Assembly: GCF_000513895.2 (NCBI RefSeq)
Contig: NZ_CP165783.1
Location: 1,426,001-1,490,000 of the forward strand
Source: Ensifer sp. WSM1721
GTDB lineage: Bacteria > Pseudomonadota > Alphaproteobacteria > Rhizobiales > Rhizobiaceae
Length of the DNA stretch: 64,000 nucleotides
Direction: 5' to 3'
The translations under genes were made by a program, and so were the position numbers. A model generated the notes under the pieces. It had not been told where the DNA came from. It made no database searches and saw only the letters and a list, made by a program, of their open reading frames with translations. Positions 1 to 64,000 of the stretch are shown piece by piece. How positions within the stretch are numbered: the stretch's first letter is position 1; each line of letters starts with the position of its first letter.

Positions 1-403
1 CGATCTCCGAAAAACTGCGCAAAATTCGGCAATAAAGGCCTATCTGCGCAGATATACTATGCGCCGATTCGTTGCCAATTTACAAACGCTTAACAAAAAG
101 CGCCTTTATGCCGGCCCGCCGTCGCAGTTTTATGAATTTCGCTGTTCATGAGTTGTCCGCGGACAACTTCTTCTGAGTGGTTGTCCGCGGACAACTGCCT
201 GCCCGCAAGCGGACCCATACGGCGGCGAGGCGCCCCCGACGTGCATCACCTTTCCGCCGGACCGGGGTCGCCGCGCCGTAGAATGCTGTCAGTCACCGTG
301 CAGGGAAGGAGTTCGGTTAGACCACTAATTTGGTAGACTATTGACAGATCGGCGGATTGTGGCAGGATCGTGTTGACGTCGGACGGGAAGGGAAGGGTGC
401 AGC
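1..403. other. Left-edge intergenic region with palindromes
   Basis: No convincing gene is visible here. The stretch holds a perfect 14-bp palindrome TATCTGCGCAGATA at 41-54, and two copies of a longer palindrome at 151-195 that are listed separately. The region is probably the promoter area of a gene lying to the left of the window, or of the small reading frame that starts at 404. The interpretation is inference; only the palindromes are seen. Confidence 0.5.
151..195. promoter_or_regulatory. Twin palindromic operator-like site
   Basis: The 18-bp perfect palindrome AGTTGTCCGCGGACAACT lies at 151-168, and its inner 16 bp are repeated perfectly at 180-195. The two copies are 28 bp apart start to start. 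Paired perfect dyads like this are typical of cooperative binding by a dimeric repressor. The regulator is not identified, and the controlled gene could lie to the left (outside the window) or to the right. Confidence 0.55.
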
Positions 404-595
404 ATGTTCTATCTCGGCGGAATGACACTCGGCTACTTCGCCCCACCTGCCCGGACGACCGCAGTTCGCAAGGAAGCGATCACGTCGCGCCCGGCCCCAC
501 GGGAAATCTGCGAGGCGTGCGACGATGAGGAGCAGCATCGGAAGGAACAGGAGTGGGCCCGCGCCTTCCTGACGCCTTGGCACCTCTTTTATTAG
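404..595 (+). CDS. Possible small hypothetical protein (63 aa)
   Basis: This is a short reading frame with a purine-rich stretch (GGGAAGGG) a few bases before its ATG. The protein has no recognised domain. It has a hydrophobic, aromatic start, a charged Glu/Asp/Arg-rich middle (around residues 36-52) and an aromatic end. It lies between the twin palindromes and the cyclase gene. It may be a real small protein or a chance frame; the Shine-Dalgarno-like sequence is the only positive support. Confidence 0.3.
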   Translation: MFYLGGMTLGYFAPPARTTAVRKEAITSRPAPREICEACDDEEQHRKEQEWARAFLTPWHLFY

Positions 596-666
596 TTAAG
601 CCGGGGGATAGGGCGGAAATCGCGCGAACTTTTCGCCCCGACCCCGCCTAGCGGCCTATGCTGGTA

Positions 667-701
667 ACGCAAGTCCGGCAATAATGGACCAAGACTTGCG
701 T
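667..701. promoter_or_regulatory. Inverted repeat upstream of the cyclase gene
   Basis: Nine-base arms ACGCAAGTC (667-675) and GACTTGCGT (693-701) are separated by 17 bases and end about 50 bases before the TTG start of the cyclase gene. They could be an operator or a hairpin in the leader RNA. No regulator is assigned. Confidence 0.3.
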
Positions 702-751
702 GGATTCCCGGCCGGCGATCCTCTACATTTGCAGGTGGGAGGGCTTGGTTC

Positions 752-2503
752 TTGGAACGCCGCCTCGCCGCCATTATGGCTTCCGATGTCGTTGGCTACT
801 CGCGTCTTATTCGGACTGACGAGGAGGGGACGCTCGCGGCCCTCAAGTCGCTGCGCACTGACCTCATTGCTCCGAAGATCGCGGAACATCACGGGCGTAT
901 CGTCAAGCTCATGGGTGACGGGTTGCTGGCGGAGTTCCCGAGCGTCGTGGAGGCTGTACGGGCCGCCACCGAAATGCAGCAGGCGATCGCTGATCGCAAT
1001 GTTGCCCTGCCAGAAGGGCAGGGCATCGAGTTCCGCGTCGGCATCAATCTGGGTGATGTCGCCATCGACGGCGAGGACATTTATGGCGACGGGGTCAATG
1101 TCGCAGCCCGTCTCGAGGCGATGGCCGAGCCGGGCGGAGTCTACGTTTCCGCGGCCGTCCACGACCAGGTGCGTGATCGCCTCGGGCTTCAGTTCGAGGA
1201 CCTGGGAAAGCAGCAGGTCAAGAACATCGATCGGCCGGTTCGTGTTTGGCGCTGGCTGCGCGAGGCCACCGGGACCGGTCCCAAGGTCGTGCGGACGGAA
1301 AGGGCGGTGCCGGACAGGCGATCGATCGTTGTCCTTCCCTTCAACAATATGAGCCGCGATGCCGATCAGGAGTATTTCAGCGACGGAATCACCGAGGATA
1401 TCATTACCGATCTCAGCAAGGTCTCCGCTTTGTTCGTCATCGCGCGCAATTCGGCATTCGTCTACAAGGACAAGGCGTTCAGCGTCCCTCACGTCTGCCG
1501 TGAGCTCGGCGTCAAGTTCGCGCTTGAGGGCAGCATTCGCAAGGCGGGCAACCGGGTTCGCGTCACCGCTCAGCTGATCGACGGATCGAGCGGCGGCCAT
1601 ATCTGGGCTGAGCGTTACGACCGCGAGCTCACCGATATCTTCGAGGTCCAGGACGATATCACACAGCAGATCGTGACGGCCTTGAAGGTCACGCTGAGTG
1701 AAGCGGAAAAATCACGCATCGCTGAGGCCGGCACGAAAGACGCCGACGCCCATGATCTGTTCCTGAAAGGGCGGGAATTGCTCCGCGGCGTCAAGAAAGA
1801 TCGCGAGATGTTCGATCAGGCAACGGGGTGCTTTCGACGGGCGATCGAGCTCGATCCGAGCTACGCCTCCCCCTTTGCCGGCCTGGGCATGGCCTATTTG
1901 CTCGATTATCAGAACCACTGGAGCGAGGCGCCCGAGACCTCCCTCGAGCAGGCGGCGCGCTTCGTAAGCGAGGCGATCGAGAGGGACGAGCAGGACCCTT
2001 ACGCTCACTACGTCGCTTCCCTCGTCGCCATGTTCAGGAAGGATTATCGGCGCTGGGCCGAGGAGGCCGACCACGCACTGACGCTCAACCCCAACTTCGC
2101 TCCCGCCCTCAACGCCCGCGGCATCGTGCACATCTACTCGGGGCAGCCGGAAAAGGCGATTGCTTATATAGAGCGAGCCATGCGCCTCGATCCCGCACTG
2201 CAGCAGCAATATCTGCATTTTCTCGGCACAGCTCATTTCGTGGCCGGCGACTACGAGAAGGCGGCGGCGCTCTTCAGCGACAGGATCGCTGTCAATCCGA
2301 GCACCGATCTGTCGCGCGCATTTCTCGCGTCGGCATTGGGCCATCTGGGCAGACTTGATGGGGCCCGCGAGATTTGGCGCGAGCTTAAGGAGATCAATCC
2401 GAAATACTCGCATGCAGAGCATATCGGCCGCTTGCCATTCCGCGATCCTTCGGATGCCGAGAAGTTCACCGACGGCTTGCGCAAGGCGGGCCTGGTGGAG
2501 TGA
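752..2503 (+). CDS. Class III adenylate/guanylate cyclase with TolB-like and TPR domains
   Basis: The likely role is synthesis of a cyclic nucleotide (cAMP by family analogy) as a signal. Residues 1-180 are the class III catalytic domain. Metal-binding aspartates are visible at D12 and in MGDG (D56), with K52 before it, and the transition-state pair N116 and R120 lies in GDGVNVAARLE, so the enzyme looks active. Residues about 190-325 are the TolB-like region that begins VVLPFNN, and the rest is TPR-like helices. The start is TTG at 752, chosen because GGTGGGAGGG precedes it and the family opens with MERRLAAI. There is no membrane segment, so it should be cytosolic. Rhizobia carry many such cyclases. 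The substrate nucleotide is inferred. Confidence 0.9.
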   Translation: MERRLAAIMASDVVGYSRLIRTDEEGTLAALKSLRTDLIAPKIAEHHGRIVKLMGDGLLAEFPSVVEAVRAATEMQQAIADRNVALPEGQGIEFRVGINLGDVAIDGEDIYGDGVNVAARLEAMAEPGGVYVSAAVHDQVRDRLGLQFEDLGKQQVKNIDRPVRVWRWLREATGTGPKVVRTERAVPDRRSIVVLPFNNMSRDADQEYFSDGITEDIITDLSKVSALFVIARNSAFVYKDKAFSVPHVCRELGVKFALEGSIRKAGNRVRVTAQLIDGSSGGHIWAERYDRELTDIFEVQDDITQQIVTALKVTLSEAEKSRIAEAGTKDADAHDLFLKGRELLRGVKKDREMFDQATGCFRRAIELDPSYASPFAGLGMAYLLDYQNHWSEAPETSLEQAARFVSEAIERDEQDPYAHYVASLVAMFRKDYRRWAEEADHALTLNPNFAPALNARGIVHIYSGQPEKAIAYIERAMRLDPALQQQYLHFLGTAHFVAGDYEKAAALFSDRIAVNPSTDLSRAFLASALGHLGRLDGAREIWRELKEINPKYSHAEHIGRLPFRDPSDAEKFTDGLRKAGLVE

Positions 2504-2540
2504 GTCGCTGCCAAGTCGCTTGCATGGGAGGCCTGTGATT

Positions 2541-3584
2541 TCAGCGGCGCGGCTGCGCGTAGTCAGGGATCCTGAAGCGCCGGCGGTAGCTGCCGGGCGT
2601 AAGCCCGGTGACGCGCTTGAAAAGGCGGCGGAAGAACGCCGGCTCCTCGTAACCGACTTGCCAACTGATTTCATCGACCGAGGCCTCGGTGCGCTCGAGC
2701 CGGCGTTTCGCCTCCTCAACCCGCAGGCGCTGCACATAGGCGATCGGGCTCATTCCGGTCGCACCGGTAAAGCGGCGCTTGAAGGTGCGTTCGCTGAGGC
2801 CGGCGTTGCGGATCATCTCTTCAAGCGGATTGGCGACCGAGAAATGCGTGGCGACCCAATCCTGCGCTGCGCGGACGGCGAGATCGCCATGGTCGCTGCG
2901 GCCCTCGAAGACGATGTAGGGGGCGAGGCCGTCCTGGTGCCATTGGAGAGCGAAGAAGCGGGCGACCGCCTGCGCCGCGGTCGCGCCCGCATGGCGGGCG
3001 ATGAGATAGAGAACCAGGTCGTGCCAGGTCATCGAGGCGCCGGACGTGATCAGCTCCTCGCGTTTGCCGGCGACGACGAGAACGCGCTCCGGCTCGATCG
3101 GCACTGCCGGAAAGCTCTCTTTGAAAAGACGTGCATAACCGAAATGCACCGTCGTATTCACTCCGTCGAACAGCCCGGTTTCCGCAAGCAGAAAGAGGCC
3201 CGAACAGGCGGAGCATAGGAGCGCGCCCCGGCGATGCATGGCGTGAAGCCACTCGACGAGCTCGGGATAGCGGCCCTTCCGCCAGCCTTCCGGCCCGATG
3301 AGCACCGAGGGGACGATGATGATGTCGGTCGCTTCGAGCGAGGCGATGCTGCGCTGGACCGTAACGGGCACCCGGCTCGCGAGCTCCAGCGGACCCTGCT
3401 GCAATCCCACGATCTCGACCCGAAATGGCGGCGGCTCGTTCGCCGCGTTGCCCGGCTGCGGCACGATGGCAAAGGCGTTCATCACGTCAAAGATGCCGGT
3501 CAGCGTCGAAACCGCCGCCTCGGGAATCGCGACGAGGCTCACATGGAACGGCTCCGAGCCGGTCTGGGTTGTCTGACGTGGCAT
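2541..3584 (-). CDS. GlxA family transcriptional regulator (DJ-1/PfpI + AraC HTH)
   Basis: This is a transcription factor with two parts. The N-terminal DJ-1/PfpI (class I amidotransferase-like) domain covers about residues 10-190 and contains the CSACSG nucleophile-elbow-like segment. The C-terminal AraC/XylS DNA-binding domain covers about residues 250-340 and has two helix-turn-helix units (LSERTFKRRF, and VGYEEPAFFRRLFK). The start at 3584 is preceded by GGGGAC, and 347 residues is normal for the family; a longer in-frame extension to 3695 runs into a dispersed repeat and is rejected. The gene is divergent from the methyltransferase, which it may control. Its ligand is unknown. Confidence 0.9.
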   Translation of the reverse strand: MPRQTTQTGSEPFHVSLVAIPEAAVSTLTGIFDVMNAFAIVPQPGNAANEPPPFRVEIVGLQQGPLELASRVPVTVQRSIASLEATDIIIVPSVLIGPEGWRKGRYPELVEWLHAMHRRGALLCSACSGLFLLAETGLFDGVNTTVHFGYARLFKESFPAVPIEPERVLVVAGKREELITSGASMTWHDLVLYLIARHAGATAAQAVARFFALQWHQDGLAPYIVFEGRSDHGDLAVRAAQDWVATHFSVANPLEEMIRNAGLSERTFKRRFTGATGMSPIAYVQRLRVEEAKRRLERTEASVDEISWQVGYEEPAFFRRLFKRVTGLTPGSYRRRFRIPDYAQPRR

Positions 3585-3602
3585 TTCAAGTCCCCGGCTG
3601 CC

Positions 3603-3662
3603 GACAGCGCCGTAGATCTTATCAGACGCACAAAGGTCGCTATAGCGCTTTGGAACGTGCAG
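3603..3662 (+). repeat. Degenerate copy of the mosaic palindromic repeat
   Basis: The segment shares AGACGCACAAAGG and the following GCTnTAGCnCTTTG block with the complete copy at 49035-49139, but lacks the second palindrome. It lies between the GlxA-type regulator and the methyltransferase gene and looks like a decayed, truncated intergenic element. Confidence 0.55.
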
Positions 3663-3831
3663 TAAGAACGACGCTTCGACAAGGAGCGGTGCCAAATCCG
3701 CCTCGGCAGATCAATGATCCTTTGATAGGTCCAGTGGCGCAAACGGCCCGATTCTGGACAGTTCGGCTCTGCCCTTTGCCCATCAGTGCTGCGATCCTCC
3801 GCATCCATAATCTTGAGCAGGAGAGACGAAC

Positions 3832-4908
3832 ATGGCACACACCCAAAGCAGGACAGCCGATGCGGCGAAACTCGACCAGATCGTCACGCGCGCGATCGGT
3901 GACCTCTCGGCCGGCTACGGCGGCGTGATGGTGAGCCTCGGCCACAGGCTCGGTCTTTACAAGGCGATGGCGGAAGCCGGCCCGCTTACTTCCCGGGAAC
4001 TCGCAAGCCGCGCCGGCTGCGCCGAACGCTATGTGCGCGAATGGCTCGGCTCGCAAGTTGCGGGCGGCTACGTCGCCTATCATGCGATCAGCGATACCTA
4101 TGAGCTGACGCCGGAACAGGCGCTTGTCCTTGCCGATGAGGACAGCCCCTATTTCATCCCCAATGCCTGGGCGGTCCCGGCTTCCATGTGGTCGGACGAG
4201 GAGAAGGCGGTGGAGGCTTTCCGGACCGGCAAGGGCATTGCCTGGGGCGATCACGACGGGCGGCTTTTCTGCGGCGTCGCAGCCTTCTATCGCAATGCCT
4301 ACAGGGCGAGCCTGGTTCCTGAGTGGCTGCCGGCCCTCGATGGGGTCGTGGAGAAGCTCCGGGCCGGCGCGCTCGTGGCGGATGTCGGTTGCGGTCATGG
4401 CCATTCGACCGTGCTCATGGCCGAGGCCTTTCCTGCCTCCGAGTTTCTCGGCTTCGATACGCACCAGGAGTCGGTGGCGGAGGCGCGGAGGATTGCCGCC
4501 GAGGTGGGAGTTGCGCAACGGACGGCCTTTACCACGGCTCGCGCAGACGACTACCCCGGCGCGGGCTACGACCTGATCTGCTTCTTCGACTGCCTGCACG
4601 ACATGGGCGATCCGGTCGCCGCGGCGGCACATGCGGCGAAAGCGATTGCGCCCGGCGGCACCGTGATGCTCGTCGAGCCTTTTGCCCATGACCATGTCGA
4701 AGACAACGTCTCGCCGGTCGCGCGCATCTATTATGCGGCCTCGACGACGATCTGCTGCGCGCACGCAATCTCCGACGGCGGCCGCATGGTGCTCGGCGCC
4801 CAGGCCGGCGAGGCGCGGCTGGCGGATGTGTTCCGCAAGGCGGGCTTCAGCCATTTCCGCCGGGCGCTGGAGACGCCGTTCAACCTGATTCTCGAGGCGC
4901 GGCTCTGA
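3832..4908 (+). CDS. Class I SAM-dependent methyltransferase with N-terminal winged helix
   Basis: The product transfers a methyl group from S-adenosylmethionine to an unidentified small molecule. Residues about 20-110 form a winged-helix-like head (LTSRELASRAG followed by VREWLGSQ), as in O-methyltransferase-like proteins of the Rv2258c type. SAM motif I is VADVGCGHGHST near residue 182, and a second Rossmann acidic region (FDTHQE) follows. The length is 358 residues. The ATG follows a good site, CAGGAGAGACGAAC. The divergent GlxA-type regulator next door is a candidate controller. Substrate and pathway cannot be read from the sequence. Confidence 0.85.
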   Translation: MAHTQSRTADAAKLDQIVTRAIGDLSAGYGGVMVSLGHRLGLYKAMAEAGPLTSRELASRAGCAERYVREWLGSQVAGGYVAYHAISDTYELTPEQALVLADEDSPYFIPNAWAVPASMWSDEEKAVEAFRTGKGIAWGDHDGRLFCGVAAFYRNAYRASLVPEWLPALDGVVEKLRAGALVADVGCGHGHSTVLMAEAFPASEFLGFDTHQESVAEARRIAAEVGVAQRTAFTTARADDYPGAGYDLICFFDCLHDMGDPVAAAAHAAKAIAPGGTVMLVEPFAHDHVEDNVSPVARIYYAASTTICCAHAISDGGRMVLGAQAGEARLADVFRKAGFSHFRRALETPFNLILEARL

Positions 4909-4996
4909 GCCGCGCCACTGCCCCACTCGGCCGGGGCCCCGGACATTGCGGGGCTCGGTTCTTGGCAGGACAGCGGCAAAGGATGGATTGCGGTTC

Positions 4997-5037
4997 TAGA
5001 TCATTTCATTGTTTCATCGAAACAGTGAAGTGATCTA
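4997..5037. repeat. Long imperfect palindrome between convergent genes
   Basis: The arms TAGATCA...TGATCTA enclose TGTTTCATCGAAACA, giving an almost continuous hairpin of about 19-bp arms. It ends two bases from the stop codon of the MFS gene, and the methyltransferase gene converges from the other side. It could act as a bidirectional terminator; rhizobial genomes carry many such intergenic palindromes (background knowledge). Confidence 0.6.
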
Positions 5038-5038
5038 A

Positions 5039-6784
5039 CTACTTGAAATTACGCAATTCCGGGCGGAAAACCGTTACACATCTTCCTGGATTGCTCTGAG
5101 CTTGTGACTGCATTGCGCGGCTATCTGCGCGTGCAAGCCCATGGCGACACACCGGCAATGAAGTTGTGAACGCCTGCTGCGGTTCACTCGACTTGAGCGA
5201 CCGCGTGGCGCGCTCTTTCGCGTGCCGGGAGAGTGCGATCTTGATGGCGACCAGCACCGGGGCGGCAATAACAAAGAGCAGGGCGACTGCGTTGAATGCC
5301 GTGTCGAAGGCAATCACGGTGGATTGACCTGTCACGGCCCGGCCGAGAAGGCTGGTTGCTGCGCGGCTCGCGGCCGCTGCGTCCATTCCTTTCGCCGTCA
5401 GCATGGCTGCCGTCGTCGTCAGCCGTTCGATGACCGCGGGCCTTCCCGCGGTGATGTTGGCGCCGAGGACCGCGACATTGGCGGCGACGTTATGGTCGAT
5501 CAGCGTCTGGAGTGCGGCGACCCCGATCAGACCACCAAGCTGGCGACCCGTATTGAAGAGGCCGATTCCGGACGCGAGATTTCGGCCGTCGAGCTTGCCG
5601 AAAGCGATCAAAGTGATCGATAGAAACAGGAAGCCAAGGCCGAAGCCGCGCAGCAGGATCGCCGCCATCATGTCGTCCGCGCCGCTCTCCCTGGTCGAGC
5701 CGGAGAGCATCCACATCGCAACCATGATCATCAGGATGCCAAACGGAACCGTCGCGACCGGAGGAACGTGGCGCACCTGCATGAGAAAGGCGGCAATCGA
5801 CAGCGAGCCGATGAACAGCGCGCCGCTCGGCAACAGGAGCAGGCCGGCATCGGTCGGTGTGAAGGCAAGGACGGACACGGCAAAGGAGGGAATGAGGAAA
5901 GCGCTGCCGAACAAGGCGGCGCCGGCGACGAAACTGACGACGAAGGCGAAGGAGAAATCCTCCGATTTGAACAGGGTGAAGTCGATGAGGCCCTGGCCTT
6001 TCGCCAACACCTGCTGGCCGAGAAATGCCATGAGAGTGGCCGCGCCGATCACCGTCAGCCACAGGATGCACGGTTCGTCGAACCAGTCCCATCGGCTGCC
6101 TTGGCTGAAGACGTAGGTGAAGCAGAAAAGCGTGATGGAGATCAGCGAGAAACCGATCCAATCGAACGGACGGGGCGCGGCCTTAAGGGGCATCGGCGCG
6201 TCGGCGATCAGCAGCAGTCCAACAGCGGTGAGCGCCATCGGAACGACGCTGAAGAAGATCCATGTCCAGGACTGGCTGTCGAGCAACCACCCCTGAAGGG
6301 CTGGCGCGATCGTCGCGGGAGCGACAACGGATCCCATTGCGAACAGGGCTTGCAGCAGCGGTTGGCGGGATCGCGGATAGGTGAGGAAAATGAGCGCCTG
6401 GCCCGCGACCAGCAGGGTGCCACCGGAGAACCCCTGAATAATTCGAAGCGCGACCAGCAGGTCCAGCCGAGCGGTGGTGGCGGCAATGCCGCACGCCATG
6501 CCCATCGCAAGCGTTGAGCCAATGATCAGGCTCAGCGGATTGTGACGGTTCATCAGCCAAGGGCCGGCCATGAATCCGATAAGCTTGAGAGCGGTGTATC
6601 CGACATCGAGCCAGGCGAACTCATCGGGCGTTGCGTATGTGTCGCCGATGATGTCGCCGCGTCCGAGCGACAGTACGGTGCTGGCGATCGCCTCCGTCAG
6701 CGTGGCAAGCAGGATACCCGTGACAAGAAGGACGCCGGTCGTCGATCCGTCGCGGCTCGGCGATGTGGTGAAGGCCGTGGTCAT
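5039..6784 (-). CDS. DHA2-type MFS multidrug efflux transporter (EmrB-like)
   Basis: This inner-membrane transporter is expected to export drugs or toxic compounds using the proton gradient. The sequence is a run of hydrophobic segments consistent with about 14 transmembrane helices of the DHA2 family. The RIIQGFSGG segment near residue 113 matches motif C/antiporter-type loops. At 581 residues it is longer than the usual 500-530. The surplus is a soluble, basic C-terminal tail of roughly 60 residues that looks added and ends beside a palindrome. Its ATG overlaps the stop of the HlyD-type gene (ATGA), so the two are co-translated as an EmrAB-type pair. The substrate is unknown. Confidence 0.88.
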   Translation of the reverse strand: MTTAFTTSPSRDGSTTGVLLVTGILLATLTEAIASTVLSLGRGDIIGDTYATPDEFAWLDVGYTALKLIGFMAGPWLMNRHNPLSLIIGSTLAMGMACGIAATTARLDLLVALRIIQGFSGGTLLVAGQALIFLTYPRSRQPLLQALFAMGSVVAPATIAPALQGWLLDSQSWTWIFFSVVPMALTAVGLLLIADAPMPLKAAPRPFDWIGFSLISITLFCFTYVFSQGSRWDWFDEPCILWLTVIGAATLMAFLGQQVLAKGQGLIDFTLFKSEDFSFAFVVSFVAGAALFGSAFLIPSFAVSVLAFTPTDAGLLLLPSGALFIGSLSIAAFLMQVRHVPPVATVPFGILMIMVAMWMLSGSTRESGADDMMAAILLRGFGLGFLFLSITLIAFGKLDGRNLASGIGLFNTGRQLGGLIGVAALQTLIDHNVAANVAVLGANITAGRPAVIERLTTTAAMLTAKGMDAAAASRAATSLLGRAVTGQSTVIAFDTAFNAVALLFVIAAPVLVAIKIALSRHAKERATRSLKSSEPQQAFTTSLPVCRHGLARADSRAMQSQAQSNPGRCVTVFRPELRNFK

Positions 6785-7878
6785 GAGCCGCTCCCCACAT
6801 CGATCTCGACACGCGCGGACAGGCCGGGCACGAGGCGCCCCGTCAACGGATTGCTGGCAAAGCGGATTTTGACGGGAACGCGCTGGACGACGCGAACGAA
6901 GTTCCCTGTTGCATTGTCCGTGGGCAGCAAGCTGAAGGCAGACCCACTGCCGGGCGCAAAACTGTCGACAACGCCTTCGATCGCCGCCTTCGGATATCCG
7001 TCGACGCTGATGCGGACGCGCTGGCCGGGCTCAATCTGCTCAAGCTGGGTTTCCTTGAAGTTGGCCACGACCCACACGTTCTTGACCGGAACGATATCGA
7101 GCAAGGAGGCGCCTGGTGTCACAAACCGGCCGATGCGGACCTGGCGGTTGCCGATAACGCCGCCGACAGGTGCGCGTACCACGGTGCTGTCGAGATCGAT
7201 TTGCGCGAGATCGCGCGCGGCTTCCGCCTGGGCCACGGCAGCGACAGCCGCTTCACGCTGGGAGGCAAGGACGGCGAGGCGTTGCCGCTGGGCCTCGACC
7301 GTCGCGGAGGCGGCCGACACGCTCGCCTCGGCTCTCGATCGCGCCGCGTCGCTTTCATCGACATGGGCCTGGCTGATGGTGTTGCTGCGGATGAGTTCGC
7401 GCCGGCGCTCGTGGTCCTTGGTGGCCAGATTGAGCTCAGCCACGGCCGAACGTCTCTGGGCGTCGGCCTGCCGAATGAGAGCATGCTGAAGCTCGGTCTC
7501 CGCATGGACATTGATGAGGCGCGCCTGGGCAGCCTCGACATTGGCCACGGCTTGCTGAAGCCGTGCGCGGTAGTCCCTGTCGTCGATCCGGAACAGGACG
7601 TCACCCGCACGGATGGTCTGATTGTCCTCGATCTCCACGGCCGTGATATAGCCGGCAACCTTTGGGGCGAGGGAGGTAACATCGCCGCGGACATAGGCGT
7701 TGTCGGTCGACGCGACGCCGCTCGGACGAGCCCAGGCCCAGCCGCCAGCCACGGCTGCCACGGCGCCGAGGCACAGAGCCAAGCCGATCATCTTTCTCTT
7801 TTTCGGTTGCGTCACGGCGACACCGATGGCGGAGTTTCCGCCTGTGACGAAGGCGACCTTGTCCTCGAGCGAGTCCAT
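6781..7878 (-). CDS. HlyD/EmrA family membrane fusion protein with an SDR-like N-terminal tag
   Basis: This periplasmic adaptor links the MFS pump to an outer-membrane channel. A single transmembrane anchor lies near residues 30-47. TDNAYVRGDVTSLAPKVAGY starts the first half of the lipoyl-like domain, a long coiled coil covers about residues 95-210, and VRAPVGGVIG begins the second half. The first 22 residues are unusual: DKVAFVTGGNSAIGVA is the opening of a short-chain dehydrogenase Rossmann fold (TGGxxxIG), not an EmrA start. A good ribosome site (AGAGGAA) precedes this ATG, so the extra segment is probably translated. It is the first gene of a two-gene operon with the MFS pump. Confidence 0.9.
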   Translation of the reverse strand: MDSLEDKVAFVTGGNSAIGVAVTQPKKRKMIGLALCLGAVAAVAGGWAWARPSGVASTDNAYVRGDVTSLAPKVAGYITAVEIEDNQTIRAGDVLFRIDDRDYRARLQQAVANVEAAQARLINVHAETELQHALIRQADAQRRSAVAELNLATKDHERRRELIRSNTISQAHVDESDAARSRAEASVSAASATVEAQRQRLAVLASQREAAVAAVAQAEAARDLAQIDLDSTVVRAPVGGVIGNRQVRIGRFVTPGASLLDIVPVKNVWVVANFKETQLEQIEPGQRVRISVDGYPKAAIEGVVDSFAPGSGSAFSLLPTDNATGNFVRVVQRVPVKIRFASNPLTGRLVPGLSARVEIDVGSGS

Positions 7879-7928
7879 TTTCTCGATTCCTCTTGAATGC
7901 CGCTGGCCGGGAAGCAGCCCTGGCCTCC

Positions 7929-8029
7929 CTACAGCGCCGTGCGTCCTTCAGGAGCACAAAGGACGCTGTAAGTCTTTGAATCTAAGCATCGTGCTTTCCG
8001 AAAATCGGTTCCGATTTTCGCGTCGATGC
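7929..8029 (+). repeat. Mosaic palindromic repeat, copy with alternative second module
   Basis: The first module (7929-7970) is the same CTACAGCG...CGCTGTA hairpin as in the copy at 49035. The second module (7986-8029) is a different hairpin, GCATCG...CGATGC enclosing CGAAAATCG/CGATTTTCG. Combining one first module with different second modules is the behaviour described for rhizobial intergenic mosaic elements. It lies between the efflux operon and the cupin gene. Confidence 0.7.
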
Positions 8030-8058
8030 GCCAGGGCTGCCGATTGAAGCGCGTGCGT

Positions 8059-8472
8059 TCATTCGCCGATGGGCGTCGTCAGTTCCTTTTCGTCGGTGTC
8101 GACGACAAACACAGCCAGCAGCCGCGCAGGCTCCGTGTCGCTGGCATTTGCGCTTACCTCATGATGGGAGCCTGGATCTTCGTAGAAGTTTTCGCCGACG
8201 CGATAGACCTTTTCCGGCGAACCGTTGACGCTGCTGCGGATCGCGCCCTCGAGCACCGTGGCATAGATGAAGGCCGACTTGGGGTGCGTGTGGGCGGGCG
8301 ATCCTGCACCCGGCCCGTATTCCACCAGCACGCCCTTCATGCTCTTGCCGGGGACGTTCGGAAGGGGGTGGTCGAATACGACCGTCACCTTGCCCGCGGG
8401 CCGGTCGCCAGCCGAAGCTGCGGTTATCGAGAGGGCTGCGAAGGCAGCGGCCGTGAGAAATCGTCTAAACAT
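8059..8472 (-). CDS. Secreted cupin-domain protein
   Basis: A signal peptide is visible at residues 1-21 (basic MFRR, hydrophobic core, cleavage after ASA), so the product is probably periplasmic. The remainder is one small cupin barrel. The first cupin motif is HTHPKSAFIYATVLEG (metal-binding HxH and a later E), and the second metal histidine is in the GSHHE segment. Length is 137 residues. The ribosome site AAGGAG precedes the ATG. It lies downstream of, and in the same direction as, the NmrA-type reductase gene, with about 100 bases between them. The enzymatic or binding role is not known; many such cupins are of unproven function. Confidence 0.82.
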   Translation of the reverse strand: MFRRFLTAAAFAALSITAASAGDRPAGKVTVVFDHPLPNVPGKSMKGVLVEYGPGAGSPAHTHPKSAFIYATVLEGAIRSSVNGSPEKVYRVGENFYEDPGSHHEVSANASDTEPARLLAVFVVDTDEKELTTPIGE

Positions 8473-8575
8473 GGCAAGTCTCCTTCGAGAGTATCTGTCG
8501 TGAAGGCGGGACCCGGTGCCGGGTCGACGCTTTCCTGATTGTCCATAGGCCAGGCCTGATTAATCCGTGGGAGCC

Positions 8576-9337
8576 TCAGCGCCCCGCTTGGGCCGTCGAC
8601 TGGCCGAGCCAGTCTTCGAACCGGATCGCGCCGATGCGTGCGTTGCCGCCGGGGGTCAGCGATTGATCGTCGAGAACGGAGCCGAAGTAGCGCGCGTGGA
8701 CATCCGGCACGACCTTGCGCGGGTCCTTAGTTGCGCGCAGGTAGCGCCTGACCACTTCGTCGAGCGGGATCGCCTCAGGGCCGGCGACTTCGACGGTGCC
8801 GTTGACTGGCGGCGCGACCGCGACATCGGCGAGCGCCGCCGCCACGTCGTCCGAGGCGATCGGCTGGAACAGTGCCGGGGACAGGCGAATCTCGTCGTCG
8901 ACCGTCCCCGCCTGCGCGATGCCGCCGACGAATTCGAAGAACTGCGTAGCACGCAGGATGGTGTAGGGAATGCCGGACGCCTTGATGAGGTTTTCCTGCG
9001 CGACCTTCGCCCGGAAATAGCCGTTATCGGGAAGCCTTTCGCTACCGACGATCGACAGGGCAACATGGTGGCGGACGCCGGCGGCCGCTTCCGCAGCCAG
9101 CAGGTTGCGGCCCGACGTCTCGAAGAACTCGAGGACGGCCTTGTCTTCCCAAACCGGCGCGTTCGCCACGTCGACAACGATCTGAGCTCCATCCATCGCT
9201 TCGGCCAGTCCTTCGCGGGTAATGGTGTTCACGCCCGTGTTGGGGGCGGCTGCGAGCACGTCATGGCCGCGCTCGCGGAGGTTCTTCACAAGCTTCGATC
9301 CGATGAGGCCGGTGCCTCCGATGACGACGATCTTCAT
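8576..9337 (-). CDS. NmrA/SDR-type NAD(P)-binding oxidoreductase
   Basis: This is an atypical short-chain dehydrogenase of the NmrA/YwnB type that binds NAD(P). The N-terminal dinucleotide motif is VVIGGTGLIG (residues 3-12). The later PYTILRATQFFEF segment is characteristic of the NAD(P)H-binding NmrA-like group. There is no obvious YxxxK catalytic pair, so it may be a redox sensor or a reductase. The start at 9337 is chosen because GGAGAGAAG sits just upstream and the Rossmann strand begins at once; the longer frame is not supported. It is divergent from the winged-helix TolB/TPR regulator gene, which may control it and the cupin. Confidence 0.85.
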   Translation of the reverse strand: MKIVVIGGTGLIGSKLVKNLRERGHDVLAAAPNTGVNTITREGLAEAMDGAQIVVDVANAPVWEDKAVLEFFETSGRNLLAAEAAAGVRHHVALSIVGSERLPDNGYFRAKVAQENLIKASGIPYTILRATQFFEFVGGIAQAGTVDDEIRLSPALFQPIASDDVAAALADVAVAPPVNGTVEVAGPEAIPLDEVVRRYLRATKDPRKVVPDVHARYFGSVLDDQSLTPGGNARIGAIRFEDWLGQSTAQAGR

Positions 9338-9531
9338 GGGCTTCTCTCCACTTCTCTCGACCGCAACCATTGCCGTCGATGTGGATGGAGAGTGCCTGCG
9401 CATTCGAAGGAAGTCCCTCAGACGGGCTTGAATTGCCCTTCAGGGAAGCTTGGTTTTTCGTCCAAACGAACACTTGTTTCGACCGGCATCCCTTGCCGCC
9501 GACGATGCAGCCAGTGACGCGCTGCCGTGGT

Positions 9532-11184
9532 ATGAATGTCAGGTACTATTCGGAGCCGACGGCGCTCGGCCAGGGGATGCCGATCTTGCAATTCACGTTT
9601 GGAGACTACGTACTCGATCCGGAGCGCCGGGAACTGACGCTCAGCGGGCAAGTCGTGGCCATCGGGCCGCAGGTCTTCGATCTGCTGCTGCATCTCGTCA
9701 GGAACAGCGACCGTGTCGTCAGCAAGGACGAGCTGCTTCAGGCGGTGTGGGGCGGCAGGATCGTGTCGGAATCGACCATTACCAGCCACATCAATGCGGT
9801 TCGCAAGGCGATCTGCGACAGCGGCGAGGAACAGCGCCTGGTCCGGACGGTCGCGCGTAAGGGCTTCCGCTTCGTCGGCGAGATCAGCTTTGGCGAGATC
9901 GGGCGAGCGCAACAGGCCGACGGGCCGGGCGTCGGTGAGCACGTGCTCATCGAGCCGAAGGAAATGCCAGCGTCCGCCCTCGTCCTTCCGGACAAACCCT
10001 CCATTACCGTCCTGCCGTTCCAGAATCTCAGCGGCGATCCGGAGCAGGAGTATTTCGCCGACGGCGTAGTCGAGGATATCATCACCGCCCTTTCGCGCAT
10101 CCGCTGGCTGTTCGTCATCGCGCGCAATTCGAGCTTTACCTACAAGGGCAGGGCGGTGGATGGGAAGGAAGTGGGCCGCGAGCTTGGCGTGCGCTATGTA
10201 CTCGAAGGCAGCCTACGCAAGTCCGGGAACAAGGTACGGATCACGGGGCAGCTCATCGACGCAACGACCGGAGCGCATCTCTGGGCCGAGCGCTTCGAGG
10301 GCACGCTCGACGACATCTTCGAGCTGCAGGACCGGATGGCCGAAAGCGTCGTCGGCGCGATTTCACCGCAGCTCGAACGGGCGGAGATCGAGCGCGCCAG
10401 GCGCAAGCCGACGGAGAGCCTGGACGCCTACGACTACTACCTGCGCGGCATGGCGAAGCTGCACAACGGTACCAGGGAAGCCATCCAGGCTGCGCTGCCG
10501 TTATTCTATAAAGCCACCGAACTTGATCCGGAATTTGCATCGGCCTACGGCATGGCGGCCTGGTGCTATTTCTGGCGCAAGCTGAACGGCTGGATGACCG
10601 ACCGGGCCGACGAAATCGCCGAGGGCGTGCGGTTGGCGCGGTTGGCGGTGGAACTCGGCCGGGACGATGCGGTCGCCTTGACGAGAGGTGGGCATGCGTT
10701 CGCCCATCTCGCCGGCGACCTCGACGGCGGCATCGCGCTCATCGACAGGGCGGTGTTGCTCAACCCGAACCTCGCCACCGCCTGGTTCCTCGGCGGCGCC
10801 CTGCGTGCGCTTCGCGGGGAGGCGGACGCCGCCGTCGGGCACCTGGCGCATGCCGTTCGCCTGAGCCCGGTGGATCCGGAAATGTTCCGAATGCAGGTCG
10901 GGATGGCGCTGGCACATTTCTTCGCCGGGCGCTTCGATACTGCGTCGGGCTGGGCGGAAAAGGCGCTGGGGAACCTTCCGAGCCTCCTCGTCGCGGTCGC
11001 CCTGCTGGCGGCGAGCTACGCCCTTGCCGGGCGCATCGACGAAGCGCGTCAGGCGATGCAGCGACTGCGGGTACTCGATCCATCCCTGCGCATCTCCCAC
11101 CTCAAGGACTGGCTTCCGATCCATCGCCCGGAAGATCTCGCGCGGTTCGCCGATGGCCTGCGATTGGCGGGACTGCCGGAGTGA
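9532..11184 (+). CDS. Winged-helix (OmpR/CadC-type) regulator with TolB-like and TPR domains
   Basis: This is a predicted DNA-binding regulator. After a short leader, an OmpR/PhoB-type winged helix spans about residues 18-115 (FDLLLHLVRNSDRVVSKDEL, then ITSHINAVRKAI and RTVARKGFRF). From about residue 150 a TolB-like region starts (VLPFQNLSGD) and is followed by TPR-like helices to the end. No transmembrane helix is visible, unlike CadC. The C-terminal three quarters closely match those of the cyclase encoded at 752-2503. The start is uncertain: ATG at 9532 or ATG at 9577, the latter fitting family starts better. It is divergent from the NmrA-type gene. Confidence 0.85.
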   Translation: MNVRYYSEPTALGQGMPILQFTFGDYVLDPERRELTLSGQVVAIGPQVFDLLLHLVRNSDRVVSKDELLQAVWGGRIVSESTITSHINAVRKAICDSGEEQRLVRTVARKGFRFVGEISFGEIGRAQQADGPGVGEHVLIEPKEMPASALVLPDKPSITVLPFQNLSGDPEQEYFADGVVEDIITALSRIRWLFVIARNSSFTYKGRAVDGKEVGRELGVRYVLEGSLRKSGNKVRITGQLIDATTGAHLWAERFEGTLDDIFELQDRMAESVVGAISPQLERAEIERARRKPTESLDAYDYYLRGMAKLHNGTREAIQAALPLFYKATELDPEFASAYGMAAWCYFWRKLNGWMTDRADEIAEGVRLARLAVELGRDDAVALTRGGHAFAHLAGDLDGGIALIDRAVLLNPNLATAWFLGGALRALRGEADAAVGHLAHAVRLSPVDPEMFRMQVGMALAHFFAGRFDTASGWAEKALGNLPSLLVAVALLAASYALAGRIDEARQAMQRLRVLDPSLRISHLKDWLPIHRPEDLARFADGLRLAGLPE

Positions 11185-11287
11185 GCACCGGCACTCTGCG
11201 GAAACCTGACGGGGCGGCTTTGCCGATGAAACCGTCGTCGACGAGCGGGTCAAGCGATGCCGATAAGCTGGCGGGCGTCCGTGCGGG

Positions 11288-12844
11288 TCATGCGAACGCG
11301 ACGTCGTCTCCTGAAAGATTGGCGAGCACGGCACCCTGGATCAATATGCCGTTGGAGTCGCCGTCGAAGCTGACGTAAACGCCTTCGGGGGTGTCACGGG
11401 ACGCCGCGAGGAAGCTTTCGAAATCGTGGAATCCGGCATCGCCGAGCCCGCGAAAGAGGAGCACGTCGCCACCTTCCGTGTCGAAATCCGTGACGCGATC
11501 GATGTTGCCGCCGTTGCGGACGGAGGCTTGGTCCCAAATGAAGGTGTCTGCTGCTCCTGCTCCGGCTGTCAGCAGGTCGGAACCGGCACCGCCAAGGAGC
11601 CTGTCAGAACCAGATTCGCCCCTAAGCGTGTCGTCGCCATCTCCCCCGATCAGACTATCGGCTCCGCTGCCGCCAAAGAGAACGTCATTGCCGCCGCGCC
11701 CGTTCAGAGCGTCGTTGCCGCTCGGACCTTCCCTGTAGGTGTCATAACTGATGAGAGAATCATTGCCGTCTCCCCCATAAAGTTGGACTCCTCGAAAGGC
11801 CGATCTGACACTGATGTCGAACTCTTCGATCGACTCATAGCGTGACGCATCGAAAACGAAGCCGGCGGAAACATCATCGAAGTCGATGTCCGCTCGGTCA
11901 AATCCCTCGCCGCCGTCCAGTGTGCCAATGGAGCCTTCCGAATAGAGATGAAAGCGGTCGTCGCCGGCGCCGCCATAGAGCTGAACCCACGGTCCACTGT
12001 AGGCCATGTCTTCCGCGCCCGCCGACAAAGTATCGTTGCCGTCCCCACCGAGCAGTATGTCTCCGTCGCTCATGTAATTGCTCAGGTAGTCATCCCCGGC
12101 ACCGCCGACAAGCGTATCCTCTCCCTCGCCTCCGGCCAGCTGATCATTACCGTCGCCGCCGTTCAAGCGGTCATCGCCGTCGCCGCCATCGAGGCGGTCG
12201 TTGCCGCGTCCGCCGGCAAGCCTGTCATTGCCATCCTCGCCCAGAAGCTCGTCGCTGTCGTTGCCGCCGTTGATGTCGTCGTCGCCCAGGCCGCCGCGAA
12301 TGAAATCGTCGCCGCCGCCACCAAACAACCCATCCCTGCCGTCGCCAGCAAAAATCTGATCATCGCCGTTGCCGCCTTCGACGCGGTCATCACCGGCGCC
12401 GGTGCGCACGTTGATCAGGCTGAACTCGGTGGCAATGATCCTGTCGTCGCCACCACCGGTCGCGAGATTGAGCCGCTCGATATCGATGAAATAAAGATGG
12501 TTCCCTTCTACGGACAGATCGCCGAACGCTGCGTGACCACCCATCCCATTGAACAGAAACGGATCGGACGTTCCGGTGTAATCGCCGACAAGCGTGTCGA
12601 CGCCCGTTCCGCCCCGTGCGGCGCCGCCGACACCGTTGAATATCAGCCGATCATTGCCGTCGCCGCCGGTGAGCTCGTCGAAACCGCTCGAACTCGTCAG
12701 CACGTCGTCGCCCGCGCCGCCATCGACAAGATCGTCGCCCGCGCCGCCATCCACGACATCATTGCCGCCAAGACTCCAGATACGGTCGCCCTCGTCCGTA
12801 CCGTTCAGGGTATCGTCCGCACCAGTGCCAATAATCTTCGCCAT
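11288..12844 (-). CDS. RTX-type calcium-binding repeat protein
   Basis: This is a predicted secreted protein built of glycine- and aspartate-rich nonapeptides (GGxGxDxLx), which form calcium-binding parallel beta rolls. Repeats run through residues about 15-70, 150-300 and 345-440, separated by less regular beta-rich spacers. There is no N-terminal signal peptide, in keeping with export by a type I system that reads the C terminus; the last residues are hydrophobic and acidic. No type I exporter genes lie in this window. No enzymatic domain is visible. The ATG is preceded by TTGAGGCG. Many rhizobial proteins of this kind are surface or exopolysaccharide-associated; a role here is not established. 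Confidence 0.88.
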   Translation of the reverse strand: MAKIIGTGADDTLNGTDEGDRIWSLGGNDVVDGGAGDDLVDGGAGDDVLTSSSGFDELTGGDGNDRLIFNGVGGAARGGTGVDTLVGDYTGTSDPFLFNGMGGHAAFGDLSVEGNHLYFIDIERLNLATGGGDDRIIATEFSLINVRTGAGDDRVEGGNGDDQIFAGDGRDGLFGGGGDDFIRGGLGDDDINGGNDSDELLGEDGNDRLAGGRGNDRLDGGDGDDRLNGGDGNDQLAGGEGEDTLVGGAGDDYLSNYMSDGDILLGGDGNDTLSAGAEDMAYSGPWVQLYGGAGDDRFHLYSEGSIGTLDGGEGFDRADIDFDDVSAGFVFDASRYESIEEFDISVRSAFRGVQLYGGDGNDSLISYDTYREGPSGNDALNGRGGNDVLFGGSGADSLIGGDGDDTLRGESGSDRLLGGAGSDLLTAGAGAADTFIWDQASVRNGGNIDRVTDFDTEGGDVLLFRGLGDAGFHDFESFLAASRDTPEGVYVSFDGDSNGILIQGAVLANLSGDDVAFA

Positions 12845-13141
12845 GAAACGCGCCTCAAGGTGGAGGCAAGATTATAGTTCACCAGTGGTAATAATAAAGT
12901 CCGTTTTGCTTTTTAATACTACTTGAATATACGTACAAATTAAAAACAAAATAATTCTATTTCTTTTTAGCGTTAATATGATTGGCATAGCGTCGACGAA
13001 GGCCGGCCCGGCCTTCGAGTTCGCGAATCTGCCGCTCCAATTCCTCGCCTTAGCTTTCGACAGCGCTTGCTGGAACCGATCGCAGGGGATTTCAGTCTCT
13101 ATGGGGTATGATGGGTTTAAGGAACGGGAGGCGTTTTTCCC
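12845..13141. other. AT-rich divergent intergenic region
   Basis: This gap separates the divergent RTX and fadE genes. The part at 12880-12980 is strikingly AT-rich compared with its surroundings and probably holds the RTX promoter. A perfect 10-bp-arm palindrome (CGAAGGCCGG/CCGGCCTTCG) lies at 12997-13017, inside a possible very short reading frame listed separately. Confidence 0.5.
12957..13040 (-). CDS. Possible 27-aa basic peptide or gene remnant
   Basis: Reading the minus strand from TTG at 13040 gives a 27-residue peptide. It begins ERQIRELEG, which looks like an amphipathic coiled coil, and ends in a basic cluster AKKK before TAG. GAGGAA lies immediately upstream, too close for a standard ribosome site. 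A stop codon lies nine bases upstream of that TTG in the same frame. It could be a true small protein or the tail of a lost gene. I recognise no family. Confidence 0.2.
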   Translation of the reverse strand: MERQIRELEGRAGLRRRYANHINAKKK

Positions 13142-15427
13142 ATGAGCCTGCGCATTCTCCGACGTGACACGATCACCAAGCCGCTCTTCAAATGGGCCGC
13201 GCGCGTCATGCCGCCGATCTCCGAGACCGAGCGGGACGCGATCGAGGCGGGCACGGTTTGGTGGGACCGCGAGCTCTTCACCGGCAATCCGGATTGGAAC
13301 AGGCTTCTCGCCATGCCGCCCGCGAAGCTGTCCGCGGAAGAGCAGTCCTTCATGGACGGGCCGGTGCGCGAACTCTGCGCCATGGTCGACGATTGGAAGA
13401 TCAACTGGGAGGATCGCGACCTACCGCGTGAGGTCTGGGACTTCCTGCGCAAGAAGAAATTCTTCGGTATGATCATCCCGAAGAAATACGGCGGCCTCGG
13501 CTTTTCAAACACCGCGCATTCGGAGGTCGTCCGCACTGTCTCCTCCTGCAGCGTCGTGGCCGGCGTGACGGTAATGGTGCCGAACTCGCTCGGCCCCAGT
13601 GAATTGCTGATGCATTTCGGGACTGACGAGCAGCGCGATTATTGGCTGCCCCGGCTCGCCGACGGGCGCGAGATTCCCTGCTTCGCCCTGACCTCGCCGG
13701 AGGCCGGCTCAGATGCGGCGGCGATGACCGACACCGGCGTCGTCGAGTACGGCGCCTGGGAGGGCGAAAAGGTTCTTGGCGTCAGGCTCAACTTCCACAA
13801 GCGCTACATCACCCTTGGCCCGGTCGCTACAGTGGCGGGCCTCGCCTTCAAGATGTACGACCCGGAAAATCATCTCGGTCGCGGCAAGGCGCTCGGCATC
13901 ACGGTCGCGTTGCTGCCGACGTCGACGCCCGGCGTCACGCATGGCGAGCGGCACATTCCGCAATTGACCCATTTCCAGAACGGCCCGCTTCACGGCAAGG
14001 ATGTGTTTTTGCCGCTCGACCTTGTCCTGGGCGGCGAGGAGCAAATAGGAAAGGGTTGGAAGATGCTGATGACGGCACTCGCGGCCGGTCGCGGCATTTC
14101 GCTGCCGGCGCAATCGGCGGCGGCGGCGGCCATATGCGCGCGCGCCACCGGCGCCTATGCGCGGATCAGGACCCAGTTCGACGTGCCGATCGGCCTGTTC
14201 GAAGGCATCCGGCGGCCGCTTGCCGACATCGTCGCGAATATCTACCAGATCGACGCCGCAAGGCGGCTCACCATCGCCGCTCTCGACGAGGGACACAGGC
14301 CGTCGGTGATCTCGGCCATTATGAAATTCCATGCCACCGAGCGGATGCGCGATTCCGTTGGCAAAGCGATGGACATCCACGGCGGCAAGGCGATCATCGA
14401 CGGCCCGAGGAATTATCTCGGCAGCCAATTCAGGTCGGCGCCGATCGGCATCACGGTCGAGGGCGCGAATATCCTCACGCGCAATCTGATGATCTTCGGT
14501 CAGGGCGCAGTGCGCTCGCATCCCCATATGCTGAAGGAAATACTGGCTCTATCGGATGAGGACGAAGCGAAAGGTCTGGATGCGTTCGACAAGGTGGTCT
14601 GGCGCCATGTCGGGCATGCATTCGCCGCGCTTTGGCGAGCCTTCGTGCGCGGCTGGTCGGGCGGCCGCATCGGGCCGGCGCCGCGCCGGGCGGCGATGCC
14701 CGGCTACTGGAAACAGCTCTCGCGGTATGCCGCGGCCTTCGCGCTGATTGCCGATCTCTCGCTGCTGACCTTGGGCGGCCGGCTCAAGCGCAAAGAAATG
14801 ATCTCAGCCAGACTGGGCGACATACTTTCGGAACTTTATCTGCTCGGCGCCGCTTTGAAGCGTTTCGAGGCAGAGGGGCGGCATGACGAAGACCGGCCGA
14901 TCGTCGACTATGTGATGCGCCAGGGTCAGGGCCGCATCGCGGCCGCCTTTGCCGGCGTGCTCGACAATTTGCCGGCGCGCTGGGCGGCGATCCTTGTCAG
15001 GCTGGCCGCCTTTCCATTGGGCATTTCTGCCCCGGCGCCGTCCGACGAACTCACAGGCGCCGTGGCCGAGACGCTGATGAAGGACTCGCCCCAGCGCGAC
15101 CGACTGACGCCGGACATCTATCTGGGCGAAGGACACGCGCAGCATCCGCTCAAAGATCTTGAGCGTGCTTTCAGGCTGGTCACCGCGGCGGCGCCCATCG
15201 AAAAGAAGATGCGCGACAAGCACCTCCATGATCCGCAAGAGGCGCGCGACAAGGGCGTCATCAGCGCGGCGGAATTCGAGCAAATTGCCGACGCCAAGGT
15301 GGCGGTGGACGGCGTGATCGCCGTCGACGCGTTTCCCATGAACGAGATCTCGCCGATTGCCGCGCAGCATCGAGAAAAGAAGACGACCGCCGCAAGCGCG
15401 ACCGGGCGCGCTGAGGCCTCGAGGTAG
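13142..15427 (+). CDS. fadE: Acyl-CoA dehydrogenase (FadE type)
   Basis: This FAD enzyme carries out the first oxidation of fatty acyl-CoA in beta-oxidation, making trans-2-enoyl-CoA. At 761 residues it belongs to the long FadE class (the E. coli enzyme is about 810), not the short 380-residue type. The acyl-CoA dehydrogenase core covers about residues 80-470, with the substrate/flavin loop CFALTSPEAGSDAAAM and the DIHGGKAIIDG region. The DUF1974-like C-terminal part follows. A ribosome site GGGAGG lies nine bases before the ATG. The acetyl-CoA hydrolase, fadB and thiolase genes converge on it from the other strand, forming a fatty-acid degradation locus. Confidence 0.93.
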   Translation: MSLRILRRDTITKPLFKWAARVMPPISETERDAIEAGTVWWDRELFTGNPDWNRLLAMPPAKLSAEEQSFMDGPVRELCAMVDDWKINWEDRDLPREVWDFLRKKKFFGMIIPKKYGGLGFSNTAHSEVVRTVSSCSVVAGVTVMVPNSLGPSELLMHFGTDEQRDYWLPRLADGREIPCFALTSPEAGSDAAAMTDTGVVEYGAWEGEKVLGVRLNFHKRYITLGPVATVAGLAFKMYDPENHLGRGKALGITVALLPTSTPGVTHGERHIPQLTHFQNGPLHGKDVFLPLDLVLGGEEQIGKGWKMLMTALAAGRGISLPAQSAAAAAICARATGAYARIRTQFDVPIGLFEGIRRPLADIVANIYQIDAARRLTIAALDEGHRPSVISAIMKFHATERMRDSVGKAMDIHGGKAIIDGPRNYLGSQFRSAPIGITVEGANILTRNLMIFGQGAVRSHPHMLKEILALSDEDEAKGLDAFDKVVWRHVGHAFAALWRAFVRGWSGGRIGPAPRRAAMPGYWKQLSRYAAAFALIADLSLLTLGGRLKRKEMISARLGDILSELYLLGAALKRFEAEGRHDEDRPIVDYVMRQGQGRIAAAFAGVLDNLPARWAAILVRLAAFPLGISAPAPSDELTGAVAETLMKDSPQRDRLTPDIYLGEGHAQHPLKDLERAFRLVTAAAPIEKKMRDKHLHDPQEARDKGVISAAEFEQIADAKVAVDGVIAVDAFPMNEISPIAAQHREKKTTAASATGRAEASR

Positions 15428-15430
15428 AGG

Positions 15431-15452
15431 GGCGGCGGCTGAATCTGCCGCC
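15431..15452. terminator. Possible bidirectional hairpin terminator
   Basis: GGCGGC (15431-15436) pairs with GCCGCC (15447-15452) across a ten-base loop, in the 30 bases between the convergent ends of fadE and the acetyl-CoA hydrolase 3' part. There is no clear T-run, so termination is an inference from position and stem strength. Confidence 0.35.
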
Positions 15453-15457
15453 TACCA

Positions 15458-16189
15458 TTAGAGCCATTGGCTGCGTCTGAGCGCCCATAGAAGCATTTTT
15501 GCATAGAGCCTTTCGCGCAGGTTCGCTGGGGCAGCAAGACGCATCCTTTCAAGCGCGGCGCGCTCCGCCTGGTCGGGCCGGCCTGCGGCGAGCGACGCAA
15601 GGACCGCGTGAGCCAGCGATCGCCGCGATGCAGTTTTATGCTTCAGATGCCGCAGCGCCGGAACCAGGCGCTGTTCCTCGTCGGTGAAATCCGTGTCGAA
15701 TGGAAACGGGGCGCACCAGCCTTCCTTGCGCAGCGGGAGAAGCGCTTCCGCTATGGATTGTGGTCTATTGCGGCGGAAGGCAGCCGGAACGGTAAAATCC
15801 TTCTCGATCTTGCCGGCGGATTTGGCCGCGTCGAGCAGTTCGCCCTGAAAAGCCGAATCTGCGACTGCCAGCATGGCGGCGATGCAGTCGCGGTCGGATT
15901 TGCCGCGCAGATCGGCAACGCCGTATTCGGTCACGACCATGTCGCGCAGGTGCCGCGGCAGAGTCGTGTTGCCGTAGGACCAGACGAGGCGCGATTCGCG
16001 TCGGCCGTATTCGCAGTGGGCCGCATTGAGCGTGATGATGGAGCGCGCACCTTCGAGGGCGAAGGCCTGGGCGACGAGATTGTACTGCCCGCCGACACCG
16101 GAGACGACGCGGCCGTCCGCAAGCGCGTCGGACACGGTTGCTCCCATGAGCGTCACCATCATCGCATTGTTGACGAAACGCGCGTTCAC
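15458..16189 (-). CDS. Acetyl-CoA hydrolase/transferase, C-terminal part (split gene)
   Basis: This is the C-terminal domain of an acetyl-CoA hydrolase/CoA-transferase (AcH C-terminal family), an enzyme that moves or hydrolyses CoA thioesters. It opens NARFVNNAMMVTLMGATVSD and continues through VVSGVGGQYN and HLRDMVVTEYGVADLRG, all typical of that domain. It can be read as starting at GTG 16189, overlapping the stop of the upstream half by four bases. Relatives are normally one chain of over 600 residues, so this is probably the second half of a frameshifted gene rather than an independent protein. Translational coupling across the GTGA overlap is the alternative. Confidence 0.7.
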   Translation of the reverse strand: MNARFVNNAMMVTLMGATVSDALADGRVVSGVGGQYNLVAQAFALEGARSIITLNAAHCEYGRRESRLVWSYGNTTLPRHLRDMVVTEYGVADLRGKSDRDCIAAMLAVADSAFQGELLDAAKSAGKIEKDFTVPAAFRRNRPQSIAEALLPLRKEGWCAPFPFDTDFTDEEQRLVPALRHLKHKTASRRSLAHAVLASLAAGRPDQAERAALERMRLAAPANLRERLYAKMLLWALRRSQWL

Positions 16190-17331
16190 CCGTCCGCGCG
16201 CTTCCTCTCCTCATCGCCGTAAAGCTCGTTGACGAAAGAAATGCCCCGCATCTGGAAAAGCGCGCGCTCCTCCTCCGGCAAATCGCGGAGAAATCGGTGG
16301 AACGCGTTGCTGCCAACGAAGAAGCCGGAATGGAGGATCGCCCCGTCAGAGGCGCGGCGCATGAGGATGCCTTCCCGGTAGAGATCCATGAAACCGTCGA
16401 CGAACATCTCGCTGGCGGCGTAGAGGCCGTCCTCGAAGGCGCCCGTCTCCTGTTTTACGGTGTCGCTGTGCGGAGCAAGGCGATGCAGCGCGCCGGCGAA
16501 AAGCTCGGGCCGCCGCTGCCGCAGGATGAGACCTGCCGTCAGTGCGTCGCCCAAGGAACCGATGCCGATCTGCAGCGTCCCGCCATCCTTCACCAGGCTT
16601 GCCGCATGAATGCCGATGGCGTGATCGGCCAGCGACACCGGCTCCCTCGGTACGACGAAGAGCGGCCGGTCGCGATCGGGCCCGTCGAGAATGAGATCGA
16701 ATTCGCCGGCCGGCAGCACCGCCTCGTCGGGCATGAAAGGCAATCGAGAGCTGACTTCGCCCACAAGAAGGAAAGGATCGCGCCGGGCCCTCAGCGCCGG
16801 CAGAACGTCGAGCGTCACATCTGTATTGCAGGACAGGCTGTATTCGGCGTCCACGCCATCGCCGCGCTTTGTCACAAGTTGCGCGATCACGTTGATGCCG
16901 CGGTCGAGCAGGTAGCGGCCGACATGCGTGTAATTGGCCGAGATATACCGCTGCTGCGCGATCTCGATCGTGAGCCAGTGTCCGGCGACGAAAAAGAACT
17001 CGCTGACGCGGATATTTTCCGGCAGCGACCCTTCGCGCAGCGCTTTGGCGTATGTGAGACCCAGGTATCCCGAATACAGCCGCTCGGCCAGAGGTTCGAC
17101 GAAGCGGCGTTCCATGTCGCTTGACCAGGAGGGCTTTTCCAGCGTCAGTGCGGTGAATATTTCGAGATCGATCGTCCTGTCGCGGGCCGCCCGCTCGAAC
17201 AGCGCATTGGCGACGAGATTGGCCTTGCCGAGCCCGAGCGGAAGCGCAAGCACGATGCGCCCGCCAAGACGCTCTATGATGCGGTCGGCGACGCTTTCGG
17301 CCTGTTTATGCTGGTCCGGCTTGCCCGTCAC
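16186..17331 (-). CDS. Acetyl-CoA hydrolase/transferase, N-terminal part (split gene)
   Basis: This is the N-terminal portion of the same acetyl-CoA hydrolase/transferase, 381 residues, ending at TGA within GGGTGAACG. Residues about 20-180 resemble the CoA-transferase N domain (LPLGLGKANLVANALFERA). The segment GFFVGSNAFHRFL near the end leads into FVNELYG, which in relatives runs straight on into NARFVNN. Adding one G to the GGG at 16189-16191 restores a single frame. The gene follows fadB in the same direction with a four-base overlap between the stop of fadB's region and its own start area, so it belongs to the beta-oxidation operon. Whether a working enzyme is made is doubtful. Confidence 0.75.
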   Translation of the reverse strand: MTGKPDQHKQAESVADRIIERLGGRIVLALPLGLGKANLVANALFERAARDRTIDLEIFTALTLEKPSWSSDMERRFVEPLAERLYSGYLGLTYAKALREGSLPENIRVSEFFFVAGHWLTIEIAQQRYISANYTHVGRYLLDRGINVIAQLVTKRGDGVDAEYSLSCNTDVTLDVLPALRARRDPFLLVGEVSSRLPFMPDEAVLPAGEFDLILDGPDRDRPLFVVPREPVSLADHAIGIHAASLVKDGGTLQIGIGSLGDALTAGLILRQRRPELFAGALHRLAPHSDTVKQETGAFEDGLYAASEMFVDGFMDLYREGILMRRASDGAILHSGFFVGSNAFHRFLRDLPEEERALFQMRGISFVNELYGDEERKRADG

Positions 17332-19436
17332 GTTTCTCCGCTAAAATCCTCCCAGCCCTTATCGGGAGTAAACCGAGGCCCGTACTGCTGTTCGAGACGC
17401 TTCAACGTCGCCAGGATATCCGCCCCGCCGCGGCTGCGCGCATAATGCATCGGCCCACCGCGGAACGGTGCGAAACCGGTCGCAAAGATGATCGCGCCGT
17501 CGAGCGTATCCTCGTCTTCGACGATACCCTCGCCCAGGCAGCGCAGGCAGGTGTTGAGCATGGGCAGGAGGAGGCGGTCCGCCATCTCCGGGCCGGGCGC
17601 CGGCGCGTCGGACCGCTTTTTCGGTTTGCCCTTGTCGTCGTATTCATAAAGCCCCTTGCCGGCCTTACGGCCGGTCTCACCGCTTTCAACCTTCTTTTCC
17701 AGCCAGCCCGGAATCTCCGGAATGGGGTCGTCGAGTGTATCCTTGAGCATTCGGACGACCTCCAGGCCAATGTCGAGCCCGACGCGGTCTGCGAGCTCGA
17801 TCGGTCCCATCGGCATGCCGAAATCCTCCGCCGCCCGGTCGATGGTCTCCTTGGGCGTTCCCTCATCGAGCATTACGAAGGCCTCGGCCAGATACGGCGT
17901 CAGTGCACGGTTGACGAGGAAGCCGGGCGCGCTCTTCACGGCGGCGGGCAACCTGTCTATCGCGCCGCAGAAGGCGTGCGCCCTGTCGAGCATCGCCTTG
18001 TTCGCCTGGTCGTGAGCGATAACCTCGACCAACTCCATTTTGGCGACGGGATTGAAGAAATGCAGGCCGACCAGCCGATCCGGAAACGCCAAACCCTCGC
18101 GCAGCTCCTCGAGCGGAATGCTCGATGTATTGGTGGCGAGAATGGCGTCCTTCTTCATTTTGGGCGCGATCGCGTCAAACACCTTGCGCTTCACGTCCGC
18201 CTTTTCCACGACCGCCTCGATGACGAGATCGGCCTTGGTGACGCCTGCGCCCTCGAAATCGGGGATCAGGCGGTCAAGCGCGTCGCGTCGCTCGATGCTC
18301 GAATGAAGCTTCTTGTCATAAAACTCCGCGGCGCGGCCAACGGCTTTGGCGACGGCGTTACGGTCGAGGTCGGCAAGCGTGACGCGCAAGCCGCGCGCGG
18401 CGCACCAGGCGGCGATGTCGCCGCCCATCGTGCCTGCCCCGACGACATGGACATTCCGGATGCCGCTTTCGCCCTTGGCGGAGTCCTTCAGCTTTTCGCG
18501 CAGGAAGAAGACACGGATGAGGTTCTGCGCGGTCTCGCCGACAAGCAGTTCCGAGAACGAGGTGATCTCGGCTCCCTGCATTGCTTTGACGTTGCCGCCG
18601 TGTTCCTGCCAAAGATCGATGAGGCGGTAGGGCGCCGGATAGTATCGGCTCGGTGCGCGTTTCTCCGCCTCGGTCCGCATCCGGCGGGCGGCGAACCGGC
18701 GTGCCGGCGAGAGACCGAGCACCCCCGATTTCAAGCTGCCGCGGTTCGTCTTCATCTCGCCGGCAACGGCCGCGCGCACGGCGTTTTCGACGTGGCGTTC
18801 CTCGATGACGGCGTCTACGAGACCGAGCGCCTTCGCCCGCTTTGCGTGCGCGGTCTTTCCCGTCAGCATCATCGTCATCGCCTGGACAGGGTCGATCAGT
18901 GCGGTCAGCCGGAACGTCCCGCCAAGGCCCGGATGCAGGCCGAGCATGATTTCGGGGAAGCCCAGCTTTGCATTGCTCAGAGCGATGCGGTATTTGCAGG
19001 CGAGCGCGAGTTCGAGCCCACCGCCGAGGCAATAACCGTGAATCACCGCGACGGTGGGCATTCGGAGCACCGCCAACCGGTCGACGATCTCATGCGCCCG
19101 CCTGATCCGCCTCTCTACCTCGCGCGCATCAGTCACGCCTTTGAAGTCGCGGATGTCCGCGCCCGCGATAAAGCCGCCTTTCTTGGCCGATCGGATGACA
19201 AGGCCCTTGGCGCCCATGCCTTCAATATCGAAAAGCACCTTCTCGAGTTCGGCGAGAACTGGTTCCGAAAGCGTGTTTGTGCTTTCGTTGGCCCGGTCGA
19301 GCAGAAGCCAGGCGATGTCGTCCGGTCCTCTGGTCAGCCGCCAGTGCGTGAAAACCTTCGGGGCGTTCCCCGGACCGAGCTCTACGTCGCGGGGGGCGAG
19401 CGTATTCCAGGCGGAGGGTCGTGCTGGTGACATCAT
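17328..19436 (-). CDS. fadB: Multifunctional enoyl-CoA hydratase / 3-hydroxyacyl-CoA dehydrogenase
   Basis: The enzyme performs the hydration and second oxidation steps of beta-oxidation. The N-terminal crotonase domain (about residues 25-220) shows GYCLGGGLELALACKYR and LGFPEIMLGLHPGLGG, carrying the two acid/base glutamates. The NAD-binding domain begins VHVVGAGTMGGD near residue 325, and the dehydrogenase signature LVGLHFFNPVAKMELVE follows, then the C-terminal helical domain. The length is 702 residues from the ATG at 19436, preceded by GGAGGTCGC, and this start overlaps the thiolase stop (ATGATG). The thiolase gene upstream and the CoA hydrolase gene downstream share its direction. Confidence 0.93.
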   Translation of the reverse strand: MMSPARPSAWNTLAPRDVELGPGNAPKVFTHWRLTRGPDDIAWLLLDRANESTNTLSEPVLAELEKVLFDIEGMGAKGLVIRSAKKGGFIAGADIRDFKGVTDAREVERRIRRAHEIVDRLAVLRMPTVAVIHGYCLGGGLELALACKYRIALSNAKLGFPEIMLGLHPGLGGTFRLTALIDPVQAMTMMLTGKTAHAKRAKALGLVDAVIEERHVENAVRAAVAGEMKTNRGSLKSGVLGLSPARRFAARRMRTEAEKRAPSRYYPAPYRLIDLWQEHGGNVKAMQGAEITSFSELLVGETAQNLIRVFFLREKLKDSAKGESGIRNVHVVGAGTMGGDIAAWCAARGLRVTLADLDRNAVAKAVGRAAEFYDKKLHSSIERRDALDRLIPDFEGAGVTKADLVIEAVVEKADVKRKVFDAIAPKMKKDAILATNTSSIPLEELREGLAFPDRLVGLHFFNPVAKMELVEVIAHDQANKAMLDRAHAFCGAIDRLPAAVKSAPGFLVNRALTPYLAEAFVMLDEGTPKETIDRAAEDFGMPMGPIELADRVGLDIGLEVVRMLKDTLDDPIPEIPGWLEKKVESGETGRKAGKGLYEYDDKGKPKKRSDAPAPGPEMADRLLLPMLNTCLRCLGEGIVEDEDTLDGAIIFATGFAPFRGGPMHYARSRGGADILATLKRLEQQYGPRFTPDKGWEDFSGET

Positions 19437-20842
19437 GCGACCTCCAGGAGCATGGCGCCGCCTTGCCCGCCGCCGATACACTCGGTGGCGATGCCGCGCC
19501 TAAGCCCAAGCCGCCGCATGGCTTTGACGAGGTGAAGCACGAGGCGGTTGCCGCTCGTGCCGACCGGATGCCCGAGACTGATCGCCCCTCCATCCACATT
19601 GAGCCGATCGCGTTCGATGCCCCCGAAGACGCCATCGAGACCGAGCACGTCGCGGCAATATTCCTCATCCTGCCATGCGGCAAGACAGGCGAGCACCTGC
19701 GCGGCGAAGGCTTCGTTGAGTTCCCAGAGATCGATGTCTTCGCGGGAAAGCCTTCTGCGTTTCATGAGTTCAGTCGAACACAAGGTCGGGGCAAGCCCCA
19801 TGATCGAGGGATCGAGCGCCGACCATTCGCTGTCGATTATGCGGGCGAGCGGCGTGAGCTCGTGCTTTCTCATCGCCTCTTCCGATGCGAGGACGACCCA
19901 GCACGCGCCGTCCGTGATCTGGGAGGAATTGCCGGCGGTGAGATTGCCGTAAGGTTTTTCAAAGACCGGGTCCAATTTCGCGAGCTTGTCCATCGACGTG
20001 TCCGGCCGCACGCCGTCATCATGGTCGTAGAGCATGCCGCCGCGGGAGATCGCCGGGATGACCTCGCCGTCGAGCAAGCCGTTGTTTTGCGCGTGTGCCA
20101 GACGTTGATGGCTTTCCAGGGCGTAGGCGTCGGCGGCTTCGCGCGTGATGCCGAAGAGGTGGCCGATTACCTCCGCCGTCTGGCCCATATTGAGTTCGGT
20201 GATCGGATCGGTGAGCCCACGTTCGAGGCCCACGACAGGCTTCGCCATCTCCGGCCGAAAGAGAGCCAGCGCGGTGGTCTTTTCCCAAGGGGACTTCGCC
20301 GCTGCGAAGTTGCCGAACCATGCGGCCGCTTCCCGGCGAAGCACCAGCGGCGCATGAGACAGCGCCTCCGCGCCGCCCGCCAGTATGAGTTCGGCCTTGC
20401 CAGTTTCGATCATCCGGAAGGCGGTATCGATCGACTGCATGCCCGAGCCGCAGTTGATCTGGACGGTAAAGGCCGTGATCGCCGTACCCATGCAGAGCCT
20501 GAGCGCCGCGACGCGCGCCGGGTTCATCTCGTCGGCGATAACGTTGACGCAGCCGAGAATGACGGCGTCGAATTCGTCCGGAGAGAAAGGCAGGCGCATG
20601 AGCAGCGGGCGTCCACATTGCACCGCAAGATCAACCGGCGTGAACGGCCCCGGCTTGTTGCGGGCGCGGAGAAAAGGCGTCCGCGCACCGTCCACCAGGT
20701 AGACGGGGCGATCGGAGCCCGCCGCTCGTCGGTTGGGCGAACTCGATCCGCCGACAATCGGCTTTCCGGTTGTGGTCGCCTCCGCCGTGTGAGCCCGAGT
20801 CGTCGCCTTCGTCGCTGCCGCGGAGTTCGGCGTCTTTGCCAT
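19433..20842 (-). CDS. fadA: Acetyl-CoA acyltransferase (thiolase)
   Basis: This thiolase cleaves 3-ketoacyl-CoA with CoA, the last step of beta-oxidation. The nucleophilic cysteine sits in INCGSGMQSID. The later catalytic blocks NEAFAAQ, GGAISLGHPVGTSG and CIGGGQGG are all present. The chosen ATG at 20842 has GGGGAG seven bases upstream and gives 469 residues; the first 40 residues are a low-complexity Ala/Thr-rich leader not needed for the fold, so a later start is possible. It is the first gene of the fadA-fadB-CoA hydrolase operon. FadI-type naming would also be defensible. Confidence 0.92.
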   Translation of the reverse strand: MAKTPNSAAATKATTRAHTAEATTTGKPIVGGSSSPNRRAAGSDRPVYLVDGARTPFLRARNKPGPFTPVDLAVQCGRPLLMRLPFSPDEFDAVILGCVNVIADEMNPARVAALRLCMGTAITAFTVQINCGSGMQSIDTAFRMIETGKAELILAGGAEALSHAPLVLRREAAAWFGNFAAAKSPWEKTTALALFRPEMAKPVVGLERGLTDPITELNMGQTAEVIGHLFGITREAADAYALESHQRLAHAQNNGLLDGEVIPAISRGGMLYDHDDGVRPDTSMDKLAKLDPVFEKPYGNLTAGNSSQITDGACWVVLASEEAMRKHELTPLARIIDSEWSALDPSIMGLAPTLCSTELMKRRRLSREDIDLWELNEAFAAQVLACLAAWQDEEYCRDVLGLDGVFGGIERDRLNVDGGAISLGHPVGTSGNRLVLHLVKAMRRLGLRRGIATECIGGGQGGAMLLEVA

Positions 20843-21178
20843 CTCCAAGCTCCCCATGTTCATCGGCGGAATGTCGGGCCGAGCTTTCTCCCGCAAACGA
20901 CAACGCCCCCGCAGGATTCCGCCTCAAGCCGAACGTTCAAAGCCGGTGATCGTTCCGCATACGCGCCGGCAGCGTAGCTCCCAAAACGGCTACGCCCATC
21001 CACCGAGATCGGAGGCCTCTTTCGCGAACTCGCCCCAAGGACTCGCGGCCATGTCGCATTGCCGCCGCCAGGCTCAACCAGCCGGCACGCGCCGGGCAGT
21101 CGCGGAACAAGGACTTTCGCCGACCGTTTCACTGGGACAGGCGAGGACTTGCCTCGCGATTCGACGAGGAGACTGGCC
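20843..21178. other. Intergenic region, no feature recognised
   Basis: This divergent gap lies between the thiolase operon and the BON-domain gene. I see no convincing reading frame, palindrome or RNA in it. It must contain both promoters, but I could not assign -35/-10 boxes with confidence. Confidence 0.4.
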
Positions 21179-21775
21179 ATGGCAATCCGCGACTCCTACC
21201 GAAACGATGAGCGCTCCCGCTATCCCGGCCGCCGCGACTACTTGAATGAGCATTCGGGTCGGCGTCGCGCGGGTGCGCAGGGTTCCTGTCCGACGGACCC
21301 AATGCCGGACCGGACATTTGACGACGAATACTGGAACGATTACGGCGGCACGGGCGTGCGCTACGGCGGCAGCTCGAGCGGCGGTTATGGCACAGGCGGG
21401 GCAGCCCTCGATTACCGCGATATCGTTGGAAGCCGCTACGACTGGGAGCATCGCTACTCGGATGTCCGGCAAGTGTTCCCCGAAGAGGGCCAGTATCGAG
21501 GGCGCGGGCCGCGCAATTATACCCGCTCGGATCAGCGCATTCGTGAAGATGTGAGCGACCGCCTGACCGACGACCCGCATGTCGACGCCTCGGACATCGA
21601 GGTGACGGTCGAGAACGGAGAGGTCACGCTTTCCGGCACCGTTATGAGTCGGCCGGTCAAGCACCGCGCCGAGGACATCGCCGAATCCGTCTCCGGAGTG
21701 AGAGATGTCCAGAACAATCTGCGAATCCAGAGCAAGGCCGGCGTTCTCCAGACGCAGTTCGGGGACGCCGGATAG
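21179..21775 (+). CDS. BON-domain protein
   Basis: The protein has 198 residues. The first 110 are very hydrophilic and rich in Arg, Tyr, Gly and Asp, probably disordered. The C-terminal portion (about residues 115-185) is one BON domain: a helix with IREDVSDRL, strand VTVENGEVTLSGTV, and the ending VSGVRDVQNNLRI. BON domains are thought to bind phospholipid or surfaces, often in envelope stress proteins such as OsmY. No signal peptide is visible. The start follows GAGGAGACTGGCC. The gene stands alone, with a dispersed repeat right after it. Confidence 0.83.
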   Translation: MAIRDSYRNDERSRYPGRRDYLNEHSGRRRAGAQGSCPTDPMPDRTFDDEYWNDYGGTGVRYGGSSSGGYGTGGAALDYRDIVGSRYDWEHRYSDVRQVFPEEGQYRGRGPRNYTRSDQRIREDVSDRLTDDPHVDASDIEVTVENGEVTLSGTVMSRPVKHRAEDIAESVSGVRDVQNNLRIQSKAGVLQTQFGDAG

Positions 21776-21811
21776 CTCCACCGGTGGTGGAGGCAGCCCC
21801 CCGACGATGTT

Positions 21812-21885
21812 CTACTGCATGCCTCCTTAAATCGACCTCGATTTAAGGACAAAGACATGCAGCGATTCAAAGTGCTACAGCGACC
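21812..21885 (-). repeat. Mosaic palindromic repeat, inverted copy
   Basis: This is the second module in reverse orientation: CTGCATG...CATGCAG (21815-21862) enclosing CCTTAAATCG/CGATTTAAGG, followed by ATTCAAAGTGCTACAGCG. It matches the copies at 39794 and 49035. It lies between the BON-domain gene and the convergent hypothetical gene. Confidence 0.7.
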
Positions 21886-21893
21886 TCACCCGC

Positions 21894-22661
21894 TCAGGCC
21901 CAGCGCCCTTTAAAAAGTGGCTTGATGGGATGGCGGGACTTGACCATGCGCAGGCGCCGAATGGTTTCCGCGTGCTCGTAGTCCTCATGTTCTGCGCCGA
22001 GATCGAGACCATATTCGGCCTCAGGATTCGAACGCGCCCCGATCAAGATGAACTCGGCCCCCTCGAAGTCGAGGAGACGAACGTCCTCCCGCGCAAAACG
22101 CCGCCCCCTGAATTCCTCCTGCAGCTTCTCCGGATAGTCGGCCTCGTCGTCCTCGCGCAGCCCGGCATTGGCAGGTTTGCCCTTCTCCGGGTTCTTGATC
22201 GACAACGCGTAGCTCGCTTCGGGCGCGATCTTGAAGGCCTTTTGCACCTCGCCCGGATTTTCGGGAAGCTCGAGCGCGTAGGACAGATGCATCTGTCCGT
22301 CCTCGAGCGTGATTGCGTACACGCCTTCCCCGGCGGGACGAGCGGCCGGCTGCGAACGCTTGCCGCGTGTGCCTGTGCCATAGCGTCGCTCACGGAGCTC
22401 TTTCTCAAGGTCCTTGGCCGACCCCGTGATCGCCTCTACGAAACCCCAGTGGCGTTCGTGCCGCTCGACTTCCGGCAGTCGCTTTCGCCCGATGATCAGG
22501 AGCCGGACCCTCTCGCCACCATGCGGACGCAGCACCATCTCAAACCGTTGGACGTCGCCAATATTCGAGGGATGCTCTTCCTCCACCCGCGGCCTGTACA
22601 GAAAGAAGATATCGCCCTCTTCGAGAACGACCGTTCCGCGTTCCTGCTCGGCCCCAGCCAT
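21894..22661 (-). CDS. Conserved hypothetical protein (255 aa)
   Basis: I do not recognise a named family. The chain is soluble, strongly charged and rich in Glu and Arg. It opens with an apparent beta-rich section (VVLEEGDIFFLYRPRV), then has a central basic linker near residue 100 (TRGKRSQPAARPAGEG). A second section (LEDGQMHLSYALELP) suggests a duplicated fold, each half pairing a short beta start with LLIIGRKRLPE-like or FILIGARSNPE-like ends. The ATG has AGGAGA seven bases upstream. It precedes a dispersed repeat and follows the aldo/keto reductase gene in the same direction. Confidence 0.75.
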   Translation of the reverse strand: MAGAEQERGTVVLEEGDIFFLYRPRVEEEHPSNIGDVQRFEMVLRPHGGERVRLLIIGRKRLPEVERHERHWGFVEAITGSAKDLEKELRERRYGTGTRGKRSQPAARPAGEGVYAITLEDGQMHLSYALELPENPGEVQKAFKIAPEASYALSIKNPEKGKPANAGLREDDEADYPEKLQEEFRGRRFAREDVRLLDFEGAEFILIGARSNPEAEYGLDLGAEHEDYEHAETIRRLRMVKSRHPIKPLFKGRWA

Positions 22662-22707
22662 CGATTATTCTCCTGGTGCTCTATTCTTCCGATCCTGAGA
22701 TTTGCTC

Positions 22708-23511
22708 TCAAACATAGGGAAGCGTCCCAAGCGACGAATAACGCTCGTTCAACCCATTGAGCCTTTCCAAGTCGCCCTCGCTGATCTTGAAGTCGAACAC
22801 ATCAATGTTCTCTTCCAGGTGTAGGCGCTGGTTGGCTTTGGGAATGGGGACTGTGGCGCGCTGCAGGTTCCATCGAATCAGCAGTTGCGCCGGCGATTTG
22901 CCGTATTTTGCGGCCATCTCTGAAAGTGTCTCGTCCCGCAGCCGTTTGGTGCGCGTGAGGGGGCTGTATGCCTGGACGACGATGCGGTTTTCCGCCGCAT
23001 AGCGCAGCATGTCATCGCTGTAGCCGAAGGGGCTCCACTCGATCTGATTGACCGTCGGGACTTCGCCCGTCGCAGCTATCAACATATCGATGAGGTCCGT
23101 CGAATAGTTACTGACGCCGATGTCTTTCGTGAGCCCATCCTCTTTCGCCCGGATCAGGCTTCGCCACAGATCTTCTCCCGCTCCTGTTCGCGGCGGACGG
23201 TGTATGAGCATGAGATCGGCATAATCCAGCTGCAATTCGTCGAGATTCTTGCGCGTCGCTTGATATGCGTCGCCCACTTCCTCCACTTTCGTGACCAGGT
23301 AAAAGTCCGCGCGTTCCACGCCGCTCCTCTTGATCCCGTCTGCGATGCCGGGCTGTGTCCCGTAATCTCCGGACGTGTCGATCATACGATAGCCGAGCGT
23401 TAAGGCCGTCGCGATCGTCTCAGCCGTATTGTTCGTCAGTTGCCAAGTGCCGACGCCCAGAACTGGCATCCGGTTGCCGGTGCGCAGCACTACCTCACTC
23501 TTCGGGTCCAT
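22708..23511 (-). CDS. Aldo/keto reductase
   Basis: This NADPH-dependent carbonyl reductase has the (beta/alpha)8 barrel of the AKR superfamily, closest in layout to 2,5-diketo-gluconate reductase-type enzymes. The catalytic tetrad can be read as Asp and Tyr in DTSGDYG, Lys in YLVTKV and His in LMLIHRPP. The cofactor-binding end is IPKANQRLHLEENID. The length is 267 residues from the ATG at 23511, which follows AAAGGT. It lies just upstream of the 255-residue hypothetical gene with a 46-base gap, so they may be co-transcribed. The physiological substrate is unknown. Confidence 0.9.
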   Translation of the reverse strand: MDPKSEVVLRTGNRMPVLGVGTWQLTNNTAETIATALTLGYRMIDTSGDYGTQPGIADGIKRSGVERADFYLVTKVEEVGDAYQATRKNLDELQLDYADLMLIHRPPRTGAGEDLWRSLIRAKEDGLTKDIGVSNYSTDLIDMLIAATGEVPTVNQIEWSPFGYSDDMLRYAAENRIVVQAYSPLTRTKRLRDETLSEMAAKYGKSPAQLLIRWNLQRATVPIPKANQRLHLEENIDVFDFKISEGDLERLNGLNERYSSLGTLPYV

Positions 23512-23685
23512 GATTTTTACCTTTGTTTTGGCAGCGACGACGAGACCAATCGATCCATGACGCGGCGCGTCGTGCTCCCGCCCCAAACATCTGCTCGGGA
23601 GAAGTGTTCCGGCCGATCTCGCGGAAGCGAGCTGCTCGGCATAAGGAAGTGCCTACGCGCACGACAGCGTGTGCCGTGCCTTCGG

Positions 23686-23853
23686 CTAAGGAGCGTGTTC
23701 GACACTCGGATTTGGCGCCGGCGCCTCTCTTGTATCCCGAGGCGGATTTTTGCGTTCATCGGACTTTGGCGCCGATTCCCGAGGGTCGGGACCGCGGACG
23801 GGCCGCGCTTTGGGATCGCCCTTCGTAGGCGGAATAGGAACTTTCTCGGTCAT
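23686..23853 (-). CDS. Small proline-rich hypothetical protein (55 aa)
   Basis: This is a short hydrophilic protein rich in Pro, Lys, Arg and Asp, opening TEKVPIPPTKGDPK and containing APKSDERKNPP. It is predicted to be unstructured. The ribosome site is weak. The same frame extends upstream to 23967 with a hydrophobic stretch, so a longer form is possible. Similar short proline-rich peptides are common in rhizobial genomes without assigned function. Confidence 0.45.
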   Translation of the reverse strand: MTEKVPIPPTKGDPKARPVRGPDPRESAPKSDERKNPPRDTREAPAPNPSVEHAP

Positions 23854-24084
23854 CGTTCGTTGCTCGCGTTTTCCACAACAAGAACCGCTCAGCAGAAGCA
23901 GGGTTCCAATCGAATGCGAGCATCTCAGCCCTCGGCGTCGTTCGCTGCTCATACGACTACGCTTCACTATCTCTGTATTTTAGCATCGTGACGCTTTCGA
24001 GCGGCGGCAAACCATGAAGATCACAGAAGGGGTGGGCCGGGACAATGGGGTCCCGAATAAGACCGACATAGCGGAATCACCGAT

Positions 24085-24461
24085 ATGATCAGAATTGGCT
24101 CAATCGTCATCCATTGCTACGAGTTTGAGCGGATGGTCGCGTTCTGGCAGGAGGCCTTGCATTATGTTCCGCGAGCGCCTGCGAGCGGTGGCTGGATTGT
24201 CCTTTGTGATCCCGAAGGCCGTGGCCCAATATTTCGTTTCAGGCTCGCGATCGCCGCGACTGGAGGAGAAGCTGGCTGCACTTGGACCTTTATACCGACC
24301 GGCAGCGGGAGGAGGTTCGTCGTTTGCTGACGATCGGGGCGAAACAATATCCATGGCGCTATCCGCAACACGCTGATTACGTGGTCTTACAGGATCCGGA
24401 CGGCAATCTTTTCTGCGTCGTGCGAAAGCCGCATGCCAAAGGCGAGGAAGGGAAGAGTTGA
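24085..24461 (+). pseudogene. Frameshifted VOC/glyoxalase-fold protein
   Basis: The first part (24085 to about 24225) reads as the start of a VOC-superfamily protein: IRIGSIVIHCYEF, FWQEALHYVP and LCDPEGRGP. The frame then breaks. In the +1 frame the fold continues through SWLHLDLYTD, ADYVVLQDPDGNLFCVV and stops at 24459-24461. Adding one C to CCC at 24225-24227 joins the two parts into one chain of about 125 residues. The metal-type positions (His early, His in LHLDL, Asp/Glu late) lie on both sides of the break, so no working product is expected unless the base is a sequencing error. Confidence 0.75.
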
Positions 24462-24599
24462 CTTAGTGTCGGCTTCCGCGCGCGTTGCGATCTCTCGCTT
24501 ACAATTGTCCGCCCCCTACTGAGCATCGGCAAGACGGCAAGGATCGAGACGCTTGCGAGGGCATCGGCCACGGACGGCTCTTCCTTTAGGTTCAATAGC

Positions 24600-25499
24600 T
24601 CAGGTTTGGCTCGACATCGTACCGGCCGCGCTTGCGGCGATCACCAGCGCCACGCCGAGCATCTGGCTTGGCGTCAGCGCCTGCCCCAAGACGATGAAGC
24701 CGGCGCCGGCGCCGATGGCCGGCTCGAGGCTCATCAGGATGCCGAAGGCGGAGGCCTTCATCCAACGGAGCGCGACGAATTCCAGGGCATAGGGGAGCAG
24801 CGGCACGAGGAGAGCGAGAAGCCCGGTCATCAGGGCGAGCGCGGGCGATAGGCCCAGCGCTGCTTGGTGCAGGCCGAAAGGCGTCGCCACAAGGGCGGCA
24901 AAAAGGAGCGAGACGGAGAGCCCTTCGAGCCCGGTGAACTGTTGCCCGGCCTGTTTCATCAGAACGATATAGCTGCCCCAGCCGGCCGCCGCGCCGAGCG
25001 CGAAGAGCACGCCAAGCATATCCCCCACCCAGGCGCTGCCGTCCCAGGAAAGGCAGAGAACACCCGCGGCAGCGACAGCCGGGCAGAGGAGGCGCCATCC
25101 GCCGCCGCCGAAAATGGTCGCGACAGTCAGGGGGCCGAGAAAATCGATGGCGACTGCAAGGCCGAGCGGGATGCGCTCGATCGCGGCGAAGAAGCAGAGC
25201 GTCATCATCGCCATGGCGGTGCCGAGCGCCGCGGCGGCGAACCATTGCCGCTTGCCATAGCTGAGGAGGGGCGGGCGGACGAGAAGCGTGAGTGCAAGCG
25301 CTGCGAAGCAAAGCCGAAGCCAGGTGGTGCCGAACGGTCCCAGTTCCTGCATCACCGGCGTCGAAAGCGCGGCGCCAAATTGGACGCTCGACATGGAAAG
25401 GAGGCAAAAGACGATCGCGAGATAAGCGCGTCGGCGATCGTCTGCGCTGTTGGTCGGCGCAGCCCACGCTCCGCCTGCTGGCGTCTCCATGTCCGTCAT
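24600..25499 (-). CDS. EamA/DMT family exporter (RhtA-like)
   Basis: This inner-membrane permease of the drug/metabolite transporter superfamily has two EamA repeats and about ten transmembrane helices in 299 residues. The first repeat starts LAIVFCLLSMSSVQFGAAL, and the second covers VGDMLGVLFALGAAAGWGSY onward, ending in LGQALTPSQMLGVALVI. It resembles the threonine/homoserine exporter RhtA in order of segments, so export of amino acids or related metabolites is the best guess. It is transcribed away from the LysR gene, the classic arrangement of a regulator and its target. Confidence 0.88.
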   Translation of the reverse strand: MTDMETPAGGAWAAPTNSADDRRRAYLAIVFCLLSMSSVQFGAALSTPVMQELGPFGTTWLRLCFAALALTLLVRPPLLSYGKRQWFAAAALGTAMAMMTLCFFAAIERIPLGLAVAIDFLGPLTVATIFGGGGWRLLCPAVAAAGVLCLSWDGSAWVGDMLGVLFALGAAAGWGSYIVLMKQAGQQFTGLEGLSVSLLFAALVATPFGLHQAALGLSPALALMTGLLALLVPLLPYALEFVALRWMKASAFGILMSLEPAIGAGAGFIVLGQALTPSQMLGVALVIAASAAGTMSSQT

Positions 25500-25545
25500 G
25501 TTCGAAACCTTTCCCTTTCCTCTTGATCAGGAATAGCAAAGCGGT

Positions 25546-25561
25546 AGCATTAAGGAATGCT
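25546..25561. promoter_or_regulatory. LysR-type operator candidate
   Basis: AGCATTAAGGAATGCT is a palindrome with six-base arms and a four-base centre, in the 93-bp gap between the divergent exporter and LysR genes. A direct repeat (TAAGGAAT at 25551 and again near 25582) continues toward the LysR start. Site and position fit LysR binding (T-N11-A type). The assignment is inference. Confidence 0.5.
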
Positions 25562-25592
25562 GATAATTGTGATGAAGATATAAGGAATACTT

Positions 25593-26480
25593 ATGCGCGA
25601 TCTGGAGATCGGATTGCTGCGCGCCTTGGTCGCGACGGCGGAATGTGGCAGCGTCAGCGCGGCCGCCGGCCGCCTGGCAAGGACCCAGGCCGCCGTCAGC
25701 ATGCAATTGCGCCGCTTGGAGGATGATCTCGGGGTAAAGCTGTTGAAGCGCGGGCCGCGCGGCATGGATCTGACCGAGGCCGGCCATGTCCTTCTTCCCT
25801 ACGCCCAGAAGATATTGGGGCTGAGCGCGAGCGCCAGGCGGGCGCTGTCCGATGGCGGCCCCCGCGGCCCCGTCCGCTTCGGCATGACCGAGGACATCGC
25901 CGTCGGTTCGCTGCCGAAAGCGCTGCAGCGTTTCGCCGCCGCCTGTCCGGATGTGGCGCTCGATCTGACCGTCGCCGAAAGCGTGGCGCTTTCGCAGAAG
26001 CTCTCACTCGGGCTCATCGACGTCGCCATCGGCGACCCGGCGGAGATCAGCGCCGTGCCGGTCTTGACCTGGCGCATGCCTTTGAAGTGGGTGGCTGCGC
26101 GCGGCTTCGTCGTACCGGATCAGGAGCCGTTGCCGCTGATCACCTTCGACGGGACCTGCACCTGGGACCGCAAGATGACCGGAGCCCTCAACGAGATCGC
26201 GAGACCGTGGCGCACCGTGCTGACCAGCGCCAGCCTTTCGTCGATTCAATCCGCTATCGAAGCCGGTCTCGGCATTGCCGTGCTGCTCGACGTCAGTATC
26301 CGGCACGACACGATGAAGGTCCTCGGCAGGGCTGACGGAATGCCGCCCGCTCCGCTCGTGGAATTCGGCCTCTTCGTCGGCGAGAGCAAGGAGCTCTCCT
26401 CCGGAGCGATCGGAACTCTGTGGGAATTCGTCTCCGACGAGCTTCAAGTTTCTCCAGATCGGCGTGTGCCGGCGGTCTGA
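25593..26480 (+). CDS. LysR family transcriptional regulator
   Basis: This regulator has an N-terminal winged helix-turn-helix (residues about 4-62: LVATAECGSVSAAAGRLART, then VSMQLRRLEDDLG) and a periplasmic-binding-like effector domain to residue 295. It is encoded back to back with the EamA exporter and probably controls that gene and itself through the palindrome between them. In relatives of this layout the effector is often an amino acid or amino-acid analogue. The effector here is not known. Confidence 0.92.
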   Translation: MRDLEIGLLRALVATAECGSVSAAAGRLARTQAAVSMQLRRLEDDLGVKLLKRGPRGMDLTEAGHVLLPYAQKILGLSASARRALSDGGPRGPVRFGMTEDIAVGSLPKALQRFAAACPDVALDLTVAESVALSQKLSLGLIDVAIGDPAEISAVPVLTWRMPLKWVAARGFVVPDQEPLPLITFDGTCTWDRKMTGALNEIARPWRTVLTSASLSSIQSAIEAGLGIAVLLDVSIRHDTMKVLGRADGMPPAPLVEFGLFVGESKELSSGAIGTLWEFVSDELQVSPDRRVPAV

Positions 26481-26607
26481 AGAGGAACCGCGCGTTTACC
26501 GCAACAGCTTGTCGTCGGTTGCGGGCAGAAGGTTTGCTGCTTCAAGTCGGCTGCACGCCGAAACTCCGACTGCAGTCACTCTCATTCCATCGCCCTGCGC
26601 CTCGACG

Positions 26608-26613
26608 TATAAT
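26608..26613 (+). promoter_or_regulatory. Possible -10 box (TATAAT)
   Basis: A perfect TATAAT lies about 110 bases before the Rieske gene in an otherwise GC-rich gap. No good -35 box stands at the usual distance, so this is a weak assignment. Confidence 0.2.
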
Positions 26614-26720
26614 GGCCGGGCAGCAAGGCTTCCCTTCAAGGCGTACTCGTCGCCACGCTCATGCACTGGCACGGCAAGGTCTTTGTAGAGGGCAAAACGG
26701 CGTAGGAAGGCACTATTCCT

Positions 26721-27284
26721 GTGGCGATGGACGAGACGAGCGAGCCAACCAAACGCGATTTTCTCTACCTGGTGACAGCCATGGCCGGGGTCGTGGGTGT
26801 AGGGGCCGCCTCCTGGCCATTCATCGACCAGATGCGACCTGACGCGTCGACGCTTGCGATGGCCTCGATCGAGGTTGACCTATCCTCGCTCGTCGAAGGT
26901 ATGTCGCTGACCGTCAACTGGCGGGGTCGGCCGGTCTTCATACGCAACCGCACCCAGCAGGAGATCGACGCGGCAAAGGCGACAGCGCTTGACGATCTCA
27001 AGGATCCGCTGGCGCGGAACGCCAATCTTGCCGCCGACCAAGCCGCAACCGATCTTGCACGCTCTGCGGGGGAGGGGAAGGAGAACTGGATCGTCATGAT
27101 CGGAGTCTGCACGCACCTGGGCTGCGTGCCGCTCGGGCAGGCGGGAGACTTCGGCGGCTGGTTCTGCCCTTGCCACGGATCGCATTACGATACAGCCGGT
27201 CGCGTCCGCAAAGGACCTGCACCTGAGAACCTTGCCATTCCCCCGTTTGAATTCATCTCCGAAACGGTCGTTCGCATCGGATGA
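26721..27284 (+). CDS. Rieske iron-sulfur protein (cytochrome bc1-type), orphan
   Basis: This [2Fe-2S] protein is of the ubiquinol-cytochrome c reductase type. An N-terminal Tat-like signal/anchor is visible (TKRDFLYL followed by a hydrophobic helix). The cluster ligands are in CTHLGC and CPCHGSHYD, and the family end LAIPPFEF is present. At 187 residues it is full length. Neither cytochrome b nor c1 genes lie nearby, so it is a second copy outside the fbc/pet operon. It opens a run of copper and redox genes and may serve a different periplasmic electron path. The start GTG at 26721 has AGGAAGG ten bases upstream; ATG at 26727 is an alternative. Confidence 0.9.
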   Translation: MAMDETSEPTKRDFLYLVTAMAGVVGVGAASWPFIDQMRPDASTLAMASIEVDLSSLVEGMSLTVNWRGRPVFIRNRTQQEIDAAKATALDDLKDPLARNANLAADQAATDLARSAGEGKENWIVMIGVCTHLGCVPLGQAGDFGGWFCPCHGSHYDTAGRVRKGPAPENLAIPPFEFISETVVRIG

Positions 27285-27430
27285 GCCGCGCGACACTCGC
27301 GACCACTGGGGTTCACGGCACGAAGCTGTTATCGAAACCGTTCCGGCGTCCGACCAGAGCCGGATGCCGGATGCGCTCAGGCATCGCCATCGCTGTCACA
27401 ACGGCGTCTGCTCGTCATCGTGGCGCGGAG

Positions 27431-27652
27431 TCAGGCGACGTGGCTGCAACAGGATTTCTTGAACGAAGCCTTATAGCCAGCCGCTTCGATCGCGGCGATG
27501 AAGGCGTCCGAGCCGATCTGAGACTCGATCGACGCGGTTTGTGCCTCAAGATCGACGGCCACCTTGGCGTTCGGATCGACTGATTTCACGGCCTTTTCGA
27601 CCGCGCTCACACAGTGCCCGCAGGTCATGTCTGATACGTTGAGATGATGCAA
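27431..27652 (-). CDS. CopZ-like copper chaperone (HMA domain)
   Basis: This 73-residue single heavy-metal-associated domain carries the copper-binding motif MTCGHC (residues 9-14). The ferredoxin-like fold can be followed from LNVSDM to AAIEAAGYKASF. An extra Cys pair and His at the end (KKSCCSHVA) could add metal ligands. It is cytosolic and expected to carry Cu(I). No copper P-type ATPase gene is next to it in this window. It is divergent from the Met-rich mini-membrane protein and multicopper oxidase genes. Confidence 0.9.
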   Translation of the reverse strand: MHHLNVSDMTCGHCVSAVEKAVKSVDPNAKVAVDLEAQTASIESQIGSDAFIAAIEAAGYKASFKKSCCSHVA

Positions 27653-27785
27653 TGGAAGTCTCCTGTTTCATTTGACTGCACTATGGTGGGGCTTCCAACA
27701 ATGGCAAGGTCAAGAGGTCTGTAGAGATTTTTTGCATCATGGCAGCGGCGGCGACCGGGAAGTGGCCAGATGAAGGGAGATGGCC

Positions 27786-27905
27786 ATGATCAACGATATG
27801 ATGGGCAGCGGCATGATGTGGGGCATGGGTCTTGCGGGCATCATCGGAGCGATAGTGATCGTGCTGGTGATTGCGGCGCTTATCAAATATCTGTTCTTCC
27901 GCTGA
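27786..27905 (+). CDS. Met-rich single-span membrane miniprotein (39 aa)
   Basis: The frame begins ATG at 27786 with AAGGGAGA six bases upstream and stops at 27903-27905. The first 14 residues contain six methionines (as in DMMGSGMMWGM), then a single hydrophobic helix of about 20 residues, ending in KYLFFR. Clustered methionines are typical of Cu(I) ligands in periplasmic copper proteins. Its position between the CopZ-like and multicopper oxidase genes supports a copper role. The family is not formally recognised; function is inferred. Confidence 0.65.
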   Translation: MINDMMGSGMMWGMGLAGIIGAIVIVLVIAALIKYLFFR

Positions 27906-28009
27906 AGCGTCCAGGCGCGTTGAATAACGCACTGTTGACGGCGCTCGCCTCCGGTGAGCCATATCGTAGCTTGTATTCGCAAAGATTCGGCGCGATTCTG
28001 TCTCGTCCT

Positions 28010-28369
28010 ATGAAGAACTCGTTGACCAGAGATCTCGTCATCTTTCTCCTCGCGACCTTCGTCGCTGCGGGGATGGGCCTTTCGGTTGCCCAGGCGAGCG
28101 GCATGGCGGCCAAGATGGCGATGATGTCCGAAATGGCAACGTTGGACCATGGCGACTGCCAGGATTGCCCTGACCAGCCCGGCGACGGCGGCATGAAGGC
28201 CATGGCCTGCGGCAATGTCTGCGCCGCACCCGTCGTTGCGCCGCTGCCGGCGGTCGCGTTTATACCGACCGGCAAGACGCCTGCCGCGGTCGCCATCCGC
28301 GATTCGCCCCTCACCGGCATGGTGTTGTCGCCCGATCCCGATCCACCACGAACCTCCGACATCGGTTGA
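28010..28369 (+). CDS. Cys/His/Met-rich exported protein of the copper region
   Basis: The 119-residue product has an N-terminal hydrophobic signal or anchor (DLVIFLLATFVAAGMGLSV). It then has a short segment rich in possible metal ligands: MAMMSEM, DHGDCQDC and MKAMACGNVC. The C-terminal 45 residues are Pro/Ala-rich and featureless. No named family is recognised. It is followed after 88 bases by the multicopper oxidase gene on the same strand. It is probably periplasmic or membrane-tethered and binds copper, by inference. The ribosome site before this ATG is poor. Confidence 0.6.
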   Translation: MKNSLTRDLVIFLLATFVAAGMGLSVAQASGMAAKMAMMSEMATLDHGDCQDCPDQPGDGGMKAMACGNVCAAPVVAPLPAVAFIPTGKTPAAVAIRDSPLTGMVLSPDPDPPRTSDIG

Positions 28370-28457
28370 TTTCCGGCTGTCGCGGCCCAGGCGACCGCCG
28401 GCAAGCGGACGCGCGAGCCGCGCGTTCCTTCATCTACGATGATCGGAAGGATCGAAT

Positions 28458-29909
28458 GTGAAGAGAGAATCCCAATACCTTGTCTCACGCCGGGGCGTGC
28501 TCCAAGCCGGCGCGGGCCTTCTGTTCGCGGCTGCGTTGCCGCCGTCGCCCGTGTGGTCCGCGTCGCCGGATCGTTACCGCATCGCCGCCGCGCCCGCCCG
28601 CGCACGGCTTGCCGGTCCGGATCGGCCGGAGACCGATGTATGGACCTATAATGGCACCGTGCCCGGTACGTTGGTGCGCCTCCGCCAGGGCGAGCCCACC
28701 CGTCTCCTCGTCGAGAACCGGCTGGACCAGGAGACGACGGTCCACTGGCACGGCATCAGACTTCCCAATGCGATGGACGGCGTGCCCGGCCTGACGCAGC
28801 CGCCGATCAGGCCGGGGGAGAGCTTCGTCTATGAATTCACCCCGCAAGATGCGGGGACGTTCTGGTACCACCCGCACGCTAACAGCCTGGAGCAGCTTGG
28901 CCGCGGTCTCGCGGGAGCGCTGATCGTGGAGGAACGTGAACCGATCGCCGTCGATCGCGACCTTCTCTGGTTTCTGGCCGACTGGCGGCTGACTGAGGAA
29001 GGCGGCATCGCGCCGCGCTTCGGCAACCGGATGGAAGCGGCGATGTCCGGCCGTGTCGGCAACACCGTCACGCTGAACGGCCGCGCCTCAGAAGCGGAGT
29101 CCTTCCGGGCCGGGGAGCGCGTCCGCCTGCGCCTGGTCAACGCATCGCTCGCCCGGATCATGGCCCTGCGTTTCGAGGGGCACAGTCCCGTTACGGTGGC
29201 GATCGACGGCCAGCCCTGCGATCCGCACGAGCCGGCCGGCGGTCGCCTCCTGCTCGGTCCCGCCATGCGCATCGACGTCGTGCTCGACATGCAGGGCGAG
29301 CCTGGAAAGCGCTACGCCGTCATCGATGATTTCTACGACGGCCTCGCCTACCGATTGACCGAGCTCGCCTATGAGGAGCGGCCGCCGCTCCGCACCCATC
29401 CTCTCGACGCTTCGCTTGACCTGCCGCGCAACCCCTTGCCGGAGCCCGACCTTGCCACGGCCGATCGCCACGGTCTGACGCTCCAGGGCGGCATGATGAG
29501 CGGTATGATGGTGCGCGGTGGTGTCATGCAGGGCGCAGGAATGATGCACGGTATGATGGGCATGGGCGGCGGTCCCGCCTGGGCCATCAACGGCATGTCG
29601 ATGACGGGCGACGGCCATGCCGGCATGGAGCCTGCCCTGACGTTCCACCGTGGCCGCAGCGTCGTCCTCAAGCTACGAAACGAAACGGCCTGGTGGCACC
29701 CGATGCATTTCCACGGCCACAGCCTCAGGGTGCTGAGCCGCAACGGCAAACCCGTCCCGCATCGCCAGTGGCAGGACACGGTGCTGATGGCTCCGAAGGA
29801 GGTCGTCGAAGCCGCCTTCGTCGCCGACAATCCCGGCGACTGGATGCTGCACTGCCATGTCATGGACCACCAGATGGCCGGCCTGATGACCGTGCTGCGC
29901 GTCGCCTGA
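28458..29909 (+). CDS. Multicopper oxidase (CopA/CueO type)
   Basis: This periplasmic copper oxidase probably oxidises Cu(I) or phenolic substrates. A Tat signal is visible (SRRGVLQAGAGLLFAAAL). The four copper-binding blocks are HWHG, FWYHPHA, HPMHFHGH and HCHVMDHQMAGLM, the last holding the T1 Cys, with Met as the axial ligand. A methionine-rich insertion (about residues 345-385, for example SGMMVRGGVMQ and MMHGMMGMGG) precedes the last cupredoxin block, as in copper-resistance oxidases. The start is GTG with GGAAGG upstream. It heads a run DUF411, SCO and cytochrome c that looks like one transcription unit. Confidence 0.93.
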   Translation: MKRESQYLVSRRGVLQAGAGLLFAAALPPSPVWSASPDRYRIAAAPARARLAGPDRPETDVWTYNGTVPGTLVRLRQGEPTRLLVENRLDQETTVHWHGIRLPNAMDGVPGLTQPPIRPGESFVYEFTPQDAGTFWYHPHANSLEQLGRGLAGALIVEEREPIAVDRDLLWFLADWRLTEEGGIAPRFGNRMEAAMSGRVGNTVTLNGRASEAESFRAGERVRLRLVNASLARIMALRFEGHSPVTVAIDGQPCDPHEPAGGRLLLGPAMRIDVVLDMQGEPGKRYAVIDDFYDGLAYRLTELAYEERPPLRTHPLDASLDLPRNPLPEPDLATADRHGLTLQGGMMSGMMVRGGVMQGAGMMHGMMGMGGGPAWAINGMSMTGDGHAGMEPALTFHRGRSVVLKLRNETAWWHPMHFHGHSLRVLSRNGKPVPHRQWQDTVLMAPKEVVEAAFVADNPGDWMLHCHVMDHQMAGLMTVLRVA

Positions 29910-29939
29910 ACCAGATCGAGTTACTCAAGGAGAATCGAA

Positions 29940-30380
29940 ATGAACCGCACAATCCGCTTCGTCAGCCTCGCCGCTTTCACTGCCCTCGCCGGACCGGCTG
30001 TTGCCGAGCCGCTTCAGGCGACGCTCTACAAGAACCCGCAATGTGGCTGCTGCGAGGGCTATGCCGCCTATCTCCGTGACAACGGCTTCAACGTCGAGGT
30101 GAAGCCCACCAACGACCTCGCCGAAATCAGCCGCAAGGCGGGAGTGCCGGAGGGAATGCAGGGCTGCCACACCACATTCATCGACGGCTACGTGATCGAC
30201 GGCCACGTGCCTGTGAACGTCGTCCGCAAGCTCCTCACCGAGAGGCCGCCGATCGCCGGCATCACCCTGCCGGGAATGCCGATGGGATCGCCCGGCATGT
30301 CCGGCACGAAGACGGAGAAATTCGTGATCTACACCGTCCCCAAGGACGGCAAGGCACCCTCGGTCTACGCAGAGGAATGA
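29940..30380 (+). CDS. DUF411 family metal-binding protein
   Basis: This is a 146-residue exported protein with a signal peptide (residues 1-20, cleavage near AVAEP). The DUF411 core follows: LYKNPQCGCCEGY holds a CxCC metal motif in a thioredoxin-like fold, then GCHTTFIDGYVIDGHVP. The GITLPGMPMGSPGM stretch adds methionines near the end. DUF411 genes are commonly linked to copper resistance. The ribosome site AAGGAG lies 30 bases after the multicopper oxidase stop, so they are probably co-transcribed. Confidence 0.9.
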   Translation: MNRTIRFVSLAAFTALAGPAVAEPLQATLYKNPQCGCCEGYAAYLRDNGFNVEVKPTNDLAEISRKAGVPEGMQGCHTTFIDGYVIDGHVPVNVVRKLLTERPPIAGITLPGMPMGSPGMSGTKTEKFVIYTVPKDGKAPSVYAEE

Positions 30381-30401
30381 CATCGGCAAAGAGGTCACTT
30401 C

Positions 30402-30578
30402 ATGACCCACGTTGCAACAAACGAAACATCGAAGACCGATAGCTCACCGGCATCGGCCCTGCCGTGCCACAAGGAGATGCCGACACTCGACCGGCTGCAG
30501 GCGGCACTGGGAGGGGACAGGTTCGAGGTCGTCGCGCTGTCGATCGACCGCGGTGGCACGGCCGCTGGCGAAAGGTGA
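30402..30578 (+). pseudogene. Internal fragment of a TlpA-type thioredoxin
   Basis: This 58-residue frame reads PCHKEMPTLDRLQAALGG and FEVVALSIDRGG. This is the segment just after the redox motif of TlpA/ResA-type proteins, where WCxPCRKEMPTLDxLQ is usual. The first cysteine and tryptophan of the motif are missing, and the frame stops soon after SIDRGG, before the rest of the fold. The first 20 residues (Thr/Ser-rich) do not match the family. It is best read as a remnant fused to unrelated sequence and is flanked by the DUF411 and SCO genes. Confidence 0.6.
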
Positions 30579-30581
30579 CAC

Positions 30582-31274
30582 ATGCGCGTCCTGTATCCAG
30601 CCCTGCTAACCATAGGCATCGTGATGACTTGCGCCACGGCCGTCCTGGCGCATTCGCTTGAGGAGGTCGATCAGGATCTCCGCGACAAGGAGAAATATTT
30701 CCAGGCGGTCGATGTCGAAGCGCCCGCCTTCACGCTGCAGGATGCGGACGGCCGCACGGTCAGCCTCTCCGACCTCCGCGGCAAGGTGGTCGTCCTGAAT
30801 TTCGTCTACACCCATTGCCCCGATGTCTGTCCGATGCATGCAGAGCGGATGGCCGAACTGCAGACGATGATCAACCAGACGCCGATGAAGGCGATGGTCC
30901 AGTTCGTCACCATCACGACAGACCCGAAGCGCGACAAGGGTCCGATCCTCAGAGAGTACGGACAGGCGCACGGACTCGATCCAGTGAACTGGGTCTTCCT
31001 GACCGCAGCGCCGGACCAGCCGGAAGACAGCACTCGCAAAACGGCCGAATCCTATGGACTAAAATTCACCGAGAGCGAGGAGGGCATGCAGATGCACGGC
31101 ATCGTCACCCATGTGATCGACCAGGACGGTCGTCTGCGCGCCCGCTTTCATGGCTTGACGTTCGAGCCGGTCAATCTAGTCGTTTTCGTAAATGCCCTCA
31201 CGAATCGGACGCAGAAGCCGCACGGCCATCGGGAGCCGGGATTGTGGGAGAGCCTGAAGGGATTGATGCAATGA
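30582..31274 (+). CDS. SCO1/SenC family copper-delivery protein
   Basis: This membrane-anchored or periplasmic thioredoxin-fold protein is expected to deliver copper to an oxidase (usually the CuA site of cytochrome c oxidase). An N-terminal hydrophobic signal covers residues 1-23. The copper motif CPDVCP lies near residue 80. The later histidine of SCO proteins is present in RARFHG or the nearby THVIDQDG region. The length is 230 residues. The start lies three bases after the TlpA remnant stop. It is co-directional with the multicopper oxidase and cytochrome c genes. A role in this cluster rather than in cytochrome oxidase assembly is inference. Confidence 0.9.
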   Translation: MRVLYPALLTIGIVMTCATAVLAHSLEEVDQDLRDKEKYFQAVDVEAPAFTLQDADGRTVSLSDLRGKVVVLNFVYTHCPDVCPMHAERMAELQTMINQTPMKAMVQFVTITTDPKRDKGPILREYGQAHGLDPVNWVFLTAAPDQPEDSTRKTAESYGLKFTESEEGMQMHGIVTHVIDQDGRLRARFHGLTFEPVNLVVFVNALTNRTQKPHGHREPGLWESLKGLMQ

Positions 31275-31295
31275 CGCCTGAGAAGGAGGAGTGAC

Positions 31296-31343
31296 ATGTG
31301 GCTGCTCGTGGTCGTCCTCGCCGTTGGGGCTGTGGCGCTCTGA
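31296..31343 (+). CDS. Possible 15-aa hydrophobic peptide
   Basis: A strong ribosome site (AGAAGGAGGAGTGAC) leads into ATG at 31296 and the peptide MWLLVVVLAVGAVAL, then TGA. It lies between the SCO and cytochrome c genes, immediately after a seven-codon frame whose ATGA overlaps the SCO stop. It could be a membrane microprotein, a leader peptide or the truncated start of a lost gene. The ribosome site is unusually good, and there is no other support. Confidence 0.3.
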   Translation: MWLLVVVLAVGAVAL

Positions 31344-31369
31344 AGGAAGCCGTTCTTCCGGGGCAGCAA

Positions 31370-31843
31370 ATGAGCAGGACCGCAATTCTCTTCTCAGGGC
31401 TCGGGATTGCCGCGGCGGTAGTGGGGCTGGCGGTGGCGCTGCTTTGGCTCGCAGCATCGAAAACGATTGGCGATGACTCGGCCGCCACAATCGCACTCGG
31501 GAAGACGCTCTATGCCGAGCGCTGTGTCACCTGTCACGGCGAGAACCTCGAAGGTCAGCCGGATTGGAAAAGTCCGCTGCCTTCGGGGCGCATGCCGGCC
31601 CCGCCGCACGATGCATCCGGCCACACCTGGCATCATCCGGACGGCGTGCTCTTTCAAATTACCAGGGAAGGACCGGCAGCAGTTGTTGGCGGCGGGTATC
31701 AAAGCGATATGCCCGGCTTCGGGAATGTGATGAGCGACGAAGAGATCCGGGCCGTGCTCGCCTTCATCAAGAGCACTTGGCCGGAACGAGAGCGGCAATA
31801 TCAGGCGGAAATGAGTCGGCGGGAACGGGAAACAAATCAGTGA
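31370..31843 (+). CDS. Membrane-anchored class I cytochrome c
   Basis: This is a 157-residue cytochrome. Residues 8-28 form a hydrophobic anchor (LGIAAAVVGLAVALLWLAA), and the haem-attachment motif CVTCHG is near residue 47. A histidine-rich stretch follows (ASGHTWHHPDG), and the distal ligand methionine is probably in YQSDMPGFG. It should act in the periplasm as an electron carrier and ends the copper and redox run. The longer frame from 31298 lacks a ribosome site, so ATG 31370 is preferred. It may accept electrons from the Rieske or copper proteins, which is unproven. Confidence 0.85.
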   Translation: MSRTAILFSGLGIAAAVVGLAVALLWLAASKTIGDDSAATIALGKTLYAERCVTCHGENLEGQPDWKSPLPSGRMPAPPHDASGHTWHHPDGVLFQITREGPAAVVGGGYQSDMPGFGNVMSDEEIRAVLAFIKSTWPERERQYQAEMSRRERETNQ

Positions 31844-31994
31844 CGGGAGCGCGGGCCTTGGATGGTCGTCACCTCGGCCGTACGCTGCCTTCGTACATGA
31901 ATGTCATTGACCGCGAGGATTTGTCCGAGCACGGGGTGTCGGAATCTCGTTTAGCCAGTCGTCTTCAAGACAGACCAAGCTATGGAGAACAGCA

Positions 31995-32642
31995 ATGACC
32001 ATTACGATTACCGCCTTTGAACGGTCGCCGGATCGGGGCAAGGGTCTGGCGCGTGACATGCGCGTTCGCTGGGCGCTCGAAGAAGTGGGGCAGCCTTACG
32101 AGGTTCGTCTTCTTTCGTTCAAGGCGATGAAGGAACCCGCGCATCTCGCGCTTCATCCTTTCGGGCAGATTCCGACCTATGAAGAGGGCGATCTCGCCCT
32201 CTTCGAGTCGGGAGCAATCGTGCTTCATATCGCCGAGTGCCATGCGGGTCTGCTGCCAAACGACGCGAATGCCCGGGCGCGCGCGATCGCATGGATGTTT
32301 GCCGCGCTCGACACGGTGGAGCCGCCGATCTTCGACCGCGCCCTCGCCAAGATCCTCGAGCGCGACGAGCCCTGGTACGAGCAGCGCCTGCGTTTCCTCG
32401 AGGACAGCATCCGGAAACGGCTGGGCGGCCTTTCCAATCGCCTTGGCGATGCCGACTGGCTCGATGGTGCGTTCAGCGCCGGTGACCTGCTGATGGTGAC
32501 GGTGCTGCGCAGGTTGCAGGGATCCGGTATGCTGGAGGAATATTCGAACCTCTCCGCCTATGTCGCCCGCGGCGAAGCGCGGCCCGCATACAAGCGTGCT
32601 TTCGACGCTCAGTTGGCGGTCTTCACCGCATCGGCCGGCTGA
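31995..32642 (+). CDS. Glutathione S-transferase family protein
   Basis: This 215-residue cytosolic enzyme has a thioredoxin-like N-terminal domain, with the conserved cis-proline region FGQIPTYEEG and the glutathione-binding acidic/serine pair LFESGAIVLHIAE. An all-helical C-terminal domain (residues about 90-205) includes the N-cap motif region FSAGDLLMV. It would conjugate glutathione to an unidentified electrophile or act as a peroxidase. The gene stands alone after the copper group, converging on the decayed alcohol dehydrogenase. Confidence 0.88.
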   Translation: MTITITAFERSPDRGKGLARDMRVRWALEEVGQPYEVRLLSFKAMKEPAHLALHPFGQIPTYEEGDLALFESGAIVLHIAECHAGLLPNDANARARAIAWMFAALDTVEPPIFDRALAKILERDEPWYEQRLRFLEDSIRKRLGGLSNRLGDADWLDGAFSAGDLLMVTVLRRLQGSGMLEEYSNLSAYVARGEARPAYKRAFDAQLAVFTASAG

Positions 32643-32769
32643 CAAAGCGCGTCTTGGGCTCAGTCGAGAAGCTCACCGTGCTCATAGTCGCGCCCAGTCC
32701 TTCTCGGTTGGACGAAGTTCTGCGCGGCAGCATTCTCCTGAGCCTGCTTGGGTTTGGACGCTTGCGCTT

Positions 32770-33630
32770 TCAAAATGCAAGCACCGCCTTCCCTGAACGC
32801 CACCGCCCGTTTTCTGCATCCCTGATCACAGAGAGGGCATCGCTGAACGGCGCGTCCAGACCGATTGTCGGACGCAGGGTCCCCCTGCCGGCAAGCTCGG
32901 CGATTGCGGCGAGATGTTTGATGCCCATGGTGGCGAATGCCAACTTGTAACGTCGGGACAGCATTCCACGGAGCAATCTGCCGGGGGTGGGATTGATGTC
33001 GACGAACACGCCCGTCGGATTGAGCATCGAAAGCCCGCGACCGACGTCGAGCATTCCGAGCGTATCGAAAATGGCGTCGAACTTTCCATCCTGCGCATAT
33101 GCCTGCCTGTCGGAGTAGCCGAATATTGGCTCAACGCCGGCAGCTCTTGCACTTTCCCTTGAGGCCGGTCCGCATGCGCCGGAAACATGCGCTCCGCGGG
33201 TGATCGCAAAGCTGAACCGCGAAAGCGCCGACGGCGCCGCTGCAGCCATTGATGAATATGCGCGATCCGGCGCGCGCCTCAGCCCTGTCGAGGATGGCGA
33301 CCCAGGCAGTCATCGCCGCAATGGGGAGGCAGGCGGCCTCGCTGAACGAAAGTTGCGGCGGTTTCTTCGCCAGGTGACGGGCGTCTACGAGCGCCGCTTC
33401 GGCAAAGGCGCCTGATTTCTTGAAGTCCAGCGACCCGAAGACTTCATCGCCGATCTGAACGTTCGTTACCTTGCCGCCGGTCGCCTCGACAATCCCGGCG
33501 AAATCGGTGCCCATCCCTTTCGGAAAGCGTCTGCCGGTCAAGAGCTTCAGAGCTCCCCGGCGGAGCTTCCAGTCGAAGGGATTGATCGCGGCGGCCTTGA
33601 TCGACACGCGGACCTCGTTATCACGTCCTT
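32770..33630 (-). pseudogene. Zinc-independent alcohol dehydrogenase / quinone reductase, broken
   Basis: A medium-chain dehydrogenase is readable but broken twice. The 5' end has no start codon at the right place: the frame can be followed upstream from KAAAINPFDWKLRRG to NEVRV but reaches TAG first, so the usual first 25-30 residues are missing. The NAD(P) region GCSGAVGAFAVQL then shifts frame, and the remainder continues in another frame as AITRGAHVSG through to SGKAVLAF. Removing one A from the AAA at 33208-33210 restores the frame. No product is expected. The family reduces quinones or enones with NADPH. Confidence 0.8.
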
Positions 33631-33694
33631 CGTAGACATGCCGATTTCTCTACGGTATCTCGAAGCAGGACTTCATTCCGGTTGATAGAACGCA

Positions 33695-34402
33695 ATGAAA
33701 CCCGCACCTCGATCGATTTGGGACGGCCGCGATCTAGTGGTCTTTGATCTTGATGGCACGCTCTACAACCAGACGCGGCTGAGAGCGCTTATGGTTCTCA
33801 GTTTGCTTGGCGACGTTATGCGTACCCGCAGCTTCAGGACCATGAAGGTGATACAGAACTTTCGTCGGTGCCGGGAAGGCCTGGCGAGATCATCGCCCAC
33901 CCACTTCATCGACCGTCAGTTCTCTGAGACGGCGGTTCTCAGCCGATGCTCAGAGGAGGAAGTCAAGCAAATCGTCCGCGAATGGATCGATCAGCGCCCG
34001 CTTCTCCACATTGCCGCCTGCCGCTATCCAGGCGTTCCGGCGCTCTTCGATGGTCTACGACAATCCGGCAGATTGGTCGCCGTCCTTTCCGACTATCCTG
34101 CCCAAGAAAAGCTCGCCGCCCTTGGCTTGAAAGCCGACATCGTCGTCAGCGCCACCGACGCTGACATACAAAGCTTGAAGCCCGACCCAACTGGGCTTGT
34201 GAAGATACTCCGCACAACCGGCATTCGGCCGGATCGCGCACTAATGGTGGGTGATCGTTTCGATCGCGACTGGGCCGTTGCCGAGTGCGTTGGCATGGAA
34301 GCCATCATCCGCTCCGACAGCGTGGACCCGCGCTGCGCGACGTTCCGATCCTATCACGACCCCTTGTTCGCGCCGGTTCTTGGGCCTGGCAACCACTACT
34401 AG
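33695..34402 (+). CDS. HAD family hydrolase (phosphatase-like)
   Basis: This is a 235-residue haloacid-dehalogenase-fold hydrolase. Motif I is VFDLDGTLYN (nucleophile D18, acid D20). Motif II is the serine/threonine region VLSDYP, motif III the lysine in SLKPDP, and motif IV VGDRFDRDW. A helical cap (residues about 30-105) suits a small phosphorylated substrate. It is cytosolic and full length. It lies before a convergent two-component system, and its substrate is unknown. The prenyltransferase gene 2.7 kb downstream carries an inactive-looking HAD head, which may or may not be related. Confidence 0.88.
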   Translation: MKPAPRSIWDGRDLVVFDLDGTLYNQTRLRALMVLSLLGDVMRTRSFRTMKVIQNFRRCREGLARSSPTHFIDRQFSETAVLSRCSEEEVKQIVREWIDQRPLLHIAACRYPGVPALFDGLRQSGRLVAVLSDYPAQEKLAALGLKADIVVSATDADIQSLKPDPTGLVKILRTTGIRPDRALMVGDRFDRDWAVAECVGMEAIIRSDSVDPRCATFRSYHDPLFAPVLGPGNHY

Positions 34403-34425
34403 AATAACGCGAATGCCGGCGGCTT

Positions 34426-35061
34426 TCACCCATCGCGCGCGGCCATATATTGTATATGGAGCGCCGCGAGCGTTGTCCTGTTGGTGATCTCCAGTTTGCG
34501 GTAGATGTTATGGAGATGAATTCCGACGGTTCCCTCGGATGCACCCAGCTTTTGAGCGATCGTTCGGTTCGACAATCCGCCGCATATGAGAGCGGTTATC
34601 TCCCGCTCACGGGCGGTCAGAAGCTCGATTTTGTTCCGCGCGAGGGCATGCGGTGCCTCGGCCGCTTTGGCTACGAGCTCGGCAGGCAGCCATTTCTCGC
34701 CGCTCGCAACTTGGCGGAGGCAATCGAGCAGCGCCTCCGGCGCATACTCCTTCAACAAAATCCCCCAGGCCCCCCTCGTTATCGCATCGGCAATCTGCAC
34801 CCCGTTTATCGTCGCCGTCAGGAAGATAACCTTTGGACAAAGGCGTTCGCCGTTCAACGCGCGCAGGATGTCTAGGCCGCTCATCTGCGGCATCGCCACG
34901 TCGAGCACTGCGAGATCGGGCGTTAGGTCGCGAATAAGTGAGAGCGCGTCCCGTCCGTTGGCGGCCGCGCCCACCACATTGAAATCCGATACCGCCAGCA
35001 GGCTTTGCTGGAGCCCGCGAAGGAGCAAGGGATGGTCGTCGGCAAGGACCACGGAATACAT
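34426..35061 (-). CDS. NarL/FixJ family response regulator
   Basis: This two-component response regulator has a receiver domain (residues 1-120) with phospho-acceptor D54 in AVLDVAMPQM and the acidic pair near the start (ADDH). Its LuxR-type helix-turn-helix (residues about 145-205) shows LTAREREITALICGGLSNRTI. Its ATG overlaps the stop of the sensor kinase gene (TAATG), so the two are translationally coupled. The target genes are unknown; the adjacent AT-rich prenyltransferase pair is a candidate. Confidence 0.93.
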   Translation of the reverse strand: MYSVVLADDHPLLLRGLQQSLLAVSDFNVVGAAANGRDALSLIRDLTPDLAVLDVAMPQMSGLDILRALNGERLCPKVIFLTATINGVQIADAITRGAWGILLKEYAPEALLDCLRQVASGEKWLPAELVAKAAEAPHALARNKIELLTAREREITALICGGLSNRTIAQKLGASEGTVGIHLHNIYRKLEITNRTTLAALHIQYMAARDG

Positions 35062-36761
35062 TAATACGCTCCCAGCATCCTCGGTATAATGATGTGAATC
35101 CCGAAGCCCGGCGTTGCCTGGAAAACGGTAAGGTTCCCCCCCAGCCTGTCGACGCGCGTTGAAAGCGATGAAGGGCGCAGCGATTTCGCTTGGCTTGGCA
35201 CTCCCGTTCCGTTGTCAATAAGTTTGAACTGCAGGCCGCAGTCGGCCTGGCTGATCGAGATGCGAAGCCGCGTCGCGTGCCCGTGACGCACGGCGTTTGC
35301 CGCCGCTTCCGAGATAAGCTGTTTGATTTCGTGTACCATCCATTTGGGTGCAGCCAGTTCGGGTGGGCTGATCGAAATTTCGATCTGACAGTTCCACTGG
35401 TCTGCGAGCGGTCCGGCGAAATCGGATAGCGTCTGCTCAAGCGAATTGATCACCGGGATATCGGCGGCCCGATTTTCCTCGACGAATTGGCGAATACGTT
35501 GCTGCTGTTCCAAGATCAGCTTTCCAACTTCGGCAAGCTGGAGCTTCGAGTCGCTATCTGCAGCCTCGCCGACGAACTTGAGCTTCAGCCGGGCGGCGGT
35601 GAGGTTTTGGAGGACGCTGTCGTGCAGGTCACAAGCCAGCCGCATGCGCTCCTCCGAGCGCGCAGCTTCGGTTGTTTGTTGTATCAGCGCGAGGCGCTCC
35701 AATTCCGAGCCCAGGTGCGTCGCAATGATCTCCGTCAAGGCACTGCCTTCATCCGGGCGGCAGGAAGAATTGATGACGAAAACCCGTCCCCGATAGCGAA
35801 CGGTGGAAAAATAAGCTGCGGAAATGCGCTGAATGCGCTCGGGTGCCGCCTCCGCGAAGTCGGGCAGGTCCGCGATCAGATCGGAGAAATCCGCCTCCTT
35901 CCGTGACGAGATTCCCACGTCACCTTCGCGGTGTTGCTGCTGAAGATCGTGGCGCCGCCAGAAATCCGCGTTCTGAACCTCGACAAGCTTCAGACCGCCG
36001 TCGGCCCAACAGGCGACGCAACCGGCGTCATCTTCCTGGTCGCGCCAGAGAACGAACAAGCGGGAACCGCCGAGGACGCGGGATGCGTGCCTGAACAGAA
36101 GGCCTAGCCAAGAACGCCGGTCATTGGCAACCGCGTTGAACGGCCATTCAGCGAGTTCGGCCAAGCACCGGCGGCTACGTTCGCGGTAAGCGCCGAAATA
36201 GCCAAGGATCACGGCGGCGAAGACGATGTAGGTCGATCGCATGATGAACACGTTGAGCTCGGACTCGCCGTCACTTAAGTCGGGCAGGGCGACAATAAAC
36301 TGAACGAGGAGCAGAATGAGCGCACCGAATGCCGCTCCCTTAAGGCCCCAGCGCATCGTCATCGCGAGGAGAACGAACGGCAGCACGGCAAAAAAGGGGC
36401 TGGTGAGTTCATCGGTGAGAAGCGCCAGCCAGGCAAGGATCACGGCATCGATGACATGAACGAGGAGGTGGATCGAGCTGTCCAGCGGCTTGCGCAGCGG
36501 TAAGATAACCAGCAGCACGGAGAACAGAATATAGAGGCTCAATATGGCGCGGCATTCATAAAGAAGCGACACGGGCCGGGTAGGGTCGAGGTAGACGGCG
36601 AGGATCGCAAAGGCAGCCGTGACGAGGCGCCCGATACTGACGAGGCGCTCCGGTTCCGCGTCCAGCAGCCAATCTCCCGCCGAACGGGCAAATCCCTTAA
36701 GTATGTTGTTTGGCTGGGCGCGCGCAATCGCTGCTTCCCGGCCATAATCCAGGCTCGCCAT
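35061..36761 (-). CDS. Membrane sensor histidine kinase (NarX/DegS type, HisKA_3)
   Basis: This is the sensor partner of the overlapping NarL-type regulator. Residues about 35-200 contain five or six hydrophobic segments with short loops (MASE-like integral sensor). A soluble middle section of about 150 residues follows. The HisKA_3 dimerisation box LACDLHDSVLQNL carries the phosphorylated His near residue 375, and the ATPase domain has SEAAANAVRHG and IDNGTGVP. The ATG at 36761 has GGAG seven bases upstream and is preferred to the earlier ATG at 36803. The length is 566 residues. The signal is unknown. Confidence 0.9.
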   Translation of the reverse strand: MASLDYGREAAIARAQPNNILKGFARSAGDWLLDAEPERLVSIGRLVTAAFAILAVYLDPTRPVSLLYECRAILSLYILFSVLLVILPLRKPLDSSIHLLVHVIDAVILAWLALLTDELTSPFFAVLPFVLLAMTMRWGLKGAAFGALILLLVQFIVALPDLSDGESELNVFIMRSTYIVFAAVILGYFGAYRERSRRCLAELAEWPFNAVANDRRSWLGLLFRHASRVLGGSRLFVLWRDQEDDAGCVACWADGGLKLVEVQNADFWRRHDLQQQHREGDVGISSRKEADFSDLIADLPDFAEAAPERIQRISAAYFSTVRYRGRVFVINSSCRPDEGSALTEIIATHLGSELERLALIQQTTEAARSEERMRLACDLHDSVLQNLTAARLKLKFVGEAADSDSKLQLAEVGKLILEQQQRIRQFVEENRAADIPVINSLEQTLSDFAGPLADQWNCQIEISISPPELAAPKWMVHEIKQLISEAAANAVRHGHATRLRISISQADCGLQFKLIDNGTGVPSQAKSLRPSSLSTRVDRLGGNLTVFQATPGFGIHIIIPRMLGAY

Positions 36762-37131
36762 GCGCAACTCCGTTCGGAAGCACCCGAGCTGTTGAAAAGT
36801 CATTTTAGTACGCGCGAATTCTCTCTGGCGAAAGGCGAGTTGTCAACGGTTGACATTCACTACCAGTGACGACCCAGGGCGCCCACCTGCAGATGATCTA
36901 CCGTCAAGAAGGATCGTTCGTTATATATATTCTTCTATATTCCCAAGAAGCCGAGATAGTGCGATTATTGCCGGCGATTATTTCGATGGCGCCATAGGTG
37001 CGCCGCGAAAGGAAAATTGCCGCGAGTGTCTGAGAAATTGCCTCCGCTACGGGGCTTTCACTCGGTTGGTGACTCAAGAGAATTCCCGATTATCTTAAAG
37101 CTATTCTTTACTTAGATTGTACGTTTCGGTC
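36762..37131. other. AT-rich divergent intergenic region
   Basis: This gap separates the sensor kinase from the prenyltransferase gene. It is more AT-rich than the rest of the window and has a perfect palindrome at 36841-36855 (listed separately). No gene is seen. The low GC continues into the next gene. Confidence 0.5.
36841..36855. promoter_or_regulatory. Palindromic operator candidate
   Basis: TGTCAACGGTTGACA is a perfect seven-base-arm palindrome with one central base. It contains a consensus -35 box (TTGACA) reading toward the prenyltransferase gene. It sits about 80 bases before the start of the sensor kinase and could be bound by the adjacent NarL-type regulator. This is inference from position. 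Confidence 0.45.
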
Positions 37132-38505
37132 ATGCAGAATTCCGACACAGGCGCGCTAACTCGGCCATGGGTAGTCAATCTTGATCATGCTCTTTTAAAG
37201 AGCAATATTGATCATGAGCGCGCAATAGCTGTCATCGGACAAGAGATATTTTCTCTTCCTTGGCGTATTAAAAGCATCATTGCAAGCGGCGAGTTTAAGG
37301 CCGAAAAGAGCACTATGGATGCGTCAGTACTTGCCTACAATCAGGACGTATTAGACGCGTTGAAAAGAGAGCGTCAAAATGGGCGGAAGCTGTTTTTGTG
37401 TTCGGCGCTTCCAAACTCGGTGGTGAAAGCTGTTTGCGACTATCACGGAATATTTTTGGGCTGTTTTGCCTTGGATGCTGCTAGCCAAAACGATCAGGAT
37501 TGCGTCCGCAAGAGCATAGCCCAAGAGCTTGGCTCCTCGATCAGCGATTTCGAACTCATATCTTCGCCAGCGGACATCGGCGCTTTGATGCCTCCAGGGC
37601 ACGACACCGGACGAAGCGCCGCGCTCGTCTCGCCGAACGTCCTCGCGATCATTTCCGCGATCCGAGTACGCCAGTGGTCGAAGAACGTGCTGGTTTTTGT
37701 CCCGGTAATGGTGTCGCCAGTCTCAACTACCGAGAACTGGTATCAGTCGATACTTGCATTTCTGGCGTTTTCGCTCGTCGCCTCCATCAGCTATATTTGT
37801 AACGACCTTCTCGACCTGCAAGCTGACAGAGCCCACCCGACCAAAAGGTTACGCCCATTTGCCAGTGGCGCGCTGCCCGTCGCAACCGCGCTTTTCCTGA
37901 TACCGATCCTACTGGTCGCCGCTTGTGTTGCCGCGTTCCCGCTCGCCATTACCTTTCAAATGACGCTCGTATTCTATTTCGTGTTGACCTGCCTTTATTC
38001 GATTTATCTGAAGCGCATGCTGATGATCGATGTCGTCGTCCTCGGCTGCCTGTACGCAATCCGGGTAGGCGCTGGAGGGGAAGCAACGGGGATCAGGCCG
38101 TCCGAGTGGCTGATCGCATTCTCGGTGTTCTTCTTCCTTGCCCTAGCCCTTATCAAGCGGCAGGCTGAGCTCGCTACCATGCTGAAGCTCAAACGGAAAA
38201 GAGCTTCAAACCGCTCCTACAGAACCGAGGATTTCCCTGTAATAGCTGCTCTCGCGTCTTCGGCCGCGTTTAATGCGGTCACGATCTACGCTGTGTTCGT
38301 TTGGTTTGAATTGCAAAATGAACTCTACAGCACTCCGGAGGCACTTTGGTTCGCGATTCCTATGCTGGTGTACTGGCTTGGCCGCGCGGTTTTGCTGGCA
38401 CACCGCGGCAATATGCTTGAGGATCCGATTGTGTTTGCCGCCACCGACGCCAAGAGCCTCATTTGCGGAGCAGTCGTTTTTGGGATCGTTCAATGGGCGC
38501 ATTGA
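37132..38505 (+). CDS. UbiA family prenyltransferase with degenerate HAD-like head
   Basis: The C-terminal 280 residues form a UbiA-type membrane prenyltransferase, with the first polyprenyl-diphosphate motif NDLLDLQADRAHPTKRLRP near residue 222 and about eight transmembrane helices. The head (residues 10-160) has the layout of a HAD phosphatase, but the catalytic DxDGT is replaced by NLDHA (N16, D18), so it looks inactive. Such fusions resemble decaprenyl-phosphate phosphoribosyltransferase (DPPR synthase-like) proteins, including NoeC of Azorhizobium. The gene is AT-rich compared with its neighbours, which suggests transfer. It overlaps the next gene by 13 bases. The precise substrate is not known. 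Confidence 0.82.
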   Translation: MQNSDTGALTRPWVVNLDHALLKSNIDHERAIAVIGQEIFSLPWRIKSIIASGEFKAEKSTMDASVLAYNQDVLDALKRERQNGRKLFLCSALPNSVVKAVCDYHGIFLGCFALDAASQNDQDCVRKSIAQELGSSISDFELISSPADIGALMPPGHDTGRSAALVSPNVLAIISAIRVRQWSKNVLVFVPVMVSPVSTTENWYQSILAFLAFSLVASISYICNDLLDLQADRAHPTKRLRPFASGALPVATALFLIPILLVAACVAAFPLAITFQMTLVFYFVLTCLYSIYLKRMLMIDVVVLGCLYAIRVGAGGEATGIRPSEWLIAFSVFFFLALALIKRQAELATMLKLKRKRASNRSYRTEDFPVIAALASSAAFNAVTIYAVFVWFELQNELYSTPEALWFAIPMLVYWLGRAVLLAHRGNMLEDPIVFAATDAKSLICGAVVFGIVQWAH

Positions 38506-39809
38506 CGACCGCACCAATGGCCGAGGATCTGGTCGGGTCGGGCGGTCTGCGAAAGGTTGAGGTTCGAACCTGGGTGTTCGCCGGCCTGCTGGCCGCTCTC
38601 GTCTTTGGTTTCTTTCTGATTAGAATTGGCGTCACCTCGGAAGCAATCCAGAGAGACAATTGTATCTTTGGTGCTGATGTGGCCAGCTACTTCCAGAGAC
38701 TGTCGAGCGGTCACTGGGGTGCATTTCGCTTCCGCAAGCACGCGCTGGCCGTCGTGTCTATAACAGCTGTTGGGTGGCCACTCACCCAGATGGGCGTTCC
38801 AGCTGCGACTGCGGCCATTACTGTTCTTGCCGCTTTTGTCGCGATGGGAGCATCGGCGTTTTTTCTCTTCCTGCGCCTGCTTGGGTTAGAATGCATCGCT
38901 GCGTTTTTCATCGTGCTTGCGACAATTTCCACGTTTGGTTCCTTGACGATTTTCAGCGTCGTTGAAACCTACGGCTTCACATTCAGCGCGATGGCTGCGG
39001 CCATGCTGGCGCTCATTGTTATTGCGCCTTATTCGAAAAGGCACCCGGTGCTTTGCGCCATATTCGCTGGCATGGTCGGGGCAATTCCGGGCACGGCTAA
39101 TCTGCCGGCATTAAGCTGCGTACTTCTATACCCTGGTTTGGCCAAGCCCTCGGGGCTCAACAGGCGATGGCAGAAATTTGTCGTGGTGTTCGCGTTGCCG
39201 CTTGCCATTGCGACGGCTCTCTCCCTTCTGCCCATGATCTACACGGATTCTGCAGAATCCTTCGCTTGGCAACGAAATTATCTTGATAAGTTAGCGAGCT
39301 TCGCCAATTTCGTATCGCCCGATGTACTCAGCGATTTCTTGCTGAACTTCTGGGTCTTCGCTTTCGTATCCCCACTCGACATGGTGCAATACCGATATAC
39401 GTCACAGGCGGCTATCGTGCTTGGCAATTCGGAATTGAGGCTGACCGGCTATTTCATGATCGCCTTGGCACTCTGTTTCGGCATCCTCAGTGCATTGCGC
39501 GATCCTCGGTTCCGTTCGATCACACTGTCGGCTGTGGCCGCAGTTGGTAGCTTGTTCGTATTCTACCTCTACTTCAATCCCGCCGAGGCAATGCTGTACA
39601 GCAGCCAATGGATATTCCTTCTTTTCGCAGCCGCTGCTCCCGGCTACGTTGGGCGCTGGTTCTCGCGACCACTGTTCGCAGCCTGTTTCGTCATTTTGGC
39701 ACTGATTAACTTTCCGCCGCTCATGGATCCTCGTTCAAACGATCCGTCAGCTTACTGCGGCGGCCCGACAGCGCCGCTTGTCCACTCGGACGCGCCAATG
39801 TCGCTGTAG
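38493..39809 (+). CDS. Polytopic membrane protein, possible GT-C-type glycosyltransferase
   Basis: This 438-residue integral membrane protein has about ten hydrophobic helices. It has a first periplasmic-type loop containing GADVASYFQRL after helix 1 and long hydrophobic runs later. The arrangement resembles lipid-linked sugar (GT-C) transferases, but the DxD-type acidic motif is not clear, so this is a weak inference. It overlaps the UbiA gene and is probably coupled to it. Its last residues (PLVHSDAPMSL) run into a dispersed repeat, and the stop codon TAG lies inside that repeat, so the C terminus may be truncated or altered. Confidence 0.65.
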   Translation: MGALTTAPMAEDLVGSGGLRKVEVRTWVFAGLLAALVFGFFLIRIGVTSEAIQRDNCIFGADVASYFQRLSSGHWGAFRFRKHALAVVSITAVGWPLTQMGVPAATAAITVLAAFVAMGASAFFLFLRLLGLECIAAFFIVLATISTFGSLTIFSVVETYGFTFSAMAAAMLALIVIAPYSKRHPVLCAIFAGMVGAIPGTANLPALSCVLLYPGLAKPSGLNRRWQKFVVVFALPLAIATALSLLPMIYTDSAESFAWQRNYLDKLASFANFVSPDVLSDFLLNFWVFAFVSPLDMVQYRYTSQAAIVLGNSELRLTGYFMIALALCFGILSALRDPRFRSITLSAVAAVGSLFVFYLYFNPAEAMLYSSQWIFLLFAAAAPGYVGRWFSRPLFAACFVILALINFPPLMDPRSNDPSAYCGGPTAPLVHSDAPMSL

Positions 39810-39860
39810 CACTTTGAATTGCTGCATGTCTTTGTCCTTAAATCGAGCTCGATTTAAGGC
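39794..39860 (+). repeat. Mosaic palindromic repeat, partial copy
   Basis: Starting at CGCTGTAGCACTTTGAATTG, this copy matches 49073 onward and ends with a perfect 24-bp palindrome at 39836-39859 (half-site CCTTAAATCGAG). The first hairpin module is missing. It supplies the stop codon of the preceding membrane protein gene. Confidence 0.7.
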
Positions 39861-40045
39861 GCCAGGTTCCAGCACAGGACTAACGGTTGCCGCAAAAATC
39901 GGGACCACGGCGGTCTGGTGTTATGTCGCTTCCCGCGTCAAATCCGTCAGGGCGACAGAAGCGGACCCGCCGCGCTCGGCGCGAACTCGGCGATGAGTTC
40001 GTGGCAATCCCCGGTCTTGGCGTCTTGGCCCCGCCACGCCGCCAT

Positions 40046-40059
40046 TGAAATCGATTACA
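40046..40059. promoter_or_regulatory. LacI-type operator candidate
   Basis: TGAAATCGATTACA is a near-palindrome with a central CG step, the usual form of LacI-family operators. It lies 42 bases before the start of the sugar-binding protein gene. The LacI-type regulator encoded last in this operon is the natural binder. This is inference. Confidence 0.5.
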
Positions 40060-40100
40060 TTTTCGGGCTTCATGAGTCCCACAAGATTTGGGAGGATCTT

Positions 40101-41123
40101 ATGAAGAAATTCATTGCTTTTGCACTTGGCACAGTCGCGTCCATCGTCATCTCGGCATCGGCTTATGCGGAGACCTTCAAGATCGGTCTTTCGAACGGGT
40201 GGGTCGGCAGCGAGTGGCGTACCCAGATGATCGACGAGGCGAAGGCTGCGGCGGCGAAGTGGAAGGAGAAGGGCGTCGACGTCGAAGTTTCCGTCCAGAG
40301 CGCCAATGTCGACGTGCCCGGGCAGATCGCCCATATCCGCAATTTCATCGCTGAAGGCGTCAACGCCATCATCGTCAATCCGAACAGCCCGACCGCCTTC
40401 GACCCGATCTTCGCGCAGGCGAAGGAGGCCGGCATTCTGGTGATCGCGACAGATGCGGAGGTCTCCTCGCCGGATGCGATCTATGTCGGCATCGACCAGA
40501 CCGCCTGGGGCGCGGCGGGCGCGAAATGGCTCGCCGAAACGCTGGGCGGCAAGGGCAAGGTTGTCGCGATCAACGGTGTCGCGGGCCACCCGGCAAACGA
40601 GATGCGGGTCGCCGGCTACAGAGGGGTCTTCAAGGAACATCCGGACATCCAGGTCGTCAACGAGGTCAACGCCAATTGGGATCAGGCGCAGGGACAGCAG
40701 GCGATGCAGAACATCCTCGCCACGTATCCCGATATAAACGGCGTCGTCGTGCAGGACGGCATGGCGGCCGGTGCCTGGAAATCGATCATGGACGCCGGCA
40801 AGAAGGACCAGATCGCCGCGACCGGCGAGATCCGCAAGGACTTCATCGACCTCTGGATCCAGGAGAAGCTGAATTCCGGCGCGACCGTCAATCCGCCGGG
40901 CGTCATGGCGAGCGCGCTCAACGTCGCGGTCCTGATGCTGCAGGGCAAGGCGCTGAAGGAGCCGCCCAAGGCCGGACAGTACGGCAATGCGCTCTATCTG
41001 CCGATTCCGTTCATCGACAGCAAGAATGTCGAGGAGGCGGCAAAGCAGCTCGAGGGCAAGCCCGGCTATTATTCCTATACGAGCTCGCTTTCGATCGAAG
41101 AGGCGGAAGCCCTCTTCAAGTGA
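40101..41123 (+). CDS. Sugar ABC transporter substrate-binding protein (CUT2)
   Basis: This periplasmic sugar-binding protein of the ribose/galactose-type family has a signal peptide (residues 1-23, ending SAYA before ETFKIG). It has two Rossmann-like lobes, with INVNPNSP-like hinge text (NAIIVNPNSPTAFDPI) and DTAQWGAAGAKW-like ligand-loop text (IDQTAWGAAGAKW). The length is 340 residues. A good ribosome site, GGGAGGATCTT, precedes the ATG. It is first in the operon with an ATPase, two permeases and a LacI regulator. The sugar is unknown. Confidence 0.92.
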   Translation: MKKFIAFALGTVASIVISASAYAETFKIGLSNGWVGSEWRTQMIDEAKAAAAKWKEKGVDVEVSVQSANVDVPGQIAHIRNFIAEGVNAIIVNPNSPTAFDPIFAQAKEAGILVIATDAEVSSPDAIYVGIDQTAWGAAGAKWLAETLGGKGKVVAINGVAGHPANEMRVAGYRGVFKEHPDIQVVNEVNANWDQAQGQQAMQNILATYPDINGVVVQDGMAAGAWKSIMDAGKKDQIAATGEIRKDFIDLWIQEKLNSGATVNPPGVMASALNVAVLMLQGKALKEPPKAGQYGNALYLPIPFIDSKNVEEAAKQLEGKPGYYSYTSSLSIEEAEALFK

Positions 41124-41228
41124 GAGCGGTGCGCGGCTTTCCGCCCAGATTCCGCTCTAACCTATCGGAGTCGATGCACGGGCCCGGCCGGTCCGTGCAT
41201 CCCGCCGAAATGTGACGGAAGAGGTTCC

Positions 41229-42734
41229 ATGTCGAAACTGAAGCTCAACGGCGTAAGCAAGGCTTACGGCGCGACTCTGGCGTTACGCCGCGGCGATCTC
41301 GAGGTCATGTCCGGCGAGGTCCATGTACTCATGGGCTCGAACGGCTCGGGCAAGAGCACGCTCTGCAAGATCATCGCCGGAGCCGTGCGGCCGGATGCCG
41401 GCAAGATCCTCATCGACGATACGCCGGTGACGATCACCGGGCCGCGTTCGGCGCGAGCGCAAGGAATCGGCATCTTCTATCAGGAGCTCAGCCTCGCCGC
41501 CCATCGAACGGTCGAGGAGAATATCTCGCTGGCGGCACTGCCGGTCAAATCGGGGATCTTTGTCGACCGGACGGCGCTCAAAGAACGCGCGGCGCGCTAC
41601 ATCCTTCTGTTCGAAAACGTAGCCGGCGAAGGGTTTTCCGCCGACGCACTCGTCGGCAATTTGCGGCCCGACCAGCGGCAGCTCGTCGAAATCATGAAGG
41701 CGCTTGCGAGCGAAGCACCGCTCCTCATTTTCGATGAGCCGACCTCGGCGCTCGACCGGGCGCAGGTGGACCGCTTTTTCGAGATACTGCGCGACCTCAA
41801 AAGCCGTGGTCGCGGCATCATCTTCATTTCGCACCGCATGGACGAGATCAAGGCGATCGGCGATCGCGTCACGATCATCCGCGACGGCGAGACGATCGCG
41901 ACGCTCAACTTGGCCGAAACCGACGCGGCGACGGTCATCCGGCTGATGGTCGGCGGAGCGGGCGATATGCCGGCTTCGCAATCCTCAGCGCCTGCGGCCG
42001 TCGACGGCAAGGACGGCGCGGCCCTCACGGTTCGCGGTCTTTCAGGTCGAGGCTTCGGCAATGTGAGCTTTGAGGTTGCCCGCGGCGAAATCCTCGGTTT
42101 CGGCGGGCTACACGGGCAGGGCCAATCGGCGCTGCTCCGGGCAATCTTCGGCGCCGGCTCCGTCACCTCGGGCGAGGTGCTGATCGGCGAGAGCCGCTTC
42201 GATGCCGCGAGTCCACGCGACGCGATCCGCCGCGGCTGCGCCTATGTCTCCGGCGATCGCGGCCGCGACGGGGTGATCAGCGGCCGGCCGATCATCGAAA
42301 ACGTCACGCCGATCCACTATCTGCGCGATCGGCTGATGATCGCCCGGCCGCGCAAGCTGCGCGACAAGGTGACGCCGGCGCTTGAAAGCATGCACACCAA
42401 ATTCGCGAGCCTCTTCCATCCGATCAGTTCGCTTTCCGGCGGCAACCAGCAGAAGGTGATCATTGCCCGCTGGCTGATCGATCGCCCGGACGTGCTGCTT
42501 CTCGACGATCCGACCAAGGGCATCGACCTGTCGGCGAAGGCCGACCTCTTCGCGCTCATCCGGGAATTGGCCGCGCAAGGCCTCGGCATCGTCCTCTACT
42601 CGTCAGAGGACGCCGAACTGCTCGGCAACGCCAACCGCATCCTCGTCTTCAACGGCGGGTCGGTCACGCGCGAACTCACGGGCGCGGATCGCACCCGCTA
42701 CAATCTCTACCAAGCCGCTTACGAGGCCGCGTGA
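41229..42734 (+). CDS. Sugar ABC transporter ATP-binding protein (CUT2, double NBD)
   Basis: This 501-residue RbsA/MglA-type ATPase has two nucleotide-binding halves. The first has the Walker A GSNGSGKSTL and Walker B LLIFDEPTSAL. The second has a degenerate Walker A (GGLHGQGQSALL) but a good signature LSGGNQQKV and Walker B LLLDDPTKGID. One active and one degenerate site is normal for CUT2 systems. Its stop overlaps the start of the first permease (TGATG). Confidence 0.93.
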   Translation: MSKLKLNGVSKAYGATLALRRGDLEVMSGEVHVLMGSNGSGKSTLCKIIAGAVRPDAGKILIDDTPVTITGPRSARAQGIGIFYQELSLAAHRTVEENISLAALPVKSGIFVDRTALKERAARYILLFENVAGEGFSADALVGNLRPDQRQLVEIMKALASEAPLLIFDEPTSALDRAQVDRFFEILRDLKSRGRGIIFISHRMDEIKAIGDRVTIIRDGETIATLNLAETDAATVIRLMVGGAGDMPASQSSAPAAVDGKDGAALTVRGLSGRGFGNVSFEVARGEILGFGGLHGQGQSALLRAIFGAGSVTSGEVLIGESRFDAASPRDAIRRGCAYVSGDRGRDGVISGRPIIENVTPIHYLRDRLMIARPRKLRDKVTPALESMHTKFASLFHPISSLSGGNQQKVIIARWLIDRPDVLLLDDPTKGIDLSAKADLFALIRELAAQGLGIVLYSSEDAELLGNANRILVFNGGSVTRELTGADRTRYNLYQAAYEAA

Positions 42735-43726
42735 TGGCAGAGACCGCGACCATCCCGGGGCCCCGCCGCGAGGGGCGCATCCGCAAGCTTCTGGAGCGCT
42801 ACCCCTTCCTGCCGGCGCTGCTCATCGTCGCCGCGCTGCTGGCGCTCAACGGCTTCTTCTCGCCCGCGAGCCTCAGCTACCGCGCGCTGACGGGGCTCTT
42901 GAGCACCTATATGGCGCTGATCCTGCTTTCGATCGCGCAGACTTATGTGGTCTATGCCGGCGACATCGACCTTTCGGCCGGCGCCATCCTTTCGCTCGTC
43001 AACGTCGCGATCATCGTCCTGATGGAGCGATGGGGCGGCGGTGCCGGCGCGGTCCTGCTGGCGCTCGCGATCGGCCTGCTCCTGGGGTTTGCCTGTGGAT
43101 TGGTCAACGGTCTTGTCGTCGCGGCGCTCAGGCTGCAGGCGATCGTCGCGACCTTCGCGACCAGCATTTTCTTCACCGGCCTCGCGCTCTACATCCTGCC
43201 CGTCGCCGGCACGCCGGCGCCGGCCATTTTCTGGCGCACCTACGGCGGCAGGCTCTTCGGCGTACCCTTCGTCTTCTACATCCTGGCCGCCCTGATCGTG
43301 CTCATAACGGTGATGAGCCGCACGCGCCTCGTCACTCAACTGCTCGCGGTCGGCGACGACCAGCAGGCCGCTTATCAGAGTGGGCTGCCGGTGATACCGG
43401 TCAGGATCAAGGGCTATGTGCTCTGCGGTCTCTTCTCCGCACTCGCGGCCTTCTGCATCACCGGCGACACGGCGAGCGGCGACCCGCTGGTCGGCGGCAA
43501 GATGACGCTCTACAGCGTCGCCGCCGTCGTGCTCGGGGGCAGTGCGCTTTCCGGCGGCTGGGGAACCGTCGTCGGCTCGCTCCTCGGCGCATTGACGATC
43601 GGACTGATCAACTCCGTCGTGTTCTTCATGGGCACGCCGTCCGAGTGGCAGAACCTCGTGCAGGGCCTCGCCATCCTCGTCGTCTTGATGGCCGGCGTGC
43701 TCGCCGGCAGGAGGGCTCGTCCATGA
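42734..43726 (+). CDS. Sugar ABC transporter permease 1 (CUT2)
   Basis: This 330-residue inner-membrane permease of the RbsC/BPD_transp_2 family shows the DIDLSAGAILSLVNV motif and VNGLVVAALRLQAIVATFAT with about ten transmembrane helices. A typical end segment (GSALSGGWGTVVGSLLGAL) is present. It is translationally coupled to the ATPase upstream and overlaps the second permease by four bases (ATGA). With its partner it forms the heterodimeric channel. Confidence 0.92.
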   Translation: MAETATIPGPRREGRIRKLLERYPFLPALLIVAALLALNGFFSPASLSYRALTGLLSTYMALILLSIAQTYVVYAGDIDLSAGAILSLVNVAIIVLMERWGGGAGAVLLALAIGLLLGFACGLVNGLVVAALRLQAIVATFATSIFFTGLALYILPVAGTPAPAIFWRTYGGRLFGVPFVFYILAALIVLITVMSRTRLVTQLLAVGDDQQAAYQSGLPVIPVRIKGYVLCGLFSALAAFCITGDTASGDPLVGGKMTLYSVAAVVLGGSALSGGWGTVVGSLLGALTIGLINSVVFFMGTPSEWQNLVQGLAILVVLMAGVLAGRRARP

Positions 43727-44691
43727 GCCAAGTGGTGAGCCAAGTTCTTTCCTTTATTCGCCAGCCGATCGTCGTCGCGCTCGTTCTGATCGTGCTCCTC
43801 CTCTATCTCGGCCAGATGCTGTCGCCCGGCTTCGCGAGCGGCGGACAGATCCTGCGCCTCCTGATCGTCGCCTCGCTGCTCGGCATCGTCGCGGCCGGCC
43901 AGAACGTCGTCATCCTCGGCGGGCGCGAGGGCATCGATCTTTCGGTCGGCGGCGTCGTCTCGCTCTCGGCGATCATCGCCGGCAACGTCATGAACGGCGC
44001 CGACAGCGGTATTTTGCCGGCTATCGCTGCCTGCCTTGTGGCCGGCGCCTTCTTCGGCCTGCTGAACGGCCTCGGCGTCACGCTCTTGCGCATCCCGCCA
44101 CTCGTCATGACGCTCGGCATGCTCGGCGTATTGCAGGGCCTCCTCGTCGTCATCCGCATGGGGGTTCCTTCGGGTCAGGCCGCGCCGGCCTTGTCACGCT
44201 TCGTGACGCAGCCGCTCGCCTTCGGCATTCCCGGCATCATCTGGCTCTGGATCGCGATCGGCGTCCTTATGGCGCTGATGCTCAACCGAACCGTCTTCGG
44301 CCACCGCATCTATGCGATCGGCTCGAACGAGCATGCTGCCTACATGGCGGGTGTCCCGGTCCGGCTCGTCCGCATCGCGCTCTTCGTGCTCTCCGGCATG
44401 TTCGCCGCGATCGCCGGGCTCTGTTTGCTCGGCTATTCCGGGACGTCCTTCGCCAATGTCGGCGAACAATACATGCTGCCCTCGATCATCGCGGTCGTCT
44501 TCGGCGGCACGTCGCTTGCCGGCGGCAAGGGCGGCTATACCGGGACCATGGCCGGCGCCGTGCTGCTCGTCATCCTGCAAAGCATCCTGACGACGATCAA
44601 CATCGACGAGTCCGGACGCCAGATGGTTTTCGGGGCGACACTCCTCCTCCTCATGATGTTCTACGGGCGCGGCCGGGCGATGCGCGCATGA
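43723..44691 (+). CDS. Sugar ABC transporter permease 2 (CUT2)
   Basis: This is the second 322-residue permease of the same family. The characteristic GIDLSVGGVVSLSAIIAG loop, RIPPLVMTLGMLG helix and FGGTSLAGGKGGYTGT end are all visible. The ATG at 43723 overlaps the previous stop. Its own stop overlaps the start of the LacI regulator (ATGA). The two permeases are clearly related but not identical, which points to a heterodimer. Confidence 0.92.
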   Translation: MSQVVSQVLSFIRQPIVVALVLIVLLLYLGQMLSPGFASGGQILRLLIVASLLGIVAAGQNVVILGGREGIDLSVGGVVSLSAIIAGNVMNGADSGILPAIAACLVAGAFFGLLNGLGVTLLRIPPLVMTLGMLGVLQGLLVVIRMGVPSGQAAPALSRFVTQPLAFGIPGIIWLWIAIGVLMALMLNRTVFGHRIYAIGSNEHAAYMAGVPVRLVRIALFVLSGMFAAIAGLCLLGYSGTSFANVGEQYMLPSIIAVVFGGTSLAGGKGGYTGTMAGAVLLVILQSILTTINIDESGRQMVFGATLLLLMMFYGRGRAMRA

Positions 44692-45704
44692 GGGACCGGC
44701 CGAAGATCAAGGATATCGCCGAGAAAGCGGGGGTTTCGGCCGCGACCGTCTCGCGTGCGCTTGCCGATTCGGCGCTGGTGACGGCGGAAACGCGCCAGCG
44801 CGTCCTCGATCTGGCGCGCGAGCTCAACTACCGGCCGAATGTCAGCGCCCGGAACCTGCGCACCCGTAAATCCATGTCGGTGCTGCTCGTAGTGCGCGAC
44901 GTTGGCAACCCTTTCTATCTCGACATCCTGAAAGGCGTCGAGGCGACGGCGCGGGAAGCCGGCTATTCGGTGCTGATGGGCAATACCGAAAACGACCCGG
45001 CCCGGGAGACCGAGTATTTCAACATGCTGCGCGACGGCCATGCCGACGGCATGATCCTGATGACCGGCAAGCTGCCGCCTGCGGGCGGCCGCCTCAGCGG
45101 CTGGAGCCATTTGCCGGTGGTGGTGGCTCTGGAAATGATCGAGGGCTCCGGCCTGCCGCATGTGCAGGTGGACAATGTCGCCGCCGCCCGCGGGGCAGTC
45201 GAGCATCTGATCGCGCTCGGGCATCGGCGGATCGCCCATATCTCGGGCCCGGTTCCCGAGCCGATGAGCCTCTGCCGCCGGGAAGGCTACCGCCTGGCGA
45301 TGCGCGAGGCGGGTCTCGCGATCCCTGACGGATACGAGGTCCGCGGCGACTTCCTGCTCGAAAGCGGTGAGCAATGCTGCCGCTCGCTCTTCGTGCTCGC
45401 CGAACCGCCGACGGCGCTTTTCGTCGCCAATGACGAAATGGCCTTCGGCGCTGTCCATGAGTTGAGACGGATGGGGCGCGATGTGCCGGGCGACGTGTCG
45501 ATCGTCGGCTTCGACGATCTCTATCTGAGCAAGGCCTTCTATCCGGCGCTGACGACCGTCAGCCAGCCGCGGGCCGAGATTGGCCGCAAGGCCATGGCGC
45601 TGCTTCTCGGCATTCTGTCGGGCGGCAGTACTCATGTGACGGAGCCGCTCGTGCTGCCGACCGTTCTGAATATCCGGGGCAGCACGGCGCCGCCTCGATC
45701 CTGA
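44688..45704 (+). CDS. LacI family transcriptional regulator
   Basis: This 338-residue regulator has a LacI-type DNA-binding head (IKDIAEKAGVSAATVSRAL, residues 7-25), the hinge NVSARNLRTRKS, and a sugar-binding periplasmic-like core. It is the last gene of the CUT2 transporter operon and overlaps it by four bases, so it is likely to sense the transported sugar or its metabolite and act on the palindrome before the first gene. The ligand cannot be inferred from sequence alone. Confidence 0.93.
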   Translation: MRDRPKIKDIAEKAGVSAATVSRALADSALVTAETRQRVLDLARELNYRPNVSARNLRTRKSMSVLLVVRDVGNPFYLDILKGVEATAREAGYSVLMGNTENDPARETEYFNMLRDGHADGMILMTGKLPPAGGRLSGWSHLPVVVALEMIEGSGLPHVQVDNVAAARGAVEHLIALGHRRIAHISGPVPEPMSLCRREGYRLAMREAGLAIPDGYEVRGDFLLESGEQCCRSLFVLAEPPTALFVANDEMAFGAVHELRRMGRDVPGDVSIVGFDDLYLSKAFYPALTTVSQPRAEIGRKAMALLLGILSGGSTHVTEPLVLPTVLNIRGSTAPPRS

Positions 45705-45744
45705 AACTGTGAAGGGATTCCGGCAGGGGAGGCCGGTGCCCATC

Positions 45745-45792
45745 GATCACGATGATTTTAGGTCGGATCGACCTAAAATCATGAACGTGATC
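45745..45792. repeat. Long hairpin intergenic repeat
   Basis: The inner arms of 14 bases (ATGATTTTAGGTCG) pair perfectly with 45769-45782 across a three-base loop. Outer arms GATCACG/CGTGATC extend the stem with a three-base bulge. This form of palindrome is frequent between genes in rhizobia. It follows the LacI regulator and may end its transcript. Confidence 0.65.
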
Positions 45793-45866
45793 CCAATAAG
45801 TGTAGCGCGGGATGCGGGCGGAAAACCGCGCACACTTTTCCTCATCCCGCGCTAGGAGGAGAGCAA

Positions 45867-47111
45867 ATGCCTATGCTACCGAAACGGACCTTGCGCGTCG
45901 GCTTCGTCGGAACCGGCTTCATCGCGCATTTTCATCTGAAATCGCTGGTCGGCGTGCGCAACGTCGAGGTGACCGGCGTCTACAGCCGCAAGGCAGAAAA
46001 CCGTGCGCGCTTCGTCGGTGAAGTCCAGGCGCTCGATCTCGGCAATTGCCGCGCGCATGAGAGCCTCGAATCGCTCGTTTCCGCAGGCGATGTCGATGCC
46101 GTCTGGATTCTCTCGCCGAATTATACGCGGCTCGAGGTGATGCGCGCCCTGCACAAGGAGATCAAGGCGGGGCGGAGCAAGGTCTTCGCCGTTGCCTGCG
46201 AAAAGCCGCTCGCTCGCACCGTCGCGGAAGCGCGAGAAATGCTGCATCTCGCTGAGGACGCCGGTCTCAACCACGGCTATTTGGAAAACCAGGTCTTCTC
46301 GACGCCGGTCTCGCGCGGCAAGGAAATCATCTGGCGCCGGGCCGCTGCTGCGACCGGCAGGCCCTATCTCGCGCGTGCGGCTGAGGAACATTCGGGCCCG
46401 CACGAGCCCTGGTTCTGGCAGGGCGACAAGCAGGGCGGCGGGGTACTTTCCGACATGATGTGCCACAGCGTCGAGGTGGCGCGCCACCTCCTGACCGCCC
46501 CCGGCGCGCCGCGCAATTCTCTTAAGGTCAAGTCGGTGAACGGCACCGTCGCCAACCTGAAATGGACTCGGCCCGGCTATGCCGATCAATTGCACAAACG
46601 TTTCGGAAGCGAGGTGGACTATCGCAAGCGCCCGGCGGAGGATTTCGCCCGGGCGACGGTGACGCTCGAGGATGAGGACGGCCAGGAACTGATAATCGAG
46701 GCGACGACCTCCTGGGCCTATGTCGGTGCCGGCTTACGCATCCAGCTCGAGCTCCTCGGGCCGGAATATGCGCTCGAATACAATTCGCTCGGCACTGGCC
46801 TGAAGATCTTCCTGTCGCGCGCGGTGGAAGGGTCCGAGGGCGAGGATCTCGTCGAAAAGCAGAATGCCGAGCAGGGGCTGATGCCGGTGCTCGAGGACGA
46901 GGCCGGCGTTTATGGCTATACGGACGAAAACCGCCACATGGTCGAATGCTTCCGCAAGGGAATAAAGCCGCTCGAGACCTTCGAGGACGGTCTTGCCGTG
47001 GTCGAGATCCTGATGGGACTTTACCGTTCGTCCGAGATCGGCGCGACGCTCCATTTCCCGGCGCCGGAGCTGGAGAACTACGTTCCGGTCGTGGCGCGCG
47101 TGGGGGCGTGA
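45867..47111 (+). CDS. Gfo/Idh/MocA family oxidoreductase
   Basis: This 414-residue NAD(P)-dependent sugar or polyol dehydrogenase has an N-terminal Rossmann motif VGFVGTGFIAHFHL, the catalytic lysine region CEKPLARTVAEARE and a C-terminal substrate domain. The region GYLENQVF and the HSGPHEPWFW loop are characteristic of sub-branches acting on inositol or sugar acids, but the exact substrate is unknown. A very good ribosome site (TAGGAGGAGAGC) precedes the ATG. Proximity to the CUT2 transporter suggests that both serve the same carbon source. Confidence 0.88.
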   Translation: MPMLPKRTLRVGFVGTGFIAHFHLKSLVGVRNVEVTGVYSRKAENRARFVGEVQALDLGNCRAHESLESLVSAGDVDAVWILSPNYTRLEVMRALHKEIKAGRSKVFAVACEKPLARTVAEAREMLHLAEDAGLNHGYLENQVFSTPVSRGKEIIWRRAAAATGRPYLARAAEEHSGPHEPWFWQGDKQGGGVLSDMMCHSVEVARHLLTAPGAPRNSLKVKSVNGTVANLKWTRPGYADQLHKRFGSEVDYRKRPAEDFARATVTLEDEDGQELIIEATTSWAYVGAGLRIQLELLGPEYALEYNSLGTGLKIFLSRAVEGSEGEDLVEKQNAEQGLMPVLEDEAGVYGYTDENRHMVECFRKGIKPLETFEDGLAVVEILMGLYRSSEIGATLHFPAPELENYVPVVARVGA

Positions 47112-47118
47112 GGCCATA

Positions 47119-47141
47119 ATTAGTTGACTCAGTCCACTAAT
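47119..47141. promoter_or_regulatory. MarR-type operator before the MarR-GNAT gene
   Basis: ATTAGTTGACT and AGTCCACTAAT form an 11-base-arm inverted repeat around a single C with one mismatch. It overlaps a TTGACT that could be a -35 box and lies about 36 bases before the MarR-GNAT start. Autoregulation by the MarR half is the obvious reading. Confidence 0.6.
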
Positions 47142-47176
47142 AGAGCGAAGATCATCCGACTGGGAGGACGTCGGAA

Positions 47177-48115
47177 ATGCAGGTCGATCGGAGCGCGCTT
47201 ATCGGCGAAATCAGGCGTTTCAACCGCTTCTATACGCGTACGATCGGCCTTCTCGACGAGACGCTGACCGAGAGCGCCTTTACGCTGACCGAGGCGCGCG
47301 TTCTCTTCGAACTTGGCCATCGAGACGGCCCGGCAGCAGCGGAAATCGCCGCGGAACTGCGTCTCGACCCGGCCTATCTCGCGCGCATCCTGCGCAAGTT
47401 TGCCGCCGACGGGCTGACCGAGGCGCATGCCGACGGTGCCGATCGTAGGCGCCGGATACTGTCGCTGACGAACAAGGGCAGGGCGGCGCTTGCAGAACTC
47501 CAGGCGGCAGCCGAAAGGGATATAGCGCGGCTTGTCCGCAATCTTTCCGACGAGAAGCTCCGCGAACTCGAAGGTGCGCTCGGCAAGACGATGGAATTGC
47601 TGCGTGGATCTCCCGCAGAGGGACGGACGATATCGCTGCGTTCCCACCGTATCGGCGATATCGGCTGGGTCGTTCAGCGCCAGGCTGTGCTCTATGCCGA
47701 GGAATATGGCTGGGACAACACTTATGAGGCCCTGGCGGCGGAGATCGGCGCTGCCTTCATTCGCAATTTTCGTGAGGGCCGCGACTTCTGCTGGATTGCC
47801 GAGCTTGACGGAGCGCCGGTCGGCGCAGTCTTCCTCGTTCATGAGAACGACGAGACCGCAAGGTTGCGTCTGCTTCATGTCGAGCGTGCCGCGCGCGGCC
47901 TTGGCATCGGCAAGCGGCTTGTCGACGCCTGCATCGAACAGGCGCGCGCCTCAGGATATCGGTGCGTGGTGCTTTGGACGAACGATGTCCTCGCTTCGGC
48001 GCGGGCCATCTATGAGCGCGCCGGATTCCGGCTCGTCGGCGAGGAGAGGCACCTGAGCTTCGGCAAGCATCTGGTCGGCCAGACTTGGGAACTGGCGCTC
48101 ACGGGGACGAAGTGA
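47177..48115 (+). CDS. MarR-type regulator fused to GNAT acetyltransferase
   Basis: This 312-residue fusion has a MarR winged helix in residues 1-145 (FTLTEARVLFELGH and DGADRRRRILSLT wing). A GNAT acetyltransferase follows in residues 155-312, with the acetyl-CoA loop RGLGIGKRLVD and the later YERAGFRLVGEE. Such fusions are common in proteobacteria, and their substrate is mostly unproven. A palindrome just upstream suits autoregulation. It is encoded after the Gfo/Idh/MocA gene and before the SDR gene, all on the plus strand, but the palindrome suggests it has its own promoter. Confidence 0.9.
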   Translation: MQVDRSALIGEIRRFNRFYTRTIGLLDETLTESAFTLTEARVLFELGHRDGPAAAEIAAELRLDPAYLARILRKFAADGLTEAHADGADRRRRILSLTNKGRAALAELQAAAERDIARLVRNLSDEKLRELEGALGKTMELLRGSPAEGRTISLRSHRIGDIGWVVQRQAVLYAEEYGWDNTYEALAAEIGAAFIRNFREGRDFCWIAELDGAPVGAVFLVHENDETARLRLLHVERAARGLGIGKRLVDACIEQARASGYRCVVLWTNDVLASARAIYERAGFRLVGEERHLSFGKHLVGQTWELALTGTK

Positions 48116-48164
48116 AAATTCAACGGCGGGAGGATGAGATGAGTGGAGAGAGTGGAGCGCGGCC

Positions 48165-48932
48165 ATGCTGATCCGCGACAAGGTGTTTCTGGTGACCGGC
48201 GGCGGCTCCGGGCTGGGGGCGGCCGTCGCCCGGATGTTCGTCGCCCAAGAGGCCAATGTCGTCATCGCCGACATCAATGCGGAGGCGGGCTCGGCGATTG
48301 CGGCAGAGCTTGGAACGTGCGTCCGCTTCGTCAGGACGGATGTCACGAGCGAAGCGGACGGTGCCGCTGCCGTCGACGCGGCGGTCGAGAGTTTCGGCCG
48401 GCTCGACGGGCTCATGAACTGCGCCGGCATCGCGCCCGGCGAGAAGGTACTCGGCCGCGACGGGCCGCATCGTCTCGAAAGCTTCTCGAAGGCGATCGCC
48501 ATCAACCTGATCGGCACCTTCAACATGATCCGGCTCTCCGCCGCGGCGATCGCGAGGCAAGAGGCGGATGCCGAGGGCAGCCGCGGCGTGATCGTCAACA
48601 CCGCCTCGATCGCCGCCTTCGACGGACAGATCGGCCAAGCGGCCTATGCGGCATCGAAAGGCGGCGTCGTCGCAATGACGCTGCCGATCGCGCGCGAGCT
48701 CGCCCGCCACGGCATTCGCGTCGTGTCGATCGCGCCCGGCATCTTCGAAACGCCGATGATGGCCGGCATGCCGCAGGAGGTGCAGGATTCGCTCGGCAAG
48801 AGCGTGCCCTTCCCGCCGCGCCTCGGCCGTCCGGCGGAATATGCCGCGCTCGTCAAGCACATCTGCGAGAACGACATGCTGAACGGCGAGATCATTCGCC
48901 TCGACGGTGCCCTGCGAATGGGCGCGCGATAG
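48165..48932 (+). CDS. Short-chain dehydrogenase (3-hydroxyacyl-CoA/HSD10-like)
   Basis: This 255-residue NAD(P)-dependent SDR has the cofactor motif TGGGSGLG (residues 10-17) and NNAG-like MNCAGIA. The catalytic Ser-Tyr-Lys set is in NTASIAAF and AAYAASKGG. The closest class is the 3-hydroxy-2-methylbutyryl-CoA dehydrogenase / 17-beta-HSD10 type, as shown by the length and the [15 protein letters not shown] end, but the substrate is not proved. GTGGAGCG precedes the ATG. It lies 49 bases after the MarR-GNAT gene, so they may be co-transcribed. Confidence 0.88.
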
Positions 48933-49034
48933 GCGCGTCCACGAGAGCGGGATGTGCAAGCCCCACGCCTCGATCGCTTCTGCGGTCTTCGCACGCGGCG
49001 CTTGCACCGGCTCCAGCGAACTCGTCTCTGTCGG

Positions 49035-49139
49035 CCTACAGCGCCGTGCGTCTTTTCAGACGCACAAAGGACGCTGTAGCACTTTGAATTGCTGCATGTT
49101 TTTGTCCTTAAATCGGGTACGATTTAAGGAAACATGCAG
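49035..49139 (+). repeat. Mosaic palindromic repeat, complete copy
   Basis: Two hairpin modules are present. The first is CTACAGCG...CGCTGTAG enclosing GTGCGTC/GACGCAC (49036-49079). The second is CTGCATGTTT...AAACATGCAG enclosing CCTTAAATCG/CGATTTAAGG (49092-49139). Other copies in this window keep one or both modules. This complete form matches what is known of rhizobial intergenic mosaic elements. It occupies part of the 470-bp gap before the giant repeat-protein gene; the remainder of that gap shows nothing clear. Confidence 0.75.
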
Positions 49140-49401
49140 TAGGCGCCAAGAAACTAGGGCCGTGCGGGCGCAGCCTCCGGTAGTAGCTGCAGCGTCGTGA
49201 AACTCAGGCTCGGGCAAGCCATGACCTTTAAAGCTCCAATTCCGTCCGATGGAGCTCCAATGGTCGATGCTGGTTCCAGCTTCCGGCCGGAGCAATGATG
49301 CCAGCAGCATGCTCAATGGCGTTGGAGCTGTCATAAGCACAGTTGCATCGCCCTTTCGTGCACTGGTGGCTCAACAAGCGTGCTGCGAAAGGCTTGCAGT
49401 T

Positions 49402-52400
49402 ATGACCGTTTCTTCCCTGAGCCCCAATCAGATCAGGTCTCTTCCGAGCACAGCGATCGCTGCCTGGAGCGCGGACGACGTCGCGGGGTTGACCCCGGCA
49501 CAGGTCAGTGCGCTCTCCTCTTCTCAGATTGCCGCCCTGAAAACCGACGGCGTCGCCAGACTGTCGGGCGCGCAGGTAAACGCGATACTGCCGAAGGCCA
49601 TTATCGGCCTGACTCTGGACCAACTGGCGGCCCTGACGACAGACAGAATCGCAAGCCTCGCCACGCCTCAGGTTGCCGCGCTCAGCACCACACAGATCAC
49701 GGCCCTGACGACGGCCCAGGCGGAGGCTCTGACGTCCTCTCAGGTTGGAAGCCTAAGCGCCGCGCAAATTGCGGCGCTTAGCACCGAAGACCTTGCGACC
49801 TTTTCGACGGCCGATATCGCAGCGATCAGCCCGGCGGCTACACGCGGGCTGTCCCTGGAAAAAATGGCCGGACTCACACTGGAGCAGATCGGCGCTCTGA
49901 CGCCGGCCCAGATTGCGGCGTTGAAGCCCGACCAGATCGCCGCTTTGAACCCTTCGCAGGTCGGCGCCTTAAATGCAGCGCAGATCCGCGCCTTGAGCGC
50001 GATCCAGGTTGCTGCTCTGACGACCACCAGTATCACCGCACTCTCCACCGAACAAGTTGCCGCCCTGAACACGAAAGCGGTTCCGGGCCTGACCGCCACC
50101 CAGATCGCTGCCCTGACGCCTAGCCAAATAGACGCCTTCTCCCCCGCACAAATTGGAGCCCTGACCGCGACGCAGGTCGCGGCGCTCAGCAGCGAAGATC
50201 TCGCGACCTTCTCGACTGCGGATATCGCGGCGATCAACACGAAAGCGATGCCAGGATTGTCCGCCGCCAGCACTGCTGCTCTCACGCCGGAGCAGATTTC
50301 CGCCTTGACGCCCGTCCAGATCGCCGCACTCAAGGCTAACCAGATCGGGGCTCTGACTCCGACGCAAGCAGGTGCGTTGACGACGGCGCAGATCCGCACC
50401 CTGAGTTCGATCCAGATCGGTGCCCTGACGACCGGCAGTATTGCGGCTCTCTCGGCAGAGCAGATTGCCGCCTTGAACACGAAGGCGATCGTGGGTCTGA
50501 CACCAACACAGATCGCAGGCTTCAGCACGGCCCAGGCGGAGGCCTTGACCACCTCTCAGGTCGCACGCCTGAGCGCGGCGCAGGTCGCGGCGCTCAGTTC
50601 CGACAATCTGGCAGCCTTCTCGTCCGATGATATTGCGGCGATCAGCCCGACCGCAATTTCCGGACTGTCCGGTGAGGATGTTGCCGCGCTCACCTTGGAG
50701 CAGGTTTCCGCCTTGACTCCGGGTCAGATTGCAGCGCTGAAGAGCAACCAGATCGCAGCTTTGACCCCGACACAGATCGACGTCTTGTCGGCGGCGCAGA
50801 TCCGCGCCCTGAGCGCGACGCAGCTTGCTGCTCTGCCGATCGACAGGATTGCCACACTCTCGAGCGACCAGATTGCTGCCCTCAACACCAGGGCGGTCGC
50901 CGGTCTAACGCCAGCGCAGATTGCGGCCTTGACCACCACTCAGACCGAGGCTTTGACCGCCGGTCAGATTGCGAATCTCGGCTCGAAGCAGGTCGCGGCG
51001 CTAAGCGCCGCAGCCTTAGAGACCTTTTCAGCGGCCGAGATCGCGGCGATCGGCGCGACGGCAATCTCGGGGCTGGGCCCGGAGACGCTTGCCACCCTCG
51101 CCCCGGAGCAGATCGCGGCCCTGACGCCGGCTCAAATCGCGGGCCTGAAGCCGAACCAGATCGGTGCTCTTGCCCCGTTTCAGATCGGGGCCTTGACGAC
51201 GGCGCAGGTCGGTGTCTTGAGCGCGGCTCAGGTTGCCGCTCTGACGGCCGACCAGATTGCGGCATTTTCGACCGACCAGATCGCCGCCCTGAGCGCGAAG
51301 GCCGTCGCCGGCCTGACTCCAACCCAGGTCGCAGCTTTGACCCCCGGCCAAGTAGACGCCTTCTCGGTCGCGCAAATCGGGGCTCTGGGCCTGGCGCAGG
51401 TGGCAGCGCTCACCTCGGAGCAGCTCGCGGCTTTTTCGGCAAACGAGATCGCGGCGATGGGGGTGAAGGCGATACCGGGACTGTCGAACGAAAATATTGC
51501 CGCACTCACACCAGACCAGGTCTCCGCTCTTACGTCGGGGCAGATCGCGGCATTGAAAGCCAGTCAGGTCGGGGCGCTCACGCCCGCGCAGGTCGACGCC
51601 TGGACGGCGACGCAGATCCGCGCCTTGAGCGCTGTACAGGTAGCCGCTCTGACGACCGACAGCGTTGCGGCACTCTCCAGCGAACAGATCGCCGCCTTGA
51701 ACACGAAGGCGGTCGGGGGTCTTACTGCCGCTCAGATCGCGGCCCTGACGGCTGTCCAGTTGGAGGCCTTGACCGCCTCTCAGGTGGCAGGGCTCGGTTC
51801 GGGACAAGTCGCGGCGCTTAGCGCCGAAGACTTGGCTAGCTTCTCGATCGATGAGATCGCGGCGCTCACCGCAACAGCAATTTCCGGACTCTCCGCCGAA
51901 ATTATTGCTGCACTTAGCTTGGAGCAGGTCTCTGCCCTGAAGCCGGTCCAAATCGCCGGACTGAAGGCCAGCCAGATCGCGGCCTTGACGCCCGCTCAGG
52001 TCGCGGCGCTGACGACTGCGCAGATCGGCGCCTTGACTGCTCTCCAAGTTGCCGCTCTGACGCCTGACAGTGTTGCGGCACTCTCTACCGCCCAGATCGC
52101 CGCCCTCAACACGAAGACGGTCCCGGGCTTGACCGCCGGCCAGATCGCAGCCTTGAACCCCAGTCAGGTTGACACCCTCTCCAGCGCGCAAATCGGTGCG
52201 CTCACCTCGACCCAGATCGCGGCGCTTACCACCGCACATCTGGCGACGTTCTCGACGGCTGACGTCGCCGCGATCAGCGCGGCCGCAATTTCGGGGCTCT
52301 CCAACGAAAATGTTGCCGCACTCACGATCGAGCAGGTTTCCGCCCTGACGCCGGCTCAGATCACGGGCCTGAAGCCCGCTCAAATCGCTGCCCTCACCCC

Positions 52401-53643
52401 TTCACAGATGAATAGCTTGACGGCAACGCAGATCGGGGCCCTGACCGCGACGCAGGTTGCGAGCCTCAGCAATGAAGAAATTGCTGCACTCTCCACCGAC
52501 CAGATTGCCGCTCTCGATGCGAAGGCGGTCGCGGGTCTGACCGTTGCCCAGATTGCAGCGCTCACCACCGTTCAGATCGACGCCTTCTCCACCGCTCAGA
52601 TCGGAGCACTCACCTCGGGGCAGATCGCGGCGCTTACCAACCAACACCTGGCAACTCTCTCGCCGGCCGATATCGCGGCAATCAGCACGGCCGCGATTTC
52701 GGGACTCTCCGCCGAAGGCGTGGCGGCGCTCACCTTGGAGCAGGTGTCCGCCATGACGTCCGGCCAGATCGCCGCATTGAAGGCAAGCCAGATCGAGGCG
52801 CTTAGTCCATCGCAGGTGGGCACCTTCACGGCAGCACAGATCCGCTCCTTGAGCGCTACCCAGGTAGCCGCGCTGACGATCGGCAGCATCGCTGCGCTCT
52901 CGACCGACCAGGTTGCCGCCATCGACACGAAGGCGATCACAGGACTTACTCCCGGACAGATCGCCGCCCTCACGCCCAGCCAGATCGATGCTTTCTCCAC
53001 GGCGCAGATCGGAGCGCTTACCTCCACACAGGTCGCGGCGCTCGGCGCGGAAGACGTCGCAACCTTCTCGACCGCGGATATCGGCGCGATCAGCGCGACA
53101 GCCATAACGGGATTGTCTCCCGAAAATATCGCCGCGCTCGACCTTGAACAGACGGCGGCCTTGAAGCCGGCGCAGGTCGCAAGCTTCGGCTATTATCAGC
53201 TGCGTGCTTTGAGTTCCGACCAGCTTGGTGTCTTCAGCCCGGCACAGATCGGCGCCCTCAACGCACTGCAGGTCGCAGCTTTGGGTACCGACAAGATCAC
53301 CGCACTCTCCGCCGATCAGATTGCCGCCCTCGATCCGAAGGCGGTTGCGGGCCTCACCGCTGCACAGATCGGGGCCTTGACCACTGCTCAAGCCGAGGCC
53401 CTGACCCCTTCACAGGTTGCAAGCCTCAGCGCAGCGCAAGTCGAGGCGCTGGGCACAGAGGATCTCGCGACCTTCTCGACGGGCGATATTGCGGCAATCA
53501 GGCCGGCCGCAATCTCCGGCCTGTCCAGGACAGATATTCTAAGCCTCAGGCGCGATCAGTTGCAGGCCATCACCACACCGCAGGTCGAGGCGATGGATTC
53601 CAGGCAAATCGCGGCAATAATCGCGGCCTATGAGGCATTCTGA
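49402..53643 (+). CDS. Giant octapeptide-repeat protein (ALTxxQIA units)
   Basis: This is a 1413-residue protein of unknown function, made almost wholly of eight-residue units with consensus ALTxxQIA. Units are ordered into a 17-unit super-repeat (136 residues, 408 bp). Equivalent codons recur at 49489, 49897, 50305, 50713, 51121, 51529, 51937, 52345, 52753 and 53161, exactly 408 apart, so there are ten blocks without any insertion or deletion. Block one is divergent, and a tail of about 26 residues ends EAF. There is no signal peptide or membrane segment. Composition is rich in Ala, Leu, Thr, Ser, Gln and Ile, almost free of Cys and aromatics, and acidic. ATG 49402 (AAAGGC upstream) is preferred to an earlier ATG at 49249 without a ribosome site. 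Confidence 0.88.
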   Translation: MTVSSLSPNQIRSLPSTAIAAWSADDVAGLTPAQVSALSSSQIAALKTDGVARLSGAQVNAILPKAIIGLTLDQLAALTTDRIASLATPQVAALSTTQITALTTAQAEALTSSQVGSLSAAQIAALSTEDLATFSTADIAAISPAATRGLSLEKMAGLTLEQIGALTPAQIAALKPDQIAALNPSQVGALNAAQIRALSAIQVAALTTTSITALSTEQVAALNTKAVPGLTATQIAALTPSQIDAFSPAQIGALTATQVAALSSEDLATFSTADIAAINTKAMPGLSAASTAALTPEQISALTPVQIAALKANQIGALTPTQAGALTTAQIRTLSSIQIGALTTGSIAALSAEQIAALNTKAIVGLTPTQIAGFSTAQAEALTTSQVARLSAAQVAALSSDNLAAFSSDDIAAISPTAISGLSGEDVAALTLEQVSALTPGQIAALKSNQIAALTPTQIDVLSAAQIRALSATQLAALPIDRIATLSSDQIAALNTRAVAGLTPAQIAALTTTQTEALTAGQIANLGSKQVAALSAAALETFSAAEIAAIGATAISGLGPETLATLAPEQIAALTPAQIAGLKPNQIGALAPFQIGALTTAQVGVLSAAQVAALTADQIAAFSTDQIAALSAKAVAGLTPTQVAALTPGQVDAFSVAQIGALGLAQVAALTSEQLAAFSANEIAAMGVKAIPGLSNENIAALTPDQVSALTSGQIAALKASQVGALTPAQVDAWTATQIRALSAVQVAALTTDSVAALSSEQIAALNTKAVGGLTAAQIAALTAVQLEALTASQVAGLGSGQVAALSAEDLASFSIDEIAALTATAISGLSAEIIAALSLEQVSALKPVQIAGLKASQIAALTPAQVAALTTAQIGALTALQVAALTPDSVAALSTAQIAALNTKTVPGLTAGQIAALNPSQVDTLSSAQIGALTSTQIAALTTAHLATFSTADVAAISAAAISGLSNENVAALTIEQVSALTPAQITGLKPAQIAALTPSQMNSLTATQIGALTATQVASLSNEEIAALSTDQIAALDAKAVAGLTVAQIAALTTVQIDAFSTAQIGALTSGQIAALTNQHLATLSPADIAAISTAAISGLSAEGVAALTLEQVSAMTSGQIAALKASQIEALSPSQVGTFTAAQIRSLSATQVAALTIGSIAALSTDQVAAIDTKAITGLTPGQIAALTPSQIDAFSTAQIGALTSTQVAALGAEDVATFSTADIGAISATAITGLSPENIAALDLEQTAALKPAQVASFGYYQLRALSSDQLGVFSPAQIGALNALQVAALGTDKITALSADQIAALDPKAVAGLTAAQIGALTTAQAEALTPSQVASLSAAQVEALGTEDLATFSTGDIAAIRPAAISGLSRTDILSLRRDQLQAITTPQVEAMDSRQIAAIIAAYEAF
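49486..53565 (+). repeat. Ten tandem 408-bp coding super-repeats
   Basis: The blocks lie inside the octapeptide-repeat gene. Each block encodes 17 octads. Landmark octads keep their place in every block from 49894 to 53157: unit 2 begins ALK or GLK, unit 8 is mostly ALNTKAVx (lacking the usual Gln), unit 13 is ALSxEDLA-like, unit 15 AISxxAIS-like and unit 17 ALTLEQVS-like. DNA copies have diverged by substitution but not in length. Confidence 0.9.
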
Positions 53644-53707
53644 TCAGCGACACGCGCTTGGTATTTCAGCGGCATGCGTAGCGTCTGAGCTCTGAAAATT
53701 GCATGGT

Positions 53708-54157
53708 TCAGCGCTGTTGGCCATCCGCCGATTTGCCGAGGACTTCGACGACCATGACGTCGAAGACCAAGTCCTGGCCAGCAAGCGGGTGATTGGCGTC
53801 CACTGTCACCTGCTCGTCGTCGACCTCCGTAACGGTAACGGCCATCTGCCGGCCGTCACCCGCCTTTCCCTGGAGTCTGGCCCCGACCGCGACCCCTTCG
53901 GGGACCACCGAGCGCGGCACTGTCTGTACCTTGGAGTCGTCGTGAGGGCCATAGGCGTCCTCGGCGGGGATGGTGACCGTGTTCAATTCTCCGACGGCCA
54001 TGCCGCTGATTTGGCGATCAAGCCCGGGAATGATCTCGCCCGCGCCGACCTGGAATTCCAGCGGCTCGCCGCCTTGAGAAGAATCGACCGCGGAGCCGTC
54101 CGCCAGCTTGGCGGTGTAGTGAATGCGAACGACGTCGCCGTTCTTTACTTCGGTCAT
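53708..54157 (-). CDS. FKBP-type peptidyl-prolyl isomerase (SlyD-like)
   Basis: This 149-residue protein-folding helper has a split FKBP domain as in SlyD. IHYTAKLADGSAVDSS opens the FKBP part, and EFQVGAGEIIPGLDRQISGM and AEDAYGPHDD follow. The inserted flap chaperone domain (about residues 72-125) has VTEVDDEQVTVDANHPLAGQDL, the SlyD-type signature. The metal-binding His-rich tail of E. coli SlyD is absent. It is cytosolic. It is divergent from the L,D-transpeptidase pair and converges on the giant repeat gene. Confidence 0.9.
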   Translation of the reverse strand: MTEVKNGDVVRIHYTAKLADGSAVDSSQGGEPLEFQVGAGEIIPGLDRQISGMAVGELNTVTIPAEDAYGPHDDSKVQTVPRSVVPEGVAVGARLQGKAGDGRQMAVTVTEVDDEQVTVDANHPLAGQDLVFDVMVVEVLGKSADGQQR

Positions 54158-54492
54158 GTCTTGCTCTCGATTTGTGCTTGAGGAAAATTGCGGTCGCAGG
54201 CCTGAGAGACCCTTTGCACCGGGCGATCTGCCGCCATGCCGGCAGCAATGTCAGCAAAAACCTAGAGCACCGGACACAAATGTAAACCGCAGGCGACGCG
54301 GATGCGTCTGGGCACAAGCAGGACTCGCGGGCGATGGCATCGATACGACTCATAAACTAATCGTGACCTCAGCAGGTCTTCAAACGATCGTGTACGTATG
54401 ATTAACGGACGTTTAACGCCTTCTCGGGAAACGTGCGTAGTAGTTTTTGCTTGCAGCTTTCTAACTCGATTCCAACCGACAGAGCCTCCAGC
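54158..54492. other. Divergent promoter region
   Basis: This gap lies between slyD-like and L,D-transpeptidase genes. It becomes more AT-rich near 54345-54475. I see no gene, RNA or strong palindrome; both promoters must lie here. Confidence 0.4.
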
Positions 54493-55572
54493 ATGCGTTT
54501 GCTTTTCAAACTCGGCCATCCAGCCCTAGCCGCGTCCCGCCGTATTCTGTGTCGCGCCCTCGCGATCGCGGCGATCGGTGCCGCGTTGTCCGGATGCATC
54601 GGCATGGGCCTGGAGGATCTATCCAAGGCACCGCCGCAGCTCTCGCGGAAGGTCGTGGCAGAGATGTCGAAAAAGGGGATGAAGCCGGAAAGTCCGGTGC
54701 TCGTCCGCATCTTCAAACAGGAAAGCGAGCTCGAAGTCTGGAAGGTCGACAGGACCGGCACCTATGCGCTGTTCAAGACCTATCCGATGTGCCGATGGTC
54801 GGGCAAGCTCGGGCCGAAGAGGAAGGACGGCGACCGTCAGGCACCTGAGGGCTTCTACCACGTCTCCGCCCGCATGCTTAATCCGAACTCGCAATACTAC
54901 GTCTCCTTCAACCTCGGCTATCCGAACCGGCTGGAATCCGCCTTGGGGTACTCGGGGGAGGCACTGATGGTGCACGGGGCCTGTTCGTCCGCCGGCTGCT
55001 ATGCCATGACCGACCAGGGTGTGGGCGAGATCTACGCCATCGTTCAGAAGGCGCTTGCGGGCGGGCAGGAGCGTTTCCAGGTCCAGGCCTATCCGTTCCG
55101 GATGACGGCGGAAAACATGGCGCTGCACAAGGGTGATGAGAACATGCCGTTCTGGCGGACCCTGAAGGAGGGATACGATTGGTTCGAGTTGACCAGACGG
55201 CAGCCCAAGGTGTCGGCCTGCGGACGTCGTTATGTCTTCAACGCCGAGTTCGAGGGTGGCGAGCCGCGTGATCCCCTCGCCGCATGTCCGGCCGTAGTGA
55301 CGCAGCCCGAGCCGCAGTTCGTCGCGAAGCTCGACGCGGAAAGGCAGAAGGTCGATGCGGCGCTCAAAGAGGATAAAGCGGTTCCGGTGAGTGCCTATGT
55401 CGACGGCGGCATGCATCCAAGCTTCCGCGAGCTCCTGAAGAAGAACGGTCCCGAAAAGATGGCCGCGACCATCTCCCAGACGAAATATCCGGTCAGCCGG
55501 CCGGACGCAGCCTTGGCTGATCCGTTTTCCGGATCGACGAAATGGAACGCGAGGACTTCAATTGTTCAATGA
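54493..55572 (+). CDS. L,D-transpeptidase lipoprotein (YafK family)
   Basis: This cell-wall enzyme of the YkuD fold probably cross-links or anchors to peptidoglycan. A lipoprotein signal is visible: hydrophobic LAIAAIGAALSGC with the lipobox ending at Cys about residue 35. The catalytic motif is HGACSSAGCYAM near residue 165 (His and nucleophilic Cys). The upstream region KVDRTGTYALFKTYPM fits YafK-type proteins. The length is 359 residues, and the last 120 form a separate charged region without a known fold. Its stop lies inside the start region of the next transpeptidase gene. Confidence 0.88.
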   Translation: MRLLFKLGHPALAASRRILCRALAIAAIGAALSGCIGMGLEDLSKAPPQLSRKVVAEMSKKGMKPESPVLVRIFKQESELEVWKVDRTGTYALFKTYPMCRWSGKLGPKRKDGDRQAPEGFYHVSARMLNPNSQYYVSFNLGYPNRLESALGYSGEALMVHGACSSAGCYAMTDQGVGEIYAIVQKALAGGQERFQVQAYPFRMTAENMALHKGDENMPFWRTLKEGYDWFELTRRQPKVSACGRRYVFNAEFEGGEPRDPLAACPAVVTQPEPQFVAKLDAERQKVDAALKEDKAVPVSAYVDGGMHPSFRELLKKNGPEKMAATISQTKYPVSRPDAALADPFSGSTKWNARTSIVQ

Positions 55573-56272
55573 GATGTTCAGCCGCCGTGCGTTCATGTTC
55601 GGTGCGGGCAGCGTAGCGGTGACGACGCTGGCGGGCTGTACGACGACGCCCGCGCCGAGGGTCGCTGCCGCACCGCTGCCCGTAGACACGTCCCTCTATG
55701 CAAGCATGTACGGGCCCCAGCCGAACGAGCTGTTCCCGCTGCCGGCGGTACCCTATGAGAAGATCGAACCCCGCTTCTACCGGCAGATGGTCGCAAACCC
55801 GACCGGTGAGCGTCCGGGAACGCTGGTCGTCGATACCGCGAACCATTTCCTCTACCTGACCTACGAGAACGGTCAGGCCATGCGCTACGGTGTCGGCCTC
55901 GGTCGCGCCGGGTTCGAGTGGGCCGGCAGGGGTGTCATCCAATACAAGCGGCAATGGCCGCGCTGGACACCCCCTGACGAGATGGTCGCGCGTCAGCCCG
56001 ACCTCCAGCCCTACAGCATCGCAAATGGCGGCATGGAGCCCGGATTGACCAATCCGCTCGGAGCGCGCGCCCTTTATATATTCCAGAACGGCGTGGACAC
56101 GCTCTACCGCATTCACGGATCGCCCGAATGGTGGACGATCGGCAAGTCCGTGTCTTCGGGCTGCGTCCGCATGATCAACCAGGATGTGGTCGATCTCTAC
56201 AACCGGGTTCCCAACGGCACCCCGATCGTCGTCACCAGCCTTGCCGGAGCCGAACTGGAATACGCGGCGTAG
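55562..56272 (+). CDS. L,D-transpeptidase (ErfK/YbiS type) with Tat/lipoprotein signal
   Basis: This second cell-wall L,D-transpeptidase has a different subfamily layout. A signal with SRRAFMFGAGS (twin arginine) and lipobox LAGC directs it to the periplasmic membrane face. The YkuD domain spans about residues 80-225, with catalytic HGSPEWWTIGKS and SSGCVRM. The length is 236 residues from TTG at 55562 (GAGGAC upstream), overlapping the previous gene; ATG at 55574 is an alternative. The two genes are probably coupled. Confidence 0.9.
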   Translation: MFNEMFSRRAFMFGAGSVAVTTLAGCTTTPAPRVAAAPLPVDTSLYASMYGPQPNELFPLPAVPYEKIEPRFYRQMVANPTGERPGTLVVDTANHFLYLTYENGQAMRYGVGLGRAGFEWAGRGVIQYKRQWPRWTPPDEMVARQPDLQPYSIANGGMEPGLTNPLGARALYIFQNGVDTLYRIHGSPEWWTIGKSVSSGCVRMINQDVVDLYNRVPNGTPIVVTSLAGAELEYAA

Positions 56273-56449
56273 GATCTCGCTGGATGAGCTTGCCCCTGTG
56301 CGGTCCGCGTTGTTGTAGCCGCCGCGACCTAGCCTCGACCGGAAGTCGTAAGATGTCTCCAGGCTGATTCGCAGGATTTCATAGGATGAGCTGGCTTTTG
56401 GTGCCGGCTCCGGCTATGGATGGTCTGCGATGTAAAGTCTGGAGGAATC

Positions 56450-58172
<1,723 letters not shown>

Positions 58173-58256
58173 TCGGAGCTCTCGGCAGTCCGGCGGACGA
58201 ATGGGACGAGGTGTCCGCCGGAGAGGCCGAAATTCAAAACACCAAGGGAGGAAAAC

Positions 58257-59762
58257 ATGAAGAGATCAAGTGTTCTTGCAATAGCGTCCGCCGCCCTGAT
58301 GACGGCCGCGTCATCGGCGATGGCGCAGGCGTCAGAAGAAATCCGCATCGTTTTGCCGGAGCAGCCGGCAAATCTGGAGCCCTGCGGCACCATCATCACC
58401 AATGTCGGTCAGATCCTCAGCCAGAACGTGGTCGAGCCGCTGACGGTGATCGATCCGAAAACCGGACAGCCGCAGCCGAAGCTTGCCACCGAATGGACCC
58501 AGGTCGATCCGGTAACCTGGCGGCTCAAGCTGCGCGACGGCGTGAAATTCCAGGACGGCTCGGAATTCAATGCGCAAGCCGTCGTCTTCTCGATCAACCG
58601 GATGACCGGCGGCAAGCTCACCTGCAGCAACATCGCCAAATTCGGCGATGCGAAGCTGACGGTCACAGCCGTCGACGATCTCACCGTCGAGATCAAGTCG
58701 GATAAACCGCAACCGATTCTTCCGACGCTGTTGAGCGTGGTCATGGTCGTTTCGCCGAAGACGCCGGAGGACAAGGCCGTCAACGATCCGGTTGGGACCG
58801 GCCCCTTCAAGCTTTCGACCTTCTCGCCTGAGACCGTCGTGCTCGATGCCTTCGACGGCTATTGGGGTCAGAAGCCGGAGTTTACCAAGGCGACCTATGT
58901 CTGGCGTCCGGAATCCTCGATCCGCGCCGCCATGGTCGAGACCGGCGAAGCGGACCTGACGCCGTCGATCGCCATTCAGGATGCGAGCAATCCGGAAACG
59001 GACTTCGCCTATCTGAACTCGGAAACGACCGCTATCCGCATCGACACGGCCCAGCCGCCGCTTGACGATCTACGCGTGCGCAAGGCGCTCAATCTTGCGA
59101 TCGATTGGGAAGGTCTCGCTCAGCTCTTCGGCGATGACGTCAAGCGCGCGTCGCAGATGGTCGTTCCTGGCATCAACGGCCATGACGAGGCGCTAGAAGC
59201 GTGGCCTTACGATCCGGAAGAGGCAAAGAAATTGCTCGAGGAGGCCGCGGCAGACGGCGTTGCCGTCGACACCGAGATCAAGCTCATCGGCCGCAACGGC
59301 ATCTATCCGAACGGCGCCGAGGCGATGGAAGCCATGATGACGATGTGGCAGGCGGTGGGTCTCAACGTCAAGCTCACCATGCTCGACGTCGCCGACTGGC
59401 TCAGATATCTGCAGAAGCCCTTCCCGGAGGAGCGCGGCGCCAACCTCCTGCAGATGATGCACGACAACAACAAGGGCGACGCGGCCTTCACCATCCCGAT
59501 CTTCTATCGTTCGAGCGGCAATTATTCGACGCTCGCCGATCCCGCCCTCGACAAGGAGATCGACGCGGCGCTCGCAGCCACCGGCGAAGACCGCACGAAG
59601 AGCTTCAAGGCGATCTTCGACAAGACGCGCAAGGAGGTTGTCGCGGACATCCCGATGTTCCACATGATCGGCTATACGCGCGTCGGCGCCAGGCTCGATT
59701 GGAAGCCGGATATCACGACCAACAGCGAAATCCCCTTGGCCAATATCCGCCTCAAGGACTGA
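58257..59762 (+). CDS. ABC transporter substrate-binding protein (peptide/Opp family)
   Basis: This 501-residue periplasmic binding protein of the SBP_bac_5 class has a signal peptide (residues 1-25, ending SAMAQA). The family signature region is present (LATEWTQVDPVTWRLKLRDG and FNAQAVVFSINRM), together with the PVGTGPFKL loop and the C-terminal IPMFHMIGYTRV. The family imports peptides, nickel, opines or oligosaccharides; here, next to kdgD, an acidic sugar-derived ligand is possible but unproved. A strong ribosome site, AAGGGAGGAAAAC, precedes the ATG. Confidence 0.92.
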   Translation: MKRSSVLAIASAALMTAASSAMAQASEEIRIVLPEQPANLEPCGTIITNVGQILSQNVVEPLTVIDPKTGQPQPKLATEWTQVDPVTWRLKLRDGVKFQDGSEFNAQAVVFSINRMTGGKLTCSNIAKFGDAKLTVTAVDDLTVEIKSDKPQPILPTLLSVVMVVSPKTPEDKAVNDPVGTGPFKLSTFSPETVVLDAFDGYWGQKPEFTKATYVWRPESSIRAAMVETGEADLTPSIAIQDASNPETDFAYLNSETTAIRIDTAQPPLDDLRVRKALNLAIDWEGLAQLFGDDVKRASQMVVPGINGHDEALEAWPYDPEEAKKLLEEAAADGVAVDTEIKLIGRNGIYPNGAEAMEAMMTMWQAVGLNVKLTMLDVADWLRYLQKPFPEERGANLLQMMHDNNKGDAAFTIPIFYRSSGNYSTLADPALDKEIDAALAATGEDRTKSFKAIFDKTRKEVVADIPMFHMIGYTRVGARLDWKPDITTNSEIPLANIRLKD

Positions 59763-59846
59763 TCGATCGGACCCGCAGGGTGGCCGATGCCACCCTGCGA
59801 TCCCGTCTGAAATGCTTCTGCGCGATACCTTCGAAGGGCATCGGAA

Positions 59847-60761
59847 ATGTTCAGCTATATAGGGCGCCGCGCGTCCCACAGCATCCTGTCGGTCCTCGGC
59901 CTATTGACGCTGGTCTTCTTTCTGACGCGGCTTACCGGCCACCCCTCAGCCTTGTACCTGCCGCTCGACGCGACGGCCGAGGCGCGAGCCGCATTCGCAA
60001 AATTGAACGGGCTCGACCAGCCAATTCCGTGGCAGTTCGTCGAATACCTCAAGGACCTGCTGCAGCTCGATTTCGGCCAGTCGCTGCGCCAGAACCGCTC
60101 GGCGATGGAGGTCGCGCTTCAGGCTTTTCCCGAGACGCTGAAGCTCGCATTCGTCGCGATCACGCTCTCGTCGGCCCTGGCGATCCTCGTCGGTTCACTT
60201 GCGGCAGCGCGCCCCGGCAGCCTCTTCGATCGCATTGCCAGCGTCGCCTCTCTCGCCGGCGCAAGTGCTCCGGATTTCTGGGTCGCCATTGTCGGCATTC
60301 TTGTCTTCGCAGTCGGCCTCGAGCTCTTGCCGACTTCCGGCACCGGAAGCTGGGCTCACTGGGTCATGCCGATCCTGGTGCTGACGCTTCGCCCCTTCGG
60401 GCTGCTGGTCCAGGTCGTGCGCGGAGCCATGCTGTCGGCGCTGGCCTCCCCCTATATCAAGACGGCCCGCGCCAAGGGCGTGCGCCGAACGAAGATCATC
60501 TTCGGCCACGCGCTCCGTAACTCGCTGCTGCCCGTCGTGACCGTCGCCGGCGATCTCGCGACGAGCCTCGTCAACGGCGCCGTCGTGGTCGAGTCGATCT
60601 TCGGCTGGCCGGGCATCGGCAAGCTGATGATTGATTCGATCATCCAGCGCGATTTCGCCGTCGTCCAATCGACGATCCTGGTCACGGCGACGGCCATCTT
60701 CATCCTGAACATCGCGATCGACCTGCTCTATGCGTTTCTCGATCCGCGCATCCGGTATTGA
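59847..60761 (+). CDS. ABC transporter permease (DppB/OppB-like)
   Basis: This 304-residue inner-membrane permease of the BPD_transp_1 family, DppB type, starts with helix LSVLGLLTLVFFLTRLTG. It carries the LPLDATAEARA periplasmic loop typical of DppB proteins, and the EAA-type loop is KGVRRTKIIFGHALRNSLLP. It is followed after three bases by the second permease. It functions with the binding protein and ATPase of this operon. Confidence 0.92.
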   Translation: MFSYIGRRASHSILSVLGLLTLVFFLTRLTGHPSALYLPLDATAEARAAFAKLNGLDQPIPWQFVEYLKDLLQLDFGQSLRQNRSAMEVALQAFPETLKLAFVAITLSSALAILVGSLAAARPGSLFDRIASVASLAGASAPDFWVAIVGILVFAVGLELLPTSGTGSWAHWVMPILVLTLRPFGLLVQVVRGAMLSALASPYIKTARAKGVRRTKIIFGHALRNSLLPVVTVAGDLATSLVNGAVVVESIFGWPGIGKLMIDSIIQRDFAVVQSTILVTATAIFILNIAIDLLYAFLDPRIRY

Positions 60762-60764
60762 GCC

Positions 60765-61688
60765 ATGACGATCATTACTCCCGACAGCCGAGCGTCTGCA
60801 GGTGCGAGCAAGCCTCGAGTCCTGCTCGCCTATCTGAAACGAGACAGGCTGGCGCTCGCGGCAGCCATTTTCTTGGCGATCCTTGTGCTCGCCGCCCTCC
60901 TTGGTCCTTGGCTAGTAGGCGACGCCGCCTCGCGGCTGGGCTTGCGCCAGCGCAATCTCGCTCCTTTCGCTTTCGAGCACGGCTGGATCTACTTTCTCGG
61001 TGCCGATACGCTCGGCCGACCGGTTCTGGCGAGGCTGATCGTCGGCGCCCAGAACACGCTCGGCATCGCTGCGGCGGCCGTTTTCACATCCATGCTCATC
61101 GGCGGCACGCTCGGCCTTGTCGCAGGCTATTCCGAGCGCTGGTACAGCCATCTGATCCTCCGCCTCGCAGACGTAGTGATGAGCTTTCCGTCGCTTCTTT
61201 TGGCGCTGATCGTGCTTTACACGCTCGGCCCCAGCATCACCAATCTCGTGATCGTACTCGCCATCACGCGCATGCCGATCTATCTCAGAACCGCGCGCGC
61301 CGAAGTCTTGGAGCTGCGCGAGCGCATGTTCGTCAGCGCGGCCCGCTCGATGGGGGCCGGACCCGCCCGCATCCTCCTGAGGCACATCGCACCACTCGTC
61401 CTGCCGACCCTGGTGACGATCTCGGCCATCGATTTCGCGACGGTCATCCTGTCGGAATCGGCGCTGAGTTTCCTCGGCCTCGGCATACAGCCGCCGGACT
61501 TCACCTGGGGCGCGATGGTGGCGAACGGGCGCGGCTATCTCGCAACTGCCTGGTGGATCGCCTTCTGGCCCGGCCTTGCCATCATGCTGACGACGCTGTC
61601 CCTCAACATCCTTTCGAACTGGGCGCGAACCGTCGCCGATCCGCAACAACGCTGGCGTCTGCAGACTTTGCGAAAGGCCGCCCGATGA
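60765..61688 (+). CDS. ABC transporter permease (DppC/OppC-like)
   Basis: This 307-residue permease has the DppC-type N-terminal segment and FLGADTLGRPVLARLIVGAQ, which is the standard OppC/DppC feature. The EAA-type coupling loop is ARSMGAGPARILLRHIAP. It has about six transmembrane helices. The stop overlaps the start of the ATPase gene (ATGA). Confidence 0.92.
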   Translation: MTIITPDSRASAGASKPRVLLAYLKRDRLALAAAIFLAILVLAALLGPWLVGDAASRLGLRQRNLAPFAFEHGWIYFLGADTLGRPVLARLIVGAQNTLGIAAAAVFTSMLIGGTLGLVAGYSERWYSHLILRLADVVMSFPSLLLALIVLYTLGPSITNLVIVLAITRMPIYLRTARAEVLELRERMFVSAARSMGAGPARILLRHIAPLVLPTLVTISAIDFATVILSESALSFLGLGIQPPDFTWGAMVANGRGYLATAWWIAFWPGLAIMLTTLSLNILSNWARTVADPQQRWRLQTLRKAAR

Positions 61689-63415
61689 AGAACGCACGCA
61701 ATCCCATTCCGAAGGGCGAGGGGGCCATTTTGAAGGTCGAGGGGCTCACGGTCGATTTCCTCTCGAACGACGACCCGGTCCGCGCCGTCGACAACGTCTC
61801 CTTCCACGTCGACCGCGGCGAGACGCTCGTGATCCTCGGCGAAAGCGGCTCGGGCAAGAGCGTCAGCACCAGCACGGTAATGGATCTCATCGACTGCCCG
61901 CCGGGCGATATCGTCTCCGGATCCTGCGTCTTCGACGGTACCGAGCTCTCTCGCCTCGATGCGGAGGCCCGCCGCGACATCAACGGCCGGCGGATCGCGA
62001 TGATCTTCCAGGATCCGCTCGCCTATCTCAATCCGGTCTATACCGTCGGGCGGCAGATCGCGGAGGTGTTCGAGAGCCATGACGCGGCACGCGGCAGGCA
62101 AGCACGCACCAACGCAATAGAACTGCTTAGGCGCGTCGGCATCCCCGAGCCGGAAAGCCGGGTGGATTTCTACCCGCACCAGTTCTCCGGGGGGCAGCGC
62201 CAGCGCGTGATGATCGCCATGGCGATCGCGCTCAAGCCCGACATCCTGATCGCCGACGAGCCGACGACGGCGCTCGACGTCAGCGTTCAGGCGCAGATTC
62301 TCGATCTCTTGCGCGACCTCCAGCGCGAGACCGGCATGGCGCTCGTCATGATCACCCATGATCTCGAGGTTGCCGCATCCATGGCAGACCGGGTCATCGT
62401 CATGAATGGCGGAAAGGTTGTGGAATCCGGTCTCGCCCGAGAGGTGTTCAGCAATCCGCAGCACGCCTATACGCGCCGCCTGATCGCCGCACTCCCCCAT
62501 GGCGAGGCGGCGGAAACATCGCACAGACGATCGGCGAAGGTCACAGGCGAAACGCTTCTCAAGGTGGAGCATCTGACGAAGGAATATGTGCTTGCATCCG
62601 GAGCATTCGCCGGCAAGCGCTCGTTCAAGGCAGTGGACGACGTCAGTTTCGAAGTGAGGAAAGGCGAGACGCTCGGCATCGTCGGGGAGTCCGGCTCAGG
62701 CAAGTCGAGCATTGCTCGCATTCTGCTCAGGCTGAACGATCCGAGCTCCGGCAAGGCGATCTATGCGGGCGAGAACATCTTCGAGATGAGTGGGAAGCAG
62801 CTCGTCGCATTTCGGCGAAAAGTCCAGATGGTTTTCCAGGATCCCTACGGCTCCATGAACCCGCGCATGAACATCCAGGCGATCATCTCCGAGCCCTGGG
62901 CGATTCACCGCGATCTCCTGCCCCGGAGCCGGTGGCGCGATCGGGTGGCGGAGCTTCTGGACCTGGTCGGCCTAAAGCCGGAGCACGCCGAGCGCTACCC
63001 GCACCAGTTTTCCGGCGGACAACGGCAGCGCATCGCCATTGCCCGGGCGCTTGCGAGCGAGCCGGAACTGATCGTTTGCGACGAGGCGGTCTCCGCGCTT
63101 GATGTCTCGATCCAGGCACAGGTGATCGATCTTCTGGCCGACCTTCGCACGAGACTCGGCCTCTCCTATATCTTCATCACCCATGACCTGCCGATCGTGC
63201 GCCATTTCGCCGATCGGATCCTGGTGATGAAGCAGGGAAAGATCGTCGAGGAGGGCCCGACCTCGGCCTTGTTCGGCGCGCCGCAACACGAATACACCCA
63301 AAGCCTAATCAGGGCCGTGCCGAAGCCGAAATGGCTCACGCCGGATGAAGCGCCGTCGGCCGCGCCAGGCGAGCTTCGAGCGCGGCGGGCGAGAAACGGC
63401 GGCATGGCGGGATGA
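61685..63415 (+). CDS. ABC transporter ATP-binding protein, DppD-DppF fusion
   Basis: This 576-residue double ATPase corresponds to DppD and DppF in one chain. The first half has [25 protein letters not shown] and [11 protein letters not shown]. The second half has [25 protein letters not shown] and CDEAVSALD. Both sites look functional. The C-terminal oligopeptide-transporter extension (about 20 residues ending in basic residues) is present. It is the last gene of the kdgD-linked operon and is preceded by a four-base overlap. Confidence 0.93.
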
Positions 63416-63463
63416 CACCTCACCGGAACCTGATTGCCGGCCAGATGCCACAGTGAAAGGACC

Positions 63464-64000
63464 TCACTTCCACATGGATCGCATTCGTGCTCCGACATCG
63501 ACCCGGACCTGCCGGGCGCTGCGCTCGCCGGCAGTCGCTTTCACCTTCGGCCAATGCGAGGTTTCGAAGAACTGGAGCAGCGTCGCCGGTATGAACCGGG
63601 TGCGTGACGCATAGACGTGTCTGTCTCCCAGCGCGTTTTGCCCGCCGGTGAAGAATCGCTGCGGCGTCAGAAGCGTGAGGCTGTCGCGAGCCCGCGTCAT
63701 GCCGACATAGAGTAGCCGCCGTTCCTCTTCGAGCTCGGCGCTGCTGCCGGCCCCAAGATCGGAGGGAATGCAGCCGTCGACGACGTTGAGCATGAAGACG
63801 GAGCGCCACTCCTGGCCCTTGGCCGAATGGATCGTGGAAAGGATGAGATAGTCCTCGTCCAGTAGCGGCACGCCGGCCTGATCGCTGGTGGCGTCCGGCG
63901 GGTCGAGCGTGAGTTCCGTGAGAAAGCGCTCCCGGCTCTGATAGCCGCCGGCGATCTGCTCGAGTTGGAGGAGATCGGCCTTGCGGGTGTCGGCATCCTC
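63464..64000 (-). CDS. UvrD/PcrA-type DNA helicase, C-terminal part (cut by window edge)
   Basis: This is the 3' end of a superfamily 1 helicase gene whose start lies beyond the right edge. The frame is open from 64000. Motif V region TIHSAKGQEW and motif VI EEERRLLYVGMTRAR are clear, followed by a short variable tail ending SMWK. Translation runs leftward to the stop at 63464. The product unwinds DNA in repair or replication. Only the last 178 residues are visible, so length and exact subfamily cannot be judged. It converges on the Dpp-type operon. Confidence 0.88.
   Translation of the reverse strand, partial: EDADTRKADLLQLEQIAGGYQSRERFLTELTLDPPDATSDQAGVPLLDEDYLILSTIHSAKGQEWRSVFMLNVVDGCIPSDLGAGSSAELEEERRLLYVGMTRARDSLTLLTPQRFFTGGQNALGDRHVYASRTRFIPATLLQFFETSHWPKVKATAGERSARQVRVDVGARMRSMWK

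Follow-up and report, generated by a model that had tools for sequence, protein, structure and literature searches.

The window, a stretch of 64,000 nucleotides of Ensifer DNA, carries on its plus strand (49402..53643) a gene for a giant ALTTAQ-repeat (Pfam PF20080) protein of 1413 residues, built from about 176 eight-residue units. It has an exact super-repeat, a pitch that is evident as a sequence period, an acidic stripe, a predicted helical fold and a history of purifying selection, and its relatives have a recurrent gene neighbourhood. We consider it probable that the protein is an alpha-screw with about 3.4 octads per turn and one acidic side, and that it is exported to serve as a surface rod, with glycosylation often preceding export among its relatives. 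More broadly, the chances seem to us evenly balanced that ALTTAQ screws are a widespread and hitherto undescribed class of exported glycoprotein rods, decorated in the cytoplasm by TPR-containing GT41 enzymes and exported by type I systems. Their register would be selected to align faces such as the acidic stripe over tens of nanometres, with closures that differ by lineage, at 17, 24 or other numbers of octads such as 31, and the window protein would be an enzyme-less offshoot.

Such a reading would turn a sequence curiosity into a geometric rule, in which every super-repeat length corresponds to a whole number of turns of a single screw pitch. For PF20080, a family without a described function in the literature searched, it supplies both a partner gene and a concrete hypothesis. 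If true, bacteria own a modular, glycosylated and one-sided rod that might be programmed through the order of its octads, which would be of interest for both rhizobial surface biology and protein design.

Repeat architecture and family identity

The open reading frame at 49402-53643 (plus strand) is stop-free in translation and encodes 88 acidic (D+E) and 43 basic (K+R) residues. An alternative upstream ATG at 49249 would yield 1464 residues; we prefer the start at 49402, since a similar M-T-x-x-S-S-L-S-like stretch opens many of the relatives. The N-terminal part (residues 1-132, 49402..49797) is already made of these octads and keeps the register of the later blocks. It is followed by nine complete blocks of 136 residues (17 octads, 408 bp; residues 133-1356, 49798..53469) and by a partial C-terminal block (residues 1357-1413, 53470..53640). 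In the predicted structure of residues 1085-1413, a 13-residue helix at about residues 1400-1412 closes the protein and looks like a cap. Comparison of C-termini shows similar ends in many Rhizobiaceae relatives.

Self-identity of the protein is 0.57 at lags of 136, 272 and 408 residues; other multiples of eight average 0.36 and non-multiples 0.08. At the DNA level, self-identity peaks at lags of 816, 1224 and 408 (0.65-0.66). The octad register runs unbroken through all 1413 residues, free of insertions and deletions. The preliminary description had read nearly all of the 1413 residues as octads, arranged in an exact 136-residue (408-bp) super-repeat that had kept no indel over some 4 kb, and the translation bears this out throughout.

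The same description had recognised no named family, which was mistaken. PF20080 (ALTTAQ_rpt), a Pfam model of 38 positions for the same octad repeat, matches the protein with 792.5 bits against a cut-off of 26.4, in 54 stretches. The single NCBIfam match is far below its cut-off. In the open-access literature, PF20080 led to no described function, the matches being on unrelated subjects as judged by titles and the start of abstracts; ALTTAQ as a name led to no paper, and writing on octapeptide-repeat solenoids mostly concerned prions or neurodegeneration. The pitch, super-repeat and partner enzyme of PF20080 proteins come from the present analysis.

Octad periodicity and the predicted screw

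We propose that the protein would form one uninterrupted alpha-screw, in which every octad (L-T/S-x-x-Q-I-x-x) contributes a single short helix and the helices follow one another round an axis at about 3.4 octads (27 residues) per turn. Five turns would then take 17 octads, and each 136-residue block is interpreted in this way. Because this closure would be near-exact, units 17 apart would face the same side. The exact super-repeat would likewise follow from closure at five turns, and the weaker similarities at 7 and 10 octads from approximately two and three turns. If each turn rises by about 1 nm, as we assume, some 52 turns would give a rod of about 50 nm. We infer from sequence that the ~3.4-octad period is the physical pitch, although, sampled once per octad, 3.4 is indistinguishable from an alias of about 1.4 octads per turn.

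Self-similarity in the window protein is strongest at 2.42 octads, the second harmonic of the ~3.4 period, and harmonics 2, 7 and 5 of 17 are the three highest of eight. The strongest self-similarity period in all 54 ALTTAQ proteins, many of them close kin, is either 3.33-3.40 octads (34 proteins) or its second harmonic at 2.42-2.46 octads (20, including the window protein), from a tested range of 2.02-6 octads. Among arrays found via the gene for a GT41 glycosyltransferase, 53 of the 62 scored (from 73, after frames below 60 octads were dropped) fall within 3.33-3.45 octads and above 25 shuffles. Outside the Rhizobiaceae, the same measure gives 22 of 27 arrays; of these 27, 14 have 24 or 48 octads as their top lag. 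What is kept across lineages is the ~3.4-octad period, of which the 17-unit length is one closure; 24 is the commonest outside the Rhizobiaceae, and there are others such as 31. The strong selection on solenoid length that had been proposed at the outset needs refining: it is the angular register that is kept, and total length varies from 701 to 2913 residues in the 54 frames (the shortest perhaps partial or broken).

The ~3.4-octad rule has support in these ALTTAQ sets but not across the widest family. Periodograms for the 120 protein-search matches listed and the window protein could be scored in 42 of 121 cases, of which five peak at 3.3-3.5 octads. The summed spectrum of these matches has a peak at 3.39 (0.058) that shuffling surpassed (up to 0.072). 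Weak periodicity among these matches may well reflect arrays that are short or broken by indels.

The number of acidic residues per octad in the window protein has a period of 3.40; its power is 33.2, and the best of 60 shuffles reaches 11.9. An acidic period of 3.36-3.41 octads, above all 60 shuffles, is found in 49 of the 54 ALTTAQ proteins; the other five peak at 8.50, 3.30 (not significant), 4.85, 2.45 and 17.10. The same test on the 120 protein-search matches listed gave 12 that are significant and four in the band. Acidic residues thus share the period of the screw, and would therefore form an acidic stripe on one side of the rod.

AlphaFold2 models of residues 541-948 (pLDDT 95.4, pTM 0.81; input of three rows of the protein itself) and residues 1085-1413 (pLDDT 95.2, pTM 0.84; single sequence) both have one short helix per octad. 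Over adjacent blocks, the prediction is of a structured chain (pLDDT ~95), as had been expected, and not of a disordered one. The best Foldseek match is mesothelin (E 2.9e-5); the others listed are ARM-repeat proteins and further helical solenoids, and viral models gave low-TM matches only. Mesothelin has been described as a right-handed solenoid whose 24 short helices are stacked in nine layers, with repeats of 27-37 residues that each close a full circle (PMC10035497), which is near the ~27 residues per turn suggested for the window protein.

A glycosyltransferase partner and the question of export

An ALTTAQ array lies within 10 kb of the GT41 gene in 73 of 80 loci (the best 80 of at least 573 confirmed GT41 relatives), a count that takes in arrays cut by contig ends. 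A reversed-sequence control found an ALTTAQ frame at 0 of 80. The enzymes used to build the GT41 query came from ALTTAQ loci, which makes the count partly circular for close relatives. A fairer test is offered by the 33 loci outside the Rhizobiaceae, of which 31 have an ALTTAQ frame. Where the upstream neighbour at GT41-ALTTAQ loci is on the same strand, it is within 500 bp in 48 of 50 cases. This locus set and the 54-protein set are not independent, as they apparently share contigs (e.g. L103/L106 and L102/L119). UDP-galactopyranose mutase is also encoded at 53 of 126 relatives' loci. The GT41 link is seen mainly in Alphaproteobacteria, also on a Pseudomonas plasmid and, by label only, in records of an Opitutaceae bacterium and a Marinimicrobia metagenome bin. 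The locus labelled Marinimicrobia (L157) has nearly the same genes as one labelled Rhodospirillaceae (L172), so its label may be a binning error.

The ALTTAQ-linked GT41 subfamily has one weak match in the window genome (E 1.7e-4, 100 residues) and none at E 1e-20, and Pfam finds no GT41 among the seven genes nearest the window gene. The remark that the gene has no partner operon is accurate for these seven neighbours; it does not extend to the relatives, given their GT41 loci. The best explanation is that the window protein's branch lost, or never had, the enzyme.

In relatives adjoining GT41, this enzyme would glycosylate the ALTTAQ protein while it is still in the cytoplasm, prior to export. 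A comparable case is HMW1C, described as a soluble GT41-family enzyme that adds hexoses to the large HMW1 adhesin; however, enzymes of the HMW1C type act on Asn, and a different N-terminal domain stands where TPRs would be (PMC10507012), whereas the ALTTAQ-linked partners carry TPRs. Two ALTTAQ-linked GT41s tested score far below the NCBIfam N-glycosyltransferase cut-off, and N-x-S/T sites number 0 in the window protein and 0-9 in five other ALTTAQ proteins. FlmG of Caulobacter is described as a glycosyltransferase that combines TPRs with a GT-B domain and whose O-glycosylation of a filament protein takes place in the cytoplasm (PMC7591256). Its substrate is flagellin, exported by the flagellum, whereas ALTTAQ proteins are no flagellins. 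A search of the open-access literature for GT41 combined with type I secretion found none.

The window protein would leave the cell with no signal being cleaved off, perhaps through a type I system, and would then act as a surface or matrix rod in adhesion, spacing or lateral packing via its faces. Several distant homologues are fused to PF05860, PF00353 and PF13018, among others, which we take to be domains of exported proteins (two-partner secretion, RTX and autotransporter signal, respectively). An ABC transporter and HlyD adaptor are encoded at 7 of 126 relatives' loci, and such genes adjoin the array in a Methylobacterium strain (L161). All six ALTTAQ proteins checked, the window protein included, have 0 cysteines. 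These features sit poorly with a cytoplasmic or envelope scaffold that is never exported and whose screw would use its faces to bind proteins or nucleic acids inside the cell, like ARM/HEAT solenoids. The scaffold would suit the listed Foldseek matches to mesothelin, ARM-repeat proteins and other helical solenoids, and GT41 could equally act on a cytoplasmic target. It would also fit the surroundings of the window gene, which no secretion gene adjoins: Pfam identifies the seven nearest genes as an oxidoreductase, MarR/GNAT, a short-chain dehydrogenase, FKBP, two YkuD and GntR, in keeping with the preliminary description. A type I secretion system does occur about 950 kb away in the same genome, adjoining another large protein, and nothing ties the window protein to it. 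On balance, we regard a purely internal scaffold as unlikely and favour the exported rod.

For glycosylated rods, the acceptor might be the Ser/Thr at octad position 3, which the window's branch would have lost (to Ala/Pro) together with the enzyme; we find this doubtful. Position-3 Ser/Thr has a median of 0.76 (n=40, range 0.50-0.96) in ALTTAQ proteins with this GT41 in the genome or locus and of 0.34 (n=14, range 0.24-0.64) in those without, and position 4 does not differ by GT41 presence. Whole-protein Ser/Thr also differs (0.25 with GT41, 0.20 without). However, the GT41-less proteins are largely one branch by unit order and do not count as independent points; moreover, Thioclava was scored as GT41-less from its flanks alone. 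Further, two Rhizobiaceae arrays with GT41 adjacent have position-3 values of only 0.20 (L143) and 0.42 (L151), and outside this family 12 of 31 such arrays are below 0.5 (lowest 0.29, L155).

Selection and other repeat families

A congeneric orthologue matches residues 1-1413 at 94% identity. The two coding sequences are of equal length from the same start, without an indel, and have a dN/dS of 0.25; the window protein is under purifying selection. Its 17-unit order, first noticed within this one gene, is also conserved in relatives, being matched better than all 200 shuffles in 44 of 52 scored related proteins. By register comparison, this order is absent from the proteins of Cereibacter, Rhodovastum and the Pseudomonas plasmid.

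Unequal crossing-over readily multiplies copies within repeat genes, and the array could be a tolerated by-product of tandem duplication without selected function, its 17-octad copies having spread in this manner. Presence of the protein is patchy, which would fit such an origin: within the genus at least 15 of 33 genomes have it, as do at least 42 of 247 Rhizobiaceae genomes drawn. However, the blocks are old, with mean proportions of synonymous and non-synonymous differences between them of 0.55 and 0.24. Proteins with 48-52% identity over nearly the whole length occur, among the matches listed, in five other Rhizobiaceae genomes. Together with the indel-free orthologue and its dN/dS, and with an acidic stripe that neutrality would not keep, this makes a mere by-product very improbable.

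A TAL-effector-like protein, DNA-reading or host-directed, is scarcely credible: the likeness between LTPxQ and the beginning of TAL repeats stands as a local resemblance and goes no further, since TAL repeats are hairpins of 33-35 residues with a variable residue pair, whereas the window protein has periods of 8 and 136, its models show no hairpin, and no TAL family or entry is among its Pfam, NCBIfam or listed Foldseek matches (the last alone being no proof).

Some other families were considered and set aside. LRR_EndoS (PF23952) passes its own cut-off (47.9 against 27.9 bits) without any single passing stretch, and is far below PF20080. Leucine-rich repeat proteins are strand-containing solenoids; PDB matches to them are weak (best E 1.5e-4), and neither AlphaFold2 model contains a strand. 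CAAP1 and Sigma70_r4_2 pass whole-protein Pfam cut-offs with no single stretch passing, which we take as effects of composition.

One solved structure has octads like those of the window protein. HeliScrew4 (PDB 9zem; E 1.5e-19, 73 bits), with units such as TPEQIAAL, is absent among the matches listed of structure searches with the window models, and no paper under the name HeliScrew was found in the open-access literature. It differs from the window protein in being a chain of only 120 residues and, judged by its name and regular sequence, is perhaps a designed or consensus protein.

A giant gene of the ALTTAQ repeat family

The giant gene (49402-53643, forward strand) is an intact open reading frame of 1413 residues, built throughout of octads of the form L-T/S-x-x-Q-I/V-x-x. 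The strict 136-residue super-repeat claimed in the preliminary description was borne out: when the protein is compared with itself, identity is 0.57 for shifts of 136, 272 and 408 residues, 0.36 for the remaining multiples of eight and 0.08 for shifts of any other size. The claim that the protein belonged to no named family was wrong: it is a member of the ALTTAQ repeat family (Pfam PF20080), scoring 792.5 bits against a cut-off of 26.4. All 45 PF20080 matches in the source genome lie inside this one gene. The protein is also sequence-similar to HeliScrew4 (9zem), a solved 120-residue chain (E 1.5e-19), and contains no cysteine, 88 acidic and 43 basic residues.

An orthologue in a congeneric genome shares 94% identity across residues 1-1413, with no indel and a dN/dS of 0.25. 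Between the nine complete blocks of 17 octads, the mean proportion of differences is 0.55 at synonymous and 0.24 at non-synonymous sites; the block duplications therefore look old, and the protein sequence appears to be under constraint. Among the matches listed, 42 of 247 drawn Rhizobiaceae genomes match the protein at E ≤ 0.001, some weakly, five non-Ensifer Rhizobiaceae genomes show 48-52% identity along nearly its full length, and the family is present in 15 of the 33 genomes of the genus. Just one of 14 named control genomes has a PF20080 match, that of Caulobacter vibrioides, which provides a tractable laboratory species for studying the family.

Some ALTTAQ proteins bear doubtful names, including 'heme utilization protein' in Cereibacter (locus L081, 8776-13461); others are called 'trimeric autotransporter adhesin' or 'transcriptional antiterminator Rof'. 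Arrays also occur within proteins bearing calpain/C2-type protease domains (PF00648) and within G8-domain proteins (PF24606, PF10162), which represent other uses of the same repeat.

Proposed screw pitch and the period of 17 octads

We examined periodicity in 54 ALTTAQ frames from Rhizobiaceae and from plasmid loci of Cereibacter, Thioclava, Rhodovastum and a Pseudomonas. The highest octad self-resemblance falls at lags such as 7, 10, 17, 27, 44, 61, 71, 78, 88, 95 and 105, and in the mean over 53 frames, lags 7, 10, 17, 27, 34 and 44 rise above their neighbours. Such a pattern is expected of a screw that turns once in about 3.4 octads (indistinguishable, when sampled once per octad, from an alias of about 1.4), in which 7, 10 and 17 octads would come near two, three and five turns. 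Across tested periods of 2.02-6 octads, the strongest self-similarity lies at 3.33-3.40 in 34 of the 54 frames; in the remaining 20, which include the window protein, it lies at 2.42-2.46. With once-per-octad sampling, the second harmonic of 3.4 falls at 2.43.

Judged from sequence, the periodicity of acidic residues is an independent measure that agrees with this value. In 49 of the 54 proteins, the count of acidic residues per octad has a period of 3.36-3.41 octads that is stronger than in any of 60 shuffles; the peaks of the remaining five are 8.50, 3.30 (not significant), 4.85, 2.45 and 17.10. For the window protein the period is 3.40 octads (power 33.2, against 11.9 for the best of 60 shuffles). 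On a wheel, its acidic octads fall in one unbroken run of eight positions (105-254 degrees) with 0.45-1.30 acids per octad, the other nine positions carrying 0-0.30.

Many relatives' arrays are encoded beside a subfamily of TPR glycosyltransferases, here termed the linked GT41. Among such arrays outside the Rhizobiaceae, the acidic period is 3.39-3.45 in 22 of 27 scored proteins; 14 of the 27 have 24 or 48 octads as their top lag, and the remaining 13 have 7, 10, 14, 17, 31, 41, 55, 58 or 65. At 3.43 octads per turn, 24 octads make seven turns. Because the acidic period holds while the top lag differs, pitch would be the conserved quantity, with 17 octads the closure common in Rhizobiaceae. 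The super-repeat would thus have a geometric explanation, as whole turns of one screw. Counting against a general rule, only 12 of the 120 listed protein-search matches have a significant acidic period (four of these in band), and self-similarity summed over these matches gave a spectrum that failed to rise above shuffles.

Glycosyltransferase genes beside the arrays of relatives

In other Ensifer genomes, ALTTAQ genes adjoin the gene for a TPR protein of 684-699 residues with a GT41 domain (PF13844, E about 1e-72). Within the 247-genome draw, and among the matches listed, the linked GT41 occurs at ≥59% identity in 23 genomes, all belonging to the 42 with ALTTAQ; the two genes lie a few kilobases apart on the same contig in at least 18. 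Four of the 38 genomes with weaker GT41 matches alone (≤44%) have ALTTAQ.

A scan of GTDB contigs with an alignment of GT41 enzymes from ALTTAQ loci, including no ALTTAQ sequence, found at least 573 relatives, the best 80 of which were kept. An ALTTAQ frame is present in the fetched flanks of 73 of these best 80 loci (31 of 33 outside the Rhizobiaceae), and in 0 of 80 reversed-sequence controls. In 50 loci the nearest array lies upstream in the same orientation, 48 of these within 500 bp; it is divergent in 18 and downstream in five. Seven loci have no array, two of them on contigs shorter than 7 kb. By database label, hosts include Rhizobiaceae, Methylocystis, Methylobacterium, Azospirillum, Asticcacaulis and an Opitutaceae bacterium. 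GT41 and ALTTAQ are likewise neighbours on named plasmids from Cereibacter, Rhodovastum, a Rhizobium and a Pseudomonas; in a Thioclava, no GT41 lies within 10 kb of ALTTAQ. Literature searches turned up no description of this pairing, which is seen in the wider family.

We infer a route of export, glycosylation and function in which the ALTTAQ protein would be synthesized in the cytoplasm as a stiff, one-sided rod, coated with sugar by the enzyme in relatives with an adjoining GT41, and then exported to work at or beyond the cell surface. Known pairs of comparable logic are the enzyme HMW1C and the HMW1 adhesin (PMC10507012), and the enzyme FlmG and its flagellins (PMC7591256), although the substrate fold differs. 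Ser/Thr at octad position 3 is a weak candidate for marking the acceptor: its median is 0.76 with GT41 (n=40) and 0.34 without (n=14), but the latter group is mostly a single branch, and GT41-linked arrays elsewhere fall as low as 0.20 (locus L143), with 12 of 31 outside the Rhizobiaceae below 0.5.

Gene content was surveyed by tblastn at 126 loci, part of which also have Pfam annotation. UDP-galactopyranose mutase occurs in 53, and an ABC transporter together with HlyD in seven (Cereibacter, a Pseudomonas plasmid, an Ensifer, a Methylobacterium, a Roseomonas and two metagenome bins). A protein of ~417 residues with a weak PF12248 match (E about 4e-8; L031, 9350-10603; L083, 4850-6103) has relatives in 26 of the 126 loci, including many GT41/UDP-galactopyranose mutase loci, and is perhaps a further glycan enzyme. 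Sulfotransferase genes lie beside ALTTAQ-GT41 loci in Lichenifustis (a TPR-sulfotransferase, L163, 11913-14117) and, by annotation, Cereibacter (L081, 1-1377), where the sugars may be sulfated.

Surroundings of the giant gene

The seven nearest genes encode, by Pfam, an oxidoreductase, a MarR/GNAT protein, a short-chain dehydrogenase, an FKBP isomerase, two YkuD proteins and a GntR regulator. The FKBP gene converges on the giant gene, and the two adjacent YkuD (L,D-transpeptidase) genes (54433-56272) lie downstream of the FKBP gene. A search of the source genome found the linked GT41 subfamily absent. Closest to the window protein in unit order, among the rows listed, are the proteins L034, L066-L068, L070-L072 and L077 (register at least 0.57), whose genomes are also without it; L073, from a GT41-bearing genome, reaches 0.60 in a wider comparison.

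About 950 kb from the giant gene, the source genome has its best match to the Methylobacterium transporter (37% identity). HlyD follows this match, which adjoins a gene for a 1698-residue protein that looks repetitive by eye and has no match in Pfam. At L189, 71-8926 (contig 2 of the same genome, near 527 kb), this protein, the ABC transporter, which carries a C39-like domain, and the HlyD adaptor form a distinct type I locus on the same contig as the window.

About 260 bp upstream of the giant gene is a 48-bp palindrome (49092-49139) with the core CCTTAAATCG, 4 nt, CGATTTAAGG. It is a dispersed palindromic element, its core occurring at 183 places in the genome with up to two mismatches, against 0 for a control.
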